Shown here piece by piece: positions 1-64,000 of a stretch of DNA of 64,000 nt (positions are counted from its first letter, which is position 1; each line of letters opens with the position of its first letter). The stretch spans positions 310,001 through 374,000 of the forward strand of contig NZ_AUMC01000010.1 of NCBI RefSeq assembly GCF_000443995.1. Direction: 5' to 3'. The notes under the pieces were generated by a model that ran no database searches, had not been told where the DNA came from, and saw only the letters and a list, made by a program, of their open reading frames with translations. The stretch is from Bacteriovorax sp. BAL6_X (GTDB lineage: Bacteria; Bdellovibrionota; Bacteriovoracia; Bacteriovoracales; Bacteriovoracaceae). A program made the translations under genes and the position numbers.

Positions 1-126
1 GAAGGAACTTGTGAAATTGATGATACTGAGATTAATGAGTATGAGTCGGCAGTGGTTAAGGATATTGAGTCCGCTATCTTGAAGGCAATAACGGACTCGA
101 AGGTTTTAGTTGTTAAACAAATTTAG
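1..126 (+). CDS. C-terminal tail of an unidentified protein (partial)
   Basis: An open frame runs from base 1 to a TAG at 124-126 and encodes 41 residues that begin upstream of the window. The tail is acidic, then amphipathic, and ends VLVVKQI. Too little is visible to name a family. Its stop overlaps the 3' end of the next gene, which lies on the opposite strand, so the pair is convergent. Confidence 0.6.
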   Translation, partial: EGTCEIDDTEINEYESAVVKDIESAILKAITDSKVLVVKQI

Positions 127-455
127 ATAATATTACAACTTAGTGGGTATGTTACTTCGTGCCCATTCTTAGTTCGAATAGAGATATAAGTATTCATCTC
201 ATTTGAATTCGTCACATCATCAAAGTGAATTTGATATTTTTGGCCGGCAAGTTGGTAGTGCTTTGTTACTGAGTTCCCAACTTTGTGTGTGCGTCCTATT
301 AGGGCATGGGCCGGTGTACGACCTTCTACTTGAATCTGATTTCCTTTTAAATTGAACTCAATATTCTTGCGCATTGTAGAGCATTTAAAATTAACAGAAG
401 CCTGAGCTGATACTGTAAATAATAGTGAAAATGCAATTAAGCTAAGTAGTTTCAT
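123..455 (-). CDS. Small secreted protein, unknown function
   Basis: Encodes 110 residues from an ATG at 455. A longer frame reaches 503, but the GGAGGG ribosome site lies just upstream of 455 and the resulting N-terminus MKLLSLIAFSLLFTVSAQA is a classical signal peptide with an AQA cleavage site. The mature part is about 90 residues with two Cys (in NFKC and LSCNII), which could form a disulfide in the periplasm. No family recognised. Its 3' end overlaps the stop of the partial gene on the other strand by four bases. Confidence 0.75.
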   Translation of the reverse strand: MKLLSLIAFSLLFTVSAQASVNFKCSTMRKNIEFNLKGNQIQVEGRTPAHALIGRTHKVGNSVTKHYQLAGQKYQIHFDDVTNSNEMNTYISIRTKNGHEVTYPLSCNII

Positions 456-572
456 ATTCCCTCCAAGATTTAGACACTGTCTTAGTTGCAGGAATAATGC
501 CAATTATTTAGATGTGATATCGGATGGTTAGGAAGGGGGAGAAGGTGTAATTATTTTGCAATTGTCTAAATT

Positions 573-824
573 TTATTCGAAATCCTTGAGGTAGTATTCC
601 GCAAGGTCTTCATCTGAAACCTCTTCTTTTAAATCCTTCTTTCTAAGCTCAAGAGGAATACTACTAGAATCATCATCAACTTTCTCATTGAATCCAAATG
701 GGCAATGAAGACAGCCACTTTCACAGCAGTAACCACGACGTAAATGGAACTCTTTAGTAAAAACAGTATTACCGTCTTCATTAATGTAGAAATCTTTTTT
801 GGAATCGTCGTAAGAATTGGTCAT
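573..824 (-). CDS. DUF5522 family Cys-rich protein
   Basis: An 83-residue protein with the core RGYCCESGCLHCPFGF at about residues 31-46. This has the four-Cys CC-x3-C-x2-C pattern of the DUF5522 family, which is small, often a stand-alone gene, and probably binds a metal; its function is not established. The C-terminal third is acidic and the product should be cytoplasmic because it has no signal peptide. A GC-rich hairpin (841-862) sits immediately upstream in its leader. Confidence 0.8.
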   Translation of the reverse strand: MTNSYDDSKKDFYINEDGNTVFTKEFHLRRGYCCESGCLHCPFGFNEKVDDDSSSIPLELRKKDLKEEVSDEDLAEYYLKDFE

Positions 825-840
825 AGGCTTTAAATAAGTA

Positions 841-862
841 AGGCCCCTAATTCAGGGGGCCT
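841..862 (-). promoter_or_regulatory. GC-rich hairpin upstream of the DUF5522 gene
   Basis: AGGCCCC (841-847) pairs with GGGGCCT (856-862) around a short loop. It is the most GC-rich stem in this intergenic region. Read on the minus strand it is followed by a T-rich stretch, like an intrinsic terminator, and ends about 16 bases before the start codon at 824. No minus-strand gene lies between it and the divergent fadD start, so it is either a leader attenuator or the end of an untranslated RNA. Confidence 0.45.
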
Positions 863-1049
863 AAAGTGTGTGTGGTGTTTTGCAAAACGGTCATTCTTAT
901 ATCGAATAAAATTTATTACATCAAGGGAATTTTCAAGTAGATCTACAATGATGCAACACGTATACAGATTGCATATTGTAAGTAGCTAAAAATTAAAATA
1001 CAATAAAATCTAGACTAAATTTATTAATGGTAACAAATGGAGCTGTCCT

Positions 1050-2711
1050 GTGACTAAACCTTGGCTTAAGCACTACCAGAATGGTGTTTCTGAAGAAATT
1101 AATCCTGAATTATATACTTCAATTCCAGCATTATTAGATGAAAGCTTTGCAAAATTTGCTGATAGGCCATCTTTTCACTGTATGGGAAAGACTCTAACGT
1201 ATAAAGAAATCGATCATCTTTCTAAGAAGTTTGCTTCTTATTTACAGAACGATCTTGGGCTTAAAAAAGGTGACCGTGTCGCAATAATGATGCCTAATAT
1301 TCTTCAGTATCCGGTTGCGCTTTTCGGAATTCTTCGTGCAGGTATGGTTTGTGTTAACGTGAACCCTCTTTATACTGCGAGGGAGCTTGAGCACCAGTTA
1401 ACAGATTCACAATCAAAAGTTATTATCATTTTTGAAAACTCAGCTTCTGTTCTTGCAGAGGTTGTAAAGAACACACCGATTGAGCATGTTTTAGTAACTC
1501 AAATAGGTGATATGCTAAAGTTTCCAAAGTCATTACTTGTAAATTTTGTTATTAAGCACGTTAAGAAGATGGTACCAAATTGGGATCTTCCTGGAGCAAA
1601 GTCATTCCTTGAGGCCCTTGATAAAGGGGATGAGACTAAGTTTAAGAAACCAGAAATAAATAGCTCAGATCTAGCGTTTCTTCAGTACACAGGTGGAACA
1701 ACTGGTGTCTCTAAAGGCGCAGAGCTTATTCACAGAAATATTGTTGCCAACTTGCTTCAAGCTGGAGAGTGGATTTCTCCGGTTGTTAAAGAAGGTGAAG
1801 AGATTATTATCACGCCATTGCCACTTTACCATATCTTCTCTTTAACAGCGAACTGCTTCACGTTTTCTAAAATTGGAGCATTAAATGTTCTGATTACTAA
1901 TCCAAGAGATATTCCTGGATTTATTAAAGAACTTAAGAAATGGGAGTTTACCGCCCTTACAGGTGTTAATACTCTCTTTAATGGACTTTTAAATAATGAA
2001 GATTTTAAAACTGTTGATTTTTCATCACTAAAGCTAACTCTTGGTGGTGGAATGGCCGTTCAACGTGCCGTAGCTGAAAGATGGAAAGAAGTAACAAAAA
2101 CTCCATTAATTGAAGCTTATGGTTTAACTGAAACATCTCCTGCCGCTTGTATCAATCCATTAGATCTTAAAGACTACAATGGAAAGATCGGTCTACCTGT
2201 TTCGTCAACAGATGTATGTATCAAAGATGACGATGGTAATACGTTAAATGTAGGTGAAGTTGGTGAGATTTGTATTAAAGGTCCACAGGTAATGAAGGGG
2301 TATTGGGGACGTCCTGAAGAGACGGCCAAAGTTATGACTGATGATGGATTCTTCAAGTCAGGTGATATCGGGATTATGGATGAAGATGGTTTCTTTAAGA
2401 TTGTTGACCGTAAAAAAGATATGATCCTTGTTTCAGGGTTCAATGTTTATCCAAATGAAATCGAAGAGATTATTGTAACTCACCCTAAAGTTTTTGAATG
2501 TGCTGCTGTTGGTGTACCACATGAAAAATCAGGTGAAATTGTAAAACTCTTTGTCGTTAAAAATGATCAGTCCTTAACTGAAGAAGAATTAATGGCATTC
2601 TGTAAAGAGAATTTAACTGGTTATAAGAGGCCAAAGATTATCGAATTTAGAACTGAACTTCCTAAATCAAATGTCGGGAAGATTCTAAGAAAAGATCTAA
2701 GAGGACAGTAA
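1050..2711 (+). CDS. fadD: Long-chain fatty-acid--CoA ligase (FadD type)
   Basis: Encodes 553 residues of the ANL superfamily. It would activate fatty acids to acyl-CoA via acyl-AMP at the cytoplasmic membrane. Visible motifs are the phosphate loop YTGGTTGVSKG near residue 213, EAYGLTETSP near 355, the hinge/ATP segment around DRKKDMILVSGFNVYPNE near 455, and the C-terminal catalytic Lys in NVGKILRKDLR. The length matches E. coli FadD (about 560). It starts with GTG, preceded by a GGAG ribosome site about 8 bases upstream. It stands alone between a divergent DUF5522 gene and a bidirectional terminator, so no pathway operon is visible. The precise chain-length preference cannot be read from sequence. 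Confidence 0.92.
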   Translation: MTKPWLKHYQNGVSEEINPELYTSIPALLDESFAKFADRPSFHCMGKTLTYKEIDHLSKKFASYLQNDLGLKKGDRVAIMMPNILQYPVALFGILRAGMVCVNVNPLYTARELEHQLTDSQSKVIIIFENSASVLAEVVKNTPIEHVLVTQIGDMLKFPKSLLVNFVIKHVKKMVPNWDLPGAKSFLEALDKGDETKFKKPEINSSDLAFLQYTGGTTGVSKGAELIHRNIVANLLQAGEWISPVVKEGEEIIITPLPLYHIFSLTANCFTFSKIGALNVLITNPRDIPGFIKELKKWEFTALTGVNTLFNGLLNNEDFKTVDFSSLKLTLGGGMAVQRAVAERWKEVTKTPLIEAYGLTETSPAACINPLDLKDYNGKIGLPVSSTDVCIKDDDGNTLNVGEVGEICIKGPQVMKGYWGRPEETAKVMTDDGFFKSGDIGIMDEDGFFKIVDRKKDMILVSGFNVYPNEIEEIIVTHPKVFECAAVGVPHEKSGEIVKLFVVKNDQSLTEEELMAFCKENLTGYKRPKIIEFRTELPKSNVGKILRKDLRGQ

Positions 2712-2723
2712 TCCTCGCAAAAT

Positions 2724-2750
2724 AAAAGGGAGCTATTTAGCTCCCTTTAT
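2724..2750. terminator. Bidirectional intrinsic terminator
   Basis: AAAGGGAGCT (2725-2734), loop ATTT, then AGCTCCCTTT (2739-2748), with A and T runs on both flanks. It lies between the convergent ends of fadD and the secreted protein at 2754, so it can serve both. The same stem recurs at 54390-54412. Confidence 0.85.
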
Positions 2751-2753
2751 ATT

Positions 2754-3299
2754 TTATAATTTCAATTTTTTTAACTGACTAATAGTATCCAGATTATAAG
2801 TATTAATTCTCAACGTCGAATAAGCTGCTTCCTTCACAACTGCATCTACAAACTCTGGCTTTGTTGCCCCTGTTAAGGCATCCGTCATTTCAGTTGGATG
2901 TTTAACCTTTTTAAAAACTTTTGGGTTTAGTCCAATTAGCAGATGAAGGCGACTGATATCATCTTCAGTCATTGGCCTATGAAACTTTTTTGTTAATCCA
3001 CTCTTAGATTTTAGTTTTAGAAACTCATACTTAGTATTGTAAAAGAGTGTGAAAATCACAGGTAAGCAGGCACTATTGCATCCTGTCGTCGTATTTACTT
3101 CGCGGATAAATCCCAGTTTCTTTCCATTTTTGTCATAGGCAATTTGAATGGCCGTATTAATTGGGTTGTCACTAATCGTGTCCAAAATATTAACTTTCTT
3201 AAGTTTTGTGATCTTAGGAAAAACAGATTGGTAAAAATTAATATTATTTGCAAAAGAAAAGGAGAATGATAAAAATAAAACAAAAATTATTTTAAACAT
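2754..3299 (-). CDS. Secreted protein, unknown function
   Basis: Encodes 181 residues from the ATG at 3299. This start is chosen over in-frame TTG (3311) and ATG (3305) codons because GGGG lies six bases before it and the product then begins MFKIIFVLFLSFSFSFA, a signal peptide. The middle holds a Cys pair (GCNSAC). Near the C-terminus the segment TDALTGATKPEF resembles the D-x-x-[ST]GAT signature of FMN-binding periplasmic proteins, but the resemblance is short and I do not call the family. The gene is divergent from the barrel gene with only 11 bases between start codons. Confidence 0.65.
   Translation of the reverse strand: MFKIIFVLFLSFSFSFANNINFYQSVFPKITKLKKVNILDTISDNPINTAIQIAYDKNGKKLGFIREVNTTTGCNSACLPVIFTLFYNTKYEFLKLKSKSGLTKKFHRPMTEDDISRLHLLIGLNPKVFKKVKHPTEMTDALTGATKPEFVDAVVKEAAYSTLRINTYNLDTISQLKKLKL
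3266..3295 (+). promoter_or_regulatory. Nine-codon upstream ORF with strong ribosome site
   Basis: AAGGAG at 3259-3264 is followed by ATG ATA AAA and seven more codons to a TAA at 3293-3295 (peptide MIKIKQKLF). It stops 15 bases before the ATG of the barrel gene, which has no ribosome site of its own, so reinitiation or coupling is possible. The stretch is also antisense to the signal-peptide codons of the minus-strand gene, so chance is a real alternative. Confidence 0.3.
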
Positions 3300-3310
3300 A
3301 GGCATCCCCA

Positions 3311-4417
3311 ATGAGAATTTTGTTATTAGTGCTAATTTTACTTCATTCTATGACTTTTGCTCAAAAAGTGCAACGCAACGTTAAAGCTACTCCTGCTCTT
3401 GATGATAAGCAATTCGTCATTGTGCCAGGTCCGTCATATATGCCAAGTACTAAACTTGGAGTTGATCTCATTGGAATGTATCTCTTTGATGCAAATGGAG
3501 GAAAGTATAAGAATAGTTTAAAGCCGGTACCGCCTTCAATTATTGGTGCTTTTGGAAAGATTACAACAAATGGAACGGCCATGGGGGCGATTGGAGCTAA
3601 GCTTCACTTAGGTGAAGATAAATGGCGACTTACTGCTGGTTATATTGAAGGAAATATTCTTAGTCAGATGTTTCAAGCTGACCTTGAACGCTTTCTTGAT
3701 ACTTCAAATAAAATTCGTGCTGTAATTGTTAATGTAAACCGAAGAGTCTGGAAGAGTTTATTTATCGGTGGAGGAATCATTTGGAATGAAGTTATTTTTA
3801 AGGCCGATATAAATCCTGCAAATTATGCAACAAATACTGGATTAAAATTTAATCTATTTTACGATACTCGAGATAATACATTTTCTCCAACAAGCGGTTT
3901 CTATTTTAATACTCGTACAAATTTTTACCGTGAGAATCTTGGTGGAGATGATAATATTACAACGCTTGAAGCGACATTTTCACGCTATATTTCCCTAGCC
4001 GGAAACTCTAATCATCTCTTTTCTTGGCTCCTCGATTCAAGTTTTAATCTTGGTGATACGAACCCAAATTATAACTATAATTATGGTTCACGTGGCCCTC
4101 GTGGATACACTGGAAAGGTTTATGAAGGTGCAAATATGATTCGTGTTGAAGGAGAGTATAAGCATTACTTTGAATCTATAATGGAAGGAAAACTTGGGGT
4201 TGCTGGTTTTGCGGGCGTTGGTTTTGCCTTTGGTGGAGAATCAAGAGTTGGAAATGAGATCCCGGCAGATATTTTTGAAGCAGATCCATTGGCCCATATT
4301 GGGACAGGGGTTCGCTACAAAGTTCTTCCTAAGCAAAACCTTAATTCCCGTATTGATATCGCTTATGGCCGAGAGAAAGAATTTACGATGTACTTTGCCT
4401 TGAATGAGGCCATTTGA
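3311..4417 (+). CDS. Omp85/BamA-type outer-membrane barrel protein (bacterial surface antigen family)
   Basis: Encodes 368 residues with a signal peptide ending MTFAQ. From about residue 180 the sequence looks like the C-terminal barrel of surface antigen D15/BamA: FYDTRDNTFSPTSGFYF, then RGPRGYTGKVYEGANM, an RGY-type loop motif, then a conserved V-E-x-EYKHYF strand. It lacks recognisable POTRA repeats, so it resembles the short Omp85-like barrels sometimes paired with patatins rather than BamA itself. There is no Shine-Dalgarno before the ATG, and the frame is closed upstream at 3299. Initiation therefore looks leaderless or coupled to the mini-ORF at 3266. Confidence 0.8.
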   Translation: MRILLLVLILLHSMTFAQKVQRNVKATPALDDKQFVIVPGPSYMPSTKLGVDLIGMYLFDANGGKYKNSLKPVPPSIIGAFGKITTNGTAMGAIGAKLHLGEDKWRLTAGYIEGNILSQMFQADLERFLDTSNKIRAVIVNVNRRVWKSLFIGGGIIWNEVIFKADINPANYATNTGLKFNLFYDTRDNTFSPTSGFYFNTRTNFYRENLGGDDNITTLEATFSRYISLAGNSNHLFSWLLDSSFNLGDTNPNYNYNYGSRGPRGYTGKVYEGANMIRVEGEYKHYFESIMEGKLGVAGFAGVGFAFGGESRVGNEIPADIFEADPLAHIGTGVRYKVLPKQNLNSRIDIAYGREKEFTMYFALNEAI

Positions 4418-4432
4418 TCAAATCACATGAAG

Positions 4433-4464
4433 TAGACACTATGTTCATTTTTTAGACACCATGT
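4433..4464 (+). promoter_or_regulatory. Tandem 12-bp direct repeats upstream of a sigma-54 promoter (possible activator sites)
   Basis: TAGACACTATGT at 4433-4444 and TAGACACCATGT at 4453-4464 match at 11 of 12 bases and start exactly 20 bases apart, about two helical turns. They lie 46-77 bases upstream of the -24 element at 4510, a typical position for bacterial enhancer-binding protein sites. The assignment to an activator is inference. Confidence 0.5.
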
Positions 4465-4509
4465 AATAATATAAGTTCATGAAATCATTGATGTTCTATA
4501 CCTGTTAGT

Positions 4510-4525
4510 TGGCACTATGATTGCA
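4510..4525 (+). promoter_or_regulatory. Sigma-54 (-24/-12) promoter
   Basis: TGGCAC (4510-4515), five bases, then TTGCA (4521-4525), with GG and GC ten bases apart as in the RpoN consensus TGGCAC-N5-TTGC. By the usual rule transcription would start near 4536, directly at the ATG (4537) of the 1535-residue secreted protein. I found no second match with this spacing in the window. Confidence 0.75.
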
Positions 4526-4536
4526 TCATACAGGGT

Positions 4537-7500
4537 ATGAAACTTCAAAAGCTAATCTCATTCATTATTATCTCTCTATGTTCATTCCAGATGGCTTTTG
4601 CTCAAACTATCGAAAATACAAGATCTGTGGCAAGCGTTTATGATCTGGCCGAAACTCTGGCCGAGCTAAAAGAAATTAAGAAGAATCTACGTGGTAGAGT
4701 TTCAAGCGATTTATCTGAAGAAGAGATGGCACAAATTGCACTGGGCCTGCAAGCTCAAAGCGCACAAGAGTCACAAGGTGAAGCGGAGTTTCAAACTGAG
4801 TTCATAACTTTTCTTGATTCGATTAAGAAGAATTCATGTGGTGTAAAGGATTATCAAGAAGAGCAAAAGCCGGTAGAAGCAAAGAAAGTTACAAGGGGAG
4901 ATAACCTTTTTTCTAGTATTGCTGCAGTTATTGCTGAAGTTAAAGTTGATGAAAAACTAAATCGTAAACAAAATAGAAAAATCGACACTTTATCGGCCCA
5001 AGTTCTAAAGTATTTTTCAAGAGCTAAATCTCTAAAGTCTAAGGTTGAGAATATTATCAATAATACAAATGAAGCTTATGCAGATAAAGAAGAATTACTT
5101 CTGGCCTTCAATGATTCTATTGTTAAAGGCCTTTATGATATTAAAGTAATTCTTTCTCCATTTAGAAATATGTCTGCAATTAACATGAATGAAATTCTTC
5201 CAAAGCTTACGACGGACTTTATCGAAGAGGATACTGAATTATATAACTTTCTTATTCACGGTGAAATGAAGGATAAAATTTTCTTTACAGTGAATATTGA
5301 TGGAAGTGATGTTGAGTTAAAACTTAATACATTCCTAAACTCCAAGAGAAATGTTGTTACAATTAATGAATCACCAAGTGCAAAGAACTATCTGCGTGCA
5401 CTTAGAATTCTAACGATTCAAATGATGGCAACTCAAATTAAAAACTATGATCTAATGATCGAGTCTAAAGAAGATAAGATTGTAATTCCAAAAAGCTGTC
5501 GTAGTGAGTTAAATGGCTCATGGCCACACCTTTTAGAGCTTAAAGTAGATGAGTCTGTTGCAAAGACATATCTAGATAATCTTATTAAGAATTCTGGGCT
5601 TTCATATGATGAAGGAAGTCTAGAGCTTATGAGTGTTAGAGAAGCGCAGGAGCTAAACCCTCTAGCTGAGACAATGGTTTCTTCAACTTCTGTTGAGAAC
5701 TTTCTAAGAGCGGCAAAGGGTAAGGAAGGAACTAATTTCTACCAAAAGTTTCTAAAGGCCGGTTTTGATGAAGTCAATGCTTATAATAAATTTGTTGATA
5801 TGAAGATGGGTGAAGTTGCTCAGGCTTATAAGAAGAATATCTACTCTTATGAGAGAGGATCAAGATCAAGAAAGTCTAAAGAGGTAACAACTAAGGATAT
5901 CGCTCTTATAAATGATATCATTGCCGTTGTTCCAGAATCAAAAACAATAGAAGTTGATATTTATGAAGGTGATCAGAAGTATGTTGAAAATATATATCCT
6001 TCAGCAATTAATGTTTCTCCGTACCTCGCATCTAAAATGGCCCAGGCCCGAACAGAAAATTTAGAAGATATCATTAGTGACTCAATTAAAAATGAGCTTA
6101 AGAATAATAGAGTTGTTATTGAATTTCCATCTTTATACTCTCAAGAAGCTTACCGTAACTGGGGACTTAATACTCTTTATCAAAAGGCACTAGATCTTCA
6201 AGATGAAGAAGAGTTTAAAGTAGGTTCACGTCACAATAATATGCTATTTGGTTTTTGTTATAGAAACCCAGCTCAGCTTTGTAAGGGACTATCAAGAAAA
6301 TCAAATGTACTTAAAAGAGTTGTAAGTTATATCGATTCTCTAAAGATTGATGGAAAATTTATTCCTGTTGCTCGTTTGGATAAAACAAAGGTTAAGGAGA
6401 GTTATGTAACTCTTGCAAAGGTATTTGATTACCTAAGAACGGGGCCAAAAGCTTTTCCTGAGCTAGTAACAAATGAGTACGATTACTTATTAGATCAAAT
6501 GCAGGCGCTAAATCCTCTTGCAAAAGTGAGACTTGGCTATCTTGTCGCTCGTGAGGAGCTTAAAAATATTCGAGATGGTCGAGTTAAGACATATAAGAAA
6601 ACTTCTCGTGGAATGAGAGTTGATTATAGCTATAAGTGTTTTAATAATAATATGAATGCTTATCTTGAAAATCTTGAAGAGGCCGCAGAGATCCTTAAAG
6701 TTAACCGTAGTATCAGACCTAACTTTCTTACAAGTGAATTAAATAAAGATGAGTATAAAAGACTATGGAATACAATCTTTGATGAGTTTAATAAAGATAC
6801 GACTCAAATTATGACTGCAGAGCTTAACACTGGTAAGAAAGCTTTTGAGTTAATTGATTCTCTATCGAATAAAGTAACTCTAGAACGTAATCAAATTGAA
6901 GATGCTGCAAATGAAGCAATTGAAGGTCGTCTACTTTATCAAACAGCAGAAGATATTAGCGCTCGTCTACAAGAAGAAGATGTTGAAAAAATCGCTTTTT
7001 ATAAAGAGATTTTAGCAGCTAAGTCACATACTGAAAGAGCTGCAATTTTTGATTCTCGTCCAGCTAGCATTGATATCTTTGATGACTATGATTTAGTACA
7101 TAACTTCCTAAAGCTAAATATGGATCTTAAGACTCCAGTATATAAAGAGATTTTAAAGAGATCAGCTCTTAAGCGTCAGCAAGATACTTATAAGAAGATG
7201 AATAAATTCTGCCAAATTGATGAAGACGATATTGATAGTCTTAAAGAGAACTTCTTTGCAACTGTTAAGATTCAAGATCAGCTAAATCAGCTTCTTGGAA
7301 TTCCTGCTGTTCCAAAAGAATTAATGGATAGAATGGATGATTGGAATAGCGATGAAAAATGGGCCATGTTTAATGGTGTATTTGGCTTCCTTCTTGGTAT
7401 GGGAGCTGTTCTAGCAGCTGGTTCATGTACAATAGTTACTGGTGGACTATGTGGTCTTGCTATCGCTGGGGCCGGGGCCGTCGGATTTGGTATGCAAGCA

Positions 7501-9144
7501 AATGCAATTCGCTTAGAAACAAAAGTAAAGTTCCGTGCTGATAGAAGTGAAGAATATGTAGGTGAAATGGCCGATCTTGGTTTCACTGATTCAAACTCAA
7601 CTGAGAATGTTGCAAGAGGGTGGATGGCCGTAGCATTTGAAGTTATTGGAACAATCTCAATGATTTCAATCCTGACAAGAAGTGTTTCAGTTGGTTCAAA
7701 AATCTTCAAAGAATCACTGAAGGCCATTGTTAAGAATCGTTCCCAACTAGGAATTAAAGAAGCTTTAAAGCAGTCGGGGAAAGATGCTTCTGTTATCGTA
7801 AATGAATCAGAAGTTGAATTTGCAAAGCTAGTTCTAGGACTAAAAAAATATAGTGATGTATTCAAGAAAATGCTTTCTTCTAAGTCGATGGATGATATCG
7901 CTGAGAATTTAAGAAACCTAGATTTAGATGAAGAGTTCGTTGAGAAAACTCTTAAGAAAATGGATCGTATTGAAGCTAATTATACAGCTGGAAAGCTATC
8001 TCAGACGAGTTATAACAAAGCAATTAAGAATATTGTTGCAAGTGTTGAAGAAGCAATTACTCGCTCTCATGGTGGAATCTATCGTTATACAAGTGATGTT
8101 GCTGTTAACTTAAATTACTCTCAAGTAGATGAGGCCCTGGGAAATACTGTTTCAAAACTTTTTAATGGAAGCCCACTGGAGCTAAGACACTATATGGGTA
8201 GCTATGTGAAAAGACTTAATGCTTCTAAACTAAATAATTCTTCAAAAGCTGCACGTTCAAAACTGAGAGTGAGAAAAGCAGACCAAGGTCAATATATGAC
8301 AGGAACTAATTGGATCGTTCGTGCTTGGAATGAGAATACTGCAAACCTTGCTAAGAACCGTCGTCAGTTCCTTAAAATTTATGATGAGCTACAAAGACTT
8401 CCGGAAGCAGAATTAGCTGACTATATTGCTAAGAATGCAGATATATTAACTGAGATTTTTGTGAAGATTCCTTTAAGAAAGAGAGACTTTCCATATATGC
8501 TAATTCAAGGAGCACCTCATACTGGTGGCTTTTTTGGAAGAAGACTTCCTGTCATCTCTGCTGTCGGCGAAGGCGTACTAATGAGAAAGATATTTACTGC
8601 ACGCGCAAGACTTATCTCTGAAGTAGCACGTCGCTCAGCTCGTGAAACTCTTGGAATGAAGAAAGTTCTTATGGCCGAGACTGTAGGCGACCTTTACCGT
8701 GGACTTGAAGTATCTGCTCTTGAGGCGCTCCCAAAGATGACTAAGAAGGAAGTTGCTGAAGTTGAATCAATGATTGCTACTGTAAAAGAGAAGGCAATTT
8801 CAGGTATTATTAGAAATTTAGAAAGTGATCGTACTACCGTTAAGTTTATGAATAAGTACGGTGTAAGCTTTGATGGCCTTACTCCTGATCAAACATATAC
8901 AGAGCTAAATAGAATTCTTTATTCTCCAAATGGGACTATTGAAAACACTCTTTCTCGCTATCTGTGGGCAAGTGCTGATGTTGAAGGACTATTTAAGGCC
9001 CCTGAATTTTCAGGTTTAGCTTATAAAGTTATGAGAGACACAATTGAAAAAGATAATATTGGAAGTTTACAACGCTACCTAAATGCTCTCAAAGTACTAC
9101 AAATTAAGGACAATGGAACACTTGGTAGCGTCGAAATTTTTTAG
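4537..9144 (+). CDS. Giant secreted protein (1535 aa), unknown function
   Basis: The N-terminus MKLQKLISFIIISLCSFQ continues to an AFAQ cleavage site, so the protein is exported. Most of the chain is charged, Lys/Glu-rich and predicted helical. Two Gly/Ala-rich hydrophobic segments lie near residues 941-995 (with two Cys in GSCTIVTGGLCG) and 1027-1055 and could insert in a membrane. There are further scattered Cys but no catalytic motif I recognise. The ATG has only a GGG one base upstream, so there is no usable ribosome site. Together with the predicted start at 4536 this suggests a leaderless mRNA. Expression is probably sigma-54 dependent and conditional. It ends one base before the stop of the convergent gene at 9146. 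Size, helicity and export suggest a structural or host-directed factor, but this is conjecture. Confidence 0.8.
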   Translation: MKLQKLISFIIISLCSFQMAFAQTIENTRSVASVYDLAETLAELKEIKKNLRGRVSSDLSEEEMAQIALGLQAQSAQESQGEAEFQTEFITFLDSIKKNSCGVKDYQEEQKPVEAKKVTRGDNLFSSIAAVIAEVKVDEKLNRKQNRKIDTLSAQVLKYFSRAKSLKSKVENIINNTNEAYADKEELLLAFNDSIVKGLYDIKVILSPFRNMSAINMNEILPKLTTDFIEEDTELYNFLIHGEMKDKIFFTVNIDGSDVELKLNTFLNSKRNVVTINESPSAKNYLRALRILTIQMMATQIKNYDLMIESKEDKIVIPKSCRSELNGSWPHLLELKVDESVAKTYLDNLIKNSGLSYDEGSLELMSVREAQELNPLAETMVSSTSVENFLRAAKGKEGTNFYQKFLKAGFDEVNAYNKFVDMKMGEVAQAYKKNIYSYERGSRSRKSKEVTTKDIALINDIIAVVPESKTIEVDIYEGDQKYVENIYPSAINVSPYLASKMAQARTENLEDIISDSIKNELKNNRVVIEFPSLYSQEAYRNWGLNTLYQKALDLQDEEEFKVGSRHNNMLFGFCYRNPAQLCKGLSRKSNVLKRVVSYIDSLKIDGKFIPVARLDKTKVKESYVTLAKVFDYLRTGPKAFPELVTNEYDYLLDQMQALNPLAKVRLGYLVAREELKNIRDGRVKTYKKTSRGMRVDYSYKCFNNNMNAYLENLEEAAEILKVNRSIRPNFLTSELNKDEYKRLWNTIFDEFNKDTTQIMTAELNTGKKAFELIDSLSNKVTLERNQIEDAANEAIEGRLLYQTAEDISARLQEEDVEKIAFYKEILAAKSHTERAAIFDSRPASIDIFDDYDLVHNFLKLNMDLKTPVYKEILKRSALKRQQDTYKKMNKFCQIDEDDIDSLKENFFATVKIQDQLNQLLGIPAVPKELMDRMDDWNSDEKWAMFNGVFGFLLGMGAVLAAGSCTIVTGGLCGLAIAGAGAVGFGMQANAIRLETKVKFRADRSEEYVGEMADLGFTDSNSTENVARGWMAVAFEVIGTISMISILTRSVSVGSKIFKESLKAIVKNRSQLGIKEALKQSGKDASVIVNESEVEFAKLVLGLKKYSDVFKKMLSSKSMDDIAENLRNLDLDEEFVEKTLKKMDRIEANYTAGKLSQTSYNKAIKNIVASVEEAITRSHGGIYRYTSDVAVNLNYSQVDEALGNTVSKLFNGSPLELRHYMGSYVKRLNASKLNNSSKAARSKLRVRKADQGQYMTGTNWIVRAWNENTANLAKNRRQFLKIYDELQRLPEAELADYIAKNADILTEIFVKIPLRKRDFPYMLIQGAPHTGGFFGRRLPVISAVGEGVLMRKIFTARARLISEVARRSARETLGMKKVLMAETVGDLYRGLEVSALEALPKMTKKEVAEVESMIATVKEKAISGIIRNLESDRTTVKFMNKYGVSFDGLTPDQTYTELNRILYSPNGTIENTLSRYLWASADVEGLFKAPEFSGLAYKVMRDTIEKDNIGSLQRYLNALKVLQIKDNGTLGSVEIF

Positions 9145-9145
9145 A

Positions 9146-10093
9146 CTATTTAGAAAAACATTTAGTATCTGGATCTCTTAAATATTCAAGCAAGGCCAGC
9201 TTCTTTTGACGAGTTGCTGGTGTTCTTGCTTCATCGGCTTCTCTTTGAAGAACATCAAAGAAAGCATCCATCGTACCTTTTTTCGTATCTTTCATTTCAT
9301 CAGATGTCGCTTTTAAAAGACGAGTTAACTCAGTCATTTCTGCGTCACTAAAGCCACTTGATAGGAATGAGTAGAACTTGTGTCCATTTGTATTACTGAA
9401 TAGATCAACCTTCCCACCACTAACTGAAACATCTCTGATGGCCGCGATTAAATCTTTTTGTACAGGTGAACCGACTTTCTCCGCTGTTAAAAAGTAGAGT
9501 AGTGCTTCTTCATCCGTTGCATTAAGCATTGGTGTACGGCTTGACCATTTTTGAGACTTAACTGCAGAGTTAATTTGGCGTGTTAGCTTAACAGGTGAGC
9601 TATAACGAGACATTACCTTAAAGATTCTTTGAGAGTAATCATCTTTCATCTCAGACAGAACAAAATTGAAACCAGCATCAGATAGATTCTTATTCACGCA
9701 CGGTGCACATGAAAGTATACCGCTCTTATTATAACCATAACGTTGCGACAGGTAGACAAAGTTATTGATTGCATTCTTAATTTCTTCAGCTGTAGCAGAC
9801 TCTTTTGAAAAGACTTCTTCTACTCTCTGAAAGCGGGCCTTATCTTGAGATCCAGAAACCATCATCTTTAATGTATTCATACTAAAGTCTTCTTTCTTTC
9901 CAGTATGAGAAAGATCTTTCATTGCTAATTCAATATTGTTGGCAACTACAGACCTTACTTCTTGATCTGCGATTCCACTTTTTACTAAAAGCTCATCTAG
10001 GCCGTGACCTGCTGACTTAAATACACTGAATACCGAACCAAATGACAATTGACTCGTAAGCATTAGGAATACTATTTTTGATGATAATTTCAT
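9146..10093 (-). CDS. Secreted protein (315 aa), unknown function
   Basis: Starts at ATG 10093 after an AGAGGG ribosome site. The first 19 residues, MKLSSKIVFLMLTSQLSFG, form a signal peptide. The mature protein is mostly helical, with a CAPC motif (in LSCAPCVNKN) near residue 120 and a final Cys close to the C-terminus. CAPC has the CxxC spacing of thioredoxin-like or metal sites, but the surroundings do not look like a thioredoxin fold. It is convergent with the giant secreted protein and divergent from the nuclease-like gene, so all three lie in one exported-protein block. No family is recognised. Confidence 0.7.
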   Translation of the reverse strand: MKLSSKIVFLMLTSQLSFGSVFSVFKSAGHGLDELLVKSGIADQEVRSVVANNIELAMKDLSHTGKKEDFSMNTLKMMVSGSQDKARFQRVEEVFSKESATAEEIKNAINNFVYLSQRYGYNKSGILSCAPCVNKNLSDAGFNFVLSEMKDDYSQRIFKVMSRYSSPVKLTRQINSAVKSQKWSSRTPMLNATDEEALLYFLTAEKVGSPVQKDLIAAIRDVSVSGGKVDLFSNTNGHKFYSFLSSGFSDAEMTELTRLLKATSDEMKDTKKGTMDAFFDVLQREADEARTPATRQKKLALLEYLRDPDTKCFSK

Positions 10094-10136
10094 TCAAACC
10101 CTCTTCTGATAATTTCTTAAGTAAAATATCGGCTAA

Positions 10137-10148
10137 ATTTGATCAAAT
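10137..10148. promoter_or_regulatory. 12-bp perfect palindrome in a divergent promoter region
   Basis: ATTTGATCAAAT is a perfect palindrome between the divergent starts at 10093 and 10283. It may be an operator half-shared by both genes. It is not an FNR box, which needs four bases between TTGAT and ATCAA. Confidence 0.3.
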
Positions 10149-10181
10149 ATTTAGTAAGGAGCTGTGTGTTACGAGTGTGAA

Positions 10182-10199
10182 TCCTTGAAATATCAAGGA
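10182..10199. promoter_or_regulatory. Inverted repeat TCCTTGA-N4-TCAAGGA
   Basis: Seven-base perfect arms (10182-10188 and 10193-10199) lie around AATA, 30 bases upstream of the -35 element of the following gene. This is a plausible operator. No known regulator consensus was matched. Confidence 0.35.
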
Positions 10200-10228
10200 A
10201 ATCAGGATGTTATGAAGATGAACAATTC

Positions 10229-10257
10229 TTGAATTAAGATATTCACTTGGGTACAAT
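10229..10257 (+). promoter_or_regulatory. Sigma-70-type promoter
   Basis: TTGAAT (10229-10234), a 17-base spacer, then TACAAT (10252-10257). Transcription would start near 10264, leaving a short leader containing the GGGG ribosome site at 10271-10274 before ATG 10283. Confidence 0.65.
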
Positions 10258-10282
10258 GACGCCTCACTTTGGGGAACATATT

Positions 10283-11857
10283 ATGGTAAACTTATTTAAA
10301 GTATTAGTTTTATCTACTTTTTTACTACCAAATCTGGCATTGGCAAGTATCGATGGAGCGACAGAATCTGAGATTGAAACTTGTCGCCGTCTAAGAATTT
10401 TTCTTGCTGGAGCTGTTGGTGAAGTAGAATGCCAAACTGAATATCAGATCTACTCTAAGTTTGTCGGGAACTACGATCGCCAGAGAGTAAAAAATGAATC
10501 AAAGAATGTTCGTATTGGTGCCTTTAATTTATTTAAGCCAGGTGCTACTCAGACAGAATACAAAGATCATCAATTAGTTGCTGAAGTAGTTAATCACTGG
10601 GATGTTGTTGCAGCAATTGAGCTTACTTCAAACAACGGACTAAGCAAGAGGCACAATGACGCAATCGTTGAGTACTATACAAATCGTCTAACTGAAATTG
10701 AAACAACTAGTACTGACTTAAATTCTTTAACAACACGAAATGAATTGGCCCTTATTCGTGAGCAATACGATTTTCCAGGATATATTCTTCTTCTTAAAGA
10801 ACTACAAAAGCTAGACCCTTCTTGGTCGCTTGTTCTATCTGGTAAGCAAGAGGGAAGTGAGAACGCAACAGTAAAGGAACTTACAGGTTTCTACTATAGA
10901 AGTAGTGTTGTGAGTCTAAAGAAGACTAACTACTGTCGTGATCGTTATGGAAGAAGTGGTAAATTTGGTTGTCTTCCTGTTTTAGATGAGAAGACTTTTG
11001 GCCGTGATGTTGATGGGCTATTTTCTAGAAGGCCATTTATTTCTACATTTGAATCAGGAGAGTTTGATTTTACTCTTCTTGCAACACACGTTATTCATAA
11101 TGCTCCTTCAGACGAAGATCTTCAGAAAAAAATTCTTAAAAATGTTTATGGTGTTGAAGACTATAAAGATATTGGGCCAGGTGTTACTCAACTGAAGTAT
11201 GCTCGTTTCGCCGAAGTTAGATTAATGGCCGAGTTTGTCGACTATCTAAGAAAGTCATACTACGAACAAGACTATATTATTCTGGGTGACTTTAATTTAG
11301 AGAGTTCAAATAATTACTGGGAAACTTTCTTTAAAGACTTTAGTAATCTAGAGATTAAAATTGAAGGTGCAACTTCAATGGCCGTTGGAAAGAGCCTTTC
11401 AGATGGAACAATTACTCATGGGACAAAGAGTAATTATGATCATTTTCTTTTTGATCCTAGTGAAACAACTAACTGCCAAGGTGACGGTTCTGCTAAAATC
11501 TTTAATTTTATTGAAGGAGATTTTTCTCGTCTGATTAACAGAAGATACCTTGTACGTTCAAATGCCATGTATTATTCAACGACAAGAGAGAAAGAGATGT
11601 ACCGCTTAAAAGCTGGTGGCCGTGAAAAAGTAGAATCACTTGTAAGCAATTATGTACGCTCTATTGAAAATAAAATGACGGTAAAGAGTGGTCAGCTTGT
11701 GAAGAGATTTGATATCGAAGAAAGCAAGCAAGAGTTCTACGATCGTGTGATCGACTCTCAATTATTTGATAAGACTTATTATAGCTATCTAAAAGAGGTA
11801 ATAAGTGACCATTTACCAATCTATATGAATTGTTCAAATCAATACGACAACGACTAG
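10283..11857 (+). CDS. Secreted endonuclease/exonuclease/phosphatase-fold protein
   Basis: Encodes 524 residues. The ATG at 10283 is preferred to the longer frame from 10247 because GGGGAAC lies seven bases upstream and the product starts MVNLFKVLVLSTFLLPNLALA, a signal peptide. Fold markers of the EEP (DNase I-like) superfamily occur in order: RIGAFNLF near residue 75, an acidic IEL segment near 110, ILGDFNLESSN near 333, and SDHLPI near the C-terminus (the catalytic Asp-His). The enzyme is probably a metal-dependent nuclease or phosphoesterase acting outside the cytoplasm. Insertions make it longer than a plain EEP domain (about 250 residues). Substrate cannot be told from sequence. The protease lipoprotein downstream fits an extracellular degradative role. 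Confidence 0.8.
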   Translation: MVNLFKVLVLSTFLLPNLALASIDGATESEIETCRRLRIFLAGAVGEVECQTEYQIYSKFVGNYDRQRVKNESKNVRIGAFNLFKPGATQTEYKDHQLVAEVVNHWDVVAAIELTSNNGLSKRHNDAIVEYYTNRLTEIETTSTDLNSLTTRNELALIREQYDFPGYILLLKELQKLDPSWSLVLSGKQEGSENATVKELTGFYYRSSVVSLKKTNYCRDRYGRSGKFGCLPVLDEKTFGRDVDGLFSRRPFISTFESGEFDFTLLATHVIHNAPSDEDLQKKILKNVYGVEDYKDIGPGVTQLKYARFAEVRLMAEFVDYLRKSYYEQDYIILGDFNLESSNNYWETFFKDFSNLEIKIEGATSMAVGKSLSDGTITHGTKSNYDHFLFDPSETTNCQGDGSAKIFNFIEGDFSRLINRRYLVRSNAMYYSTTREKEMYRLKAGGREKVESLVSNYVRSIENKMTVKSGQLVKRFDIEESKQEFYDRVIDSQLFDKTYYSYLKEVISDHLPIYMNCSNQYDND

Positions 11858-11902
11858 TTTTATCAGTGCCTAGGCATTGATCGAATTTGGGAAACAACGA
11901 AC

Positions 11903-11932
11903 ATAGAAAGCCTCCGAATGGAGGCTTTCTAT
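11903..11932. terminator. Intrinsic terminator-like hairpin
   Basis: A 13-bp perfect stem, ATAGAAAGCCTCC (11903-11915) with GGAGGCTTTCTAT (11920-11932), closes a GAAT tetraloop 45 bases after the preceding stop. The T run is built into the stem rather than following it, so efficiency is uncertain. Confidence 0.7.
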
Positions 11933-12069
11933 TATCTAAGTGCTTAATAATACGTGTTTTCTGACTGTGTTTTTCTTGAACGGCCTATGAAATATGTTCA
12001 CAATAGAAGATATTTACCCGCAGGAGCTCTAAAATCTAAATATTAATCAACTTAATGAAAGGTTTTAAT

Positions 12070-13248
12070 ATGATCAGAGCAAAAGAGCTTATTTGTTTTA
12101 CGGCAATCCTTATGGGGGTTACTTCTTGTCAAAATGATAGTGTAACTATTGAACAATTAGTGGAAGCCAGTAGTAGTAATATTGTTATTGGTAATGAAGA
12201 TCGTAGATTAAGTGCTGATAACTTAAATAAAGTTTTTTACCAAAAAGTAGGTCAGTTAAGAACAGATATCACATTTTCTAATTCAGGTCTTAAGAAGACT
12301 TCAACATGTAGTGCTGCTCTTGTGAATAAAAGTTTCATCATTACAGCAGCTCATTGTGTTTATCTTGGAAAGACAAATGAATTACATAAGAACACTTTCT
12401 TTTATCCTGGAATCGATGGTTTCAACAACGCTGATAAGGGACGTTATCCTGTTATTCGTGTTTACCACCCAGATAACTACGATAATATGCGCCCTTATTC
12501 AACAAATGATATCGCAATTGTTGAGCTTGGAGCTGCTAGTGATGGATCTCTTGCTGGAAGCAAGGTAGGGACTAGTGGCATTTCGGGCAAAGAATATTTT
12601 CCTGAAGGTGAAACTTTATTAATTGGCTACCCTGGAGATAAGCCAGACGCAAGACAGTTTTTTGAAACAGGTTGTGAAGTTGATATTGAGGTTGAAAACA
12701 AACTTGTTATGGATTGTGATGTTTTTAGCGGACAAAGTGGTTCACCTATTTTTGTCTATAATGCTAAGTACGATAATTTCTATATTCATGGTGTTGTTAC
12801 AAGTGAAAGTACTATGTACAAAGAAAATTACGGAAGCTTTATTTCAAAAGAACGATATAAAATCTTTAATAGTATTTTTGAAGGAAAGTTTTCAACAGAA
12901 AATGAATTTGAGGAGCAGTGGGTAACAAAGAAAATAGAGCAAGATCAACTTGTACGAATTATTGTAAAGAATACTTGTCATAATAACGAAGCAAGAGTTG
13001 CTTTAAATTTCAAAAATCTTGATGATGAGTGGGTAAAGAAAGGTTTCTATAGTGTTGGTGCTGGAGAGAGAAGAGAGCTTGCTGTAAGTCGAAATGGTGT
13101 CTTCTATTTAGCAGCAAAAAATAGAAGTTGGAAATCGATCATTAGTGGCCCACATTCATATGAGCTACCAAGAAGTGGATCGCAAAAATTCAAAAAATAT
13201 TCAGTAAATAAGTATGGGGACTATGTCGTAAACGTTCCGTGTTATTAA
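12070..13248 (+). CDS. Trypsin-like serine protease lipoprotein
   Basis: Encodes 392 residues from the ATG at 12070, chosen over 12055 because AAAGG stands seven bases before it. The N-terminus ends in a lipobox, GVTSC, so the protein is probably lipidated. A chymotrypsin-fold (S1, V8/glutamyl-endopeptidase-like) domain shows the full triad: His95 in ITAAHC, Asp147 in TNDIAIVEL and Ser223 in SGQSGSPIF. About 110 residues follow the protease domain and may form a binding module. The product would act at the outer membrane or cell surface. It sits downstream of the secreted nuclease-like gene on the same strand but after a terminator, so it is probably its own unit. Confidence 0.88.
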   Translation: MIRAKELICFTAILMGVTSCQNDSVTIEQLVEASSSNIVIGNEDRRLSADNLNKVFYQKVGQLRTDITFSNSGLKKTSTCSAALVNKSFIITAAHCVYLGKTNELHKNTFFYPGIDGFNNADKGRYPVIRVYHPDNYDNMRPYSTNDIAIVELGAASDGSLAGSKVGTSGISGKEYFPEGETLLIGYPGDKPDARQFFETGCEVDIEVENKLVMDCDVFSGQSGSPIFVYNAKYDNFYIHGVVTSESTMYKENYGSFISKERYKIFNSIFEGKFSTENEFEEQWVTKKIEQDQLVRIIVKNTCHNNEARVALNFKNLDDEWVKKGFYSVGAGERRELAVSRNGVFYLAAKNRSWKSIISGPHSYELPRSGSQKFKKYSVNKYGDYVVNVPCY

Positions 13249-13258
13249 TTTCATTTGA

Positions 13259-13396
13259 TTAAAATTTAAGCCGAAGTTGGCCATCGCAGGCGAGCGCTAT
13301 ATTGCTCAGATTATCAAGTACATATGAAGTTGTGGAAAATACCATTGCTCCAGAGGCAACAGTGAGCTGCGACTCCTGCCTTTCTCTGACATACAA
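13259..13396 (-). CDS. Possible 45-residue small protein
   Basis: A short frame starts at TTG 13396 with AAGGA four bases upstream and ends at TAA 13259. The product begins MYVRERQESQLTVASG and ends CDGQLRLKF, with a mixed, protein-like composition. It lies just beyond the metG terminator hairpin on the same strand. There is no recognisable homologue, so it could be a real small protein, a remnant or chance. Confidence 0.3.
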   Translation of the reverse strand: MYVRERQESQLTVASGAMVFSTTSYVLDNLSNIALACDGQLRLKF

Positions 13397-13412
13397 TTCA
13401 TCCTTAACATAA

Positions 13413-13434
13413 AAGCCTGCATAAACGCAGGCTT
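13413..13434 (-). terminator. Intrinsic terminator of the leuS-metG unit
   Basis: AAGCCTGC (13413-13420) pairs with GCAGGCTT (13427-13434) around six bases. On the minus strand the stem is followed by TTTTAT. It lies 76 bases beyond the metG stop. Confidence 0.7.
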
Positions 13435-13483
13435 GTTGAAATTGTTTTCTAGCTAAAGTGTAAGGGAGCTATAACAACGTTAA

Positions 13484-13502
13484 ATCTTAGCTTCGCTAAG
13501 AT
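13484..13502. terminator. Hairpin after metG
   Basis: ATCTTAGC (13484-13491) and GCTAAGAT (13495-13502) form an eight-bp stem with a three-base loop, eight bases beyond the metG stop. On the minus strand it is followed by only a short T run, so it may be a weak terminator or RNA-stabilising hairpin. Confidence 0.4.
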
Positions 13503-13509
13503 ACCGCAG

Positions 13510-14997
13510 TTATTTAAGTTCAACCTTAGGAAAAAGCGCTTCCGGTGGTTGTGGCGTATAAGTCGCCTTACCAAATTCCATAAGCTCAGACCCGTTTACA
13601 CTTGAACCAATATATTCAAGAGCAGTCTTTGTACACTCAGGAAGGAAAGCTTGAAGCATATAAGATGCGGCGGCCATTCCATAGAAACAGTTATAAGCGA
13701 TTGGTGCAAATGCTGCTTCATCAGCTTTGTGTTTCCATGGTTCTTTGTCGTTAACGTATTGGTTTAGGCTAACGATTAGGTCCCAGATCGCATCGATTGC
13801 TTTATTGTGCTCACGTCTTTCCATAAACTCTTTAGCGCGCTCAAAGTGTGGAAGCGCATCGATTTCTTGAGTTACACCTTGTGCAGTATAAACCTTATCA
13901 GGGAAGCTCTTAAGACCTAATTTGATAACTCTCATAAGAAGGTTACCGTAGTCATTTGCAAGTTCACTATTGTGCTTATCAACTAATTCTTGTTCAGAGA
14001 ATTTTCCATCTCCTGAAGAAGAAATATTCTTTAGCATATAGTAACGGAAAGTATCCGTTGGGTATTTTTCAAGCATCTCAAATGGATCAACAACATTTCC
14101 AAGAGACTTACTCATTTTCTTTCCATCTTCAGCAAGAACCATTCCGTGAACATAAACTTGTTTTGGAAGTGGCAGGTCTGCGGCCTTTAGCATACATGGC
14201 CAAATTACTGAGTGGAACCAAAGAATGTCTTTACCAATAACGTGCATATCAGCTGGCCAAAACTTAGCTTCTTGCTCTTTATCTAAAGCAGAGTAGTAGT
14301 TAATGAGAGCATCAAACCAAGTGTACATAACAAAGTTGTCATTTCCTGGAACGCTTACACCCCAACCTTGGCTTGGACGAGAGATAGCAAGATCTCTTAG
14401 GTCGTCATTTTCAAGGCGAGAGAGGATTTCTTTGTAGCGTGCAGCTGGCACGATAAAGTCTGGATTTGCTTTTAGGTGATCGATAATCCATTTTTGATAT
14501 TCGCTTAGCTTAAAGAAGAAACCTTCTTCTTCCTTTAGCTCAAGTGGTTTGTGGTGTTCTGGACAATTACCATCTGGAGCTTGCGCTTCAGTATAGAAAG
14601 ACTCACATGAAAGACAGTAATTCCCTGAGTAGTGACCGTGGTAGATTAGTCCCTTTGCTTCTAGGTTCTTCCACAGTTCAACACAAGTTTCAGCATGACG
14701 ATCTTCAGTTGTTCTAATGAAGTCATCATATTGAATATTTGCTTTTGTACAAAGCTCTTTGAAAATTTCAACATTAGCATTTACGAACTCAAGAGTATCA
14801 AGTCCTGCAGCTTTTGCTGATTCAATTAGCTTTTGTCCGTTCTCATCTGTTCCTGTTAGGAAGTGAGTTTCTTTTCCAAGAATTTTATTCCAACGAACGT
14901 ATGAGTCAGTTACGATCTTTTCATAAGCGTGACCAATGTGTGGTCTTCCGTTTGGATAATCAATCGCAGTAGTTGCGTAGAATGTATTTTTAGTCAT
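13510..14997 (-). CDS. metG: Methionyl-tRNA synthetase (short, 495 aa)
   Basis: A class I synthetase that charges tRNA-Met. It shows the HIGH motif as HIGHAYEKIV near residue 21, KMSKSLGNVV near 300, and a knuckle YCLSCESFYTE followed by a CPEHH segment that would hold zinc. It ends after the anticodon-binding helices and lacks the C-terminal EMAP-like tRNA-binding domain. It resembles the compact MetG2-type enzymes rather than the E. coli type. A distinct 646-residue MetRS is encoded at 54418-56358. The ribosome site AAAGGAAAC precedes the ATG. It follows leuS by 44 bases on the same strand and is probably co-transcribed with it. Confidence 0.95.
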   Translation of the reverse strand: MTKNTFYATTAIDYPNGRPHIGHAYEKIVTDSYVRWNKILGKETHFLTGTDENGQKLIESAKAAGLDTLEFVNANVEIFKELCTKANIQYDDFIRTTEDRHAETCVELWKNLEAKGLIYHGHYSGNYCLSCESFYTEAQAPDGNCPEHHKPLELKEEEGFFFKLSEYQKWIIDHLKANPDFIVPAARYKEILSRLENDDLRDLAISRPSQGWGVSVPGNDNFVMYTWFDALINYYSALDKEQEAKFWPADMHVIGKDILWFHSVIWPCMLKAADLPLPKQVYVHGMVLAEDGKKMSKSLGNVVDPFEMLEKYPTDTFRYYMLKNISSSGDGKFSEQELVDKHNSELANDYGNLLMRVIKLGLKSFPDKVYTAQGVTQEIDALPHFERAKEFMERREHNKAIDAIWDLIVSLNQYVNDKEPWKHKADEAAFAPIAYNCFYGMAAASYMLQAFLPECTKTALEYIGSSVNGSELMEFGKATYTPQPPEALFPKVELK

Positions 14998-15041
14998 TTC
15001 AAGTTTCCTTTAAACAAGTTTGCTCTTAGGGTGAGTACTAC

Positions 15042-17450
15042 TTAAGGTTTAACTACAATATTACAGATTCTTCCTGGTACATAGATCTCTTTAACAATAG
15101 TTCCCGTTAGGAATTTCGCAACCTTCTCATCAGCTTTTGCTTGAGCTAGGAAGTCTTCTTTTGAGATATCAGCAGGTACATCAATTGTTGATCTCGTCTT
15201 ACCGTTAACTTGGATTGCCATTGTGATGAGGTCATCTTTTGCAAGATCAGCATCAAATGCTGGCCAAGCTGCAAGTGAACAAGAAGTTGTTTCACCAAGG
15301 TTTGCCCACATCTCTTCAGCTGCGTGTGGAGCAAATGGTGAAAGAAGTCTTGTAAATGCTTTAGCTGTTTCAACTGAGACTTTTCCAAGCTTGATAACTT
15401 CGTTATTCATTACCATCATCGCTGAGATCGCCGTGTTAAAACGAAGGTTCTCAACATCTTCAGTAACTTTCTTTATTGTCTTGTGTAGGTGCTTTAGAAC
15501 GTCTTGATTTGTTTCTTCACCTTCATAAGTATTTTCTGGGTTTCCGTAGAAAGAGAATGACTTTCTTAGAAAGTTAAATACACCCTTAACACCCTTTGTT
15601 TGCCATGGCTTAACTTTTTCAAGTGGCCCCATAAACATCTCATAAAGTCTTAGAGCGTCGGCTCCGTATTCTTTGATGATATCATCAGGGTTTACTGTAT
15701 TTCCTTTTGACTTACTCATCTTTTCACCATGCTCATCTAAGATAAGACCTTGGTTGAAAAGTTTTTGAAATGGCTCTTTTGTTGAAACAAGTCCTAGATC
15801 AAATAGAACCTTGTGCCAGAAACGAGCATAGAGTAGGTGAAGAACTGCGTGCTCAACACCACCAACATATAGATCGACTGGCATCCAGTACTCTTCTAAT
15901 TGTTTATCCCAAGCAACTTCAGAGTTCTTTGGGTCGATAAAGCGAAGGTAGTACCAACAAGAACCTGCCCACTGAGGCATTGTATTTGTTTCACGTCTTG
16001 CTTTCTTACCAGTCTTTGGATCAGTTAGGTATAACCAGTCATCAATGCGAGCTAGTGGTGATTCTCCAGTACCTGATGGCTCATACTTTTCAACTTCTGG
16101 AAGACCAACAGGAAGCTCATCTTCATCAAGACATCTAACAGTTCCGTCTTCGAATTTAAGAATTGGGAATGGTTCACCCCAGTATCTTTGGCGAGAGAAT
16201 AACCAGTCGCGAAGCTTGTAGTTGATTTCTTTTTTACCGATTTGATTTTCTTCAAGGTGAGCGATTGCTTTTGCAATACCATCTTCCTTGTTTAGGCCAT
16301 CAAGGAATCCTGAATTAATATGTGTTCCGTCTCCAGTGAAGGCCGCTTCATTTACATCGCCACCTTCAAGAACTGGAATGATTTCTAAATCGTACTTCTT
16401 AGCAAACTCCCAGTCTCTTTCGTCGTGAGCTGGAACGGCCATGATTGCACCTGTTCCGTATGAGATGAGAACATAGTCTGCGATCCAAACTGGAATCTCT
16501 TTTCCATTAAGTGGATTGATTGCATAAGCGCCAGTGAAAACACCTGACTTATTCTTATTAAGATCTGTTCGATCAAGATCAGACTTAAGAGATGCTTCTT
16601 TGATATAAGCTTCAACTTCAGCTTTCTTATCGTCAGTTGTAATTTGTGCAACAAGGTCGTGTTCAGGAGCTAGGACCATATATGTTGCACCAAATAGTGT
16701 ATCAGGACGAGTTGTGAAAACATCGATCTTTGAATCAACACCTTTTACAGTAAAAGAAACTTGAGCACCTTCCGAGCGCCCAATCCAATTTCTTTGAAGC
16801 TCTTTTAGAGACTCTGGCCAGTCTAGATCGTCTAGATCTTCTAAGAGGCGGTCAGCGTATTCAGTGATCTTTAACATCCACTGCTTCATTGGTTTTCTAA
16901 CTACAGGGTGACCACCAACTTCTGACTTTCCGTCAATGACTTCTTCGTTGGCCAGAACTGTTTTAAGTTCTGGACACCAGTTGACTGAGATTTCATCTTC
17001 AAAGGCCAAACCTTTATTGTAAAGTTGAGTGAAGATCCACTGAGTCCACTTGTAGTAGTCAATGCTTGATGTTGCGATCTCGCGATCCCAGTCATATGAG
17101 AAACCACAAGCTTTTAGTTGTCTTGTGAAGTTACCAATATTTTCTTTTGTGATCACATTAGGGTGAGTACCTGTCTTAATGGCATAGTTTTCTGCCGGAA
17201 GTCCAAATGAATCCCAACCCATTGGGTGAAGAACATTGTGTCCATTCATTCTCTTAAAACGAGCTAGGATATCTGTTGCTGTATAACCTTCAACGTGACC
17301 TACATGAAGGCCAGCTCCTGAAGGGTATGGGAACATGTCCAATACATAGTATTTAGGTTTCGATTTGTCTGTTGAGTCTGTTCTAAAAGTTTTGTTGTCG
17401 TCCCAAAACTTCTGCCATTTTGGTTCAATTTCACCAAAGTTGTACTGCAT
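15042..17450 (-). CDS. leuS: Leucyl-tRNA synthetase
   Basis: Encodes 802 residues, close to the usual bacterial length (about 860). The HIGH-type motif appears in [20 protein letters not shown] near residues 42-61 and the second catalytic motif as EKMSKSKGN near 575. Between them lies the CP1 editing domain, with the Thr-rich pocket [12 protein letters not shown] near 235 that hydrolyses mischarged tRNA-Leu. The C-terminus ends in the anticodon-binding and short tRNA-arm domain. The start ATG 17450 is preceded by CAGGAGC. A sigma-70-like promoter is visible at 17489-17517. It is the first gene of a leuS-metG unit. Confidence 0.97.
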
Positions 17451-17488
17451 TAAAAGCTCCTGAATTTACTAGTAAAATATCAGGGCGA

Positions 17489-17517
17489 ATTATAAACCCT
17501 ATAATGTAGATCGTCCA
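17489..17517 (-). promoter_or_regulatory. Sigma-70-type promoter for leuS-metG
   Basis: On the minus strand TGGACG (17512-17517), a 17-base spacer, then TATAAT (17489-17494). The -10 is perfect and the -35 matches four of six. The predicted start gives a leader of about 30 bases before the leuS ATG. Confidence 0.6.
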
Positions 17518-17629
17518 TTATGTGTGTTGCGTTATCTTGGAGTTGGCCTGCTAAAGGAATTGCCAAAATAAGTCAGTGGATTTATACTTAAGCCATTAAA
17601 AGTAGATTAATTTTTTGAATGGAGAAACG

Positions 17630-18130
17630 ATGTATCGTTTAGTGCTTTTTTCCCTTACTCTAGTAGGGCTAGTTCTTGTTATGAATCTTTCTGGTTATCA
17701 GAGTATTGAAGTCAACAATGAGAAATATAATTTTGAAGATGCAAAGAAAGCGCACGCTGCTCATGTTATTGAAGTAGCAGAACTTGCGAAAAAGCATGCT
17801 GAAGTAACGGCACCTCCTAAAGTAACTGACGAAGTTATTGAAGAAAAAACTTTAATCCCACTTGATACTCCACAGCTAGTAAGAGCTGACAAACTTTATA
17901 AGCAATGTATTGCATGTCACGCTAAAGATGGTTCAGGAAAAGCTGCAAATAAAGCACCAAGAATCGGTGGCCAAATGGAATGGTATATTGAGAAGCAACT
18001 TCTTGATATGAAATCAGGGGCCCGTGTTAACCAGCAAATGTTAACGATTGTAAAAAAGCTTTCGGCTGAAGATATTGCAGACCTAGCGGCTTATTTATCA
18101 AAGGTGCCATGGGGCGGAGTTAAAAACTAA
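17630..18130 (+). CDS. Membrane-anchored cytochrome c (class I)
   Basis: Encodes 166 residues. The ATG at 17630 is preceded by GGAG at five bases, while the upstream in-frame TTG at 17615 has no ribosome site. Residues 1-20 form a hydrophobic N-terminal helix, an uncleaved anchor or signal. A charged, Ala/Lys-rich linker runs to about residue 80. The haem domain has one CIACH motif (Cys93, Cys96, His97) and a likely axial Met137 in QQMLTIVKKLSAEDIADL, the usual class I arrangement. It faces the periplasm and would carry electrons. No oxidase or maturation gene is nearby. A strong terminator follows. Confidence 0.88.
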   Translation: MYRLVLFSLTLVGLVLVMNLSGYQSIEVNNEKYNFEDAKKAHAAHVIEVAELAKKHAEVTAPPKVTDEVIEEKTLIPLDTPQLVRADKLYKQCIACHAKDGSGKAANKAPRIGGQMEWYIEKQLLDMKSGARVNQQMLTIVKKLSAEDIADLAAYLSKVPWGGVKN

Positions 18131-18147
18131 AATCGAATTTCAATAAG

Positions 18148-18175
18148 AAGCCGCTTTTTAAGCGGCTTTTTTTTT
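18148..18175 (+). terminator. Strong intrinsic terminator after the cytochrome gene
   Basis: AAGCCGCTT (18148-18156) pairs with AAGCGGCTT (18160-18168), followed by an unbroken T run to 18175. The ribosome site GGGAG of the next gene follows immediately. Confidence 0.92.
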
Positions 18176-18185
18176 GGGAGAAATT

Positions 18186-18578
18186 ATGAAGATCTTTTCA
18201 CTTTTACTTCTTTTAACGATTGTAGCTTGTGCGTCGAAGCCAAAACTTTATCCAAATTCAGCTTATCAGAAGCATGGAAAGGTACAGGCTGAGCGCGATA
18301 TTGAGATTTGTATGGCCAAGGCAGATGAATTTCTAGAGAGTGATCGTGGAAGACAAATGCTCCGTGAAGGTGGCAAAGGCGCTGCATGGGGGGCTATCGT
18401 AGGTGCCGTTGCAAGTGCTGTCTTTGGTGGTAATGCAGGTAAGGGGGCAGCTCAGGGGGCCGCTATTGGTGGTGCTAGTGGTGCAGCTCGAGAAGGACTT
18501 AGTGAAGATCAGATTAAGCAGCGTTTTGTAAATCGATGTCTTGCAGAGAAAGGCTACGAAGTAATTGGGTGGAGATAA
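18186..18578 (+). CDS. Glycine-zipper lipoprotein
   Basis: Encodes 130 residues from the ATG at 18186, which has GGGAG six bases upstream; an upstream in-frame codon at 18174 lies inside the terminator T run. The signal peptide MKIFSLLLLLTIVAC ends in a lipobox. A Gly/Ala-rich segment (residues about 63-102: GGKGAAWGAIVGAVASAVFGG and what follows) forms a glycine-zipper membrane hairpin of the kind found in SlyB/OsmB-type outer-membrane lipoproteins. A C-terminal CLAEKGYEVIGWR tail follows. Its stop abuts the next start, so the pair is probably co-translated. Confidence 0.8.
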   Translation: MKIFSLLLLLTIVACASKPKLYPNSAYQKHGKVQAERDIEICMAKADEFLESDRGRQMLREGGKGAAWGAIVGAVASAVFGGNAGKGAAQGAAIGGASGAAREGLSEDQIKQRFVNRCLAEKGYEVIGWR

Positions 18579-19103
18579 ATGACTTTATATCGTTACAAAA
18601 ATATTGAACCAACTATTGCAGAAGGATGTTTTATCGCAGGCTCGGCCGATGTCATAGGGAAGGTTTTCCTAGGAAAGAATGTTTCTCTATGGTTTCAAGT
18701 AGTGGCCCGCGGTGATGTGAATGAAATTCATATTGGCGACAATTGCAATATTCAAGACCTATCAATGCTTCATGTAGAAGACAATATTCCCCTAATTATT
18801 AAAGAGAATGTGAGTGTTGGTCACAGTGTGACACTTCATGCTTGTACTGTTGAAGAGGGATGTCTTATTGGAATGGGGGCGACAGTTTTAGATGGTGCAG
18901 TCATTGGTAAGAACTCAATTGTAGCGGCCGGAAGTGTTGTTCCTCCTGGAAAGGTTTATCCTCCTGAGAGTTTCATTATTGGGACTCCTGCAGTTGTAAA
19001 AAGAAAGCTAACACCACAAGAGGTGGAGCAGTATAGTAATCACTATAAGTCGTACTTAATTACAAAAGATGAGTACTTAAACGACGTCGAAGTTATTTGC
19101 TAA
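18579..19103 (+). CDS. Gamma-class carbonic anhydrase-like hexapeptide-repeat protein
   Basis: Encodes 174 residues forming a left-handed beta-helix of the YrdA/CaiE/PaaY group. Three zinc-ligand His candidates are in place: SMLHVED, VGHSVT and LHACT, about residues 65-90. The C-terminus holds the usual GTPAVVKRKLT followed by a helix. Such proteins trimerise and bind zinc. Some have carbonic anhydrase activity and others act on CoA thioesters, so the substrate is open. It starts on the base after the preceding stop, with GGAGAT just upstream. Its last 11 bases overlap the convergent receiver gene. Confidence 0.88.
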   Translation: MTLYRYKNIEPTIAEGCFIAGSADVIGKVFLGKNVSLWFQVVARGDVNEIHIGDNCNIQDLSMLHVEDNIPLIIKENVSVGHSVTLHACTVEEGCLIGMGATVLDGAVIGKNSIVAAGSVVPPGKVYPPESFIIGTPAVVKRKLTPQEVEQYSNHYKSYLITKDEYLNDVEVIC

Positions 19104-19509
19104 GTTTTAAAAGATTAAAGACCTTATCCACAAGATCATCTCTAGAGAAAGGCTTAACAAGAACATTCGTTACACCTGAGTTGATGACACTCACCATCGA
19201 TCGGTTATCTAAGAACCCTGAAATAAGAAGGTATTTCATTTTTTGATACTTCATGGATTTACTAGCGATATCGATGAAATAGGTACCATCCTTATCAGGT
19301 AGCTTGTAATCAATAATAACAAGATCAAACTCTTCATTTCTCAACTTCAAAAGAGCAACGCTTACTGAGTCGGCCGTGACGATATTTCTAAAAGCACCTG
19401 TTTGCTCAAGGAATGTTTTTATTAAAAAACAAATTTTTTCTTCATCATCAACGATGAGAATTGAAGGTTTTTTAGGCGTAAGTGTATTTTTAGAAGGGGA
19501 CATCGCCAT
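19093..19509 (-). CDS. Single-domain response regulator (CheY-like receiver)
   Basis: Encodes 138 residues: a short Lys/Pro leader, then one receiver domain and nothing after it. The acidic pocket is VDDEE (Asp21, Asp22), the phospho-acceptor Asp67 in VIIDYKLPDKDG, and the conserved Lys in VKPFSRDD near 118. There is no DNA-binding or enzymatic output, so signalling must go through protein contact. It begins inside the stop of the hybrid kinase (TAATG), which implies coupled translation and a shared pathway. It is the last gene of the five-gene signalling cassette. Confidence 0.88.
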   Translation of the reverse strand: MAMSPSKNTLTPKKPSILIVDDEEKICFLIKTFLEQTGAFRNIVTADSVSVALLKLRNEEFDLVIIDYKLPDKDGTYFIDIASKSMKYQKMKYLLISGFLDNRSMVSVINSGVTNVLVKPFSRDDLVDKVFNLLKLSK

Positions 19510-20984
19510 TAGCCCTGCTCCTCATTTTTAATACCAAGCATATTTAAAATATCTTCTTTACTAAACGGCTTTTCAATAAAGCCTTTTACTTCTTTATTTT
19601 TCTCTATCTTTGATCGATCTGCTACTCCAGACATAATATATGTTGGAGCTTGAATACCAAGATCGATGATATCCCTTGCAAACTCAACACCATTTACCTT
19701 GGGCATATCATAATCTGAAATAATAGCATCAACATCAGTCCCATCTAAAATTCTTTTCGCTTCAATAGCATTTGATGCAAAGATGAGAGTAATTGGCCCT
19801 TGAGCAAAGTAGTTAGTAAAGAGATTTAGAATCTTTGGTTCATTATCGATCACGAGTACTTTCTTAAATTCATTATTTGTACTTAACTCACTATCCGTAA
19901 ATGTTGTCGTCTCCATTTTTGGAAGAGTTATTTGAAATTCACATCCTGACTTTGTATCCATTAACTCGAGTGATCCTGAATAAGAATCAATTATCTTAGA
20001 TGAGATTGAAAGTCCAAGGCCGGTACCTTCGCCAACTTCCTTTGTTGTAAAAAAAGAATCAAAGATCTTGTCTTGATTCTCTTTTGGGATACCTGGTCCA
20101 TTGTCATTAATTGTTAAGAGGTAACAAACATCATTACTTGAAATCTTGATATTAATCTTTGGTGAAGCTGTCTGTGCTTCAGTTAGTGCATGGATGGCAT
20201 TTGTTATTAAATTTATGATAACTTGCTCAATTTCAATTGGGTTAACTTTTACAATCGAAGAAATAGATGGGGTAAAGTCTAATTCAATTTGATTTTGCTC
20301 AAGTGGTAGCTTTAAAAGCGATAATGACTTATCAATAATATCTTCTAAAGACATAAACTTCTTTTCACTATCTTTATTATGAAGGAAGCTCTTTAATCCT
20401 TTAACAATTTTTGTAATACGATCAATAGACTCTCGAGTATCACTAATGCTTTCATTGATAATACTTTGCTCTTTAAGTTCTTCCCCCGACAAAAGGACAC
20501 TTATCAATTCAATATTTCCTGAAGCAATAGTTAATGGGTTTGAGATTTCATGGGAAATGGTTGCAGTAATTTCACCAATTGTGCTTAGTTTATCAGCTTG
20601 AATAATTTGATTATGAATTTGCTTAAGTTCTTCAATTTGAAAGCGATACTTTGTGTAGAGATTCTTTTCGATACTGATGTCATTAAAACATATTACTTTC
20701 TCATTGTTTTCACTTTCAATAACTTTGATGACAACATGATAAAAAGTTTGGTCATCGAGAAAAATCTCTACTTCAGGCCCAACCTTAACATCATGTATAT
20801 CTTCTAGAAAATGTTCGATATCAAAGCCTGAAAATAGGGCACTAAGTTTAGGAGACTTCTTTAACACTCTTGGTGACTTCTTGAAGAAAGAAGCAAAGAA
20901 GTGATTGTAGTAGATAATTTCATTATCATGATTAATGACACAGATTGGTTCAAAAATAGAGTCATATAATTCGTATTTGGCCAT
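19509..20984 (-). CDS. Hybrid sensor histidine kinase (PAS-HisKA-HATPase-REC)
   Basis: Encodes 491 residues, soluble. A PAS-like N-terminus covers about residues 1-115. A short coiled coil leads to the HisKA box with phospho-acceptor His145 in ISHEISNP. The HATPase follows with Asn262 (N box), DNGPGIP (G1, Asp294) and GEGTGLGLS (G2). A C-terminal receiver (about 375-488) has Asp424 in ISDYDMPKVNG. Phosphate could pass His145 to Asp424 or to the separate receiver gene that overlaps its stop. It lies 15 bases after the STAS gene in the same direction. No membrane segment is present, so the input is cytoplasmic. Confidence 0.92.
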   Translation of the reverse strand: MAKYELYDSIFEPICVINHDNEIIYYNHFFASFFKKSPRVLKKSPKLSALFSGFDIEHFLEDIHDVKVGPEVEIFLDDQTFYHVVIKVIESENNEKVICFNDISIEKNLYTKYRFQIEELKQIHNQIIQADKLSTIGEITATISHEISNPLTIASGNIELISVLLSGEELKEQSIINESISDTRESIDRITKIVKGLKSFLHNKDSEKKFMSLEDIIDKSLSLLKLPLEQNQIELDFTPSISSIVKVNPIEIEQVIINLITNAIHALTEAQTASPKINIKISSNDVCYLLTINDNGPGIPKENQDKIFDSFFTTKEVGEGTGLGLSISSKIIDSYSGSLELMDTKSGCEFQITLPKMETTTFTDSELSTNNEFKKVLVIDNEPKILNLFTNYFAQGPITLIFASNAIEAKRILDGTDVDAIISDYDMPKVNGVEFARDIIDLGIQAPTYIMSGVADRSKIEKNKEVKGFIEKPFSKEDILNMLGIKNEEQG

Positions 20985-20999
20985 CAGTTACTTCTTTGG

Positions 21000-21461
21000 T
21001 TATTTCATTTGTTTAATGAATTGAAAGTACTGTGCTTCAATAGCATCAAATTCTAGTTCTTCACCATTATCATTTTTCATGACTGGTGCTTTGTTATCAA
21101 CGACATCATTCGTTTTAATAAGTATCATCTTTACATCGTCAGAAGACTCTTCATAGTAGGGAGCGTAAAAGCTTTCTACTTTTATTCCTGGTTTAATAAA
21201 GCCATGGACCATATTAATTTGTTCAATGACGGTCTGTGGACAATGAGAGTAGGTGATTGCACCAGATAGTTGTCCAAGCATGTTAATCCATTCTCGAATT
21301 CCACACGAGTTAATCATTTCAACAGCATTAAAATTAATATGAAGATTTTTATCCTTCACTCCAAGGATTGGAGAAAGGTCTGCATCTTCATCAATTCTTC
21401 CCGTTAAATTTAAATTTGTTACATCATTTTCAGTCTTTATCTCGACCTTTAAGTTACTCAT
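21000..21461 (-). CDS. STAS-domain protein (anti-anti-sigma-like)
   Basis: Encodes 153 residues. The first 100 resemble a SpoIIAA/RsbV STAS fold: a strand pair with NLNLTGRIDED, then HINFNAVEMINSCGIREW, where Ser52 is at the position phosphorylated in STAS antagonists (usual form DSSG; here NSCG). A C-terminal 50-residue acidic extension, missing in minimal STAS proteins, ends QYFQFIKQMK. By analogy it should be phosphorylated by the neighbouring HATPase and dephosphorylated by the SpoIIE-type phosphatase. The Asp-to-Asn change before the Ser is a departure from the common motif. Confidence 0.8.
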   Translation of the reverse strand: MSNLKVEIKTENDVTNLNLTGRIDEDADLSPILGVKDKNLHINFNAVEMINSCGIREWINMLGQLSGAITYSHCPQTVIEQINMVHGFIKPGIKVESFYAPYYEESSDDVKMILIKTNDVVDNKAPVMKNDNGEELEFDAIEAQYFQFIKQMK

Positions 21462-21464
21462 ATT

Positions 21465-22226
21465 TTAATCCTTTAAATTATAAAAACTTATCGATGGTAT
21501 TCTCTTACTAATTTCTTTATACCTTTTATTCTTTTCTATATAGAGGTAGAAACTAGTGCTATCTTCATTTGCGACAATATGAAGTCGATCACAGTTTTGG
21601 AAAATTAAGTAAAGTCCTAGTCCTGCACCTCTTCCTTCTTGCCTTGGGGTCTTCTCTATAGCTGCTCGGTAGAGAGAGTCAATGATTGAAGATTTGGCCA
21701 CTCTAGTATAACTCTTGTAGTGCACAATCGTTTTGTATTCATCTTGAGAAATTTCAATTTCTCCGTGTTTTTGAGTGCTTAATCGATGAAAAATATCATT
21801 TGTGTAAAACTCGTTTGTAATTAATTTTAGTTTATTTTCAAAACTATCGTGATAATCTTTTAGGTCAATACCCTTTAAGAGAATATTACATTTTTGATCA
21901 AATTCTTTTTCAAGATTAATCGTCACCTTATTTGATTTCTTAGAATTAATTCTACTTTCAAAATTATTTGGCTTTTGTTTTGTTAAGTATGAAATAATAT
22001 TTGTGATTTCATCCTCTAAACAAGGGGAGCTTCCTATTAGATGATTCGTTCTATTATCTTTTAGATATTTTATATTCACGAGCGTTTCATAACGACTTAA
22101 GAAGATATCGCATGAACCTGATAGTTCATCACTTATTTTAAGGTTCACATTTGGAACTTGAAAATCTAGCGTTTCAACCTCGTTGAATTTTGAATTCTCA
22201 ATCTTAAATTCTATCCCCATAAGCAC
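21465..22226 (-). CDS. Histidine-kinase-like ATPase (RsbW/SpoIIAB-type partner-switch kinase candidate)
   Basis: Encodes 253 residues. The C-terminal 140 residues carry GHKL features: the N box in LITNEFYTNDIF and the glycine lid in GRGAGLGLYLIF. There is no HisKA dimerisation domain and no receiver, so it is a serine-kinase/anti-sigma-type ATPase rather than a two-component kinase. The N-terminal 110 residues have no recognised fold and make it longer than RsbW (about 160). The GTG start follows the phosphatase stop by one base; an ATG two codons later is an alternative. The gene order phosphatase-kinase-STAS is that of Rsb-like switches. No partner sigma factor is adjacent. Confidence 0.8.
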   Translation of the reverse strand: MLMGIEFKIENSKFNEVETLDFQVPNVNLKISDELSGSCDIFLSRYETLVNIKYLKDNRTNHLIGSSPCLEDEITNIISYLTKQKPNNFESRINSKKSNKVTINLEKEFDQKCNILLKGIDLKDYHDSFENKLKLITNEFYTNDIFHRLSTQKHGEIEISQDEYKTIVHYKSYTRVAKSSIIDSLYRAAIEKTPRQEGRGAGLGLYLIFQNCDRLHIVANEDSTSFYLYIEKNKRYKEISKRIPSISFYNLKD

Positions 22227-22227
22227 A

Positions 22228-23952
22228 TCACTTTATTTCCTGGCAGATCAGAGTGAGATCATCGTCAAATGAATTACTTCCTCTGTGATTGTGTACAATA
22301 GAAACTATTGTATCACGAATCTCGGGACCCGTGTGATCCCCGTATGTCATTAAGATCTTTAGTAGGTTTCTAAGCCCCCACTGTTTACCATCACTATTTT
22401 CTGCTTCAGTGATTCCATCGGTCATGTACACAAGAAGGTCTCCTTGCTCAAGAATAATGGTTTCATAGTCATATTTAGACTCACAGCTTTCACCTAATCG
22501 TGGACCTTTTGCTTCAAGTAGGGGAAGTATATCTGCCTTTGATATTTCAGACTTCTTTGGAACTTTAAGTACTTCTAGGTGACTGGCATTTGTATATGAG
22601 TACTCCTTTGTTTTTGTGTTGTAGACAGATACAAAGGCCGTAAGAAGGATCTTATTATTTGAAAGGTTAATAACCTTATTTAAATGTGAAGTAATTAGCG
22701 CAGGAGAGATTTGAGTCCCATCTTCTGACAGTCTTATTTTAATACTATTAAAGGCCGAGTTGATCGCGGAGGTAAGTAGAGCAGCAGGTAGCCCATGACC
22801 TGTAGCATCTGCAATAATAGTAATGATATATTCATTAAACTCATAGTGTCCCCACCAATCGCCACCACATTCTGAAGCTGGAGCTGCGTAAGAGCTAAGT
22901 CTAACATAGTGAGTATCAATATCTTTTGGTGGAAAGAATTCTTCTTGCACCATTTTTGCTACCTTAACTTCTTCGTCTAGGCGTGCCTTCTCTTTCATCT
23001 TTTCAATATATTCCAGAATCTCTCGACTCATCTGATTAAAAGAATCTCCAAGTGTCCCAAGCTCATCTCTTGTTTTGATTTCAACTGTTGATTCAAAGTC
23101 TCCTTGTCCAATGCTGATGGCCCTTTGGTAGAGCTTTTCAATTGGTTTGGAAATTGTTTTAGACAATAAGATGATAATGATTGTCGACAAGGCAATGATA
23201 AAGATGGCAAAGAAGATTGCTCTTTGGACAAGAAACTTCGTTACAGATAAGGCATCTGACTCAGAGATTGTAGACACTATAGAGAGGGCGAAGGCCTTCG
23301 TTTGTGCCAGAGAAACCAAGTAGTCATCTTCATTAAAGGAAACTTTTTTTACGATATTATTACCTTTAAGTTCACTCTTATCATAATTGTGAAGACCAAT
23401 TAGGTCATTACCAAGAACGAGGCTTCCATCTTTAAAGACAATCGTATTATAGGTTCTATTTTGTGAAAGTAGATTATTTAAGATATTGGCCTTAATTACG
23501 ATTGAAGTAAGACCTTTGTTTACCTTTTTAGTAAGGATGACAAAAAGGTCATCCTTGTACTTAAAAGAGCTAAGAGAATTGTCCCTTGTATCTTTTGGAA
23601 TTGCTAATTTAAAGTCATTTTCATTCTTTTCAAAATCTTTATTAATGATGAATTGGTTCTTTTCAACGAAAGCGAGAATATATTTACTTTCCGCAACGGC
23701 CTTTGCTCTTAGTTTATTATTTTTTATAAGAGCTAAGTTTTGAAGATCATTCTCTATTTTATTAAGAGTGTAATTAATCTCCTTAGCTACACTTGTGACA
23801 TTAAATAGTGAATTCTCGTATAAGTAAGCCTTCTTATCTTTTTCAAAGAGGTGGGTAGCATATTTCGTTAAAAAAGCGATAACGATAATTAGCAGCGCTG
23901 TATTTAGCGATATCAATTTAAGCTTGATCGGAAATGTCGGTCTCTTGCCCAT
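22228..23952 (-). CDS. Membrane sensor PP2C phosphatase (SpoIIE/RsbU-type, HAMP)
   Basis: Encodes 574 residues: TM1 near 13-30, a periplasmic sensor region to about 240, TM2 near 245-268, a HAMP linker to about 320, a coiled coil, then a PPM/PP2C domain to the end. Metal-binding motifs are complete: SECGGDWWG, IADATGHGLPAAL, TDGITEAENSDG and the final DDDLTLIC. It should dephosphorylate the STAS protein encoded two genes downstream in response to an envelope signal. It is the first gene of the cassette and is divergent from the FecR-domain gene, with about 39 bases between starts. Confidence 0.92.
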   Translation of the reverse strand: MGKRPTFPIKLKLISLNTALLIIVIAFLTKYATHLFEKDKKAYLYENSLFNVTSVAKEINYTLNKIENDLQNLALIKNNKLRAKAVAESKYILAFVEKNQFIINKDFEKNENDFKLAIPKDTRDNSLSSFKYKDDLFVILTKKVNKGLTSIVIKANILNNLLSQNRTYNTIVFKDGSLVLGNDLIGLHNYDKSELKGNNIVKKVSFNEDDYLVSLAQTKAFALSIVSTISESDALSVTKFLVQRAIFFAIFIIALSTIIIILLSKTISKPIEKLYQRAISIGQGDFESTVEIKTRDELGTLGDSFNQMSREILEYIEKMKEKARLDEEVKVAKMVQEEFFPPKDIDTHYVRLSSYAAPASECGGDWWGHYEFNEYIITIIADATGHGLPAALLTSAINSAFNSIKIRLSEDGTQISPALITSHLNKVINLSNNKILLTAFVSVYNTKTKEYSYTNASHLEVLKVPKKSEISKADILPLLEAKGPRLGESCESKYDYETIILEQGDLLVYMTDGITEAENSDGKQWGLRNLLKILMTYGDHTGPEIRDTIVSIVHNHRGSNSFDDDLTLICQEIK

Positions 23953-23991
23953 TATTTACCTATGTAGAAGTCTATTGATTATTTAGCTACA

Positions 23992-26907
23992 ATGATATTA
24001 ACGATTTGCGCCATGCGCAAGAATAAGAAAAGAGTACCAGGAACAAATTTGGGGCGACTAAATTCATTAGTTGATACATTTCTAATCTTGATGTGCATTT
24101 GTGTTGCGGCCTTTGCTGGCAACCAAGTTTTTAATACATCATATATTCCACCGATTATGGGTGGGGAGCGTATTACTTTAGGTCAAGTCTTCGAGTTACA
24201 AAATGATGTGAGAAGAAGAAGCTTTGATAACTTCTCTTGGCATAACCTAGGTTCAAATGAGGCGCTCTTTCATAACGATCGTATTTTCACTGATAAAGAC
24301 TCTACCGCGCAGTTAGAATTTAGTTCTGGTAATCGCATCAAAGTGTCAGAAGAAAGTCTTTTTAAAATTACTCAAGAAACAGATGGGATTAATCTGAATA
24401 TCGAGCAAGGTATTATATTTGCAACTCTTAACAATGCAAACGAAGCTTTTGTCGTAAAAGTAGGCGATCAGGTATATGAAATCACTTCGAATGATTCAAA
24501 GATTAAAATCTCAAACTCAAGTGGTAATAAGGAACTTTCTGTTCTCGATGGGAAGGCAAGTGTTAGGCTTGGAGATCGCGAGGAAACAATTGAAAAGGGT
24601 GTAAGAGTTCTACTTACAGACGAAAGCTATACGGTTAAGCAGAGTTGGCCAAGTGAGTTTTCACCAGTTGATGGCGATGTCTTTTACGTCAATGAGAAGA
24701 ATTTAATTAAATTTAACTTCAATGAAAAAGTAGGGAAACTATTTCTTTCAAAGTCTCGCTCGGCCTTTGAAAATGGCGAAGCCCATGAGGTCAACGGCCT
24801 TACAGTTGAACTTGAGAACTTGCCTGAGGGGATTTTCTATTGGCAGGTAAATGATGAAAGTAATATTTCAACAGAGAAGTCTTTTGAAATTGTATATGAA
24901 GTGATGCCTGAGTTTGAGAACCTGGATGAGACGCAAAATACAATCTTAGTTGATAATGAAAAGATTATTTATACACAAGCTTTTGATGACATTGAATTAA
25001 TGGTTAACGGAAAAGTATGGAATGATTATGAATATGACGATGGTGAACTTAGGTTTACTTTTGAAGAAGTCGGTGACTACGAAATTTCTTACCGAAATAA
25101 AGCCAAAGTGCGACCACATGCTCTTTTTTCAAAACCATCTTTAATAAAGGTAGTTGCAAAGCCTGAGGAGATTGTTTTAAAGAGACCATTTAATGGGGAA
25201 GAGTATTATTTTTATAATGATGACGTTATTAAGTTCTCTTGGGAAACACAAGACCTCTTTAGTGAAGTGAGTACTTATCTCGTCTTGAATGGAAAAAGGC
25301 AATTAGTTGCAGGGAATTCTTTTTCTACTCCTGTAACTGAGAGTGGAGAATATCTCTGGTCGTTAGAGTATGTATTAAATAATGAAGTGATTGCACGTTC
25401 CAAAGAAAATAAATACCGTGTAACTTTTGATGATGATAATAGTGCACTTGAAAGTGGACGCAAGATTGTTGTAAAGAAGCCCGGAGATGTTATTGACTTA
25501 ACTTGGCAGCAGCAGGGGAGTGACAAATTTGTTGTAGAAGTTTCACGAGAACGAAATTTTAAATCTATAAAGGAATCGATAAAAACGACTGGTAGTAATA
25601 CTAAACTTCTTATTAAAGAGCTTGGTGTACATTATTGGCGCGTGAAGAATGAAGAGAATAAATTTGTACCTCCTGTGAAAATAATTATTGTTCCTCCGCC
25701 ACCTCCAAAGGCACCTCGAATTGATAAAGTAGAAAAGAGAGTTCAGGTTTTAAAAAAATCTATCCCTTTGGCCATATTAGATATGTTGATTGATCAGGCA
25801 TTTGCTAAAGATAGTGTTGAGTTAAAGTGGGAGCCTGTAAGTGACGTGAAAGAGTATCGTATTCAGATTCTTGATGGTGAAAAAGTTATTGTTGATGAAA
25901 AAGTAAAACTTAATCATTTCGAATGGAACGATTACTTAACAGGTCACTTTCAATGGAGAGTTTCTGCTATTGATTTCTGGAATCAAGAAAGTCCATTTTC
26001 TCCGCTAGAAGATTTAATCATAACAAAGAAGTTTGGCGGAGCAAAAGGGATTGATCTAGTTACTCCAAAACATGGTATCAATATTGACGAAGGCGATGTC
26101 GTCGAAATGAAATTTAATCAAGTCCGTGGTGATGAATTCTTTATTGAAATCTCTATGGATAAATACTTTACAAGTATTAAAGAAATACCACTTGGGAAAA
26201 AAACGACATATAAGTTTAGAAATAAGTTGGGGACAAGTTTTTATTGGCGTGTTAAGGCCATTGAGAAAAAAGATATTATTTATTCTAAGAAGAGAAGAGT
26301 CGATGTTTCTAGAAAAGAAGTCGTTCGGCCTAAAAAGAATGGTAGTGTGACGATTTCAAAAAAAACAATGAATAAAAAGAAATGGTATTTTGGTTATGCT
26401 CCTGAAAAAATAAGTTATGAAGTCATTAGCAGTGGAAAGAAGATAGTTGTTGATGATATGAACTTCATTTCTTTCTATGGTGGCCTTAAGGAAAAAATAG
26501 ATAACTATCAATACCTTGTTGAACTGAAGCAATCAACTGGAGTTGTCTTTAATGATCTTGGCTTTAATCAAACGCTTCTTAAGGCAAAGGCCCTTAAGGA
26601 ATATCATCAGTTTCAATATGGACTAACTTCACTTTTAGAGTATCGTAGTGAACTTGATTACAATGGCAGTGAAGTTACTTCAAATGCGCAGTTCTATTTT
26701 AATCTAGGGCTTAGTAGTAAGTTGCAATATGAAAATATTAACTTCTACGTCGATTATTTCTTCTTAAATTACGCAGGACTAAGCACTCAGCTTAGTTATA
26801 CAATAAAACGTAATTACGAAGTCGGGATTAGTTTAGAAACTAGAAGTCATTCCAAGATTGAGGCCGAAGCAAGTAATATTGCCCTTCGTATCCAGTATAA
26901 CTATTAA
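23992..26907 (+). CDS. FecR-domain envelope protein with Ig-like modules and possible C-terminal barrel
   Basis: Encodes 971 residues. A basic N-terminus precedes one hydrophobic segment (about 27-43, ending VAAFAGN) that is either an anchor or a signal with a long n-region. A FecR-type domain follows (about 60-210). After it come about five beta-sandwich modules, each ending in a similar strand: FYWQVND, YLWSLEY, HYWRVKN, FQWRVSA and FYWRVKA. A proline run (IIVPPPPPKAPR, near 566) splits them. The last 170 residues alternate polar and aromatic positions and end in YNY, like an outer-membrane barrel. FecR domains relay signals or bind surface polymers. No cognate ECF sigma/FecA pair is adjacent. 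There is no clear ribosome site at ATG 23992 or at an in-frame ATG 24013. Confidence 0.75.
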   Translation: MILTICAMRKNKKRVPGTNLGRLNSLVDTFLILMCICVAAFAGNQVFNTSYIPPIMGGERITLGQVFELQNDVRRRSFDNFSWHNLGSNEALFHNDRIFTDKDSTAQLEFSSGNRIKVSEESLFKITQETDGINLNIEQGIIFATLNNANEAFVVKVGDQVYEITSNDSKIKISNSSGNKELSVLDGKASVRLGDREETIEKGVRVLLTDESYTVKQSWPSEFSPVDGDVFYVNEKNLIKFNFNEKVGKLFLSKSRSAFENGEAHEVNGLTVELENLPEGIFYWQVNDESNISTEKSFEIVYEVMPEFENLDETQNTILVDNEKIIYTQAFDDIELMVNGKVWNDYEYDDGELRFTFEEVGDYEISYRNKAKVRPHALFSKPSLIKVVAKPEEIVLKRPFNGEEYYFYNDDVIKFSWETQDLFSEVSTYLVLNGKRQLVAGNSFSTPVTESGEYLWSLEYVLNNEVIARSKENKYRVTFDDDNSALESGRKIVVKKPGDVIDLTWQQQGSDKFVVEVSRERNFKSIKESIKTTGSNTKLLIKELGVHYWRVKNEENKFVPPVKIIIVPPPPPKAPRIDKVEKRVQVLKKSIPLAILDMLIDQAFAKDSVELKWEPVSDVKEYRIQILDGEKVIVDEKVKLNHFEWNDYLTGHFQWRVSAIDFWNQESPFSPLEDLIITKKFGGAKGIDLVTPKHGINIDEGDVVEMKFNQVRGDEFFIEISMDKYFTSIKEIPLGKKTTYKFRNKLGTSFYWRVKAIEKKDIIYSKKRRVDVSRKEVVRPKKNGSVTISKKTMNKKKWYFGYAPEKISYEVISSGKKIVVDDMNFISFYGGLKEKIDNYQYLVELKQSTGVVFNDLGFNQTLLKAKALKEYHQFQYGLTSLLEYRSELDYNGSEVTSNAQFYFNLGLSSKLQYENINFYVDYFFLNYAGLSTQLSYTIKRNYEVGISLETRSHSKIEAEASNIALRIQYNY

Positions 26908-27079
26908 GAAATATATTTTATGGACTGACCAGTATATGGGCCAGATTCTGGGCCTATTTATCTTTATTCTCCCCTCCTAAGTTACTGAAAACTACAAAAA
27001 ACAAGGCCAGTTTCTAGGCATGCCAAAGGGCGCTTTATAATTAAGTTAGATTTAAATTAGAGCTTGTGAGGGCATTTTG

Positions 27080-29398
27080 ATGAGAGAAAGAAGAAGGCCA
27101 CATTCACATTTATATTCGGTAAAGTTACTTGCTTTTCTTTTGGGAGTTTTAGTGACAACTTCTTCTTGTGTTCCACAAGATGAGGTTGACGATTTAGTTA
27201 ATGTTCCAGGAGCTGACCTACCAACACTTCCAAACTTAGATGTTGCTTGTTACCAGGATATATATGCACCTAAAGAAGAAGATATTACGAGAAATATCGA
27301 TATCCTAGTCATTCCTGATACATCAGCTTCGATTATTGCAGAAAGAGCACAGATTGCGGAGGGTTTTAATGCCTTCTTAGATGTTCTTCCTGCTGCAGCG
27401 GATGTGAATATCGCAGTTATGCTTGGCCACGGTTCTGGCTCTTCACATTTTGGAGCGCTTTATACAAAGTCAACTGAACCAACAATTCTTTCAAATCGTT
27501 CTCTGACAATTGAAGAGATTAAAGCACACTTAAAAACTAAGATGGAAAACCCTGCAGGTGATTATCGTACCGACGGTGGAGAGGCCGGTCTTGCTTCCCT
27601 TAATCGTGCACTTGAAGATGATTACTATAGTAGTATTCAAACACAAGGCTTCTTTAGAGAGGATGCTGCCCTTGTTGTAGTCTTTGTAGCAGATGAGCAA
27701 GATATTTGTGCGATCTATCCTGAAGGTGTAACACCTGTTCCTGATCCACAAGGTGGTGAGGATCGCTCACGTATTACAGAATGTTTTGATGGAGACACGC
27801 AGATTGTAACTCCAAAGAGTGTCTTTGAAAAACTAAAGGCACGCTATACGGATCGTCCATTAGTTACTGGTGGTGTTATTTATAACAACTTAAGTACCAT
27901 TCCATTTGGTGGAGAAAATGAGATTGGTTATGGATATAAAGAGTTCGTTGAGTTTGGTGGAGGCTTTACTGTTGATATGGCTACGGGGGAGTACGGTGAT
28001 GGCTTATCTAAGTTAGGTACACTTGCCATGTCACGCATTGATCCAGTTAATTCTTTTAATTTAGAAGTTGCAAATATTGATACGAATACAATTAGAACTT
28101 TTGTAGATGGAAAGGAAGTGGAGTATTCATATGATGCTGAACTTAATATTGTTTCTTTAAATGAAGAAAGAGGCCCTTTTTCAATTGCAGCTGTTCAATA
28201 CTGTGAAAAACCTTCCGTCTCAAAACAAGTCATTCAGATCGTTGCTGGTGGTTCTCACTCTTGTGCCCTTATTGCTAATGGTGAAGTAAAGTGTTGGGGT
28301 GACAATTCAAAAGGTCAACTAGGACAGGGAGACACTATTAACCGTGGTGATGATGAAGATATAAATTCAATTCCTGCTATTGATTTAAATGGAGAGCTTG
28401 CTCTACAAGTTATTGCAGGTAATCTTCATACATGTGTACTTACTGAATCTAATAAGGTGAAGTGTTTTGGTGATAATACATATGGACAGTTAGGAATGGC
28501 GTCAATTGATACTTTAGGAGATGATGAACAGCTGTCTGATTATGGATACACTCAGATTGGTGGCATTGTAAGGAAGCTTTATGGCGGCACTTATCATAAC
28601 TGTGCACTTTTAACGACAGGTGATGTTCGTTGTTGGGGACAAAATTACTATGGCCAATTAGGAACAGGAGATACGGAAATAATTGGAGATGATGAAACAC
28701 CGGCCGAAGGTAGTCTTGTTGCTCTTGGTGCTAAAGCAATTCAGATGGATATTTCATCTATGAGTTACCATGCCTGCGCAATTTTATCAGGTGGTACTCT
28801 AAAATGTTGGGGACGTGGTACACACGGGCAACTTGGCTTAGGAAACACCGATAGCGTTTATTCTCCAAGTTTAGCAACACCAACACCTAAAGGGGTTATC
28901 GCTGTTACTACTGGTGGTATTCATACTTGTGCACTTCTTTCTGACTCTACTGTTTACTGTTTTGGACATAACTCTCAAGGACAGCTAGGAGATGGAACAA
29001 GTGAGGCCATAGGAGATAATGAAACACTAGAGAATCACACGGCCCTAAATCTAGGATTTGAAGTGGCCTCTGTTGTTGCTTCTAATACAGCGACTTGTGC
29101 AATTTCTAAAGCTGGAGATGCAAAGTGTTGGGGAAATGGAGCATCAGGTAAGTTAGGACAAGTTGGGACAACGAAGATTACAGGTGATCTTGCAAATCTT
29201 CCCGCAGTTGAACTTGGCAAGAGTGTTTCTCAAGTTTCTGGTGGGCTGAATCACCACTGTTTCTTAACGACAGATGAAGGCCTTGTAAAATGTATTGGAA
29301 ATGGTAGTAAGGGACAACTTGGTAATGGAAACACTGAGTCTATAGGTGATGATGAGTCGCCAGTACTAGCAAGTTTCCTTGCCCTTTTTGATATTTAA
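27080..29398 (+). CDS. vWA-like plus seven-repeat RCC1 propeller lipoprotein
   Basis: Encodes 772 residues from ATG 27080 with GAGGG seven bases upstream. The signal ends TTSSC (Cys30), a probable lipobox. Residues about 72-300 look like a von Willebrand A domain, with a MIDAS motif DTSAS at 80-84 and a later FVADEQD. From about 385 to the end there are seven RCC1-type repeats, each with a Cys-Ala/Val core and a [KR]C[WF]G-x-N/G-x2-GQLG signature. Seven copies are the number needed for a closed propeller. Two conserved Cys per blade are unusual for RCC1 and suggest disulfides in an exported protein. It is likely a surface adhesion or ligand-binding protein. Its 3' end overlaps the convergent Gly-rich gene by 33 bases. 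Confidence 0.82.
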   Translation: MRERRRPHSHLYSVKLLAFLLGVLVTTSSCVPQDEVDDLVNVPGADLPTLPNLDVACYQDIYAPKEEDITRNIDILVIPDTSASIIAERAQIAEGFNAFLDVLPAAADVNIAVMLGHGSGSSHFGALYTKSTEPTILSNRSLTIEEIKAHLKTKMENPAGDYRTDGGEAGLASLNRALEDDYYSSIQTQGFFREDAALVVVFVADEQDICAIYPEGVTPVPDPQGGEDRSRITECFDGDTQIVTPKSVFEKLKARYTDRPLVTGGVIYNNLSTIPFGGENEIGYGYKEFVEFGGGFTVDMATGEYGDGLSKLGTLAMSRIDPVNSFNLEVANIDTNTIRTFVDGKEVEYSYDAELNIVSLNEERGPFSIAAVQYCEKPSVSKQVIQIVAGGSHSCALIANGEVKCWGDNSKGQLGQGDTINRGDDEDINSIPAIDLNGELALQVIAGNLHTCVLTESNKVKCFGDNTYGQLGMASIDTLGDDEQLSDYGYTQIGGIVRKLYGGTYHNCALLTTGDVRCWGQNYYGQLGTGDTEIIGDDETPAEGSLVALGAKAIQMDISSMSYHACAILSGGTLKCWGRGTHGQLGLGNTDSVYSPSLATPTPKGVIAVTTGGIHTCALLSDSTVYCFGHNSQGQLGDGTSEAIGDNETLENHTALNLGFEVASVVASNTATCAISKAGDAKCWGNGASGKLGQVGTTKITGDLANLPAVELGKSVSQVSGGLNHHCFLTTDEGLVKCIGNGSKGQLGNGNTESIGDDESPVLASFLALFDI

Positions 29399-30451
29399 AC
29401 AATTAATTCCAAATAATAAAATCATAAGAACAATAGCACCGAGTAGACTTTCATTATTCGGTGTCATATCTTCTCTTACTGCACATCCTGGTTCAATTCC
29501 TGATTGAAGAGTTTCAAAGCCACTTGCTCCAAGAGTTACAATCGTTGGGCTAGGTGAGTAAGAACCACCAACACCAGTGATAACTCCGTCTAGTTCATCA
29601 AGACGAATAATTCCATCGCCTCCATCTCCTCCTGCTCGTCCAAGTACTCCACCGGCAGCACCACCGTTTCCACCCGAGGCATCGAGAGCTGAATTGAGTT
29701 CGATATTACCATTTGCCTGCAAAAAGATTATTCCACCGGCACCACCACCTGAGCCACCAGAGTCTCCAGAAGCTGAAGTTGTTCCTGGCTGTCCAGCTCC
29801 ACCATTGGCCAAGATTGAAGCATTGATATACATATCTCCACCGGCCGCGATGTGAATAATTCCACCACCACTTCCACCAGGTGTTCCTCCGGGTTCAGTT
29901 CCTCCGCCTTGCTCACAGCCTCCGCCGCCATTTCCACCACCAGCGCCACCAAGCATTTGTGATTCGAGGCTTAGGGCCGAGTCATATGTAACAGATGTTG
30001 ATCCCGGAGCACTAAGAGTGTCGGAGCCATCAACTGGGCCAGAAGAAACACCTGAGCCGCCATTACTACCAAGAGTTGTATGTGAACCACCAGCGCCACC
30101 GCTTCCACCAATATCTGCAAAGCTTGAGCCACCACAGGATGCATTCGTTGCACTTGAACCTTCTGAACCTGGAAGTGTTGCTGGACCTAATCCTGGACCG
30201 TAGCCTCCTGCAATTCCTTCTGCTACTGATATTGTGTGATCAATTGTCACGTCACCTTGAACTTTGATAATAAGGGGATTACCTCCTGTAATTGTAATCG
30301 CACCTGTTGTTGTAAGGTCTGTACAATTATAGGTTCCACTAGGAATAGCACCTACCCAGTTACATGAAAGGTCACTACCATCGCCTGTGTCAACGGCGCC
30401 AAAAGTAGTTGATGATATTAGTAAGAATATAGGTAGGATTAATCTCTTCAC
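29366..30451 (-). CDS. Gly-rich secreted surface protein with C-terminal anchor
   Basis: Encodes 361 residues from a GTG at 30451. A signal peptide (MKRLILPIFLLISSTTFGA) is followed by a beta-strand region (about 40-75, ITITGGNPLIIKVQGDVTI) and then long runs of GG/GS (about 80-290) broken by strand-like segments such as GGIIHIAAGGDMYINASI and GGIIFLQANGNIELNSAL. The C-terminus has NNE, a hydrophobic helix (LLGAIVLMILLFG) and a short Lys-rich tail. That tripartite tail resembles sorting-signal ends, though no named CTERM motif is matched. It is probably a cell-surface filament or matrix protein. Confidence 0.72.
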   Translation of the reverse strand: MKRLILPIFLLISSTTFGAVDTGDGSDLSCNWVGAIPSGTYNCTDLTTTGAITITGGNPLIIKVQGDVTIDHTISVAEGIAGGYGPGLGPATLPGSEGSSATNASCGGSSFADIGGSGGAGGSHTTLGSNGGSGVSSGPVDGSDTLSAPGSTSVTYDSALSLESQMLGGAGGGNGGGGCEQGGGTEPGGTPGGSGGGIIHIAAGGDMYINASILANGGAGQPGTTSASGDSGGSGGGAGGIIFLQANGNIELNSALDASGGNGGAAGGVLGRAGGDGGDGIIRLDELDGVITGVGGSYSPSPTIVTLGASGFETLQSGIEPGCAVREDMTPNNESLLGAIVLMILLFGINCLNIKKGKETC

Positions 30452-30501
30452 TGAAGAAATTTTAACATAACTTAGGGGTGTCTTTAACTAGGTATAAATG
30501 A

Positions 30502-30939
30502 CTAGAAATTGCCCTGGAAGAAGTTGAAGCGAATCGTCTCAATATCCTTTCTACCCTGGTTATATGAGAAGAAACTATGTTTTAAAACTTGGGAGCGTAC
30601 TTCAATCTGCTTAGTTTTCTGGTTGAGGATAAATTCAAGTTGAACTTCTTCATTTGTTGCTTTTAGGTAGACATCGTTTCTTTCTATCTTGTGGCCACCA
30701 ATTTTTCTAATCACACTTGCAAGCTTTTCAATATTTTCTTCAGACGTTGCACCCAGCATTTTGAAAGGCATGATATAGCTAGAGGAAGCCTTCTTTTCTT
30801 TTGAAGAAAGACAATTATCGATTGATGGGCAGGTAAAATTATCGAGACTCGTAGACTCTTGAATAAGGAACTCTTTTGAACAAGATATTGTTATTAAAAG
30901 AATAGCGGTAATCAGTGATAGTCTAGTGAGTCTCATCAT
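30502..30939 (-). CDS. Small lipoprotein, unknown function
   Basis: Encodes 145 residues, starting in a TAATG overlap with the DUF2288 stop. The N-terminus ends ILLITISC, a lipobox. A Cys pair follows (FTCPSIDNC). The rest is mixed alpha/beta, including IRKIGGHKIERNDVYLKA and a C-terminal basic strand region. No family is recognised. It is the third gene of a compact minus-strand trio (31535 to 30502), so it may act with the DUF2288 protein, but no function is implied. Confidence 0.7.
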   Translation of the reverse strand: MMRLTRLSLITAILLITISCSKEFLIQESTSLDNFTCPSIDNCLSSKEKKASSSYIMPFKMLGATSEENIEKLASVIRKIGGHKIERNDVYLKATNEEVQLEFILNQKTKQIEVRSQVLKHSFFSYNQGRKDIETIRFNFFQGNF

Positions 30940-31256
30940 TAGTTTAGTCCTTCTCTTTTAATCTTAACTAAAACATATGGTTGAACAATTAGGTATTGGA
31001 ATTCTGTATTCTCTTGTTCCCATGTTCCAATTTGTTCATCCGTAGGGCGAAACATTTGTTCGTCAGCAAGCCACTTCTTAATATATTCAACTTCGTCACG
31101 TGCCATTGTAAATCCAACAGCTGCAAGTTCAAGTTCTTCAGTGATCATAAATAATGCTTCTCTTTCATGGTGAGGCTTAAGAAGGTCCCACTTCGCATCA
31201 TCAATGTCATTTGTTAATCTTTCTAATAGGTTCTCATTATTATTTTCATCGTTCAT
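30939..31256 (-). CDS. DUF2288 family protein
   Basis: Encodes 105 residues, cytoplasmic. Family features occur in order: DDAKWDLLKPHHEREALFMI, then AAVGFTMARDEVEYIKKWL, and the end FQYLIVQPYVLVKI. This matches the DUF2288 pattern of a W-x-x-L-x-x-H start and an LIVQPxVL end. The function of the family is unknown. It lies 12 bases after the small membrane-protein gene and overlaps the start of the lipoprotein gene. Confidence 0.85.
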   Translation of the reverse strand: MNDENNNENLLERLTNDIDDAKWDLLKPHHEREALFMITEELELAAVGFTMARDEVEYIKKWLADEQMFRPTDEQIGTWEQENTEFQYLIVQPYVLVKIKREGLN

Positions 31257-31268
31257 ATTAATTTCCTA

Positions 31269-31535
31269 TTAAATTGCTTTCATCATTTGTTTATCGTTTT
31301 TAATTTGCGCAATTAATTTCTCATCTGTGTCGATATAGTTAGATGTATGAACTTTTTTAGCTGCTTCGATTAACTCTTTAGAAGGCTCTTCCTTATCTAT
31401 TTCATTCTTAAGAAGAGAGAAATAATCTCTTTCTAATTTATTCTTTTTCTCTTCCTTCTTTCGGTAGTAAGGAGTAAGGATAAAGAGGAAAGCAAGAACG
31501 GCAATCATCGACCATACGATATGATAAATTTTCAA
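31269..31535 (-). CDS. Small single-span membrane protein
   Basis: Encodes 88 residues: one N-terminal transmembrane helix (about 5-24), a basic stop-transfer segment (YYRKKEEKKNK), then a charged helical cytoplasmic tail. No family is recognised; the layout suits a small accessory membrane subunit. It is the first gene of the trio that includes DUF2288 and is divergent from the ECF sigma gene with 54 bases between. Confidence 0.65.
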   Translation of the reverse strand: MKIYHIVWSMIAVLAFLFILTPYYRKKEEKKNKLERDYFSLLKNEIDKEEPSKELIEAAKKVHTSNYIDTDEKLIAQIKNDKQMMKAI

Positions 31536-31589
31536 AAATACACCTCATGATTTAGTTTCGTAATAAATATACTATGTTAAAATTGCTCT

Positions 31590-32138
31590 GTGAATGATTT
31601 AAAGAAACTAGTTATTCTTGCCCAAGGCGGTGACACTGAGGCATATCACGTCTTTTTGGAAACGATATCGCAAACAATAAAACGAATTGTTTCCTTTAAG
31701 GTTTTTAACGAGTCACATCGCGACGACATATGTCAGGAAATATTAATAAGTATTCATCATTCACTCCCAACTTATTCTCCTAAAAGGCCAATCATGCCTT
31801 GGATTAATTGTATTATTGAGCGCAGAATTATTGATTACATCCGTAAATACACGAAATTAGAAGAAAGAGAAGAAATCTTTGATGAGGCCGTCACAAAAGA
31901 GACTAATGCAACGAATAACAATGTAGAAAGACTTGCTGTTGAACAGCAATTAGAGATGCTTATTGAAAAGTATCTGACTGAAGAATTACGTAGGCCACTT
32001 TTAATGGCAAAGCTTGAGGGGCACAAGACGAAGGAGATCTCAAGGGTGCTTGGAATTTCTGAAGCAGCAACTCGAACGAGAATTTCTCGTGCAATGGCAA
32101 AACTAAAAAAAGCGGTTAGGATTAATAATGGTAAATGA
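31590..32138 (+). CDS. ECF RNA polymerase sigma factor paired with NrsF
   Basis: Encodes 182 residues with sigma region 2 (about 15-85, including HRDDICQEILISIHHSL and the RPIMPWINCIIERRIIDYIR core) and region 4 (about 125-175, with the helix-turn-helix LEGHKTKEISRVLGISEAAT). There is no region 1 or 3, as expected for an ECF factor. It begins with GTG and has no ribosome site. It overlaps the nrsF start by 11 bases. NrsF-linked ECF factors respond to metal or redox stress (Caulobacter SigF is the model). A matching promoter lies before bufA. Confidence 0.9.
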   Translation: MNDLKKLVILAQGGDTEAYHVFLETISQTIKRIVSFKVFNESHRDDICQEILISIHHSLPTYSPKRPIMPWINCIIERRIIDYIRKYTKLEEREEIFDEAVTKETNATNNNVERLAVEQQLEMLIEKYLTEELRRPLLMAKLEGHKTKEISRVLGISEAATRTRISRAMAKLKKAVRINNGK

Positions 32139-32751
32139 AAAATTAATAAATTCATTAGTGAGTGATTTAAGGCCTATTAAACGATTGGCCTCTCCCGGTA
32201 TTCGTGCAATGCTATGGGCCGTGCCACAATTTCTTCTAAGCGTTATTGCCATATCAATAAGCTCTCCAATTGAGTTTAAGTATTTATTAAACACACAATT
32301 TGTTATTCAAGTGATATTTGCCATTATTGCTCTTGGAGTTGGGTCTTATCTTGGTTTTACTAATACTATTCCCGGACTTCTTAGCGAAAAAAAGGCCAAA
32401 CTTGCCTTTATCCCATTTATTATTTTACTAGGACTTATTATCTTCAATATTATTTACCCTGTAGGAGTTGATCTTGCACATGAGCATCGTACAAATTGCT
32501 ATCAAGAGCTAAGTGCACTAATGATTATTGGCTTTGTTCACAATTATTATATGCTCAAAAAGGGCCTTATTGCTTTTAATAGTGCAACTATTGCAACAGG
32601 CTTATTAACAAGCGGAATGATTCCATTAGTAATACTATATTTTGGATGTTCATTCTCAACTCAACACTTAGTTGTATCTCATTATATTCCGATTATTGTG
32701 ATTACAACTTTAGGTTTATTAATTTTTAAATTAACTAAAAATATTAGATAG
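32128..32751 (+). CDS. nrsF: NrsF-type (DUF1109) membrane anti-sigma factor
   Basis: Encodes 207 residues. A short cytoplasmic head with DLRPIKRLASPG, the family hallmark, is followed by six predicted helices (about 27-45, 53-75, 88-107, 125-142, 155-175 and 183-203). It should hold the ECF sigma factor at the membrane until a metal or oxidant signal releases it. Cys and His sit in loops (HEHRTNC; YFGCSFS), consistent with metal sensing by Cys in this family. It overlaps the sigma gene, indicating coupled expression. Confidence 0.88.
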   Translation: MVNEKLINSLVSDLRPIKRLASPGIRAMLWAVPQFLLSVIAISISSPIEFKYLLNTQFVIQVIFAIIALGVGSYLGFTNTIPGLLSEKKAKLAFIPFIILLGLIIFNIIYPVGVDLAHEHRTNCYQELSALMIIGFVHNYYMLKKGLIAFNSATIATGLLTSGMIPLVILYFGCSFSTQHLVVSHYIPIIVITTLGLLIFKLTKNIR

Positions 32752-32754
32752 AGT

Positions 32755-32780
32755 GTAACAATATTAGTTATTAGTTCGAA
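32755..32780 (+). promoter_or_regulatory. ECF-type promoter GTAACA-N16-CGAA upstream of bufA
   Basis: GTAACA (32755-32760), sixteen bases, then CGAA (32777-32780). This is the form I recall for Caulobacter SigF target promoters (GTAAC-N16-CGAA). It begins four bases after the nrsF stop and should give bufA-bufB-bufC their own sigma-dependent transcript. Confidence 0.7.
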
Positions 32781-32789
32781 TATCAAAGT

Positions 32790-32809
32790 AAGAAGGCCCT
32801 AATCTTCTT
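32790..32809 (+). other. Small hairpin in the bufA leader
   Basis: AAGAAG (32790-32795) can pair with CTTCTT (32804-32809) around GCCCTAAT. It lies in the predicted 5' leader between the ECF-like promoter and the AAAGGAGA ribosome site. It is weak and its role is unknown. Confidence 0.25.
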
Positions 32810-32834
32810 AAAAGAAATATTAAAGGAGAATATT

Positions 32835-33131
32835 ATGAATTCTAAAAAATCGTTATTAATGGGTGCTGCTGTAGCAGGACTAATGATCTCTTGTACAGGG
32901 ACTGAAACAAAGAAAATGCCTGAAACTTCAGCGAATGAAGTAATGTGTTACGGAGTAAACTCATGTAAAGGACAAGGGGCATGTCATGGTAAAGTTGATG
33001 CTTGTAACGGTAAAAACGGATGCCAAGCTGAGCTTAAATGTGGTGGACAAAACTCTTGTAAAGGAAAAGGTCTAATTAAACTTACAAAAGATGAGTGTGA
33101 TGCTAAAGGCGGAAAAGTAGCCAAAAGGTAA
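32835..33131 (+). CDS. bufA: Bufferin-type metallophore precursor (BufA2-like)
   Basis: Encodes 98 residues behind a strong AAAGGAGA site. The signal segment ends LMISC, so Cys20 could be a lipid attachment site rather than a normal signal-peptidase I site. The core carries eight Cys at about 38, 44, 50, 57, 63, 69, 75 and 88, in repeats like CYGVNSCKGQG, DACNGKNGC and KCGGQNSCKGKG, then TKDECDAKGGK. This matches BufA2-type bufferins, ribosomal peptides whose Cys are converted to thiooxazole-type groups by DUF692 enzymes to trap copper or related metals. It sits directly before the DUF692 gene. Confidence 0.88.
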   Translation: MNSKKSLLMGAAVAGLMISCTGTETKKMPETSANEVMCYGVNSCKGQGACHGKVDACNGKNGCQAELKCGGQNSCKGKGLIKLTKDECDAKGGKVAKR

Positions 33132-33134
33132 GAA

Positions 33135-33953
33135 ATGCAAAAGTACGGTGTTGGATTAAGACATACTCATTTTCCCTACTTGGAAAGTGAGCACTCAAAA
33201 TCAAAAGAAGGTGTTGAGTGGTTTGAGGCCCTTCTCGAAAATTATATGGGGACATTTGGACGGCCATATAAAATGTTAGAGAAGATTAGAGCAGATTATC
33301 CAATAGCGTTTCATGGAGTTTCTCTATCGATTGCATCTAGCGAAGACTTAAACTTTGACTACATGAAAAAGGCAAAAGAATTATATGATAACTTTGATCC
33401 TTTCGTGATAAGTGATCATATGTGTTGGACAGGGCATGCCCATTCAAATCTACACAATCTTTTGCCTTTTGCGTATACCGAAGAAAACCTCGGTTTCATT
33501 GCAGAGAAAGTCATGAGGGTCCAAGATTTCTATGGTAGGGAGATTGCCTTCGAGAACCTCTCTGCTTATTTTACACTTAAGAATTCGACAATGACTGAGG
33601 CCCAATTTCTAAATGAATTGGCTAATAAGAGTGGGTGTAAAATTCTTTTAGACTTTAATAATGTCTATGTGAATGCAATTAACCAAAAATTTGATGCAAG
33701 TGAGTTTTTCGAGTCAATTGAGTCGAAGAATGTTTCCCAGATTCATTTGGCCGGCTACTCTGATCTTGGTACACATCTCTTTGATACTCATTCTCATTCC
33801 GTTCATGCCGAAGTATGGCAGTTGTTCAAAAAATACTGTCATAAATTCGATGTTCCAATTCTTCTTGAATGGGACGAAGACATACCAGAGTTTCCTGTCT
33901 TAGAAGCTGAAGTCTTAAAGGCGAAAGAAATATTTGAAGGAGCTCTCTTATGA
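33135..33953 (+). CDS. bufB: DUF692 / MNIO enzyme (BufB) modifying bufferin
   Basis: Encodes 272 residues of the TIM-barrel DUF692 family, multinuclear non-haem iron oxidative enzymes. Candidate metal ligands occur in family order: HGVSLS (near 55), ISDHMCW (near 94), FENLSAY, LLDFNNVYVN, IHLAGY, DTHSHSVH and LEWDEDIP. It should oxidise Cys residues in the BufA core peptide in the cytoplasm before export. It starts three bases after bufA and its stop overlaps bufC by four bases (ATGA), so the three are coupled. Confidence 0.92.
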   Translation: MQKYGVGLRHTHFPYLESEHSKSKEGVEWFEALLENYMGTFGRPYKMLEKIRADYPIAFHGVSLSIASSEDLNFDYMKKAKELYDNFDPFVISDHMCWTGHAHSNLHNLLPFAYTEENLGFIAEKVMRVQDFYGREIAFENLSAYFTLKNSTMTEAQFLNELANKSGCKILLDFNNVYVNAINQKFDASEFFESIESKNVSQIHLAGYSDLGTHLFDTHSHSVHAEVWQLFKKYCHKFDVPILLEWDEDIPEFPVLEAEVLKAKEIFEGALL

Positions 33954-34702
33954 ATCATGATGAGTTTCAAAATAAATTTTTAAAGGGTGTCATTGCTAAG
34001 GATATCTCAGAAGATATTATGACTGAGATGATACCAATTGGAGAATTATCAAATGAGCAGGTGTTGGAGGTTTATCAAAATGACTATCGTGCACGCTTGC
34101 AAGAAGTGATTGGTGATAATTATGAAACATGTTGGTTTGTCTTAGGAGATGAAGATTTTCTGGATATCTCGCTTTCTTATGTTGAATCTAGGCCTTCAGA
34201 GTTCACTAATCTTCTTCATTACGGTGATGATTTTCCTGATTTCATTACCTCTCGAGTGAAAGAGTTTTCTTTCATTAAAGATCTTGCAGAATTTGAAAAA
34301 ACGTTTTGGCACTTATTTCATCAAGAAGACAATTCTAAAGCTTTTAATCCTCAAGAGCTAGGAGAGGGAATCTTTGAAACGCCTTTAGAACTAAAAGGTA
34401 CTTTCGCTCTTTTTTCGTCTGATGTTCAATTGTCCCAGTTATGGCAGATGAGAAAAGGGGATAGTAATAAGAGCTTTGATGACATTCAAGGTAATGAGCT
34501 AGTCATTCTTTATAAAAAAGAAGAGAAGATGCAAATTCAAATTATCTCAGAGGGAATTTTTGAACTCATCTCTAATTTAAGAAGTCACGAAACAATTATT
34601 TCTGCCGTGGAAGATATAGAGGAAGAGAAGTTAAGTGATCCTAGTCTATGGTCAGTTTTCTTCAATCTTCTTGGTTATATTGCTGAGGTCAAAAGCAAAT
34701 AG
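33950..34702 (+). CDS. bufC: DUF2063 family partner protein (BufC)
   Basis: Encodes 250 residues. The N-terminal DUF2063 helical domain shows VLEVYQNDYRARLQEVIGDN, followed by a FLDISLSYVESRPSEF segment and HYGDDFPDFI. The C-terminal half is the variable beta-rich part. In bufferin and related clusters this protein binds the precursor leader and presents it to the MNIO enzyme. It starts inside the bufB stop. Its final 51 bases overlap the convergent pseudouridine-synthase gene. Confidence 0.88.
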   Translation: MNHDEFQNKFLKGVIAKDISEDIMTEMIPIGELSNEQVLEVYQNDYRARLQEVIGDNYETCWFVLGDEDFLDISLSYVESRPSEFTNLLHYGDDFPDFITSRVKEFSFIKDLAEFEKTFWHLFHQEDNSKAFNPQELGEGIFETPLELKGTFALFSSDVQLSQLWQMRKGDSNKSFDDIQGNELVILYKKEEKMQIQIISEGIFELISNLRSHETIISAVEDIEEEKLSDPSLWSVFFNLLGYIAEVKSK

Positions 34703-35341
34703 ATCCTTTGCAATTTTAAGGCAATCTTCAGTCACTGGAGATTCTATAATAATATCTTCTTGAGTGATTGGATGCTTAAAGCACAGTTTGTATGAATGAA
34801 GAAAGATACGATAGAATTTATAATCTTTTCTAAATAAGTTGTTAATCGAAGAGTGTCCGTACTTAGTATCACCCACTAAGTTATGCATTCGACGAGAAAA
34901 ATGCTTTCTTATCTGGTGCTGGCGTCCTGTGAAAATTTCAATATCAACAAGGCTATACTCTTCATTGGTAGTGATTCTTTTAAATGCTGTTTTAGCATCT
35001 TGAACACCTTTGTCCGTTTTAATCGGGAAATCGTAAACACCTTCTTTCTCTGAGATTCCTTTAACCATGGCAACATAGTGTTTAGAAACATGATCACTAT
35101 TCCACTGATCTTTCATAAGCCTTGTCGCTTCTTTCGACTTTGCAAAAAGGACAACCCCTGAAACAGGTTTATCAAGCCTGTGTATTGGAAAGAGGTAAAG
35201 ATCTGTTTGCTTTTTTAGAGATCTAAGAAGACTTCTACGATCAGAGCTTCTTTCCTTAAAAGGGTGAACTAAAAGATCACTGGGCTTTGTGGCCGCAATG
35301 TAGTGATCATCTTCAAATAGGACTTGGATTTTGTTTTTCAC
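34652..35341 (-). CDS. RluA-family pseudouridine synthase (TruC-like)
   Basis: Encodes 229 residues from a GTG at 35341. The open frame extends to 35488, but the extra 49 residues are unlike the family and would overlap the divergent gene, while homologous sequence begins at about KIQVLFEDDHYIAATKPS. The catalytic motif is HRLDKPVSGVVLF, with the nucleophilic Asp. The C-terminal GDTKYGHSSINNLFRKDY and LHSYKLCFKHPIT segments resemble TruC, which makes pseudouridine 65 in tRNA. There is no S4 domain. The start is not backed by a good ribosome site. Its 3' end overlaps bufC. Confidence 0.82.
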   Translation of the reverse strand: MKNKIQVLFEDDHYIAATKPSDLLVHPFKERSSDRRSLLRSLKKQTDLYLFPIHRLDKPVSGVVLFAKSKEATRLMKDQWNSDHVSKHYVAMVKGISEKEGVYDFPIKTDKGVQDAKTAFKRITTNEEYSLVDIEIFTGRQHQIRKHFSRRMHNLVGDTKYGHSSINNLFRKDYKFYRIFLHSYKLCFKHPITQEDIIIESPVTEDCLKIAKDLFAFDLSNITKKIEEN

Positions 35342-35441
35342 GCCTAATTTATAGCAGATTAAGTTGATATAAGTATATGAAATTTTAGAAAGTCTTACCC
35401 TTTTACTAAGGTAAGGTATGTAAGTGACCGATATGTAAAAC

Positions 35442-36848
35442 GTGAGAATATTAAGAGATAAACTATATTTTATTTTATTCATATGCATGGGGATTTCATT
35501 ATCGGCACGAGCATCTGAGTCAGGGGTCCTCTATCGTAATGGAGATACTTCAATCACCTATGATCGAAGTAAAGATCAATTTATCTTTCGCGATGAAAAG
35601 TCTATTTCTGAGTATTCAAGATTTCGTTACAACGACCTGATTCTCGAAAAATTTAACCGCATTCCTGTTGAGGATCACGGCGAAATAGAAAGACGGTTAA
35701 AGTTAGTAAAGAAAACGTACCATCTCTCTGCACCTGCACCAGAGGAGATTTTACAAGAGAGCTTAGCAGATGCTGCTAAAATTAATGAATCGGATAACTA
35801 CGGCTGTGGTGACTCTCGAATCACTATTGGCGATGAAAAAGTTGCTTTTACCGCAGAGTTAGAAATTGAAAAACTCGATGTTAAAAGGGTGGGGCTATTT
35901 GGATTAGGTGCACTTGAAGGGACCGAATTTGAATTAAATACATCCAATGATAATCCATTACATGGTGGTCTTATGGCATTAGGTGTAACTAGTTTTAATG
36001 ATCGTAGTGGATTTGAAGGGGATGATCGAGGATTAACTTTTGGTTCTAAGCTTTCAGCGAAATTAAAATTTGAAAATGGAGATATCTTATTTAGCTATAA
36101 TTCGAAGGCATATACTAAACTAGTTGAAAAACCATGTGGAATGGTTGAAATAATGGGACGATTATATGAAAGATACTGTTATCAGAATGATGACGGATCT
36201 TGGAATCAAGAAGGTATTAACAGAGATGATATTGATATTAGTGTTTACCGAAAAGTAGGTGATGATAAAAAATCGTTTGTCCAACTTGGTGGAGGTATAA
36301 CTATTTTAGATGATAATGGCCTTGCTATGAACACACAAAGAGCTTGGCATAAAATGTCTAAGAATAATGGAACAGTTCAGTATAAGAACTATGGACATAT
36401 GGAACAAGTGATATCGCCTAAGGCTACATTTAAGGTTGGAAAGATCTACGATTATAAAAATGATGAAGGAACTTTTTCAACGGCCTCTCAATTTTATACT
36501 GGAGGGCAAATCTCACAATTAAGTGGTAATGAAAATTATATTGGAGTAGGTGGTGAGTTTAAAGTTAAGTTTGAGCCACAAAATAGTGAGGGGAAGTTTC
36601 CTGCTGTGGAAACTCGCTTCTACTATGATGGCCAATACACTCAAAATGGTGAGATAAACCATAAATACGGTGTCGAGGCCAAGACAAATGTTTATAAAAC
36701 AAAGAAATCAGTTGTCTATATTAAAGTAGGAATGGGCATTGAAGATGATCACTACTCTCGCGAGTATGAAGATTATGGAAAGTCATTTTTGAATCCAAAT
36801 TTAGATATTCAACATTATTTGGGTATTGGTATCGAAAAAAGGTTCTAA
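35442..36848 (+). CDS. Predicted outer-membrane protein, unknown function
   Basis: Encodes 468 residues from a GTG. The signal ends GISLSARA. After a charged 100-residue N-terminal region, the rest alternates short amphipathic strands with polar turns (for example ITIGDEKVAFTAELEIE, VYIKVGMGIEDD) and ends IGIEKRF, with a terminal Phe typical of barrel proteins. Three Cys occur (one in YGCGD; two in the PCGM-RYCY region). I do not recognise a family; a lipid A deacylase-like barrel is one possibility. The start is weakly supported: no ribosome site, and two ATGTAA start-stop pairs precede it. Confidence 0.65.
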   Translation: MRILRDKLYFILFICMGISLSARASESGVLYRNGDTSITYDRSKDQFIFRDEKSISEYSRFRYNDLILEKFNRIPVEDHGEIERRLKLVKKTYHLSAPAPEEILQESLADAAKINESDNYGCGDSRITIGDEKVAFTAELEIEKLDVKRVGLFGLGALEGTEFELNTSNDNPLHGGLMALGVTSFNDRSGFEGDDRGLTFGSKLSAKLKFENGDILFSYNSKAYTKLVEKPCGMVEIMGRLYERYCYQNDDGSWNQEGINRDDIDISVYRKVGDDKKSFVQLGGGITILDDNGLAMNTQRAWHKMSKNNGTVQYKNYGHMEQVISPKATFKVGKIYDYKNDEGTFSTASQFYTGGQISQLSGNENYIGVGGEFKVKFEPQNSEGKFPAVETRFYYDGQYTQNGEINHKYGVEAKTNVYKTKKSVVYIKVGMGIEDDHYSREYEDYGKSFLNPNLDIQHYLGIGIEKRF

Positions 36849-36868
36849 GCGTAAGCAAAGAACCTTTT
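36837..36868. terminator. Bidirectional terminator hairpin overlapping a stop codon
   Basis: AAAAGGTTCT (36837-36846) pairs with AGAACCTTTT (36859-36868). The first arm contains the end of the barrel gene and its stop. The convergent MscS gene ends at 36889, so both can use it. Confidence 0.75.
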
Positions 36869-36888
36869 CGAAAATTATATTCTTGAGT

Positions 36889-37713
36889 TTATTTTTCTTG
36901 GTAGATATGAACATCTCTCTGAGGGAAAGGAATTGAAATTCCTTCTTTATCAAATTCTAATTTTACATTCTCTTGCATATCAAACATTACTTGCCAGTAG
37001 TCCGCTGACTTTACCCATGGCCTTACTGCGAAGTTAACAGAACTATCCGCAAGGGCCGAAACCGCAATAAGGGTTTCAGGTTCGTTAAGAATTAATGGAT
37101 GTTCCTTTGTCAGTTTTTCTAAGACTTCTTTGGCCTTCTTGATATCATCTCCGTATCCAATTCCAAAAGTCATATCAACTCTTCTAATATTCTCAGCTGA
37201 GAAATTAACAATACTTCCTGATGAAAGAGATCCATTTGGTAGAATAACTGTCTTATTATCTGCTGTATTTAATATTGTACAGAAGAGACCTATCTCTTTT
37301 ACTTTACCTGTAAAACCTTGTGCTTCTATCACATCTCCAACTTTAAATGGTTTGAAGAAAAGAATTAGAACACCACCCGCAAGGTTTCCAAGTGCTCCTT
37401 GAAGTGACATACCAAAGGCAAGACCAGCAGCACCAAGCATTGCGACAAAACTCGTCGTCTTTATCCCTACCATGCCAATGATAGTAATAAATAACCCAAT
37501 TTTAAGAGCTATACTTACTATAGAAGTAATGAACCCTCTTAAAGAAAGCTCAACTTCTTTCTTTTGAAGGGCCTTATCAACGAGTCTATCAATGAAGTTG
37601 ATAACTTTTAGTCCGATAATTAAGACAACAATTACTTTAATAAATTGAAATCCATAATCTGCTGCTACGTTTGTAAGTTTATTAATATTTACTTCACTTA
37701 ATAATTCTTTCAT
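36889..37713 (-). CDS. Small-conductance mechanosensitive channel (MscS)
   Basis: Encodes 274 residues, near the length of E. coli MscS (286). Three N-terminal helices end with the pore helix AMLGAAGLAFGMSLQGALGN (about residues 92-111), rich in Gly/Ala as in TM3. It continues into the beta domain with FFKPFKVGDVIEAQGFTGKV and ILPNGSLSSGSIVNFS. It opens under membrane tension to release solutes on hypo-osmotic shock. It lies eight bases after the DUF481 barrel gene and is probably co-transcribed. A second MscS is at 45536-46417. Confidence 0.93.
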   Translation of the reverse strand: MKELLSEVNINKLTNVAADYGFQFIKVIVVLIIGLKVINFIDRLVDKALQKKEVELSLRGFITSIVSIALKIGLFITIIGMVGIKTTSFVAMLGAAGLAFGMSLQGALGNLAGGVLILFFKPFKVGDVIEAQGFTGKVKEIGLFCTILNTADNKTVILPNGSLSSGSIVNFSAENIRRVDMTFGIGYGDDIKKAKEVLEKLTKEHPLILNEPETLIAVSALADSSVNFAVRPWVKSADYWQVMFDMQENVKLEFDKEGISIPFPQRDVHIYQEK

Positions 37714-37721
37714 TTATTCTC

Positions 37722-38420
37722 CTAAAAATTTGCAAGAAGACTAATTGTTGTTTTGTAGTCATGTTGGTCTCTTCCTTCAACTGGCTCATTCTCATATTCC
37801 CAAAGGACACCTGCTTTGAGTGAGAATGTACTGTTGATTAGCATTCGAATTGAAGGCTCCATATTTATAATATAGTTTTCACTATTTTGTAGACTTGGAA
37901 TATATTCGAGCCAATAGCGTGCGGTTACACCTTTTCTAAGCTCTTTACTCACTTGATAGTAAAGGCGAAGTTTTTGTTCATGATTGTCAGGCTCATTTTG
38001 AACAAAGTTTTCTCTCGTATAACGATAGCCAATTTCAGTAAGCATTTTAAATTTATCTTCATCAATGAACTTATACTTGAAACCGACATCGATATTATTT
38101 CTTGCCCAAAAGCCTTTGAATCGATCTGATTCAAGTAGGTCTGCTGCAAAAATATCTATTTTCTTTGAAAGGATATGATCGAAACGAAGTAGGGCACTCC
38201 AGTTTTCATCATCAACTTCATCATCAGATTCACCATAAGAGTACGTACCATTAAAAGTTAGTGTGTTTGTTTCCCACTTATATGAATTACGAGAAGCAAA
38301 GTCGTAAGTCTTTTTGTTAGTATTTCCACCAGAAGTAATGAATGTTATCTCATCTTCTGACTTAAATTGAGCGTGAGCGAATTGACCAAATAGGATGGCC
38401 ATAACTAAAATTCTTTTCAT
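37722..38420 (-). CDS. DUF481 family outer-membrane protein (YdiY-like)
   Basis: Encodes 232 residues with a signal peptide ending FAHAQ. The mature part is a DUF481-type barrel: FITSGGNTNKKTYDFASRNS at the start, strand after strand of alternating residues, and a final ISLLANF with terminal Phe. The ribosome site is AAAGGAA, 8 bases before the ATG. It precedes the MscS gene, so the two may form an osmotic-stress unit. The ligand or function of DUF481 barrels is not established. Confidence 0.85.
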   Translation of the reverse strand: MKRILVMAILFGQFAHAQFKSEDEITFITSGGNTNKKTYDFASRNSYKWETNTLTFNGTYSYGESDDEVDDENWSALLRFDHILSKKIDIFAADLLESDRFKGFWARNNIDVGFKYKFIDEDKFKMLTEIGYRYTRENFVQNEPDNHEQKLRLYYQVSKELRKGVTARYWLEYIPSLQNSENYIINMEPSIRMLINSTFSLKAGVLWEYENEPVEGRDQHDYKTTISLLANF

Positions 38421-38730
38421 AACTTGATTCCTTTATAAAAAACTATTTTATGTTCATTATTAAAATTTTAATTCCTAAATTATCTATATTTATTTTAACC
38501 ACGATTTACTTTTTTGTACAATTGGTGCTCTGGTTAAAAATGCCAATTTTCATTGGTTTACGATAACTGTTATTTGAAAGCATTAATTATTTAATTACAC
38601 ATTTTAGCGACTTAGAAACTGATTAAAAAACTAGATTAATAATAGGCCGGTTATCGGCAAAATGAGGTAATTGTTTGTGCGAAGTATTTTTCTCAATTAA
38701 AATTACTTAATTGAGAAATTGGAGCTATTA
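38421..38730. other. 310-bp divergent intergenic region with operator-like dyads
   Basis: No ORF is credible here. Visible structure includes TTTTAACCA (38493-38501) and TGGTTAAAA (38531-38539), an inverted pair 29 bases apart. There is also a small dyad CCAAT-TTTC-ATTGG (38543-38556) and a long inverted repeat next to the cheX-like start, listed separately. The region is very AT-rich and must hold promoters for both the DUF481 gene and the cheX-like gene, but I could not fix a -35/-10 pair with confidence. Confidence 0.5.
38689..38718 (+). promoter_or_regulatory. 12-bp perfect inverted repeat before the cheX-like gene
   Basis: TTTCTCAATTAA (38689-38700), AATTAC, then TTAATTGAGAAA (38707-38718). 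It ends two bases before the GGAG ribosome site, so it could be an operator or a translation-blocking hairpin. Confidence 0.55.
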
Positions 38731-39204
38731 ATGGAGTTAATCGAACCATTCTTGAATGCTTTACTTGAAGTATTCAAAAAACAACTAAATATCCCGCTGC
38801 AGGCCGGAGAGGTTCATCCTAATTACGAATTTAAAGATACAATTGATATTGTGGGTTTAATAGGAATAAGTAGTGAGAAGATCAATGGGGAACTTGCCCT
38901 TTGTTTTAATAAAGCTAGTTTTCTAACAATTTATAATACAATGTTCTCTGAAAACCAAAAAGAACTTAACTGTGAAATTACTGATTCTGCAGCTGAATTT
39001 GTTAACATGGTTCTTGGTCAAGCTAAGTCTGAAATAAATAAGATAACTGGCCTTACTGTCGAGAGAACGACTCCAAAAGTCATTTTGGGAGAACATGTAA
39101 GCATTGATCGCATTACTGGGCCAAGGACAGTAACAATTCCTTTTGAACTTCCTGTAGGGATGGATAAACAAGTATTTTACATGAGCTTAACAATAGACGA
39201 GTAG
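38731..39204 (+). CDS. CheX-like chemotaxis phosphatase
   Basis: Encodes 157 residues from ATG 38731 with GGAG seven bases upstream; a TTG at 38719 would begin inside the inverted repeat. The CheC/CheX/FliY fold is recognisable: VGLIGISSEKINGELALCF, then the helix AAEFVNMVLGQAKSEI, with the paired Glu and Asn used to dephosphorylate CheY-P. One such helix is present, as in CheX. It stands alone with no other chemotaxis gene in view. It is followed after three bases by a HAD-like lipoprotein gene. Confidence 0.82.
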   Translation: MELIEPFLNALLEVFKKQLNIPLQAGEVHPNYEFKDTIDIVGLIGISSEKINGELALCFNKASFLTIYNTMFSENQKELNCEITDSAAEFVNMVLGQAKSEINKITGLTVERTTPKVILGEHVSIDRITGPRTVTIPFELPVGMDKQVFYMSLTIDE

Positions 39205-39207
39205 AGA

Positions 39208-40179
39208 ATGTATAAAAAAGTATTTTTAATATCTATTTTTCTTTTTATTTCTTGTAATAAAAAGTCCTCTTCAAAAGCTGATCTGAAGTATTGGAATGAA
39301 ACTCCTGTAACAAAAAAGATAAAGAATTATTTGAAAGATATTTCAGATGAAAAGTCTAAAAACTTTATTCCTGCGAGTGAAAGGATCGCTGTCTTTGATA
39401 ATGATGGAACCCTTTGGGGTGAGTATCCGATGTATGTTCAGTTTATTGCACTAATAGACTTTTATAAAGATATCGTTGTTGGGAAGTATAATAAACGTAA
39501 TGCTCTTGTTGATGAGGTAGTCGAACAATTTCCTAAGGTAGATGACAAGGGAAAGCTATATCAGGCACTACTTGATATGCAGGCCGGTGTTACGAATGAT
39601 GAATATATGGAATATATGGCAAATTGGCTTGCAACAAAAAAACATCCGAAACTTAATAAGAAATATACGGAACTAGTTTATGCTCCAAGTGTTGAGCTAA
39701 TGAGAACACTAGAAGCTTTTGATTTTAAGGTGTTTATTGTAACGGGTGGGGGAACTCACTTTGTTAGAGTTTTAAATAAAATTGTTTACCATCTACCTTC
39801 TTATCAAGTTATTGGAACAAGATTTGGAAAGAAATTTTTAGAGAATGGCTCAATTAAATTTCAAAATCAGGCCAAACTTGCTTTCTTAAATGATAAAGAA
39901 AATAAGCCAGTGGGGATTTTAGAACATATTGGAAAGGTTCCTGTTTTTGTTTTAGGTAATTCTGATGGTGACTTTGCTATGGGGAAGTATACGAGCTTAA
40001 ATTCAAAATTTAAGTCATTTGTCGGGATCATTCATCACGATGATAGCGTACGTGAGTTTGCTTACGATAGAGAATCTCATGTTGGAAAATTAGATAAAGT
40101 TCTAACTGAAGGGGATAAGTACTTCGTGAACTTAATAAGTATGAAAAAAGACTTTAAGCAAATTTATTTTTCTGAATGA
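39208..40179 (+). CDS. HAD-superfamily phosphatase lipoprotein
   Basis: Encodes 323 residues. The signal ends LFISC, a lipobox. The HAD core is complete: motif I FDNDGTLWGEY (about 68-78, nucleophile Asp and +2 Asp), motif II near VTGGGTHF, a conserved Lys in NQAKLAFL, and motif IV LGNSDGDFAM. The resemblance is to phosphoserine-phosphatase-like exported acid phosphatases. It should remove phosphate from small molecules in the periplasm. It starts three bases after the CheX-like gene. Its 3' end overlaps the convergent methyltransferase by 26 bases. Confidence 0.88.
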   Translation: MYKKVFLISIFLFISCNKKSSSKADLKYWNETPVTKKIKNYLKDISDEKSKNFIPASERIAVFDNDGTLWGEYPMYVQFIALIDFYKDIVVGKYNKRNALVDEVVEQFPKVDDKGKLYQALLDMQAGVTNDEYMEYMANWLATKKHPKLNKKYTELVYAPSVELMRTLEAFDFKVFIVTGGGTHFVRVLNKIVYHLPSYQVIGTRFGKKFLENGSIKFQNQAKLAFLNDKENKPVGILEHIGKVPVFVLGNSDGDFAMGKYTSLNSKFKSFVGIIHHDDSVREFAYDRESHVGKLDKVLTEGDKYFVNLISMKKDFKQIYFSE

Positions 40180-40807
40180 GATAAAGTCCATCACGAATAG
40201 GGAGCATGGTCTTGTAAAGATCATCTCTTGACTCAATGTAGTTATTAAACTCCACAAGAGCGTTCGTTGTCTTATCTTCTGGATCGATGGTCTCACTAGT
40301 GACTTTACCGTTCCAGAGTACGTTATCGACTACAATCATACCATTTTCACTAAGTAGCTCAAGAGAGAGCTCAAGGTAGTTCTTATAGCTTCCTTTATCT
40401 GCATCGATAAAGATGAGGTCAAACCTCTGGCCTTCTAAATCTTTTAAAACTAGGTTTGCATCGCCAAAGCGGGCCTCTATTTTGTCTTTTACTTCGCTAC
40501 GATCCCAGTAGGATTTTGCAAAAGTATTAATCTTTTTATTCTTATCAATTGTAACAACTTTTCCATCACTTGGAATATTCTCGGCCATGGCCAAAGCAGA
40601 GTAGCCAGTGAAAGTTCCAATCTCTAAAATATTCTTGTAATTATTTGAACGAATAAAGAAGCCTAGAAGTGAGGCCACGAGCTCACCAGATATCATGCGC
40701 CCAAGAGGGTGATTATCTTTTGTATAATCACCCAGTTCGACGCAAAGATCACTTGGTATATTAGATTTTTTTAAGCAATATTTTTCAATTTCTTTTAAAT
40801 TTTCCAC
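40154..40807 (-). CDS. Class I SAM-dependent O-methyltransferase
   Basis: Encodes 217 residues of the caffeoyl-CoA/catechol O-methyltransferase type. Motifs are LEIGTFTGYSALAMAENIP (SAM loop, near 58), VTIDKNKK (acidic loop), FIDADKGSYKNYLE (metal-binding Asp) and VDNVLWNGKV. The protein is cytoplasmic. The natural substrate cannot be told from sequence. It starts inside the last 13 bases of the preceding secreted-protein gene, suggesting coupling. Confidence 0.92.
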   Translation of the reverse strand: MENLKEIEKYCLKKSNIPSDLCVELGDYTKDNHPLGRMISGELVASLLGFFIRSNNYKNILEIGTFTGYSALAMAENIPSDGKVVTIDKNKKINTFAKSYWDRSEVKDKIEARFGDANLVLKDLEGQRFDLIFIDADKGSYKNYLELSLELLSENGMIVVDNVLWNGKVTSETIDPEDKTTNALVEFNNYIESRDDLYKTMLPIRDGLYLIQKNKFA

Positions 40808-41280
40808 TGAAACTCGATTAGTTTATTTCCGCTTACTTCATCGCAAACGCTTGTTAACTCTTTTGTTAAGAATAGCATAGAAATATAAGCATTGTATTTA
40901 ATGACATACTTAAAACCTGGAGAAATATAGCGGTCTAGCTCTTCTTTAAGTTCTATACAATTTGGAGAGTCAGTCATATATGATGTTTCAAAATCAAGTC
41001 TCTTAAAGCCCTTTTGTCTTGAGAAGTCAGCGCTATAGAAGCATTGCCCGTCATTAGATTCGACATCAAGAATAATTCTTCTTGTCGAGTCAGAGATCCC
41101 TAATTTTGTAAAAGACACATTTAGTGCTGCAATCTCGTTGGGTGCAGCTACTTTATCGCGAAAGCTCTTACAGGCAAAAGTCGTAAAATCAGTCACAAAC
41201 TTCATATCTGTTGCACTTGGTGTAACTTCGTTTGCGTAAGCTGTTGATATCATGAGTATAACTAGAAGGAGTTTTTTCAT
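40795..41280 (-). CDS. Secreted protein, unknown function
   Basis: Encodes 161 residues with a clear signal peptide (MKKLLLVILMISTAYA). The mature chain has four Cys (FACKSF, GQCFYS, PNCIEL, SVCDEV) that could make two disulfides. No family is recognised. It overlaps the start of the O-methyltransferase gene by 13 bases and is probably co-expressed, though the proteins would be in different compartments. Confidence 0.72.
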   Translation of the reverse strand: MKKLLLVILMISTAYANEVTPSATDMKFVTDFTTFACKSFRDKVAAPNEIAALNVSFTKLGISDSTRRIILDVESNDGQCFYSADFSRQKGFKRLDFETSYMTDSPNCIELKEELDRYISPGFKYVIKYNAYISMLFLTKELTSVCDEVSGNKLIEFQWKI

Positions 41281-41426
41281 CTTTTCGATCCTTTAATATT
41301 TGTTTGGCGGTTGAAACATTAATTTTCTTATTCATACTCTCGTCTCGTTAAAGAGTAAAGCTAGTGTGAAATTTTGATTGATACACACTAAAAAAAGCTT
41401 AATAACCTGATGTTTTTACTAAAGTT

Positions 41427-42971
41427 ATGACAATTTTTGCCGATAAGCCCATTCCTATGGAGCAGTTCTTAAACAATTTCCTATTAGGAGCATCAATCTT
41501 ACTACTCTTAAGCATTGTGCTCAGCAAGTCCTCAAGCCGCTTTGGTTTGCCAGTTCTTGTGCTTTTCCTCTTCATCGGGATGATGGCCGGATCAGATGGA
41601 ATTGGGGGAATTAATTTTAGTAATTATGAGCTAACTCATTCTTTAAGCCTAGTTGCTCTATGCCTAATTATTTTCAACGGGGGATTTGAAACTCCATTTA
41701 ACAAAGTAAAAAAAGACTTTGGAAGAGGAGTCGTTCTTTCTTCAATCGGAGTTATGCTCACTACTTTCTTAGTCGGTGGCTTTACTCATCTTGTAACAGA
41801 CTTAGGCTTACTTGAATCCTTGCTTATCGGCGCCATTCTTTCGGCAACTGATGCTGCAGCTGTTTTCTCTGCATTTAAAGATCCAACTGCACAAGTTGGT
41901 GATGTTAAAAATATTCTTCGTTTTGAATCGGGGAGTAATGATCCTATGGCCTACTTTCTTGTCTCTGTCATCATTGGCTTCATTGAGCAAGGAATGGGAG
42001 ATGTCAAAACGACGGCAATCATGTTTATCTCAAATCCTATTATTGGTCTAATTGGTGGTTGGGTAACTGCTCACTCATTCATCTTAATCAATAATGTAGT
42101 AAAACTAGATTTTAATGGACTCTACCCACCTCTTACAATGGCCATGTTATTTCTTGGCTATTCTTTAACAACAAAGCTTGGCGGAAATGGTTTCTTAGCA
42201 GTTTATGTTTTTGGGATGATGATCGGAAATCGTAAAATTCTTCATAAGAATTTACTTTCCCTATTCTTTGATGGCGTAACTTGGCTTTCCCAAATTGGTC
42301 TCTTCATTATGTTAGGTTTACTAGTCTTTCCAAATCGACTCCTTACAGTTGCGCCGGCAGGACTTTTCATTGCTTGTTTCTTAACATTTGCAGCAAGGCC
42401 AATTACTGTCTTCCTATGTTTAGTTAAGAGTCGTTTCAATTTAAATGAAAAACTCTTTATTTCATGGGCCGGACTCAAAGGGGCAACACCAATTGTCTTT
42501 GCTAGTTTTGCAGCAACTCACATTGGAGAAAAGGCCCATGTCTTATTTGATATTGTGTTCTTTGTTGTGATTATTTCAGCTCTTATGCAGGGATCAACCC
42601 TAAAATTTATTGCTAGGAAACTAGGACTTATTGTTGAACAAGAAGATGAAGTAAACTTTCCTGTTGATATGGAACTTCTCGAACAAACCAAGCATGGAAT
42701 TGTTCAACTTGAACTTAAGCAATCTGATTATGCTGTTGAAAATAGAGTAGTTGACCTAGGATTACCAGTTGGGGCAATCGTTTTATTTATCAAGCGACAT
42801 GGGGCATTCATTATTCCGGATGGAGCTACAGTTTTTGAAAAAGGGGATAAAATTCTTTTAGTAACTAAACTAAAAGAGGACCTAGAAGCAGCACAAGAGT
42901 GTTTTGAAAAAAAAAAGATTGAAGAATTAGATGAAGAAGATGATGATACACAAGAGTTACATGCAGCCTAA
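41427..42971 (+). CDS. CPA1-family cation/proton antiporter (NhaP2/CvrA-like)
   Basis: Encodes 514 residues. About twelve helices fill residues 15-395. The ion site shows SATDAAAVFSAF and ESGSNDPMAYFL. The Asn-Asp pair of the latter is the electroneutral CPA1 signature. A cytoplasmic tail (about 415-495) looks like a TrkA-C/RCK-C domain, as in NhaP2/CvrA, ending in an acidic run. It would exchange K+ or Na+ for H+ and help control volume and pH. An ATG ten codons further in (41457) is an alternative start; neither has a good ribosome site. Confidence 0.9.
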   Translation: MTIFADKPIPMEQFLNNFLLGASILLLLSIVLSKSSSRFGLPVLVLFLFIGMMAGSDGIGGINFSNYELTHSLSLVALCLIIFNGGFETPFNKVKKDFGRGVVLSSIGVMLTTFLVGGFTHLVTDLGLLESLLIGAILSATDAAAVFSAFKDPTAQVGDVKNILRFESGSNDPMAYFLVSVIIGFIEQGMGDVKTTAIMFISNPIIGLIGGWVTAHSFILINNVVKLDFNGLYPPLTMAMLFLGYSLTTKLGGNGFLAVYVFGMMIGNRKILHKNLLSLFFDGVTWLSQIGLFIMLGLLVFPNRLLTVAPAGLFIACFLTFAARPITVFLCLVKSRFNLNEKLFISWAGLKGATPIVFASFAATHIGEKAHVLFDIVFFVVIISALMQGSTLKFIARKLGLIVEQEDEVNFPVDMELLEQTKHGIVQLELKQSDYAVENRVVDLGLPVGAIVLFIKRHGAFIIPDGATVFEKGDKILLVTKLKEDLEAAQECFEKKKIEELDEEDDDTQELHAA

Positions 42972-43002
42972 ATTTAGTTAGGTTACTTACTAAAGGATAT
43001 TT

Positions 43003-44418
43003 GTGGGAGTTTATGATCTTACACAAGGATCTGTCATCAAGTCTTTGTTTAAATTATCAATACCGATTGTCATGGCTAATTTTCTACAAACGGCCTATCA
43101 GTTAACGGATACTTTTTGGGTTGGGCGCTTAGGGACAAATGCCATCGCATCCCTTTCTCTTTCATTTCCAGTAATCTTTCTTTTAATTTCTATGGGAGCA
43201 GGCTTTGCTGTTTCGGGAACGATCTTAGTTTCTCAATTCACTGGTCAAAAAAATACAAAGATGGTTTCAAAAGTATGTCTTCATACTTTATTTATTATTC
43301 TTATTACATCGGCCGTATTAGCTGGTATTGCTTATGCAGTAATTCCATATGTCATTCGAGCTATGACTCCAACTGTTGAAATACAAAATATAACTATCTC
43401 TTATTTGAGAATTTCATTTATAGGTCTGATCTTTAGCTATCTCTATATGATGTTCCAATCTCTGTACCGAGGAGTCGGAGATGTTAAGACGCCTTTTTAT
43501 ATTGTTCTCTTCTCTGTTATTTTAAACTTTGTTATCGATCCCATTTTAATTATGGGATATGGACCAATTAAAGCCTATGGTGTTGATGGAGCTGCGTACG
43601 CAACGATTTGTACTCAAGGACTATCTGCTGTTATTGGACTCTACCTACTTGCAAAAGGGAAAGGTGGAATAAAGATAGACTTCACAAAAATCACTTTTGA
43701 TTTTTCTTTGGCAAAAAAAATTATTCACCTTGGCTTTCCTGCTTCGACGGAACAATCTTCACGAGCGATGGCCATGATGGTGATGACATTTCTCATTGCT
43801 ACCTTTGGTGATATCGCACTAGCAGCTTATGGTATTGGAATTCGAGTTCTAACATTGATGATTATTCCAAGCTTAGGATTTGCGATGGCAACTTCAACTC
43901 TCGTTGGACAAAATATTGGTGCGGGAAAAATTGAAAGAACTAAAGAAGTGACTAGTAAGGCGCTATGGGTGATCTTCATTACTCTTTCGATTGCTGGAGC
44001 TGTTTTTTTTATTTTTGCTGAGCAAACTTTACAAGTTTTTGTTCCTAATGAAATTGCAGTTATTAATGAAGGGGCAAAGTTCATCAGAATTATCGCTCTG
44101 ACTTTTGGACTGATTGGGGTTCAACAAGTTGCCTCTGGTGCAATGAGGGGGGGAGGTAGCCCGATGATTTCCATGATGGTGGCCATTGTCTCTTTATGGG
44201 TCATTCGCTTTCCAATTGCATATGTTCTTTCAAAACATACACCACTTGGGCAAACAGGAATTTATCTTTCATTTGTTGTTGGTAATATTCTTGGTGCATC
44301 CATTGCAATTTTCATCATTAAGCAGAATCGATGGATTAAGAACTTAACTGATCCAATTACTGAAGAAGAGCTTAAAGTTATTGAAGAGACTATTGTTGAA
44401 GATGGTGTAGTTTCTTGA
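43003..44418 (+). CDS. MATE family efflux transporter
   Basis: Encodes 471 residues with twelve predicted helices in two homologous halves. The first half begins LFKLSIPIVMANFLQTAYQL and contains DTFWVGRLGTNAIASLSLSF; the second begins IHLGFPASTEQSSRAMAMMV. These are the conserved MATE openings. It uses H+ or Na+ to export cationic compounds. It starts with GTG after AAAGGA and follows the antiporter by 31 bases on the same strand, so they may be co-transcribed. Confidence 0.93.
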   Translation: MGVYDLTQGSVIKSLFKLSIPIVMANFLQTAYQLTDTFWVGRLGTNAIASLSLSFPVIFLLISMGAGFAVSGTILVSQFTGQKNTKMVSKVCLHTLFIILITSAVLAGIAYAVIPYVIRAMTPTVEIQNITISYLRISFIGLIFSYLYMMFQSLYRGVGDVKTPFYIVLFSVILNFVIDPILIMGYGPIKAYGVDGAAYATICTQGLSAVIGLYLLAKGKGGIKIDFTKITFDFSLAKKIIHLGFPASTEQSSRAMAMMVMTFLIATFGDIALAAYGIGIRVLTLMIIPSLGFAMATSTLVGQNIGAGKIERTKEVTSKALWVIFITLSIAGAVFFIFAEQTLQVFVPNEIAVINEGAKFIRIIALTFGLIGVQQVASGAMRGGGSPMISMMVAIVSLWVIRFPIAYVLSKHTPLGQTGIYLSFVVGNILGASIAIFIIKQNRWIKNLTDPITEEELKVIEETIVEDGVVS

Positions 44419-44504
44419 TTTTATTGAAATATAAAGAATAATTATTAAGGAAATATCCTAGTCCTCCGATAAGGTATTGAGAGATATCTTTGGGAGGGGG
44501 AGCA

Positions 44505-45539
44505 GTGAGAAAGGTTTATTTTCTGCTTTGTGTACTGGCCGTACATACATATGCAAATGCCATTGTCGTTAATACCTATGAAAGTATGCCTAGCTCAAGC
44601 TACGCCCAAGACATCGAAAACCAAATTGATAACGTAGTAAATGAAGCAGTTGAAGATGTGGAAATGGATCCTATTTCGAGCCCTGAAAGTGCAGTTACTT
44701 GTGATCCTAATACTGTAATAGAAAACCATGCCCCAGAGGCTAAAAGAGCTCTAGAAGAAGGGCTGGCAATAGCAGAAGCTGCTGCAAGAGGTGAAGATTG
44801 CCAATTTTATGAAAAATTTCTCGATCAGGATGTGCCAATCGAGGCGCTAAAACAGTCATTACTTTATTATAAGAAAAATAAGAGTAAATTTAAAAATAAG
44901 AACTATATTACAATTGCAGACTATTCTAAGAACTCTAAAAATAAACGTTTCTACTTATTGGATATGAAAACTGGTGAAGTTAAGAAGTATAAAGTGTCTC
45001 ATGGTAGTGGAAAAGTTAGAGGTGTTACTTACGCCGATGCAACAATCTCTGATAGTGGTAGAGTGACTAGGGCATCAAACCATGTTGGAAAACTCGTTCG
45101 CTGTCGTGTACCAGCAAAGGCAAAACCTAAGCATGATCAATGGGCCATGACGAGACCAGGCTTTTTTAAAACTGGTGAATTTTATATGTCTAGTGGCCAT
45201 GATGAAAGAGTGAAAGGGCAAAGAGGTTGGCCAACTTTTAAATCTTCAGGAAGAAATTATAATGGAATGCGCTTAGATGGACTGTCTAAAGGCGTTAATG
45301 ATAAGGCCCGTTCGCAAGGTGTTGTAATGCACGAGGCTTATTATAATCGTGGTAATATAATGGGAAGAAGTTTTGGTTGTCCTGCATTCGTACCGGGTGA
45401 AGGCCGAGAGATTATGGAAAAAATCAATAACGGCTCCCTCTATTATTCATATGTTCCTAATGAAGGATGCCGTAGTGACTATAATAAGGCCCTTAAGGAT
45501 GTTAAGGGCTGGGAAAGAATGTGTACTGGACGCAATTAG
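44505..45539 (+). CDS. L,D-transpeptidase-like exported protein (YkuD_2 family)
   Basis: Encodes 344 residues starting at a GTG (44505), because the GGAGGGGG site lies directly upstream and the product then begins MRKVYFLLCVLAVHTYANA, a signal peptide. The earlier in-frame TTG at 44490 would place this ribosome site inside the coding part. The catalytic domain (about 140-320) has SHGSGKVRG, VVMHEAYYN and GRSFGCPAF with Cys292, the active-site signature of murein L,D-transpeptidase catalytic-domain proteins. It should cut or cross-link peptidoglycan peptides in the periplasm. It ends four bases inside the convergent MscS gene. Confidence 0.88.
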   Translation: MRKVYFLLCVLAVHTYANAIVVNTYESMPSSSYAQDIENQIDNVVNEAVEDVEMDPISSPESAVTCDPNTVIENHAPEAKRALEEGLAIAEAAARGEDCQFYEKFLDQDVPIEALKQSLLYYKKNKSKFKNKNYITIADYSKNSKNKRFYLLDMKTGEVKKYKVSHGSGKVRGVTYADATISDSGRVTRASNHVGKLVRCRVPAKAKPKHDQWAMTRPGFFKTGEFYMSSGHDERVKGQRGWPTFKSSGRNYNGMRLDGLSKGVNDKARSQGVVMHEAYYNRGNIMGRSFGCPAFVPGEGREIMEKINNGSLYYSYVPNEGCRSDYNKALKDVKGWERMCTGRN

Positions 45540-46417
45540 TTCTTATTTACATCGAGTTGATTTGAAAATTCAATTGTTCGAATCGGAAATGGAATTGAAA
45601 TTCCATTATTATCATAATATTTTTTAATATTCATAACGGCTTCATGGCGTGCCTTATAAAATGCGACTCCTGCTCTATAATCAATCCAAACTCTGGCTGT
45701 AAGATTGATAGAACTTGCTCCAAATTCTTCAAAGAAAACTTCGACCGGAACATTTTCAAGTCTACCATTGATGGCCTCAAGCGCTTCTTTTGTTACCTTC
45801 TCAACTTTTTCAAGATCATCGTGATACGAAACACCTACAGAAATATCCACTCGACGTCGTGGTGTACTTGTGTAGTTAATAAAAGGTTTTGTAAACATAT
45901 CTTTATTTGGAATAAAAACTTCAAGTCCTTGGAATGTCGTGATTCCTGTTGTTCTTAACTCGATATTTGTTACCTGACCGACAATCTTATCAACTTCGAT
46001 AATATCACCAATTTGATATGGTTCACGAAAAGCAATGAGAACTCCTGAAACAAAATTTGCTGCAATTTCTTGAAAGGCAAAACCTAGTGCTAAACCGATT
46101 ACCCCGGCCCCTGCAAGAATTGATGTAACAGTTTTTTCAAGACCAATAATCTCTAAGGCCGTAAAAATACCAACAACAATGACAATGACATTTGTCGTTG
46201 TTCCTAGGATTTCATTAACAGACTTCTTGTAAGAAACTTTTTGTAAAACTTTCTTAACTAAATTACGTAGAGTTTTACCAAGATAGAAGAAAGCAAATAG
46301 GGCAACAATTGCAACAATTAAGTTTGGGATATTCTTAATAAATGCTTCGTACCAAAAAGTTAGTTTTCCTGAAATGAGTGCAAAGACACGATTAATATCA
46401 AACAATGTTATCTCCAT
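45536..46417 (-). CDS. Mechanosensitive ion channel, MscS family (second copy)
   Basis: Encodes 293 residues. After an N-terminal helix and a basic stretch, two helices lead to the pore segment SILAGAGVIGLALGFAFQEI (about 105-124). The beta domain follows with AFREPYQIGDIIEVDKIVGQ and FIPNKDMFTKPFINY. The C-terminal part is as in MscS. It differs clearly from the 36889 copy in the pore helix, so the two are paralogues rather than a recent duplication. It is convergent with the L,D-transpeptidase gene. Confidence 0.92.
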   Translation of the reverse strand: MEITLFDINRVFALISGKLTFWYEAFIKNIPNLIVAIVALFAFFYLGKTLRNLVKKVLQKVSYKKSVNEILGTTTNVIVIVVGIFTALEIIGLEKTVTSILAGAGVIGLALGFAFQEIAANFVSGVLIAFREPYQIGDIIEVDKIVGQVTNIELRTTGITTFQGLEVFIPNKDMFTKPFINYTSTPRRRVDISVGVSYHDDLEKVEKVTKEALEAINGRLENVPVEVFFEEFGASSINLTARVWIDYRAGVAFYKARHEAVMNIKKYYDNNGISIPFPIRTIEFSNQLDVNKN

Positions 46418-46470
46418 CTTAAATTATTTTTTTTAAATGTTATCGCATTTAAATGAAATAAAAAAGAAGC

Positions 46471-47364
46471 TTATTTGATTGAGATTTTAGTAAGCTTTTC
46501 CTTATAAAGATTTGAAATTACTTTCGGTACTTTAAATGGGACAGTTTCGATTATAAGCTTTTTAATGAACTCTAGGTAGCTCGCCCTACGATACCAAGTT
46601 AAACTAGAGAGGTTTCGAGTCATAGGCTCATAACCTTCATTAATGAGTTCTTGTATGCACTTTGAATTATCGAGTCGATTGTACTTACTTAAATCGAGGG
46701 AGAGAATTACATCTGCATCTTCAATTTGTTCTCTTGTTCTAAGGTCAATGGCAATATCCATGGCATTACTAATGATGGCGAAAGTGTCATCAGGCTCTTG
46801 ATATTTTTGTACTCCATTTAAGTCGACTGCAACGATAATTCCTGCGCCCATATCTTCAAGTGGGGAAACTGGAACATTTTCTGTAATGCCTCCATCAACA
46901 AGGGTTCTACCATTTATTACCTGAGGAACAAATGCACCAGGAACACAAACCGAGGCACAAACTGCATCGGCCAAGTTGCCTTTATAAAATACAACTTGCT
47001 CACCAGTTGAAATATCAGTTGTGCAAATGGCCAGAGGAATCTTTGCATCTTCGATATTTACATCACCTAGGTCTTTGATGAGCATTTCTCGTATGGACTT
47101 CGTACTAAAAAAGCCTTTCTTAGGAATTGTTAAGCTTATTGAGTCTTTGTAGTTTAGCTTCTTTGCCAAGGATAGAAAGTCGTTGTAATTCTTACCAAAG
47201 GCATAGTAGGAAGCAACAATAGCGCCAACGCTTGTTCCTGATATATAGGAAATTGGAATATTTTGTTCTTCAAATGCTTTTAAGACACCAATGTGGGCGA
47301 TACCTTTTGCGGCACCTCCACCAAGGGCAAGACCAATTTTAGTATTTAGAAAGTTCCATCTCAT
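46471..47364 (-). CDS. Patatin-like phospholipase
   Basis: Encodes 297 residues. The oxyanion loop GLALGGGAAKGIAH (residues 11-24), nucleophile Ser45 in SGTSVGAIV and catalytic Asp157 in LVDGGITENVPV make the full Ser-Asp dyad. The protein has no signal peptide or barrel domain, so it resembles RssA/YlbK-type cytoplasmic patatins. It may hydrolyse phospholipids. It starts 26 bases inside the preceding secreted-protein gene, so the true start may be a few codons later. Confidence 0.93.
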   Translation of the reverse strand: MRWNFLNTKIGLALGGGAAKGIAHIGVLKAFEEQNIPISYISGTSVGAIVASYYAFGKNYNDFLSLAKKLNYKDSISLTIPKKGFFSTKSIREMLIKDLGDVNIEDAKIPLAICTTDISTGEQVVFYKGNLADAVCASVCVPGAFVPQVINGRTLVDGGITENVPVSPLEDMGAGIIVAVDLNGVQKYQEPDDTFAIISNAMDIAIDLRTREQIEDADVILSLDLSKYNRLDNSKCIQELINEGYEPMTRNLSSLTWYRRASYLEFIKKLIIETVPFKVPKVISNLYKEKLTKISIK

Positions 47365-48070
47365 AGTCTAATCTTATCGGAATATGGGGGACATCTCCAC
47401 ATAAAATTGAAATTCCTCTTTCTTGAAGAGAACTGGCCTCTTTATCAAGAAAGTGGGAATACTTTAAGGCAAAGATATTTCTTCTTAGATATTTGTTTAG
47501 TAAGTTCTGGGGAGACTGAAGTCCTAATCTACTCGCGTGTTCAATATAATATGGAGTTAAAAATGCGCTTCGGCCGAGGGATTCAAGTACGTGTCTTACC
47601 ATGCAATTGTATCGATTATACTTTTTCTTATTTGAAATCTCCTCTTCGATATACTCTACGATACCATTATAGTCTTCAGCCTTAAGTCGTTTCGAAATCT
47701 CTGAGCGAAGTGTTTTTATATTAACTGAATCAATATCTTCATATTTATAATTAGGGATAGAAAAGTCACTTGGTATATCAGGAACCTTGCTCATTTCAAT
47801 AAAGTCGAGGCATAGAACTGGGATACCGGCCCGACGATACTTTTCTAAGCTTGGGCTTAAAAGTTTTGCATAGATTAGAGATATTTTTTCAGCGAAGATC
47901 AGACTATTTGAAATTTTTTTACTTTTAGAATTTGAATGATCTGAGTAAATTCCTCGACGGTTTCGATTGCTTGAGATTGCGGCCTCGAGATGTTCTTTAA
48001 AACACTCCATTGCCATCGACTCTTGGGCCAATAATATAAAGAAGGCGAGAATGAGTGGAAGCGTTCTCAT
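47339..48070 (-). CDS. Secreted protein, unknown function
   Basis: Encodes 243 residues from the ATG at 48070; an in-frame TTG at 48076 is less likely. The signal peptide ends ESMAM. The mature chain is helical and basic, with four Cys (MECFKE, VLCLDF, YNCMVR, ILCGDV). The repeated phrases AGIPVLCLDF and RGISILCGDV may mark two related halves. No family is recognised. It overlaps the patatin gene on the same strand by 26 bases. Confidence 0.7.
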   Translation of the reverse strand: MRTLPLILAFFILLAQESMAMECFKEHLEAAISSNRNRRGIYSDHSNSKSKKISNSLIFAEKISLIYAKLLSPSLEKYRRAGIPVLCLDFIEMSKVPDIPSDFSIPNYKYEDIDSVNIKTLRSEISKRLKAEDYNGIVEYIEEEISNKKKYNRYNCMVRHVLESLGRSAFLTPYYIEHASRLGLQSPQNLLNKYLRRNIFALKYSHFLDKEASSLQERGISILCGDVPHIPIRLDYEMELSKY

Positions 48071-48192
48071 ACTCAATTTCTATCATTTGGCCTAGTTGGA
48101 GTAAATAGAGTGTAGAAGCTTTTCAGGGAGCAACGAGTCGAGACTTTAATAGTGAAGTTGATATAATTATATAATAAAATCAGGAGCTTATC

Positions 48193-48645
48193 ATGCAATA
48201 TATCAAGCAAGAAGAATGCTATTTAATTAAATTATATAAGGATGAAGACCTTTTTACCTCTCTCGAAAAATTTGCGACGGCGGAGAACCTTGGAGCTGGC
48301 ATGCTTAAAGGCATAGGTGCATTAAAAGATGTTGAGCTTGGGTTTTATCACCTTGATACGAAAACATATGACCGCAAAGAATTTAATGGGGATTTTGAGT
48401 TATTAAGTCTTGATGGAAACCTATCCCATTTAGAAGGAAAACCATTCTTCCATATTCACACTGTTTTAGGAGATGAGGACTTTTCTTGTAAAGGTGGACA
48501 CCTATTTCGTGCCACTGTTGCTGTGACAACTGAAATCTACTTCTTTCCAATCATTCAAAAAATAGAAAGAAAGATGGATGAAGAAATTGGTCTTAACTTA
48601 TTATCATTACCACAAGCATTTTCTCGCTGTGGAATAAAAGGATAG
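48193..48645 (+). CDS. PPC (DUF296) domain protein
   Basis: Encodes 150 residues of the PPC/DUF296 fold: a start with YLIKLYKDEDLFTSLEKF, GAGMLKGIGALKDVELGFY, the metal-linked FFHIHTVLGDEDF, and GGHLFRATVAVTTEIYF. In plants this domain follows an AT-hook; the bacterial single-domain proteins form trimers and their role is unclear. CAGGAG precedes the ATG. The PepSY-TM gene follows three bases after its stop. Confidence 0.85.
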   Translation: MQYIKQEECYLIKLYKDEDLFTSLEKFATAENLGAGMLKGIGALKDVELGFYHLDTKTYDRKEFNGDFELLSLDGNLSHLEGKPFFHIHTVLGDEDFSCKGGHLFRATVAVTTEIYFFPIIQKIERKMDEEIGLNLLSLPQAFSRCGIKG

Positions 48646-48648
48646 AAT

Positions 48649-49173
48649 ATGAAATTCAATCGCCCATTCTTTATTAAAATTCACCTTTATTTATCAGCTC
48701 TTGCTTCGCCGCTACTTTTAATGATGGCCTTTACCGGTGTATCCTACTTACTAGGCTTTAAGGGAAGTGAAATTATTGAACCTGTAAAAGTCGTACAACT
48801 TTCAAAGGCCCAGTTAACAAAAGAAAATATTTCACTTGAGTTAAATGAGATCGATGAAAACTTTGATTTCGCATATATTAAAAAAGTCGGAGATGGGGCA
48901 ATTACTAGACCGACAACTCGTAATTACTATAAGTTTCAATTAAAAGAAGATGGGACGCATATCTCTTATGTGAAGCCAAGTCTTCTAAAAAAACTGATTG
49001 AACTTCATAAAGGTCATGGGCCACAGTTTTTAAGGTATGTTGAAAAGATTATCGGAGTTTTCTTACTGCTTATCATTTTAAGTGGACTATACCTAGCTTA
49101 TACAATGAAAAAGGAAAGAAAGATCGTTGGGGTCTTGTTTTTAATAGGCCTTAGTGTTTATCTTTTTATGTAG
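48649..49173 (+). CDS. PepSY-associated transmembrane protein
   Basis: Encodes 174 residues. The N-terminal helix (about 10-33) starts KIHLYLSALASPLLL. A periplasmic domain of about 85 residues ends LIELHKGHGPQFLRYVEK. Two C-terminal helices follow (about 130-150 and 157-174). The His residues at the helix edges (IHLYL; LHKGHG) are the PepSY_TM signature, and related proteins include iron/haem reductases. The short form here has one PepSY-TM unit. It shares a transcript with the PPC gene. Confidence 0.78.
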   Translation: MKFNRPFFIKIHLYLSALASPLLLMMAFTGVSYLLGFKGSEIIEPVKVVQLSKAQLTKENISLELNEIDENFDFAYIKKVGDGAITRPTTRNYYKFQLKEDGTHISYVKPSLLKKLIELHKGHGPQFLRYVEKIIGVFLLLIILSGLYLAYTMKKERKIVGVLFLIGLSVYLFM

Positions 49174-49176
49174 GAT

Positions 49177-49731
49177 CTACTTTAACCACCTTATGAAGCG
49201 CTCGTGATTGCTTTGTCTCTTATTTTCTTTTTTGATTTTAAGCTTCACGCGCTCTTCTAAACTTAATTGATCGTAGATTTGAATATCTATGGTTTTAGTT
49301 TTCTCTCCAAATTCTAATGTTTCTAAATCAATATACATAAGTTTATTTTTAGTAATAAAAAAGTAATTGAGTTGCCACTCAAAATGATAACCATATGGCG
49401 CCGTTAGTTCATTTAAGCGAAATTGAATTTCTGTGATTTGCTTTGCCAATTCTTCATTAACTTTTTCTTCGACAACTCTTGCAAGTTTCCCATTTGGAAT
49501 ATCATAGAGAATAAGAGAGTCTGTTTCTTTAATAAGGGTTGGAAGCTCTGGGTATTCATCTGTAAATTTTCTCATTAATGGGAGAGCTTCACTTTCAATT
49601 TCATTTTTTAATAGCACCATAAAGTTTTCCTTTTCATATTTCATGAAAAAGAAAAACTTACTTCGCTTGTCGATATAGAGTGTTACGCCATCAAAGCCTA
49701 ATTCAGACTTAATGAGCTTTTTTACATCCAA
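49177..49731 (-). CDS. Conserved-looking cytoplasmic protein, unknown function
   Basis: Encodes 184 residues beginning with TTG after GAGAGG, eight bases away. No signal peptide or membrane helix. The N-terminal half is alpha/beta, the middle is a long charged helix (KVNEELAKQITEIQFRLNEL), then a strand group (YHFEWQLNYFFITKNKLMYI), and the C-terminus is basic (KKENKRQSNHERF). No family is recognised. It is convergent with the PepSY gene, with three bases between stops. Confidence 0.65.
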   Translation of the reverse strand: MDVKKLIKSELGFDGVTLYIDKRSKFFFFMKYEKENFMVLLKNEIESEALPLMRKFTDEYPELPTLIKETDSLILYDIPNGKLARVVEEKVNEELAKQITEIQFRLNELTAPYGYHFEWQLNYFFITKNKLMYIDLETLEFGEKTKTIDIQIYDQLSLEERVKLKIKKENKRQSNHERFIRWLK

Positions 49732-49842
49732 AGTATTACCTCTCTTGTAAGAGAGATTATATCATAGAATAAATTATCGTGGGCCTTCTTACCCTTGATT
49801 TCAGTAACTAATGGAACGACGTTAATGAGACCTTTTTAGGCT

Positions 49843-50445
49843 TTAGGCCCTTAACCAACCTGTTAATGAAAGTCTCGCTTTGTAAGCAGGGAGAACTTCA
49901 TGAGGAAGGTCTTCAGATAGAAAGATAAGAAGTCTTCCAAGCTTAGGCCTAATACGAGTTACTTCCACATCTTGTTTCTGATGATGATAGATAACGACCT
50001 CTCCACCATCGTCATTACTCATATCACTTAAATAGAGAATTACACTTAGGCGTCTTAGCCCTCTTCCTCGGTGTTGATCCACATGTTTACGATAGAAGGC
50101 TCCTTCATCGTAGCAGGCAAAGTGTCCTTCGTATGAGCGAATTCCTAAGTAGAAGATAGGGTTAAGTTGATCTTTAAGATTATCAAGAAACTTTAAATAT
50201 TGTTGAAGCGCGAGTGAGTGGTTGGCCATATCTCCTTCAATCCAAGACGTTAGATCGCCACGGATTCTTTCGTCTAGTCGCTTTGTTAATTGTCGTCCAA
50301 CCTTAGCTTCCTGAAAGTCACCGATATGAAAACGCGTTTGGGCCTCGTCCTTTAGGGCATGGGCCAGTTCGTTTGAAATAAGCGTATCGCTCACATAGTA
50401 TCGCTTCTCGGTTAAAGCTTCGATCAGCGCATCAAGCTCTTGCAT
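49843..50445 (-). CDS. 2OG-Fe(II) oxygenase (prolyl-hydroxylase-like)
   Basis: Encodes 200 residues. The iron-binding facial triad is visible: His121 and Asp123 in KHVDQHRG, and His182 in DLPHEVLP. Arg191 in ARLSLTGW would hold 2-oxoglutarate. The type is EGL-9/P4H-like, seen in bacterial proteins that hydroxylate proteins such as EF-Tu or L16, but the substrate is unknown here. It stands alone. Confidence 0.9.
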   Translation of the reverse strand: MQELDALIEALTEKRYYVSDTLISNELAHALKDEAQTRFHIGDFQEAKVGRQLTKRLDERIRGDLTSWIEGDMANHSLALQQYLKFLDNLKDQLNPIFYLGIRSYEGHFACYDEGAFYRKHVDQHRGRGLRRLSVILYLSDMSNDDGGEVVIYHHQKQDVEVTRIRPKLGRLLIFLSEDLPHEVLPAYKARLSLTGWLRA

Positions 50446-50584
50446 CTAAATGTTCTCACTAGGTCTAGGGCCTCAAAGGGTGGCAGGAAGGATTGGCCAC
50501 CAAAATAATGGATGAGATGATTTAATCTTAAAGGCTATCTAAGTCAATCGAATTGTTATAACATGAATAGAAATAGGATGAATT

Positions 50585-50998
50585 ATGATCAAAGCTCTAT
50601 CTCACTTAGTAATTACTTCTAGCAATGTAACGAATATTTCAAATTTTTTCACAGATGTCTTTGGTGTTAAGGCCCACTTTGCCAATGAAGACTTTGCAGA
50701 TTTTGTTCTTCCTGACAAAAGTCGCATTGCCTTTTTTCGACCTGTGGGAAAGGCCGCTAAATTCTTTGAATTAGTGGATAATCCAGCACAGGTCTCTTAT
50801 GGTGTGACTGTTGAAAATGTTGATGACTTCTATCAAAAGTTAATGGCCTTAAGGTCTCAATATCAATTTGAGGTGAGTGGTGAGCCGAAGGATCACCCAT
50901 GGGGAGAGAAGAGCTTTCTTTTGATGGACCCAGATGGAAACCGTTGGGAAGTAACACAGTCACCAAGTGATGATGGCCATCTTATAAATATCTCATAA
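50585..50998 (+). CDS. VOC-family (glyoxalase/dioxygenase fold) protein
   Basis: Encodes 137 residues with one VOC module: ALSHLVITSSNVTNISNFFT start, YGVTVENVDDFYQKL middle, and LMDPDGNRWEVTQ end. The His at the first position and the Glu in WEVTQ are the usual metal ligands. The chemistry cannot be inferred. It has its own short transcript unit. Confidence 0.88.
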   Translation: MIKALSHLVITSSNVTNISNFFTDVFGVKAHFANEDFADFVLPDKSRIAFFRPVGKAAKFFELVDNPAQVSYGVTVENVDDFYQKLMALRSQYQFEVSGEPKDHPWGEKSFLLMDPDGNRWEVTQSPSDDGHLINIS

Positions 50999-51081
50999 TT
51001 AGATGAAATCTATATTTTTTATATAATTGATAAGTAAGCGGTCTCGCGGTAAATAAAGCCTGTATTTAAGTGGAGGTCGTT

Positions 51082-51453
51082 ATGAAATCAGTTGTTGCTC
51101 TTTTATCAGTTATTCTTTTAAGCTATGCTACGGCCTGTCCAGAATTGAATAATGTTGATCTTGCTTCAAGTTATGATCGTGATGAATACACTGAAGTTTA
51201 CTCTGAACGCCTTCCAAAATTATCAAAAGAAGAATTTGCAAAATACACTGAATTAGCAGATTTTGATTATGAGTATTGTGCTGATGCCCTAGAGCTTAGA
51301 AGGCTTGAGGCGACACAAACTGGTACAGTCTATACAATCGTCGTTACTGTTAAAGACAGTTGTGATGGTGGTAACTCTTATGGAAATATTTTCGATGAAT
51401 CTGGGTCTAAGCTCCTAGGTAGCATCGGTGATTCGTATATTACCTGTTTCTAA
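51082..51453 (+). CDS. Small secreted protein, unknown function
   Basis: Encodes 123 residues from ATG 51082, which has GGAGG six bases upstream; the frame is open to 51070. A signal peptide ends near SYATA, followed by CPELNN. Four Cys (CPEL, YCADA, DSCDGG, ITCF) suggest disulfides. The C-terminal GNIFDESGSKLLGSIGDSY looks beta-rich. No family is recognised. Confidence 0.72.
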   Translation: MKSVVALLSVILLSYATACPELNNVDLASSYDRDEYTEVYSERLPKLSKEEFAKYTELADFDYEYCADALELRRLEATQTGTVYTIVVTVKDSCDGGNSYGNIFDESGSKLLGSIGDSYITCF

Positions 51454-51465
51454 TATAGAAACATT

Positions 51466-52776
51466 TCAACTTGCTTTGGGGATCTTTACCACAAAGCAGG
51501 TTGCTTTCTCGTTTGTATCTAAGAATAATTCCCCTTGATGCTTTTCAAGGATTCCTTTTGAAATCGACAGTCCTAATCCTGTTCCTTTTCCAACTTCTTT
51601 TGAGGTGTAGAAAGGTTCGAATATTTTACGTTGGAGCTTGGTGTCAATACCTGGGCCCGAGTCTATTACACTGACAAGAACAAAGTCCTCAATTTCTTTC
51701 ACTAAAATATCTATCCAAGGTGATTCAGATGTTTCGATGGCATCGTAAGAGTTATTTAAAAGATTGATAAAAACTTGAGAGATTTGAACTCTGTCAGCAT
51801 CAACTTCTACATTGAAGGCCTTATCCTCAAGATCAAATTTTAGATTGATTCCGTGGGCCCTAAACTTTTCGCCACAAATGGCCGTTGAGTCCACAAGAAT
51901 ATCCTTTAGAGATATTACTTCTCTTTTTATCTCTCCAGATTCTCTAGAAACAACCTTCAGGCTCGAAATGATACGAGTAATACGGTCGATTGTATCAAGT
52001 ATACGTTTAATGTGAATATCGTATGTTTCTTTATTCATTTCTCCTGTATCTAGTAAACGCTTAATTTGATAAATAGAGCCATAGATTACAGTTAGAGGAT
52101 TATTTATCTCGTGAGCAATGCCTCCGGCCATCTCACCGATTGCGCTTAAGCGTGAGCTATAGATAAGGCTTTCTTTAGTGCTATTGAGCTTATCCATAGT
52201 CTCTTGTAAGGCGATGGATTTATTTACCTCACTTCGATAAGTACGATCCACAAGACTAAGGAGTCTGTAGAAGAGAAGGCTAAGCATAATCATAGTTAGA
52301 GAATGAATTACGATAAGAGAAGTTTCTGGCTCATCAAGAAGTAAGTAACTTGAAGCGATATAGCTAATAACTGCTAAGAGAGTAATAAGGCCACTATAGA
52401 TATGCTTTCCAGTTACTTCAAAGAAAATATTATTACTGGAGACAATCATAATGAGATAGAGATACCAAAACGGTGAGAATGGCCCTTCAACGATATAAAT
52501 AGCAAAAGGACAAAGGATACAGATTGCAAAAACTTGTCGAAAGATCTCAATGTTCAGGGAGTTCTTAAGTCGAATACTTATTTGAGAAATTGTGAGATTA
52601 AAAATAAGAAAAGAGAAGATCCCAAAGAAGCTATTTAGTCTTTGTGAGATTTGATATTCATAAACACCAACACAAATAGCAAAGAGCATTGTGAATGGAC
52701 CGAGAGTGAAGTCCATAATCCTTAAAATATCTTTAATGCTCTCTGTTGGTCTTTTTGGGTATAATCTTAAATTCAT
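51466..52776 (-). CDS. Membrane sensor histidine kinase
   Basis: Encodes 436 residues: about six N-terminal helices between residues 24 and 172 with very short loops (a membrane-embedded sensor), then a coiled coil, HisKA with His222 in GIAHEINNP, an N box NLLNNSYDAI, DSGPGID and GKGTGLGLS. There is no receiver and no neighbouring response regulator, so it is an orphan. The catalytic half resembles that of the hybrid kinase at 19509. The signal is unknown. Confidence 0.92.
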   Translation of the reverse strand: MNLRLYPKRPTESIKDILRIMDFTLGPFTMLFAICVGVYEYQISQRLNSFFGIFSFLIFNLTISQISIRLKNSLNIEIFRQVFAICILCPFAIYIVEGPFSPFWYLYLIMIVSSNNIFFEVTGKHIYSGLITLLAVISYIASSYLLLDEPETSLIVIHSLTMIMLSLLFYRLLSLVDRTYRSEVNKSIALQETMDKLNSTKESLIYSSRLSAIGEMAGGIAHEINNPLTVIYGSIYQIKRLLDTGEMNKETYDIHIKRILDTIDRITRIISSLKVVSRESGEIKREVISLKDILVDSTAICGEKFRAHGINLKFDLEDKAFNVEVDADRVQISQVFINLLNNSYDAIETSESPWIDILVKEIEDFVLVSVIDSGPGIDTKLQRKIFEPFYTSKEVGKGTGLGLSISKGILEKHQGELFLDTNEKATCFVVKIPKAS

Positions 52777-52960
52777 TCTTGTCCTATATATGTGAACTCA
52801 GTATAGATTTACAGTAATAATAAACTGAGTTCAATAATATTTAGATGAAATAGGGGTCAATACTAATACCTTAACAATCGCATTTTAAGTAAAACTAATA
52901 AGTTAGATGTAATCTGTGTTAACATTTATTCATAAATTTTTAGAATAAATGAGAGGGGTA

Positions 52961-53566
52961 ATGGACTTAAATCAGCATAGTAAGCTTCTTGTGCAGCAGG
53001 TAAGAGAAAATTGGGAGCTTTTGGGTTATGAGACAAGAAATAAGTATCAATTCCTGGATGAAGCACAAAACCCTATTGGTTACGCAGCTGAACAGCAAAA
53101 GGGCTTTCTTGGTTTTATGATGCGCCAATTCTTAGGGCATTGGAGAACGTTTGACCTTCACTTTTTTGACCAAGGCCGCAATGAGTATATGATTGCTAAG
53201 CATCCGTTTTGTTTCTTGTTTCAGCGCCTTGAAGTACAAGATATAAATGGCCAAAAGATTGGCTCACTTCAGCAAAGGTTCTCTTTAATAACTAAGAAGT
53301 TTGATGTCTTAGATGCTCATGGAAATGTCATCATGGAGATGCGCTCGCCAATTTGGAAGCCTTGGACTTATCCTTTTTATTCTCGTGGGCAAGAGGTTGC
53401 CTGTGTCTTAAAAAAGTTTTCTGGACTATTTTCGGAAATATTCACGGATCGTGACAATTTCGCCATTGATTTAAAAAGTCAGGCCTTAACGATAGATGAA
53501 AAGAAAATTATCTTAGCAACATCTGTCTTTATTGATCTTGTCTATTTTGAAAAAAAGGCAAATTAA
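52961..53566 (+). CDS. Scramblase/LURP-one-family protein
   Basis: Encodes 201 residues from ATG 52961, placed by GAGGGG directly upstream; an earlier in-frame ATG at 52949 lacks a site. Family features include QYFL-like strands (NKYQFLDEAQNPIGYAAEQ), RTFDLHFFDQGRNEY, GSLQQRFSLITKKFDVLD, and the C-terminal hydrophobic strand AIDLKSQALTIDEKKIIL. It resembles phospholipid scramblase-like proteins; bacterial members have no proven activity. Confidence 0.78.
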   Translation: MDLNQHSKLLVQQVRENWELLGYETRNKYQFLDEAQNPIGYAAEQQKGFLGFMMRQFLGHWRTFDLHFFDQGRNEYMIAKHPFCFLFQRLEVQDINGQKIGSLQQRFSLITKKFDVLDAHGNVIMEMRSPIWKPWTYPFYSRGQEVACVLKKFSGLFSEIFTDRDNFAIDLKSQALTIDEKKIILATSVFIDLVYFEKKAN

Positions 53567-53722
53567 AGAAAAAGTAATTCTCTATTTTGAATAAGTTTTT
53601 TATTAGTTTCTCCTGAAAAATATGATGTATCAGTGACTTATACAAGTGAATAAGTATTATGCACCCTCTGGAATTTTTACTAAATCACTTATCTCAATGT
53701 CTTTTTTTGATAAATTTAAACT

Positions 53723-54373
53723 ATGAAAACACTAAGCCCAAAACTTAAGAAAATTGCTCTAACGGGAGTTCTCTTACTCTCACAACTTAATCAGGCCTCG
53801 ACATTTATTCAGGCCGAAGAGACGCCTTATAAATATATTAAGGCGACGGAAATTGTAAATGACCGTTATATCTTTGAAGAATGTCATGGGAATAGAGAAG
53901 AGCTAAAGTGCCGTAATCTCTTTTCTGATTACAGAACTTTTGCCAGAAGCGATATTAAGAAGATGGCAGATATGAATGGACGTCATGCTCTTTACGCAGC
54001 AGGCGCAGATGTCGCAATCTTGGCAGTTTCAGCTTATCTTGGTTTGATTATTGGAGCAAAGGCCACGGCCGCTTACTATATTGGAACTGGAGTTAGTCTT
54101 GATGGTGGAGTCGCTGCTGCTGGTGGGTTCTTCTTTGGTGTTCCGTCAGGTACAGCAGTAGGAACAACTTTTGCTGCAGGACTTGATGAGCTTGATCCAT
54201 TTGTTCATCGTGATATGTCCATTGCTCTCGAGCAAGTTATTGGTGTTGCCGACGAAGATGATCTTGATGACGTTGAAGCAAAGCAAATTGATGAAGGGAT
54301 GATTGTTGAAATTGAAGATATTAATTTTAAGCAATTAAAAGAAAAAATAAAAAGTCAGCTAGAGGGACTTTAG
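53723..54373 (+). CDS. Exported protein with Gly-rich hydrophobic hairpin, unknown function
   Basis: Encodes 216 residues. The signal peptide covers about the first 25 residues (LTGVLLLSQLNQAST). A Cys pair follows (ECHG, KCRN). Residues about 95-150 are Gly/Ala-rich and hydrophobic (AVSAYLGLIIGAKATAAYYI, then AAAGGFFFGVPSGTAVGTTF), suggesting two membrane segments. The C-terminus is acidic and helical. No family is recognised. It ends before a shared terminator. Confidence 0.68.
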   Translation: MKTLSPKLKKIALTGVLLLSQLNQASTFIQAEETPYKYIKATEIVNDRYIFEECHGNREELKCRNLFSDYRTFARSDIKKMADMNGRHALYAAGADVAILAVSAYLGLIIGAKATAAYYIGTGVSLDGGVAAAGGFFFGVPSGTAVGTTFAAGLDELDPFVHRDMSIALEQVIGVADEDDLDDVEAKQIDEGMIVEIEDINFKQLKEKIKSQLEGL

Positions 54374-54389
54374 AAGATTTATCATAAAA

Positions 54390-54412
54390 AAAGGGAGCTT
54401 TAAGCTCCCTTT
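54390..54412. terminator. Bidirectional intrinsic terminator
   Basis: AAAGGGAGC (54390-54398) pairs with GCTCCCTTT (54404-54412) around TTTAA. It is preceded by seven A and lies between the convergent stops at 54373 and 54418. The stem is the same as in the terminator at 2724-2750. Confidence 0.88.
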
Positions 54413-54417
54413 GTTAT

Positions 54418-56358
54418 TTACTCAGCATCAACTGCTGGAAAGTATTCTACTTGTTCCCCAATCTTATGATTTTCAGGAAATTCTTTTGCAAGCTCATCAA
54501 TTGAATAAACACTTTCTGGTAGATTTAAAGACACGCGTAGCTTATCCATTGTCTCTGGCGCAAATGGCCTAAGCATTACTAAGATATTTCTTAGAATATA
54601 GAAACAAGAGTAAAGTGCATCAGTTCTTTCTTTCTCATCAAAACGATCATCATGTGGCTTATACTGATTAAATAGTCCGTTAATAATACGAGCATAGTTT
54701 TCAAGGGCACCAAGTGCTTTTGGGTATTCTCCCTTTTCCATGAATTTCGTATATTGCTGAACAATCTTAAGAGTTTCTTTTTCTGTCTTACCAATAAGCT
54801 CACCCTTAGGAACCACTCCTCCAAATTGCTTGTGACACGCAGAGATTGGCTTTTCAAATGCAGCGTTCATAGGGCCTGCTAGAAATGCATTCTTTGCCTT
54901 GAAAACCTCAAAGTCAAAATTAGAAGCTTTTTCAGAAAGGCTTAGAGTTGAAAGGAAGTAGCGAACTTGGTCTGCTGTATATCCCATTTCATCAATAAGT
55001 TGATCTCCAGTATAGAAATTTCCTTTCGACTTACTCATTTTCTCACCATTGATTTGTAGGTGGAAGTTAGAGAAGACGTCAGTTTGTTGGAATTCTCCTT
55101 TTAGCGCCTGTCTCATTGGATCTTCTTGCACTCCAAACCACATCGCTCCCTGCATAAGAACGTAGAAGAAAACATTATCAGTTCCAAGAAATTGGAAAAC
55201 CTTTGCTTCAGGATCAGTCCAGAATTCTTTGTAAAGCTCTGGATCAAGTCCTTTTTTCTTAAGAGCAACTTTTGTAAATGAAATTGGTGCAATTAAAGAC
55301 TCAGGCCATACATATAAAGTCTTACCTTCCATACCAGGTTCAATATCAGTTGGAACAGGGATTCCCCATGAAACGTCACGAGTAATCGCTCTGTGTGCCC
55401 AACCATCATTTAGATCACACTCAATTCCTTTATCTTCTAATTGCTTCTTACCTGAAGCAAGATCAGCTAAGTTTTCAAATTGAACTAGAACTTTTCTGCC
55501 TGGAGCATAACGACTCTTATGCTTTGGAAGTTCTTCTTTGATTTCCTTATATGCTGGCTCAGATTTATTTGTGAAAGTTACACAAGGATAAACCGTACCA
55601 AAAGCTTCTTGAAGAATAGGCTTTCTCCAAGTTTTCTGCTTTGTATTTAACCATTCAATTAATTGATCAGTTACTTTCCACATATTCAGATACCAGTGAT
55701 CAGTGTCTCTTAGCTCCGGAGTCGCATCACTAACTGCTGAGATAGGATTCTTTAACTCATGTGGATCATAGTTTTTCCCACAAACATCACACTCATCGCT
55801 ATATGCTTTTGTATTTGAACATTCTGGATTTGGGCAATCTCCCTGAACATAGCGATCAGGTAGGAACATATTAAGTTTTGGATCAAACCATTGCTGGCTT
55901 GTTTTCTTATCGAGCATTCCATTGGCATGCATATTTCTTAGAAAGTCCTGGCAAAGCTCTTTGTGGGCCTCGTAATTTTCTTCCTTTGAAGTTCCTGTAT
56001 AAGTATCTAAACCAATTGAGTAGCGCTCCATTGTCTTTGATTGTTTTGCATGAACTTCACCAATGAATTCTTGCGTTGTCTTACCAAGTTTCTTGGCCGC
56101 AACTTCACTTGTTGATCCATGATCATCAGTACCGCAAACAAATAGTACATTTTCATCGCCAACTAGTAGCCTCATCCAACGAGAGTAGATATCTGCTGGA
56201 ACATGGGCACCAGCTAAGTGTCCAATGTGAACTGGGCCATTAGCATACGGCATACCTGCAGTAATAACTGCTTTCTTAGGGCGGCTAACGCGAGATAGGA
56301 TTGTTGGAATGTCCTGTTTTGGACGCATGTCTTTTTTATTCTTTTTATTTTCATTCAT
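54418..56358 (-). CDS. metG: Methionyl-tRNA synthetase (second, 646 aa)
   Basis: A class I synthetase with GPVHIGHLAGAHVPADIYSR (HIGH) near residues 41-60 and [12 protein letters not shown] near 420. A four-Cys zinc module (CPNPEC, CDVC) near 174-194 is of the E. coli MetG1 type. It lacks the C-terminal EMAP-like dimer domain. It differs from the 495-residue enzyme at 13510 in motif spacing and zinc pattern, so they are different subfamilies. An N-terminal Lys/Asn-rich extension of about 30 residues precedes the fold. No ribosome site is obvious at ATG 56358. A role in ordinary charging or resistance to an inhibitor cannot be separated from sequence. Confidence 0.95.
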   Translation of the reverse strand: MNENKKNKKDMRPKQDIPTILSRVSRPKKAVITAGMPYANGPVHIGHLAGAHVPADIYSRWMRLLVGDENVLFVCGTDDHGSTSEVAAKKLGKTTQEFIGEVHAKQSKTMERYSIGLDTYTGTSKEENYEAHKELCQDFLRNMHANGMLDKKTSQQWFDPKLNMFLPDRYVQGDCPNPECSNTKAYSDECDVCGKNYDPHELKNPISAVSDATPELRDTDHWYLNMWKVTDQLIEWLNTKQKTWRKPILQEAFGTVYPCVTFTNKSEPAYKEIKEELPKHKSRYAPGRKVLVQFENLADLASGKKQLEDKGIECDLNDGWAHRAITRDVSWGIPVPTDIEPGMEGKTLYVWPESLIAPISFTKVALKKKGLDPELYKEFWTDPEAKVFQFLGTDNVFFYVLMQGAMWFGVQEDPMRQALKGEFQQTDVFSNFHLQINGEKMSKSKGNFYTGDQLIDEMGYTADQVRYFLSTLSLSEKASNFDFEVFKAKNAFLAGPMNAAFEKPISACHKQFGGVVPKGELIGKTEKETLKIVQQYTKFMEKGEYPKALGALENYARIINGLFNQYKPHDDRFDEKERTDALYSCFYILRNILVMLRPFAPETMDKLRVSLNLPESVYSIDELAKEFPENHKIGEQVEYFPAVDAE

Positions 56359-56466
56359 GGGTTCAAATTTAACACCGTGGGCCTATCTTCGTCTATATTT
56401 CTCTTTTGCAAAAGTTATCCAAATTATCTTTTGTGAGATGACATAGGGAGTTAGTGTAGGGGAAGT

Positions 56467-57111
56467 ATGGCCATGCCTAGAAAAAGTCTCATTCGTCAAA
56501 GTAAGTTTCCGTATCACGTAATAACAAGAACCAATAATAGGGAATGGTTTCCGCTTCCAATGTTCCAGGTTTGGGATCTTTGCAAAGAAGCATTAATTTA
56601 TGCCCAGAGTAAATGTATGGTGGAAATAAATTGTTTTGTATTAATGAGTAATCATTATCATATGATTCTAACGACACCCAACGAGGATATTGATATATTC
56701 ATGCGATTCTTTAACTCTCGTTTCTCGTCTTTATTGGCCAAGAACTCTAATCGCATCAATCAGAAATTTAGCAATCGCTATCGTTGGAGTATTATCGATA
56801 ACCAGAGCTACTTAAAAAATGTCTATCGCTACCTTTATCAAAATCCAATTCGTGCAGGTATAGCTGAGTCATGTGGAGACTACCCATATTCCTCATTATT
56901 TATAACAAGCTATGAGGCTAGGTTAATTAACTTTAGGCCACACTTTCACTACGCGGATGAGCAGACTTATTTTGAAAGAAGATTCGGAGCAGATACTATT
57001 TCAATTTTAAAACGTGCACTAAAGCATCCAAGATTTAAACTTGCTGAAAGAACTCCTTCATATGAAAAGATGCTTTTGGGGTACGCGGACACTTTATGCA
57101 AAAATAGGTAG
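56467..57111 (+). CDS. REP-associated tyrosine transposase-like protein (RAYT, Y1 family)
   Basis: Encodes 214 residues of the IS200-like Y1/HUH fold. It shows the opening RKSLIRQSKFPYHVITRTNN, the HUH motif SNHYHMIL (near 64-70), and the catalytic-tyrosine helix YLKNVYRYLYQNPIRAG (near 117-133). It lacks an IS200 context and is a single-copy chromosomal RAYT type, known to act on REP hairpins. No REP-like array is seen nearby. The ribosome site is GGGG close to the ATG. Transposition is not implied. Confidence 0.9.
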   Translation: MAMPRKSLIRQSKFPYHVITRTNNREWFPLPMFQVWDLCKEALIYAQSKCMVEINCFVLMSNHYHMILTTPNEDIDIFMRFFNSRFSSLLAKNSNRINQKFSNRYRWSIIDNQSYLKNVYRYLYQNPIRAGIAESCGDYPYSSLFITSYEARLINFRPHFHYADEQTYFERRFGADTISILKRALKHPRFKLAERTPSYEKMLLGYADTLCKNR

Positions 57112-57254
57112 TTAGATACACAAATTGCCTCTTTCAAGGCGTTTTTCATTCATATTTGGCAAAAGGCCCACCTTGTTTATTAAATTACGACGATAATTCG
57201 CAAATAATCCTATTAAAATGGATAAATTCGAGGTGAAGTCTCTTTGTACGGTGC

Positions 57255-57761
57255 TCAACTCATTGAATTGTCGAAAAGTGTCCGCGTACCACCCTCATGA
57301 TTTAGAAGGGCCTCTTTAATATCTGCTCCGGCTACGTAACCCGAGAGTTCTCCAGACTTTGCGATGACACGGTGACAAGGAATGATTAAACAAATTGGAT
57401 TTTTGGCATTAGCACTTCCCACTGCTTGCACAGCCTTAGGTGAGCCAACCTTTTGAGCAATATCAGAATATGTCGTCACTTCACCATAAGGAATATTGAG
57501 AAGCTGCGCCCAAACTTGTTTTTGGAAGACCGTTCCCTTGTTGATACTTAATGGAATCGAAAACTTTTTACGGCTTCCTGCAAAGTATTCTTCGAGTTGA
57601 TCGTGGGCCTCATTGAGATATTTAGCGATACGCTCATCATCCTCATAGTGAGGACCGTCGTATTCTTGATCTTCCCAGCCAAGATAAGAAACTCCATTTT
57701 CATTAGCACAAATATAAATTGTGCCAAATTTTGAATGAAACTCAATTTGTCTATCAGTCAT
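57255..57761 (-). CDS. ogt: Methylated-DNA--protein-cysteine methyltransferase
   Basis: Encodes 168 residues. The active-site motif IIPCHRVI (Cys129) takes the alkyl group from O6-methylguanine in a suicidal repair reaction. The helix-turn-helix GEVTTYSDIAQKVGSPKAVQ and the Asn-containing VGSANAKNP loop are in place. It lacks the Ada regulatory N-terminus, so it is Ogt-type. Confidence 0.95.
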   Translation of the reverse strand: MTDRQIEFHSKFGTIYICANENGVSYLGWEDQEYDGPHYEDDERIAKYLNEAHDQLEEYFAGSRKKFSIPLSINKGTVFQKQVWAQLLNIPYGEVTTYSDIAQKVGSPKAVQAVGSANAKNPICLIIPCHRVIAKSGELSGYVAGADIKEALLNHEGGTRTLFDNSMS

Positions 57762-57885
57762 GTGGCAATTATAGCACCTTCAAATCTTAAAAAGAACTTA
57801 TGATTAAGTAATCTATTTTGAAGTTTATTGCGTATATATAATTAAGAGAGCTAAAATTAACTAATTTTAAATTTCTGGAGGAAGT

Positions 57886-58404
57886 ATGAATGTAATTAGA
57901 CGTTTATTTATAGTCATGTGTATCATGTTCTCTTTTGCCTATGGAGAAGAAGTTAAGCTAGGACAAAATGTTCCGAAGTTTACTGTAAAGAATCATGAGG
58001 GCAAAGATTTTTCTATGATGTCACGAAAAGGAGAGTGGACTGTTTTATATTTCTATCCAAAAGCAGGAACTCCTGGTTGTACAAAGCAAGCTTGTGCTTT
58101 TCGCGATAGTATCAAATCAATTAGAAAACTCGGTGCCGAAGTTTACGGAATCAGTACTGACTCTGTAAAAGATCAAGCAGCATTTCATGAAGAGCATTCT
58201 CTTCAATTTGATCTTCTCTCTGACGAGGATGGTAAAGTCACAAAGAAGTTTGGAGCGAAGATGGCCGTATTTAATATATCTAAAAGATGGACTTTTATCA
58301 TAGATCCAAATTTAAAGATTGTGGCAATTGATCGTGATGTTGATCCAATGCTAGATGCGGATCACGTCTCTAAAAAATTAGCTCAACTACAAAAGAACAA
58401 ATAA
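57886..58404 (+). CDS. Exported BCP-type peroxiredoxin
   Basis: Encodes 172 residues. A signal peptide (about 1-20, ending SFAYG) makes it periplasmic, unlike cytoplasmic E. coli BCP. Peroxidatic Cys65 in GTPGCTKQACAF and Cys70 five residues on give the C-x4-C atypical two-Cys pattern. It should reduce hydroperoxides using a thiol partner. The ribosome site is GGAGG. It lies next to the KatG lipoprotein gene, together making an exported peroxide-defence pair. Confidence 0.92.
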   Translation: MNVIRRLFIVMCIMFSFAYGEEVKLGQNVPKFTVKNHEGKDFSMMSRKGEWTVLYFYPKAGTPGCTKQACAFRDSIKSIRKLGAEVYGISTDSVKDQAAFHEEHSLQFDLLSDEDGKVTKKFGAKMAVFNISKRWTFIIDPNLKIVAIDRDVDPMLDADHVSKKLAQLQKNK

Positions 58405-58413
58405 AATCTAATG

Positions 58414-58439
58414 CCCTCGATATATCTCTGTATTGAGGG
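58414..58439 (+). terminator. Weak terminator-like hairpin after the peroxiredoxin gene
   Basis: CCCTC (58414-58418) can pair with GAGGG (58435-58439) across a 16-base AT-rich loop with partial inner pairing. No T run follows, so termination is doubtful. Confidence 0.3.
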
Positions 58440-58541
58440 TAAACAGTCAATTTTTTCCTTACGATATCTAATTATTCTATTTATTTAATAATATTTTGAC
58501 CTCTAGCATTGATAGTTAAGAAAAATTAAGTTTGAGCTTTC

Positions 58542-58577
58542 ATAGTCAAAATCTATTCTGATATAGACAAAATATAT
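58542..58577 (+). promoter_or_regulatory. Tandem OxyR-like site upstream of katG
   Basis: ATAGTCAAAATCTAT (58542-58556) and ATAGACAAAATATAT (58563-58577) match at 13 of 15 bases and start 21 bases apart. The first half is ATAG-N7-CTAT, the OxyR half-site form; the second is ATAG-N7-ATAT. The gap between halves is six bases where the consensus has seven. It lies 68-103 bases upstream of katG. Confidence 0.5.
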
Positions 58578-58644
58578 TATCTTTAGATCTGTCTTTCATC
58601 GATACTGATTGCATCGAAAACATAGATTTTCAAAGGAGCCAAAT

Positions 58645-60843
58645 ATGAAAAGAAAACTACCTTTGCTGATTGCTACTGTAGCTCTTTTGAGTTGTGCATC
58701 TAACTCAAATGAAAAAATGGGCCAGCAATTTGCAAGCGGTGAAGCCAAGCCAAATAGCTTTTGGTGGCCGAGCCGAATCGATTTAACACCTCTAAGACAG
58801 CACTCAGTGGAATCAAGTCCACTAGGACCTAAATTTAATTATGCAAAAGAATTTAAAAAGCTAAATCTTTCTGCAGTAAAAGAAGACATTAGAAAAACAT
58901 TAACGACATCACAAGACTGGTGGCCAGCAGACTATGGTCACTACGGGCCATTCTTTATTCGCATGGCATGGCATAGTGTTGGTACATATAGAAGTCACGA
59001 CGGCCGCGGAGGTGGCGGTGGTGGCCAACAACGTTTTGAGCCACTTAATAGTTGGCCAGATAATGTTTCCCTCGATAAGGCAAGGCGTCTACTTTGGCCT
59101 ATCAAAAAGAAATACGGGAATAAAATCTCATGGGCCGACTTAATGGTTCTAGCTGGGAACGTATCTCTTGAAGATATGGGATTTAAAACAATTGGTTTTG
59201 CCGGGGGACGTACTGATGATTGGGAAGCTGATCTTGTTTACTGGGGCCCTGAAACTCAGTGGCTTGCAGGAGATAAAAGATACAAAGGTGAGAGAGAGCT
59301 TGAGAAACCTCTTGCTGCCGTTCAAATGGGATTAATCTATGTAAATCCTGAAGGGCCAAACGGAAAACCAGATCCATTACTAGCTGCAAAAGATATTCGT
59401 GAAACATTTGGAAGAATGGGAATGGATGATGAAGAAACAGTTGCTCTAATCGCTGGTGGTCACACTTTCGGTAAGGCACACGGTGCTCATAAGCCTGATG
59501 ATTGTCTTGAAAAAGATCCAGCTGGGGCCCCTATTGAGAATCAAGGTTTTGGTTGGAAGAATAAGTGTGGAAAGGGTCACTCAGAAGATACAATTACTTC
59601 AGGACTTGAAGGTGCTTGGAATGCTACTCCTACACAGTGGACAACAGGTTTCCTCGATAATTTATTTTCTTTTGAATGGAAGTTAGTTAAGTCTCCAGCA
59701 GGAGCACACCAGTGGATACCAACTGATGACGGTGCTGCGGCAATGGTTCCTGATGCTCATATAAAGGGTAAGCGTCATGCACCAATTATGTTCACAACTG
59801 ACTTAGCTTTAAAAGAAGACCCTATTTATAACAAAATTGGACAACGTTTCTTAGATGACCCAAAGAAATTTGAGTACGCATTTGCTAAGGCTTGGTTCAA
59901 GCTTACTCACCGTGATATGGGGCCACAGGCGCGCTATATTGGTAAAGAAGTTCCGAAGGAGTCGTTTAAATGGCAAGATCCAACTCCTAAAGGAAAGAAG
60001 TTTTCTAATACAACAGCTTCGGCAATTAAATCTGATATTCTAAAATCAGGGCTATCAGTGTCTGATCTTATTAGAACTGCTTGGGCATCAGCTTCTACAT
60101 ACCGTGGAACTGATATGCGTGGTGGTGCTAATGGTGCACGTATTCGCTTGGCGCCACAAAAAGATTGGGCAATTAACAAAGTATCTAATGTTGATACAGT
60201 AATTCCTAAGCTTGAAAAAATTAGTAAAAGATATGGAGTCTCTCTGGCCGACACAATTGTTCTTGGTGGAGCAGCTGCAATTGAGAAGGCTTCTGGTAAC
60301 AAAGTTAAGGTACCATTTGTTTCTGGGCGAGGAGATGCGACTCAAAGACAAACAGATGTAACTTCATTTGCTTTCCTTGAGCCAAAGGCAGATGCTTTCC
60401 GTAACTACTATACACAAGATTCAGGAAGAACTCCTATTTATATGCTAATTGATAAAGCAAATATGTTAGGTCTAACTGTTCCTGAAATGACTGTTCTAAT
60501 CGGTGGTATGCGTGCGCTTGACGCAAATGCAGATGGATCAAAAAATGGTGTATTCACTAAGCGTCCTGGAAAACTTACAAATGACTTCTTTGTAAACCTT
60601 CTGACGATGGACAATAAGTGGACGAAATCAAGCACTCCTGGTCTATATAATGGTGTTGATAGAAAATCAGGAAAAGTTAAGTACACTGCAACTCCAGTAG
60701 ACTTAGTATTTGGTTCTCATGCAGAACTAAGAGCTATTGCTGAAGTTTATGCTGCTAACGATGGACAGAAGAAATTCATGCAAGACTTCGTTAAGGCCTG
60801 GACTAAGGTAATGCAAGCTGATCGCTTTGATCTGAAAAGATAA
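58645..60843 (+). CDS. katG: Catalase-peroxidase, lipoprotein form (KatG)
   Basis: Encodes 732 residues from ATG 58645, placed by CAAAGGAG; the frame extends to 58609. The N-terminus [17 protein letters not shown] ends in a lipobox (Cys17, next residue Ala), so the enzyme is probably exported and lipidated, unlike usual cytoplasmic KatG. The active site is complete: Arg106, Trp109 and His110 in [11 protein letters not shown], Tyr232 in [10 protein letters not shown] and Met258 in RETFGRMGM, giving the Trp-Tyr-Met adduct, and proximal His273 in [10 protein letters not shown]. The C-terminal domain is the usual inactive duplicate. It breaks down peroxide at the envelope. Confidence 0.95.
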
Positions 60844-60852
60844 GACTATATG

Positions 60853-60885
60853 CCTGGCCGAGTGAGACAACTCGGTCAGGTTTTA
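60853..60885 (+). terminator. Intrinsic terminator after katG
   Basis: CCTGGCCGAGT (60853-60863) pairs with ACTCGGTCAGG (60870-60880), including one G-T pair, followed by TTTTA. Confidence 0.9.
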
Positions 60886-60942
60886 TTCCTACCTAGAATA
60901 GTAAATATACCAATTATGAATTTCTCTATACTTCTTCTTTCT

Positions 60943-60948
60943 TATAAT
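60943..60948 (+). promoter_or_regulatory. Candidate -10 element (TATAAT)
   Basis: A perfect TATAAT lies 18 bases upstream of the start codon of the 34-codon small ORF. No clear -35 is seen at 16-18 bases upstream. Confidence 0.4.
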
Positions 60949-60966
60949 GTGAGATAAGGAGAGTTT

Positions 60967-61071
60967 ATGAAAGAGACATCATTTGGCTACATCAAAACAA
61001 TTCAAACAAAAGAGATTAAAGAAATTAACTTCTTCTCGTTTTCGAAGGCGGGGCGTCCTCATTACCATTGA
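60967..61071 (+). CDS. 34-residue small protein
   Basis: ATG 60967 has an ideal AAGGAGAG ribosome site (60956-60963). The product begins MKETSFGYIKTIQTK and ends KAGRPHYH, stopping at TGA 61071. It has its own -10-like TATAAT and follows the katG terminator, so independent expression is likely. The peptide is basic and soluble, with a His-rich end; function is unknown. Confidence 0.5.
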   Translation: MKETSFGYIKTIQTKEIKEINFFSFSKAGRPHYH

Positions 61072-61083
61072 GTCGAATAAGTA

Positions 61084-63027
61084 CTACAGGCCGTAGTACT
61101 TACTCATCCAGTAAATGAGGGTGATATCGTAGCCAGGATTTTCATCTGAGGCCGCACCTCTTTTCTCATAACCAACTGTGTAAGGCTCTCTTTGCCACAT
61201 GAATGAACCACCAGCGTGGCGATGTCTAATATCAAGAGCGTCTGCTGAAATCGACATGAAACCTTTTCCGCCGTATTCAGGGTATTGGACAAGTTCGATA
61301 TCCTCAAGTGGTGGTTTTACAATACTTACATTCCTTGGTGAACGCTCTAAGAATCGCACGAGATTTTCTTGAATACGAGTAATCTTTTCTTCTGATACAG
61401 CTTCTGGGTTAAAAGAGTACTCAATTAAATTAAAGAAAGAATTATCGTGGTGACCTGTACTATATTTAATGACTTTATAAGACCTAAGCATATCTGCACG
61501 ACGCTCTTGATCCTTTTCTAACCTAAAGTAGTTATAAAAGTGCATATTAAGCAGGTTGAATTTGTAATACTTATTTACATTATCCTTGGCCGTAATATTG
61601 TGAAAAATATAGGCCGTCTTACTTAACTCAGACATGCGGTTAAGCTCTTGCGTATACTGACCAGGGAACATGTGTTCACCAATGACAAGCATATTAAGTT
61701 GCTGCTCAGGACTTCCAAACCAAACTGTCGGCGCAATTACTTTTGAAGGTGTGATGCTGATTTCACGATCTTCAGATATCGTCCAATTATTTCTAATTAA
61801 ATAATCAAGCATCATACGATAATAGGAAGCTGCCTTCGTCTTAATCTCTTCATCTTCGATTAAGTCATAAGTAATTGTTAGGCCAAAGATAATTCCAGTA
61901 TACTGATCTCTTGTAATTCCTTTTTTCTCGTGATGGTTGACCCATTTCTCGCCTTTATAATCAACAATCTCATAATCAAGAGGGTCTCTATCTTTCATCA
62001 GTGCTCGGCCGGCCATACTATTTAGAGGTTGAGCAGATCTTGAAAGAAGGCCAGTAAAGCCATTAACACCAAGTAGGTTGCCAATTCCTTCTAGATTTCT
62101 CCTGATATTATTTAAGGCCTTCTCATTTTGAGAGACTCTGTAGCGAAATGCCTGTGAAGCAAGATAGGCTCCATTCCAGATCGCTGCATCTGAGAATGTT
62201 CCGAAACCTATAACTTCGCCTTGTGTTCCTTGTCCATCCGGCCCATATGCATCAAACCAAGAAATATAATCATTTTTATTATATCTAAGATTTAAAACAG
62301 TTCCGTTTATCATATGCTTTTGAGCAATTTTATCTTCGATATTCTCGATTGTGTCTTCTAGGTCTGAGAAACTATATCTTGGAGGAGACTTAAGACGCTC
62401 TGGTGTCGCTTGCCTAAAACGTTCGTTCAGGTCAAATACTGTTTTAAGTTGCTCGCTACCTTGAAGTAGAAGCTTATCAAAAGATTTGTTAATTTTCTTT
62501 TTTAATACTTTCTTGGCCACAGCAAGAAGGCCATTAATCAGCACATTAGATGCTTTGAGATCAATTCTTAACTTTTTATCGATAGTATCAATTGACTTCA
62601 CTCTGATGACACTATTTTCGTCTCTATCGTAGTTGATAACGTATTTAAATTTAAGCTCCTTAATATTTAGCTTAATCAGTTTTGTCATACGAAACCATTT
62701 CGTTTCATATCTTAAGCGAGCTCTAAGTTTTAATTTCCACTTATTAGACTCTGGAATTCCGACTACAATTTTACTATCTGCAATCTCATAAAATTCAATA
62801 GGAAAGTCGAGAATATTAGTTTTTGTAATATTTGCACTCATAAGCTTTAAATTGCTTCCAATTTCTTTATTGTTAAAATTCTCTTTAATCTCTTTATTGA
62901 TATTGAAAATAATATCTTCTTTGAAACCATTGAATAATGACTTTAGTTCGTTGTTGAGAGTGCTTTCATGAGAGAATGCGAATGAAAAACTTTGCACTAA
63001 GACGGCAAGGAATAAAAAGTACTTCAT
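61084..63027 (-). CDS. Large secreted protein, possible lipid-binding N-domain plus helical toroid
   Basis: Encodes 647 residues with a signal peptide (about 1-19, SFSFAFS). Residues about 30-200 are beta-rich with long alternating strands (KLKLRARLRYETKWFRM; LNIKELKFKYVINYD), reminiscent of BPI/SMP-type lipid-binding folds. From about 250 on the chain is helical with pairs such as GTFSDAAIWNGAYLASQAF, QPLNSMAGRALM and YTGIIFGLTITYDLI, a pattern like alpha/alpha-toroid glycosidases, but no catalytic acid pair can be named. Both domain ideas are tentative. It is convergent with the small ORF. Confidence 0.72.
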   Translation of the reverse strand: MKYFLFLAVLVQSFSFAFSHESTLNNELKSLFNGFKEDIIFNINKEIKENFNNKEIGSNLKLMSANITKTNILDFPIEFYEIADSKIVVGIPESNKWKLKLRARLRYETKWFRMTKLIKLNIKELKFKYVINYDRDENSVIRVKSIDTIDKKLRIDLKASNVLINGLLAVAKKVLKKKINKSFDKLLLQGSEQLKTVFDLNERFRQATPERLKSPPRYSFSDLEDTIENIEDKIAQKHMINGTVLNLRYNKNDYISWFDAYGPDGQGTQGEVIGFGTFSDAAIWNGAYLASQAFRYRVSQNEKALNNIRRNLEGIGNLLGVNGFTGLLSRSAQPLNSMAGRALMKDRDPLDYEIVDYKGEKWVNHHEKKGITRDQYTGIIFGLTITYDLIEDEEIKTKAASYYRMMLDYLIRNNWTISEDREISITPSKVIAPTVWFGSPEQQLNMLVIGEHMFPGQYTQELNRMSELSKTAYIFHNITAKDNVNKYYKFNLLNMHFYNYFRLEKDQERRADMLRSYKVIKYSTGHHDNSFFNLIEYSFNPEAVSEEKITRIQENLVRFLERSPRNVSIVKPPLEDIELVQYPEYGGKGFMSISADALDIRHRHAGGSFMWQREPYTVGYEKRGAASDENPGYDITLIYWMSKYYGL

Positions 63028-63178
63028 ATTACTATCCTATGTATTACAATATAAAATTTTATCCCTAAGTAAATTTGGAGAAACTATAATAGCTCAAATT
63101 GTTTATTGCAAATACGATTGGAGACTTTAAGAGCAGATTCAGTCAAAAGTAAGAATCTTAAGAAAAATTAAGACGTGC

Positions 63179-63194
63179 GGCCAGCTTCCTGGCC
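63179..63194. other. GC-rich hairpin between secreted-protein gene and small ORF
   Basis: GGCCAG (63179-63184), CTTC, CTGGCC (63189-63194) lies in a 231-base stretch between two minus-strand genes. On the minus strand no T run follows. It may be a weak terminator or leader structure for the downstream gene. Confidence 0.35.
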
Positions 63195-63258
63195 ATAATG
63201 ACTTGTAGCATTCACTAGCAAAATAGCTATTACTTTTTTGATTTAAAACTTCCTTGTT

Positions 63259-63462
63259 CTATTCCTTAGAAAATGTATCTACAAATTTTTTGATTTCATC
63301 AACGTGCTCAAGAATATACTTGGCCTTTGTTAATCCAAAGCTCATAACAGTACCGTACTTTTCTAGTTCGTTACCTTCATCATCTACTTTATAAATTTTA
63401 AAAATCTTATTGCCTTTAAACTCTTCAACACCGACGTTATGGGGAGGTAATTCATAATTCAT
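63259..63462 (-). CDS. Small protein (67 aa), unknown function
   Basis: Starts at ATG 63462 with AAGGAA eight bases upstream. The fold seems to be a three-strand beta sheet (VEEFKGNKIFKIYKVDDEGN) and a C-terminal helix (TKAKYILEHVDEIKKFVDTF). Soluble, no Cys. No family is recognised, but the composition is that of a real protein. Confidence 0.65.
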   Translation of the reverse strand: MNYELPPHNVGVEEFKGNKIFKIYKVDDEGNELEKYGTVMSFGLTKAKYILEHVDEIKKFVDTFSKE

Positions 63463-63606
63463 ATATATTCCTTATTAGTTTAGTTAGTTACTCTTATTCT
63501 ATCACTCAATTCGAAAAAAAATAAATGATAAAAATTTAATATCATTAATATTCATCCGAAAAGTAAAATATAGAAAAACATTTTAAATTTTTATCAAGGG
63601 TATTTT

Positions 63607-64000
63607 ATGGAAAATATGGCCAAAGAAATAGAGATGTTATTAGAGTTAGAAAATGAAAAGCTTTCATATGTAAGTCTTAAAAACTTATGTGAAAAATATG
63701 ATGTTGAATTAGAGTCTCTTCCACATACCATTAAAATTCTTATTGAAAATATTGCGAGAAGAGTTGATGGAAAAGATGTGAAGTTAACTGATGTTGAAGC
63801 TTTGGTTAAGTGGGGAAGTGGTTATGATAAGAATGCTGCACTGGCCTTTATGCCTGCACGTGTTTTAATGCAAGACTTTACAGGTGTACCCGCTGTTGTT
63901 GATTTGGCCGCAATGAGAAGCGCTATGGCAAGGTCCGGAGGCGATCCCAAAAAAGTAAACCCTTATGTAGGCGTTGATCTGGTTATTGATCACTCTGTCC
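63607..64000 (+). CDS. acnA: Aconitate hydratase A, N-terminal part (partial)
   Basis: The first 131 codons, cut by the window edge. AcnA-type N-terminus: SLPHTIKILIENIARRVDG, then the substrate-binding region MPARVLMQDFTGVPAVVDLA and PVDLVIDHS-like GVDLVIDHS. It converts citrate to isocitrate in the TCA cycle; the 4Fe-4S Cys ligands lie beyond the window. AAGGG precedes the ATG. An in-frame ATG three codons on is an alternative. Confidence 0.93.
   Translation, partial: MENMAKEIEMLLELENEKLSYVSLKNLCEKYDVELESLPHTIKILIENIARRVDGKDVKLTDVEALVKWGSGYDKNAALAFMPARVLMQDFTGVPAVVDLAAMRSAMARSGGDPKKVNPYVGVDLVIDHSV

Follow-up and report, generated by a model that had tools for sequence, protein, structure and literature searches.

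The question at this locus was how a giant exported protein is switched on and translated when its start codon lies next to a promoter box and has no usable ribosome site. The window, meaning the whole 64-kb stretch of DNA that was analysed, had been interpreted earlier by a sequence-only reading. This reading proposed a sigma-54 promoter with a phased pair of upstream activator sites and a leaderless start. We compared these elements with the rest of the genome, with orthologues and with other promoters of the same type. The features discussed below were as follows.

4433..4444, + strand: upstream half-site 1, TAGACACTATGT, at roughly -104 to -93 relative to the predicted start, with the TAGACA/TGTCTA motif that is enriched at sigma-54 boxes
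4442..4458, no strand assigned: degenerate copy of the palindrome TGTCTAAnnnTTAGACA, here TGTTCATTTTTTAGACA; the left arm is degenerate, and relatives carry the intact form or half-sites
4453..4464, + strand: upstream half-site 2, TAGACACCATGT, about -84 to -73 from the predicted start, with the same enriched motif
4510..4525, + strand: sigma-54 -24/-12 promoter TGGCAC-TATGA-TTGCA, exact consensus, conserved in orthologues
4537, + strand: predicted transcription start, the A of the ATG, at the C of the -12 element + 13; placed from sister promoters, with the leaderless peak at the same place
4537..9144, + strand: gene of an exported, mostly helical 1535-aa protein without a Shine-Dalgarno sequence, from the ORF and its signal peptide

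The promoter box and the giant gene

The box TGGCAC-N5-TTGCA had been placed at 4510-4525, and this was exact. TGGCACTATGATTGCA showed zero mismatches to the -24/-12 consensus, with standard spacing of GG and GC. It was the sole perfect TGGCAC-N5-TTGC in the 64-kb window, where base composition predicted 0.05. Genome-wide (3.23 Mb), 15 perfect sites were found, compared to about 2.5 expected from composition and 1 with the reversed pattern. The genome carried one rpoN and four activators of the GAFTGA type (GAFTGA loop). These results indicated that 4510-4525 is a genuine sigma-54 promoter.

The gene behind the box was also as described. ORF 4537-9144 encoded the 1535-residue exported protein, with a clear N-terminal signal peptide, MKLQKLISFIIISLCSFQMAFA-Q. 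The ATG at 4537 had no usable ribosome site; the stretch upstream held just AGGG, one base before the ATG. A ribosome site was present for 39 of 50 window genes of at least 150 aa by a simple duplex-energy rule. In the case of the giant-protein gene, the rule chose an internal start, and a ribosome site was absent there too. The downstream start ATG 4591 (MAFAQ) was rejected because the signal peptide shared by the orthologues would be lost. The protein matched no Pfam or NCBIfam family, and PDB profiles gave one stray match (E 0.015). Two parts were modelled with AlphaFold; both models were of low confidence (mean pLDDT 64 and 72), and a fold search against the PDB returned no match below E = 0.2.

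Within the family Bacteriovoracaceae, 52 of 129 genomes carried the gene, including those of Bacteriovorax sp. MedPE-SWde and DB6_IX, of the same genus, and a Halobacteriovorax marinus record. The window organism is a marine relative of the predatory Bdellovibrio and, by analogy with its relatives, presumably a predator. The sequence-only reading had proposed a search for the box and the repeats upstream of orthologues. The box was kept before all 26 orthologues with readable upstream DNA outside one lipoprotein-type clade, and each box was matched or beaten in no more than 2 of 200 shuffles. Variants were TGGCCC, TGGCAT, TGGCCT and similar, with A as the first base in two, and the box was retained even where protein identity fell to 24-28%. 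In the lipoprotein-type clade it was found before 0 of 11 readable orthologues. In this clade (L057, L060, L061, L063-L068, L070, L080), the giant protein carries a lipoprotein-type signal, and its gene lacks a sigma-54 box.

Distances from the box to the start codon

The giant gene had been taken as a single exported protein under sigma-54 control. This was not the case. The looser pattern TGGCN7TTGC occurred 87 times in the genome, 58 times inside ORFs and 29 times between genes, and about 20 of the 29 intergenic sites were followed by a gene with a signal-like N-terminus. From sequence, the giant-protein gene is one member of a sigma-54 group that encodes mostly exported proteins, and part of this group would have the start codon at +1.

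We defined d as the number of bases from the C of the -12 element to the start codon. Five exported-protein genes of the window organism's genome had d values of 12, 12, 13, 13 and 14, and the next values were at least 22. Five other species of the genus gave a peak of ATGs at d = 12 (12 of 104 hits; p=1.4e-4 against a uniform distribution). In the same 104 hits, 28 ATGs lay at d = 10-14, followed by a trough with 6 at 15-21, and they were common again from 22. When cases with d = 10-14 were fetched, those at 12-14 were mostly real exported-protein genes, and ATGs at 10-11 were mostly false. In the combined set, start codons lay either 12-14 nt or at least 21 nt after the GC; this set gives no proportions because fetching favoured short d. 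The short-d class consisted of 20 exported-protein genes at 12-14 and one doubtful gene at d = 10.

The two classes differed in their ribosome sites. A Shine-Dalgarno core was found in 0 of 21 short-d genes vs 27 of 34 long-d genes, a lack that geometry partly imposes on the short-d class. The median duplex energy was +1.3 and -6.6 kcal/mol, respectively (p = 7e-9). The start codon was ATG in the window gene and in nearly the whole short-d class, with GTG in L008. Among the 34 long-d promoters, 26 had an A at C+13, usually preceded by a pyrimidine (p = 2.5e-5; 20 positions were compared). This A is likely the +1 of the long-d promoters. In the short-d genes with d = 12, the C+13 base is the A of the ATG itself. 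By the same measure, the +1 of the window gene would be 4537, the A of its ATG. The earlier placement of the start next to the ATG was consistent with this, and its position, 4536, was corrected by one base.

A sigma-54 promoter with a leader of a few bases, translated by ordinary 30S binding without a Shine-Dalgarno sequence, would look much the same and would not be strictly leaderless. Sigma-54 start points can shift by a few bases, and the spread of the class, 12-14 nt in the present set and 13-18 nt in an outgroup genome, is what this reading would expect. However, the mode was one base wide, with d exactly 12 in 14 of 20 short-d genes, and it matched the A conserved in promoters with leaders. 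We consider a short leader rather improbable for this reason.

The layout was also seen outside the genus. In five other genera, d = 12-15 was found in about 14 of 20 fetched stretches, and the A peak in the orthologue leaders was at +14 (13 of 22). One orthologue group kept short d across three genera (14, 12, 14, 13, 14) and a second kept it within the genus (14, 12, 12, 13). Long-d groups remained mostly long (e.g. 49, 49, 51). The genome G038, of another family of the phylum, gave 68 matches of a sigma-54 box followed by an ATG in 2 Mb. Its starts (L264-L283) clustered 14-18 nt after the GC, and signal-peptide genes made up about two thirds of those fetched. In that lineage, sigma-54 seems to be in heavy use, and leaders seem to be very short or absent.

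In the case of the giant-protein gene itself, d was 12, 12 and 12 in three genus members (the window organism, G002 and G005), 25, 26 and 26 in the remaining three, and 25-48 in other genera. The orthologues with leaders had roughly 12-35 nt, and most had a ribosome site. Since most orthologues have leaders, leaderlessness is not needed for the function of this gene. Thus, the proposed leaderless geometry recurred in many genes, but this particular gene showed it in just 3 of 6 genus members. The sigma-54 core, the activator sites and the leaderless start had been counted as three independent signs. They are not fully independent, because leaderlessness follows from the position of the box.

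The upstream motif

The two 12-bp repeats described upstream of the box were real. TAGACAC(T/C)ATGT was found at 4433 and 4453, 11/12 identical and 20 bases apart, and when the intergenic stretch was shuffled 500 times, an equally good pair appeared 5 times. Their interpretation as a phased activator pair held in part. The motif was enriched upstream of many sigma-54 boxes, but the repeats were half-sites of a 17-bp palindrome and no special phased pair. The palindrome TGTCTAAnnnTTAGACA was better kept in relatives, and the window copy amounted to two half-sites in the same direction. In many orthologues, TGTCTAAnnnTTAGACA or one half was found 45-106 nt upstream of the box.

Unbiased counting upstream of 55 sigma-54 boxes of the genus gave GTCTAA/TTAGAC and TAGACA/TGTCTA as the top 6-mers. 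The motif was found at 25 of 55 boxes, compared to a shuffle mean of 4.0 and a maximum of 11. It was counted in the fetched upstream stretches, which replaced a fixed-gap pattern, TAGACA-N20-50-box, that missed the window because the gap there is 51. The TTAGACA-type motif lay mostly 44-96 nt from the box, upstream of unrelated exported-protein genes. These results suggested candidate activator sites in the upstream zone expected for them, about 80-150 nt, with an enriched and partly conserved motif and a degenerate palindrome in the window.

The promoter may be real and the repeats may still be unrelated repressor sites or mobile-element remnants. The motif does occur away from sigma-54 boxes too. 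However, it was the top 6-mer at the boxes of unrelated exported-protein genes, and its distance of mostly 44-96 nt is the usual zone of enhancer sites. We regard repressor sites or remnants as unlikely, and activator binding is preferred.

The full palindrome was rejected as a genome-wide marker. With at most 2 mismatches in the own genome, TGTCTAAnnnTTAGACA was counted 18 times vs 23 for the reversed control. A link of the motif to one particular activator had a weak hint only, a TAGACA located 84 nt upstream of the ORF of the activator L227. A second motif, ACCACC, was observed upstream of 7 of 55 sigma-54 boxes vs 1.0 in shuffles (L127, L184, L187, L191, L200, L210). It is perhaps the site of another activator.

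The proposed scheme and related systems

In the proposed scheme, an enhancer-binding protein would bind the TTAGACA half-sites or the TGTCTAAnnnTTAGACA palindrome about 50-100 nt upstream. The bound activator would trigger opening by the RpoN polymerase at 4510-4525, and the polymerase would initiate at 4537 or one base to either side. With a start at about 4537, the message would have the AUG of the exported-protein gene at its very 5' end, and it would be translated as a leaderless mRNA. Conservation of the box, enrichment of the motif, the bimodal distances and the lack of a Shine-Dalgarno sequence came from comparison; from these we infer the exact start, binding by one activator and the leaderless translation. 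Use in a defined life-cycle phase, as suggested by the sequence-only reading, would be a guess. We consider the scheme as a whole, from the activator-driven promoter to the leaderless message, quite probable. Transcription from some other upstream promoter, with the sigma-54 site decayed or accidental, is very unlikely: AT-rich intergenic DNA always yields sigma-70-like matches, but a sigma-70 scan gave no + strand site between 4383 and 4537, and the box was kept even in distant orthologues.

The scheme was compared with known systems. A survey that accepted start distances of -50 to 300 nt has tied sigma-54 promoters to envelope biosynthesis genes (Francke et al. 2011, PMC3162934). The association with envelope or surface functions is like that seen here, whereas the words leaderless and Bdellovibrio are absent from its main text. 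Leaderless genes with a -10 box beside the start codon have been detected from sequence (Zheng et al. 2011, PMC3160421; Deinococcus-Thermus, PMC12340547), and 8 of 33 delta-Proteobacteria genomes contained genes of this kind (PMC3160421). In these genes, as here, the promoter sets the start codon at about +1. However, their boxes were sigma-70 -10 boxes, and those described here are of the activator-needing sigma-54 type and the FliA type. The 2011 method searched for Pribnow boxes only (Zheng et al. 2011, PMC3160421).

Streptomyces whiH, as cited in PMC3160421, combines a FliA-type alternative sigma factor (a sigma-WhiG -10 box) with a leaderless message. It is a single gene in an unrelated organism and not sigma-54. 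In Bdellovibrio bacteriovorus, a predatory relative, the FliA attack-phase programme (PMC3627812) also places an alternative sigma factor on surface and secreted proteins. In contrast, that factor is sigma-28 with mapped 5' ends, and the passages considered contained no sigma-54 or leaderless class. In the literature searched, nothing relevant on Bdellovibrio and leaderless messages was found by title and abstract. Searches for sigma54 and leaderless returned mainly transcript maps of other bacteria, of which one, the Sinorhizobium map, was checked for the class, and no description of a sigma-54 leaderless class was found in this mostly open-access literature.

Leaderless bacterial messages have so far been catalogued mainly behind sigma-70 -10 boxes. 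The present class would be a recurrent leaderless class at sigma-54 promoters, which depend on an activator. It is biased towards exported proteins in presumed predators, and it would couple a tight transcriptional switch to a different mode of translation start. From these sequences, the switching-on and the ribosome-site-free translation of such exported-protein genes seem to be wired together. The class yields a testable gene list with a one-base prediction of 5' ends. It also points to proteins that share a promoter type and are candidates for surface or secreted proteins, in a group whose gene regulation is little studied. A more tentative extension is that in Bacteriovoracales many exported-protein genes under sigma-54 and FliA promoters have the start codon itself as their +1 and form stage-specific leaderless regulons. 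Such messages might be selectively translatable, e.g. by 70S monosomes under limiting initiation factors, for instance around prey entry. We regard this extension as possible but doubtful.

FliA-type boxes were searched in three genomes with the pattern TWAAG-N14-17-CCGATA. The ATG lay exactly 8 nt after CCGATA in 16 of 76 cases, a sharper peak than that of sigma-54. Therefore, the leaderless layout is not peculiar to sigma-54 in these bacteria. In the window, a FliA-type promoter, TAAAG-N15-CCGATAAG, was observed at 41420-41459 (+ strand) before an NhaP2-like antiporter gene, with the ATG at 41457, 11 nt after CCGATA. In the G003 orthologue of this gene (L291), the ATG lay 8 nt after CCGATA, and the case is part of the genus-wide peak at this distance. 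In addition, a candidate sigma-70 leaderless gene was observed at 57745-57800 (- strand), where TATAAT is followed after 6 nt by the ATG of an ORF ending near 57258.
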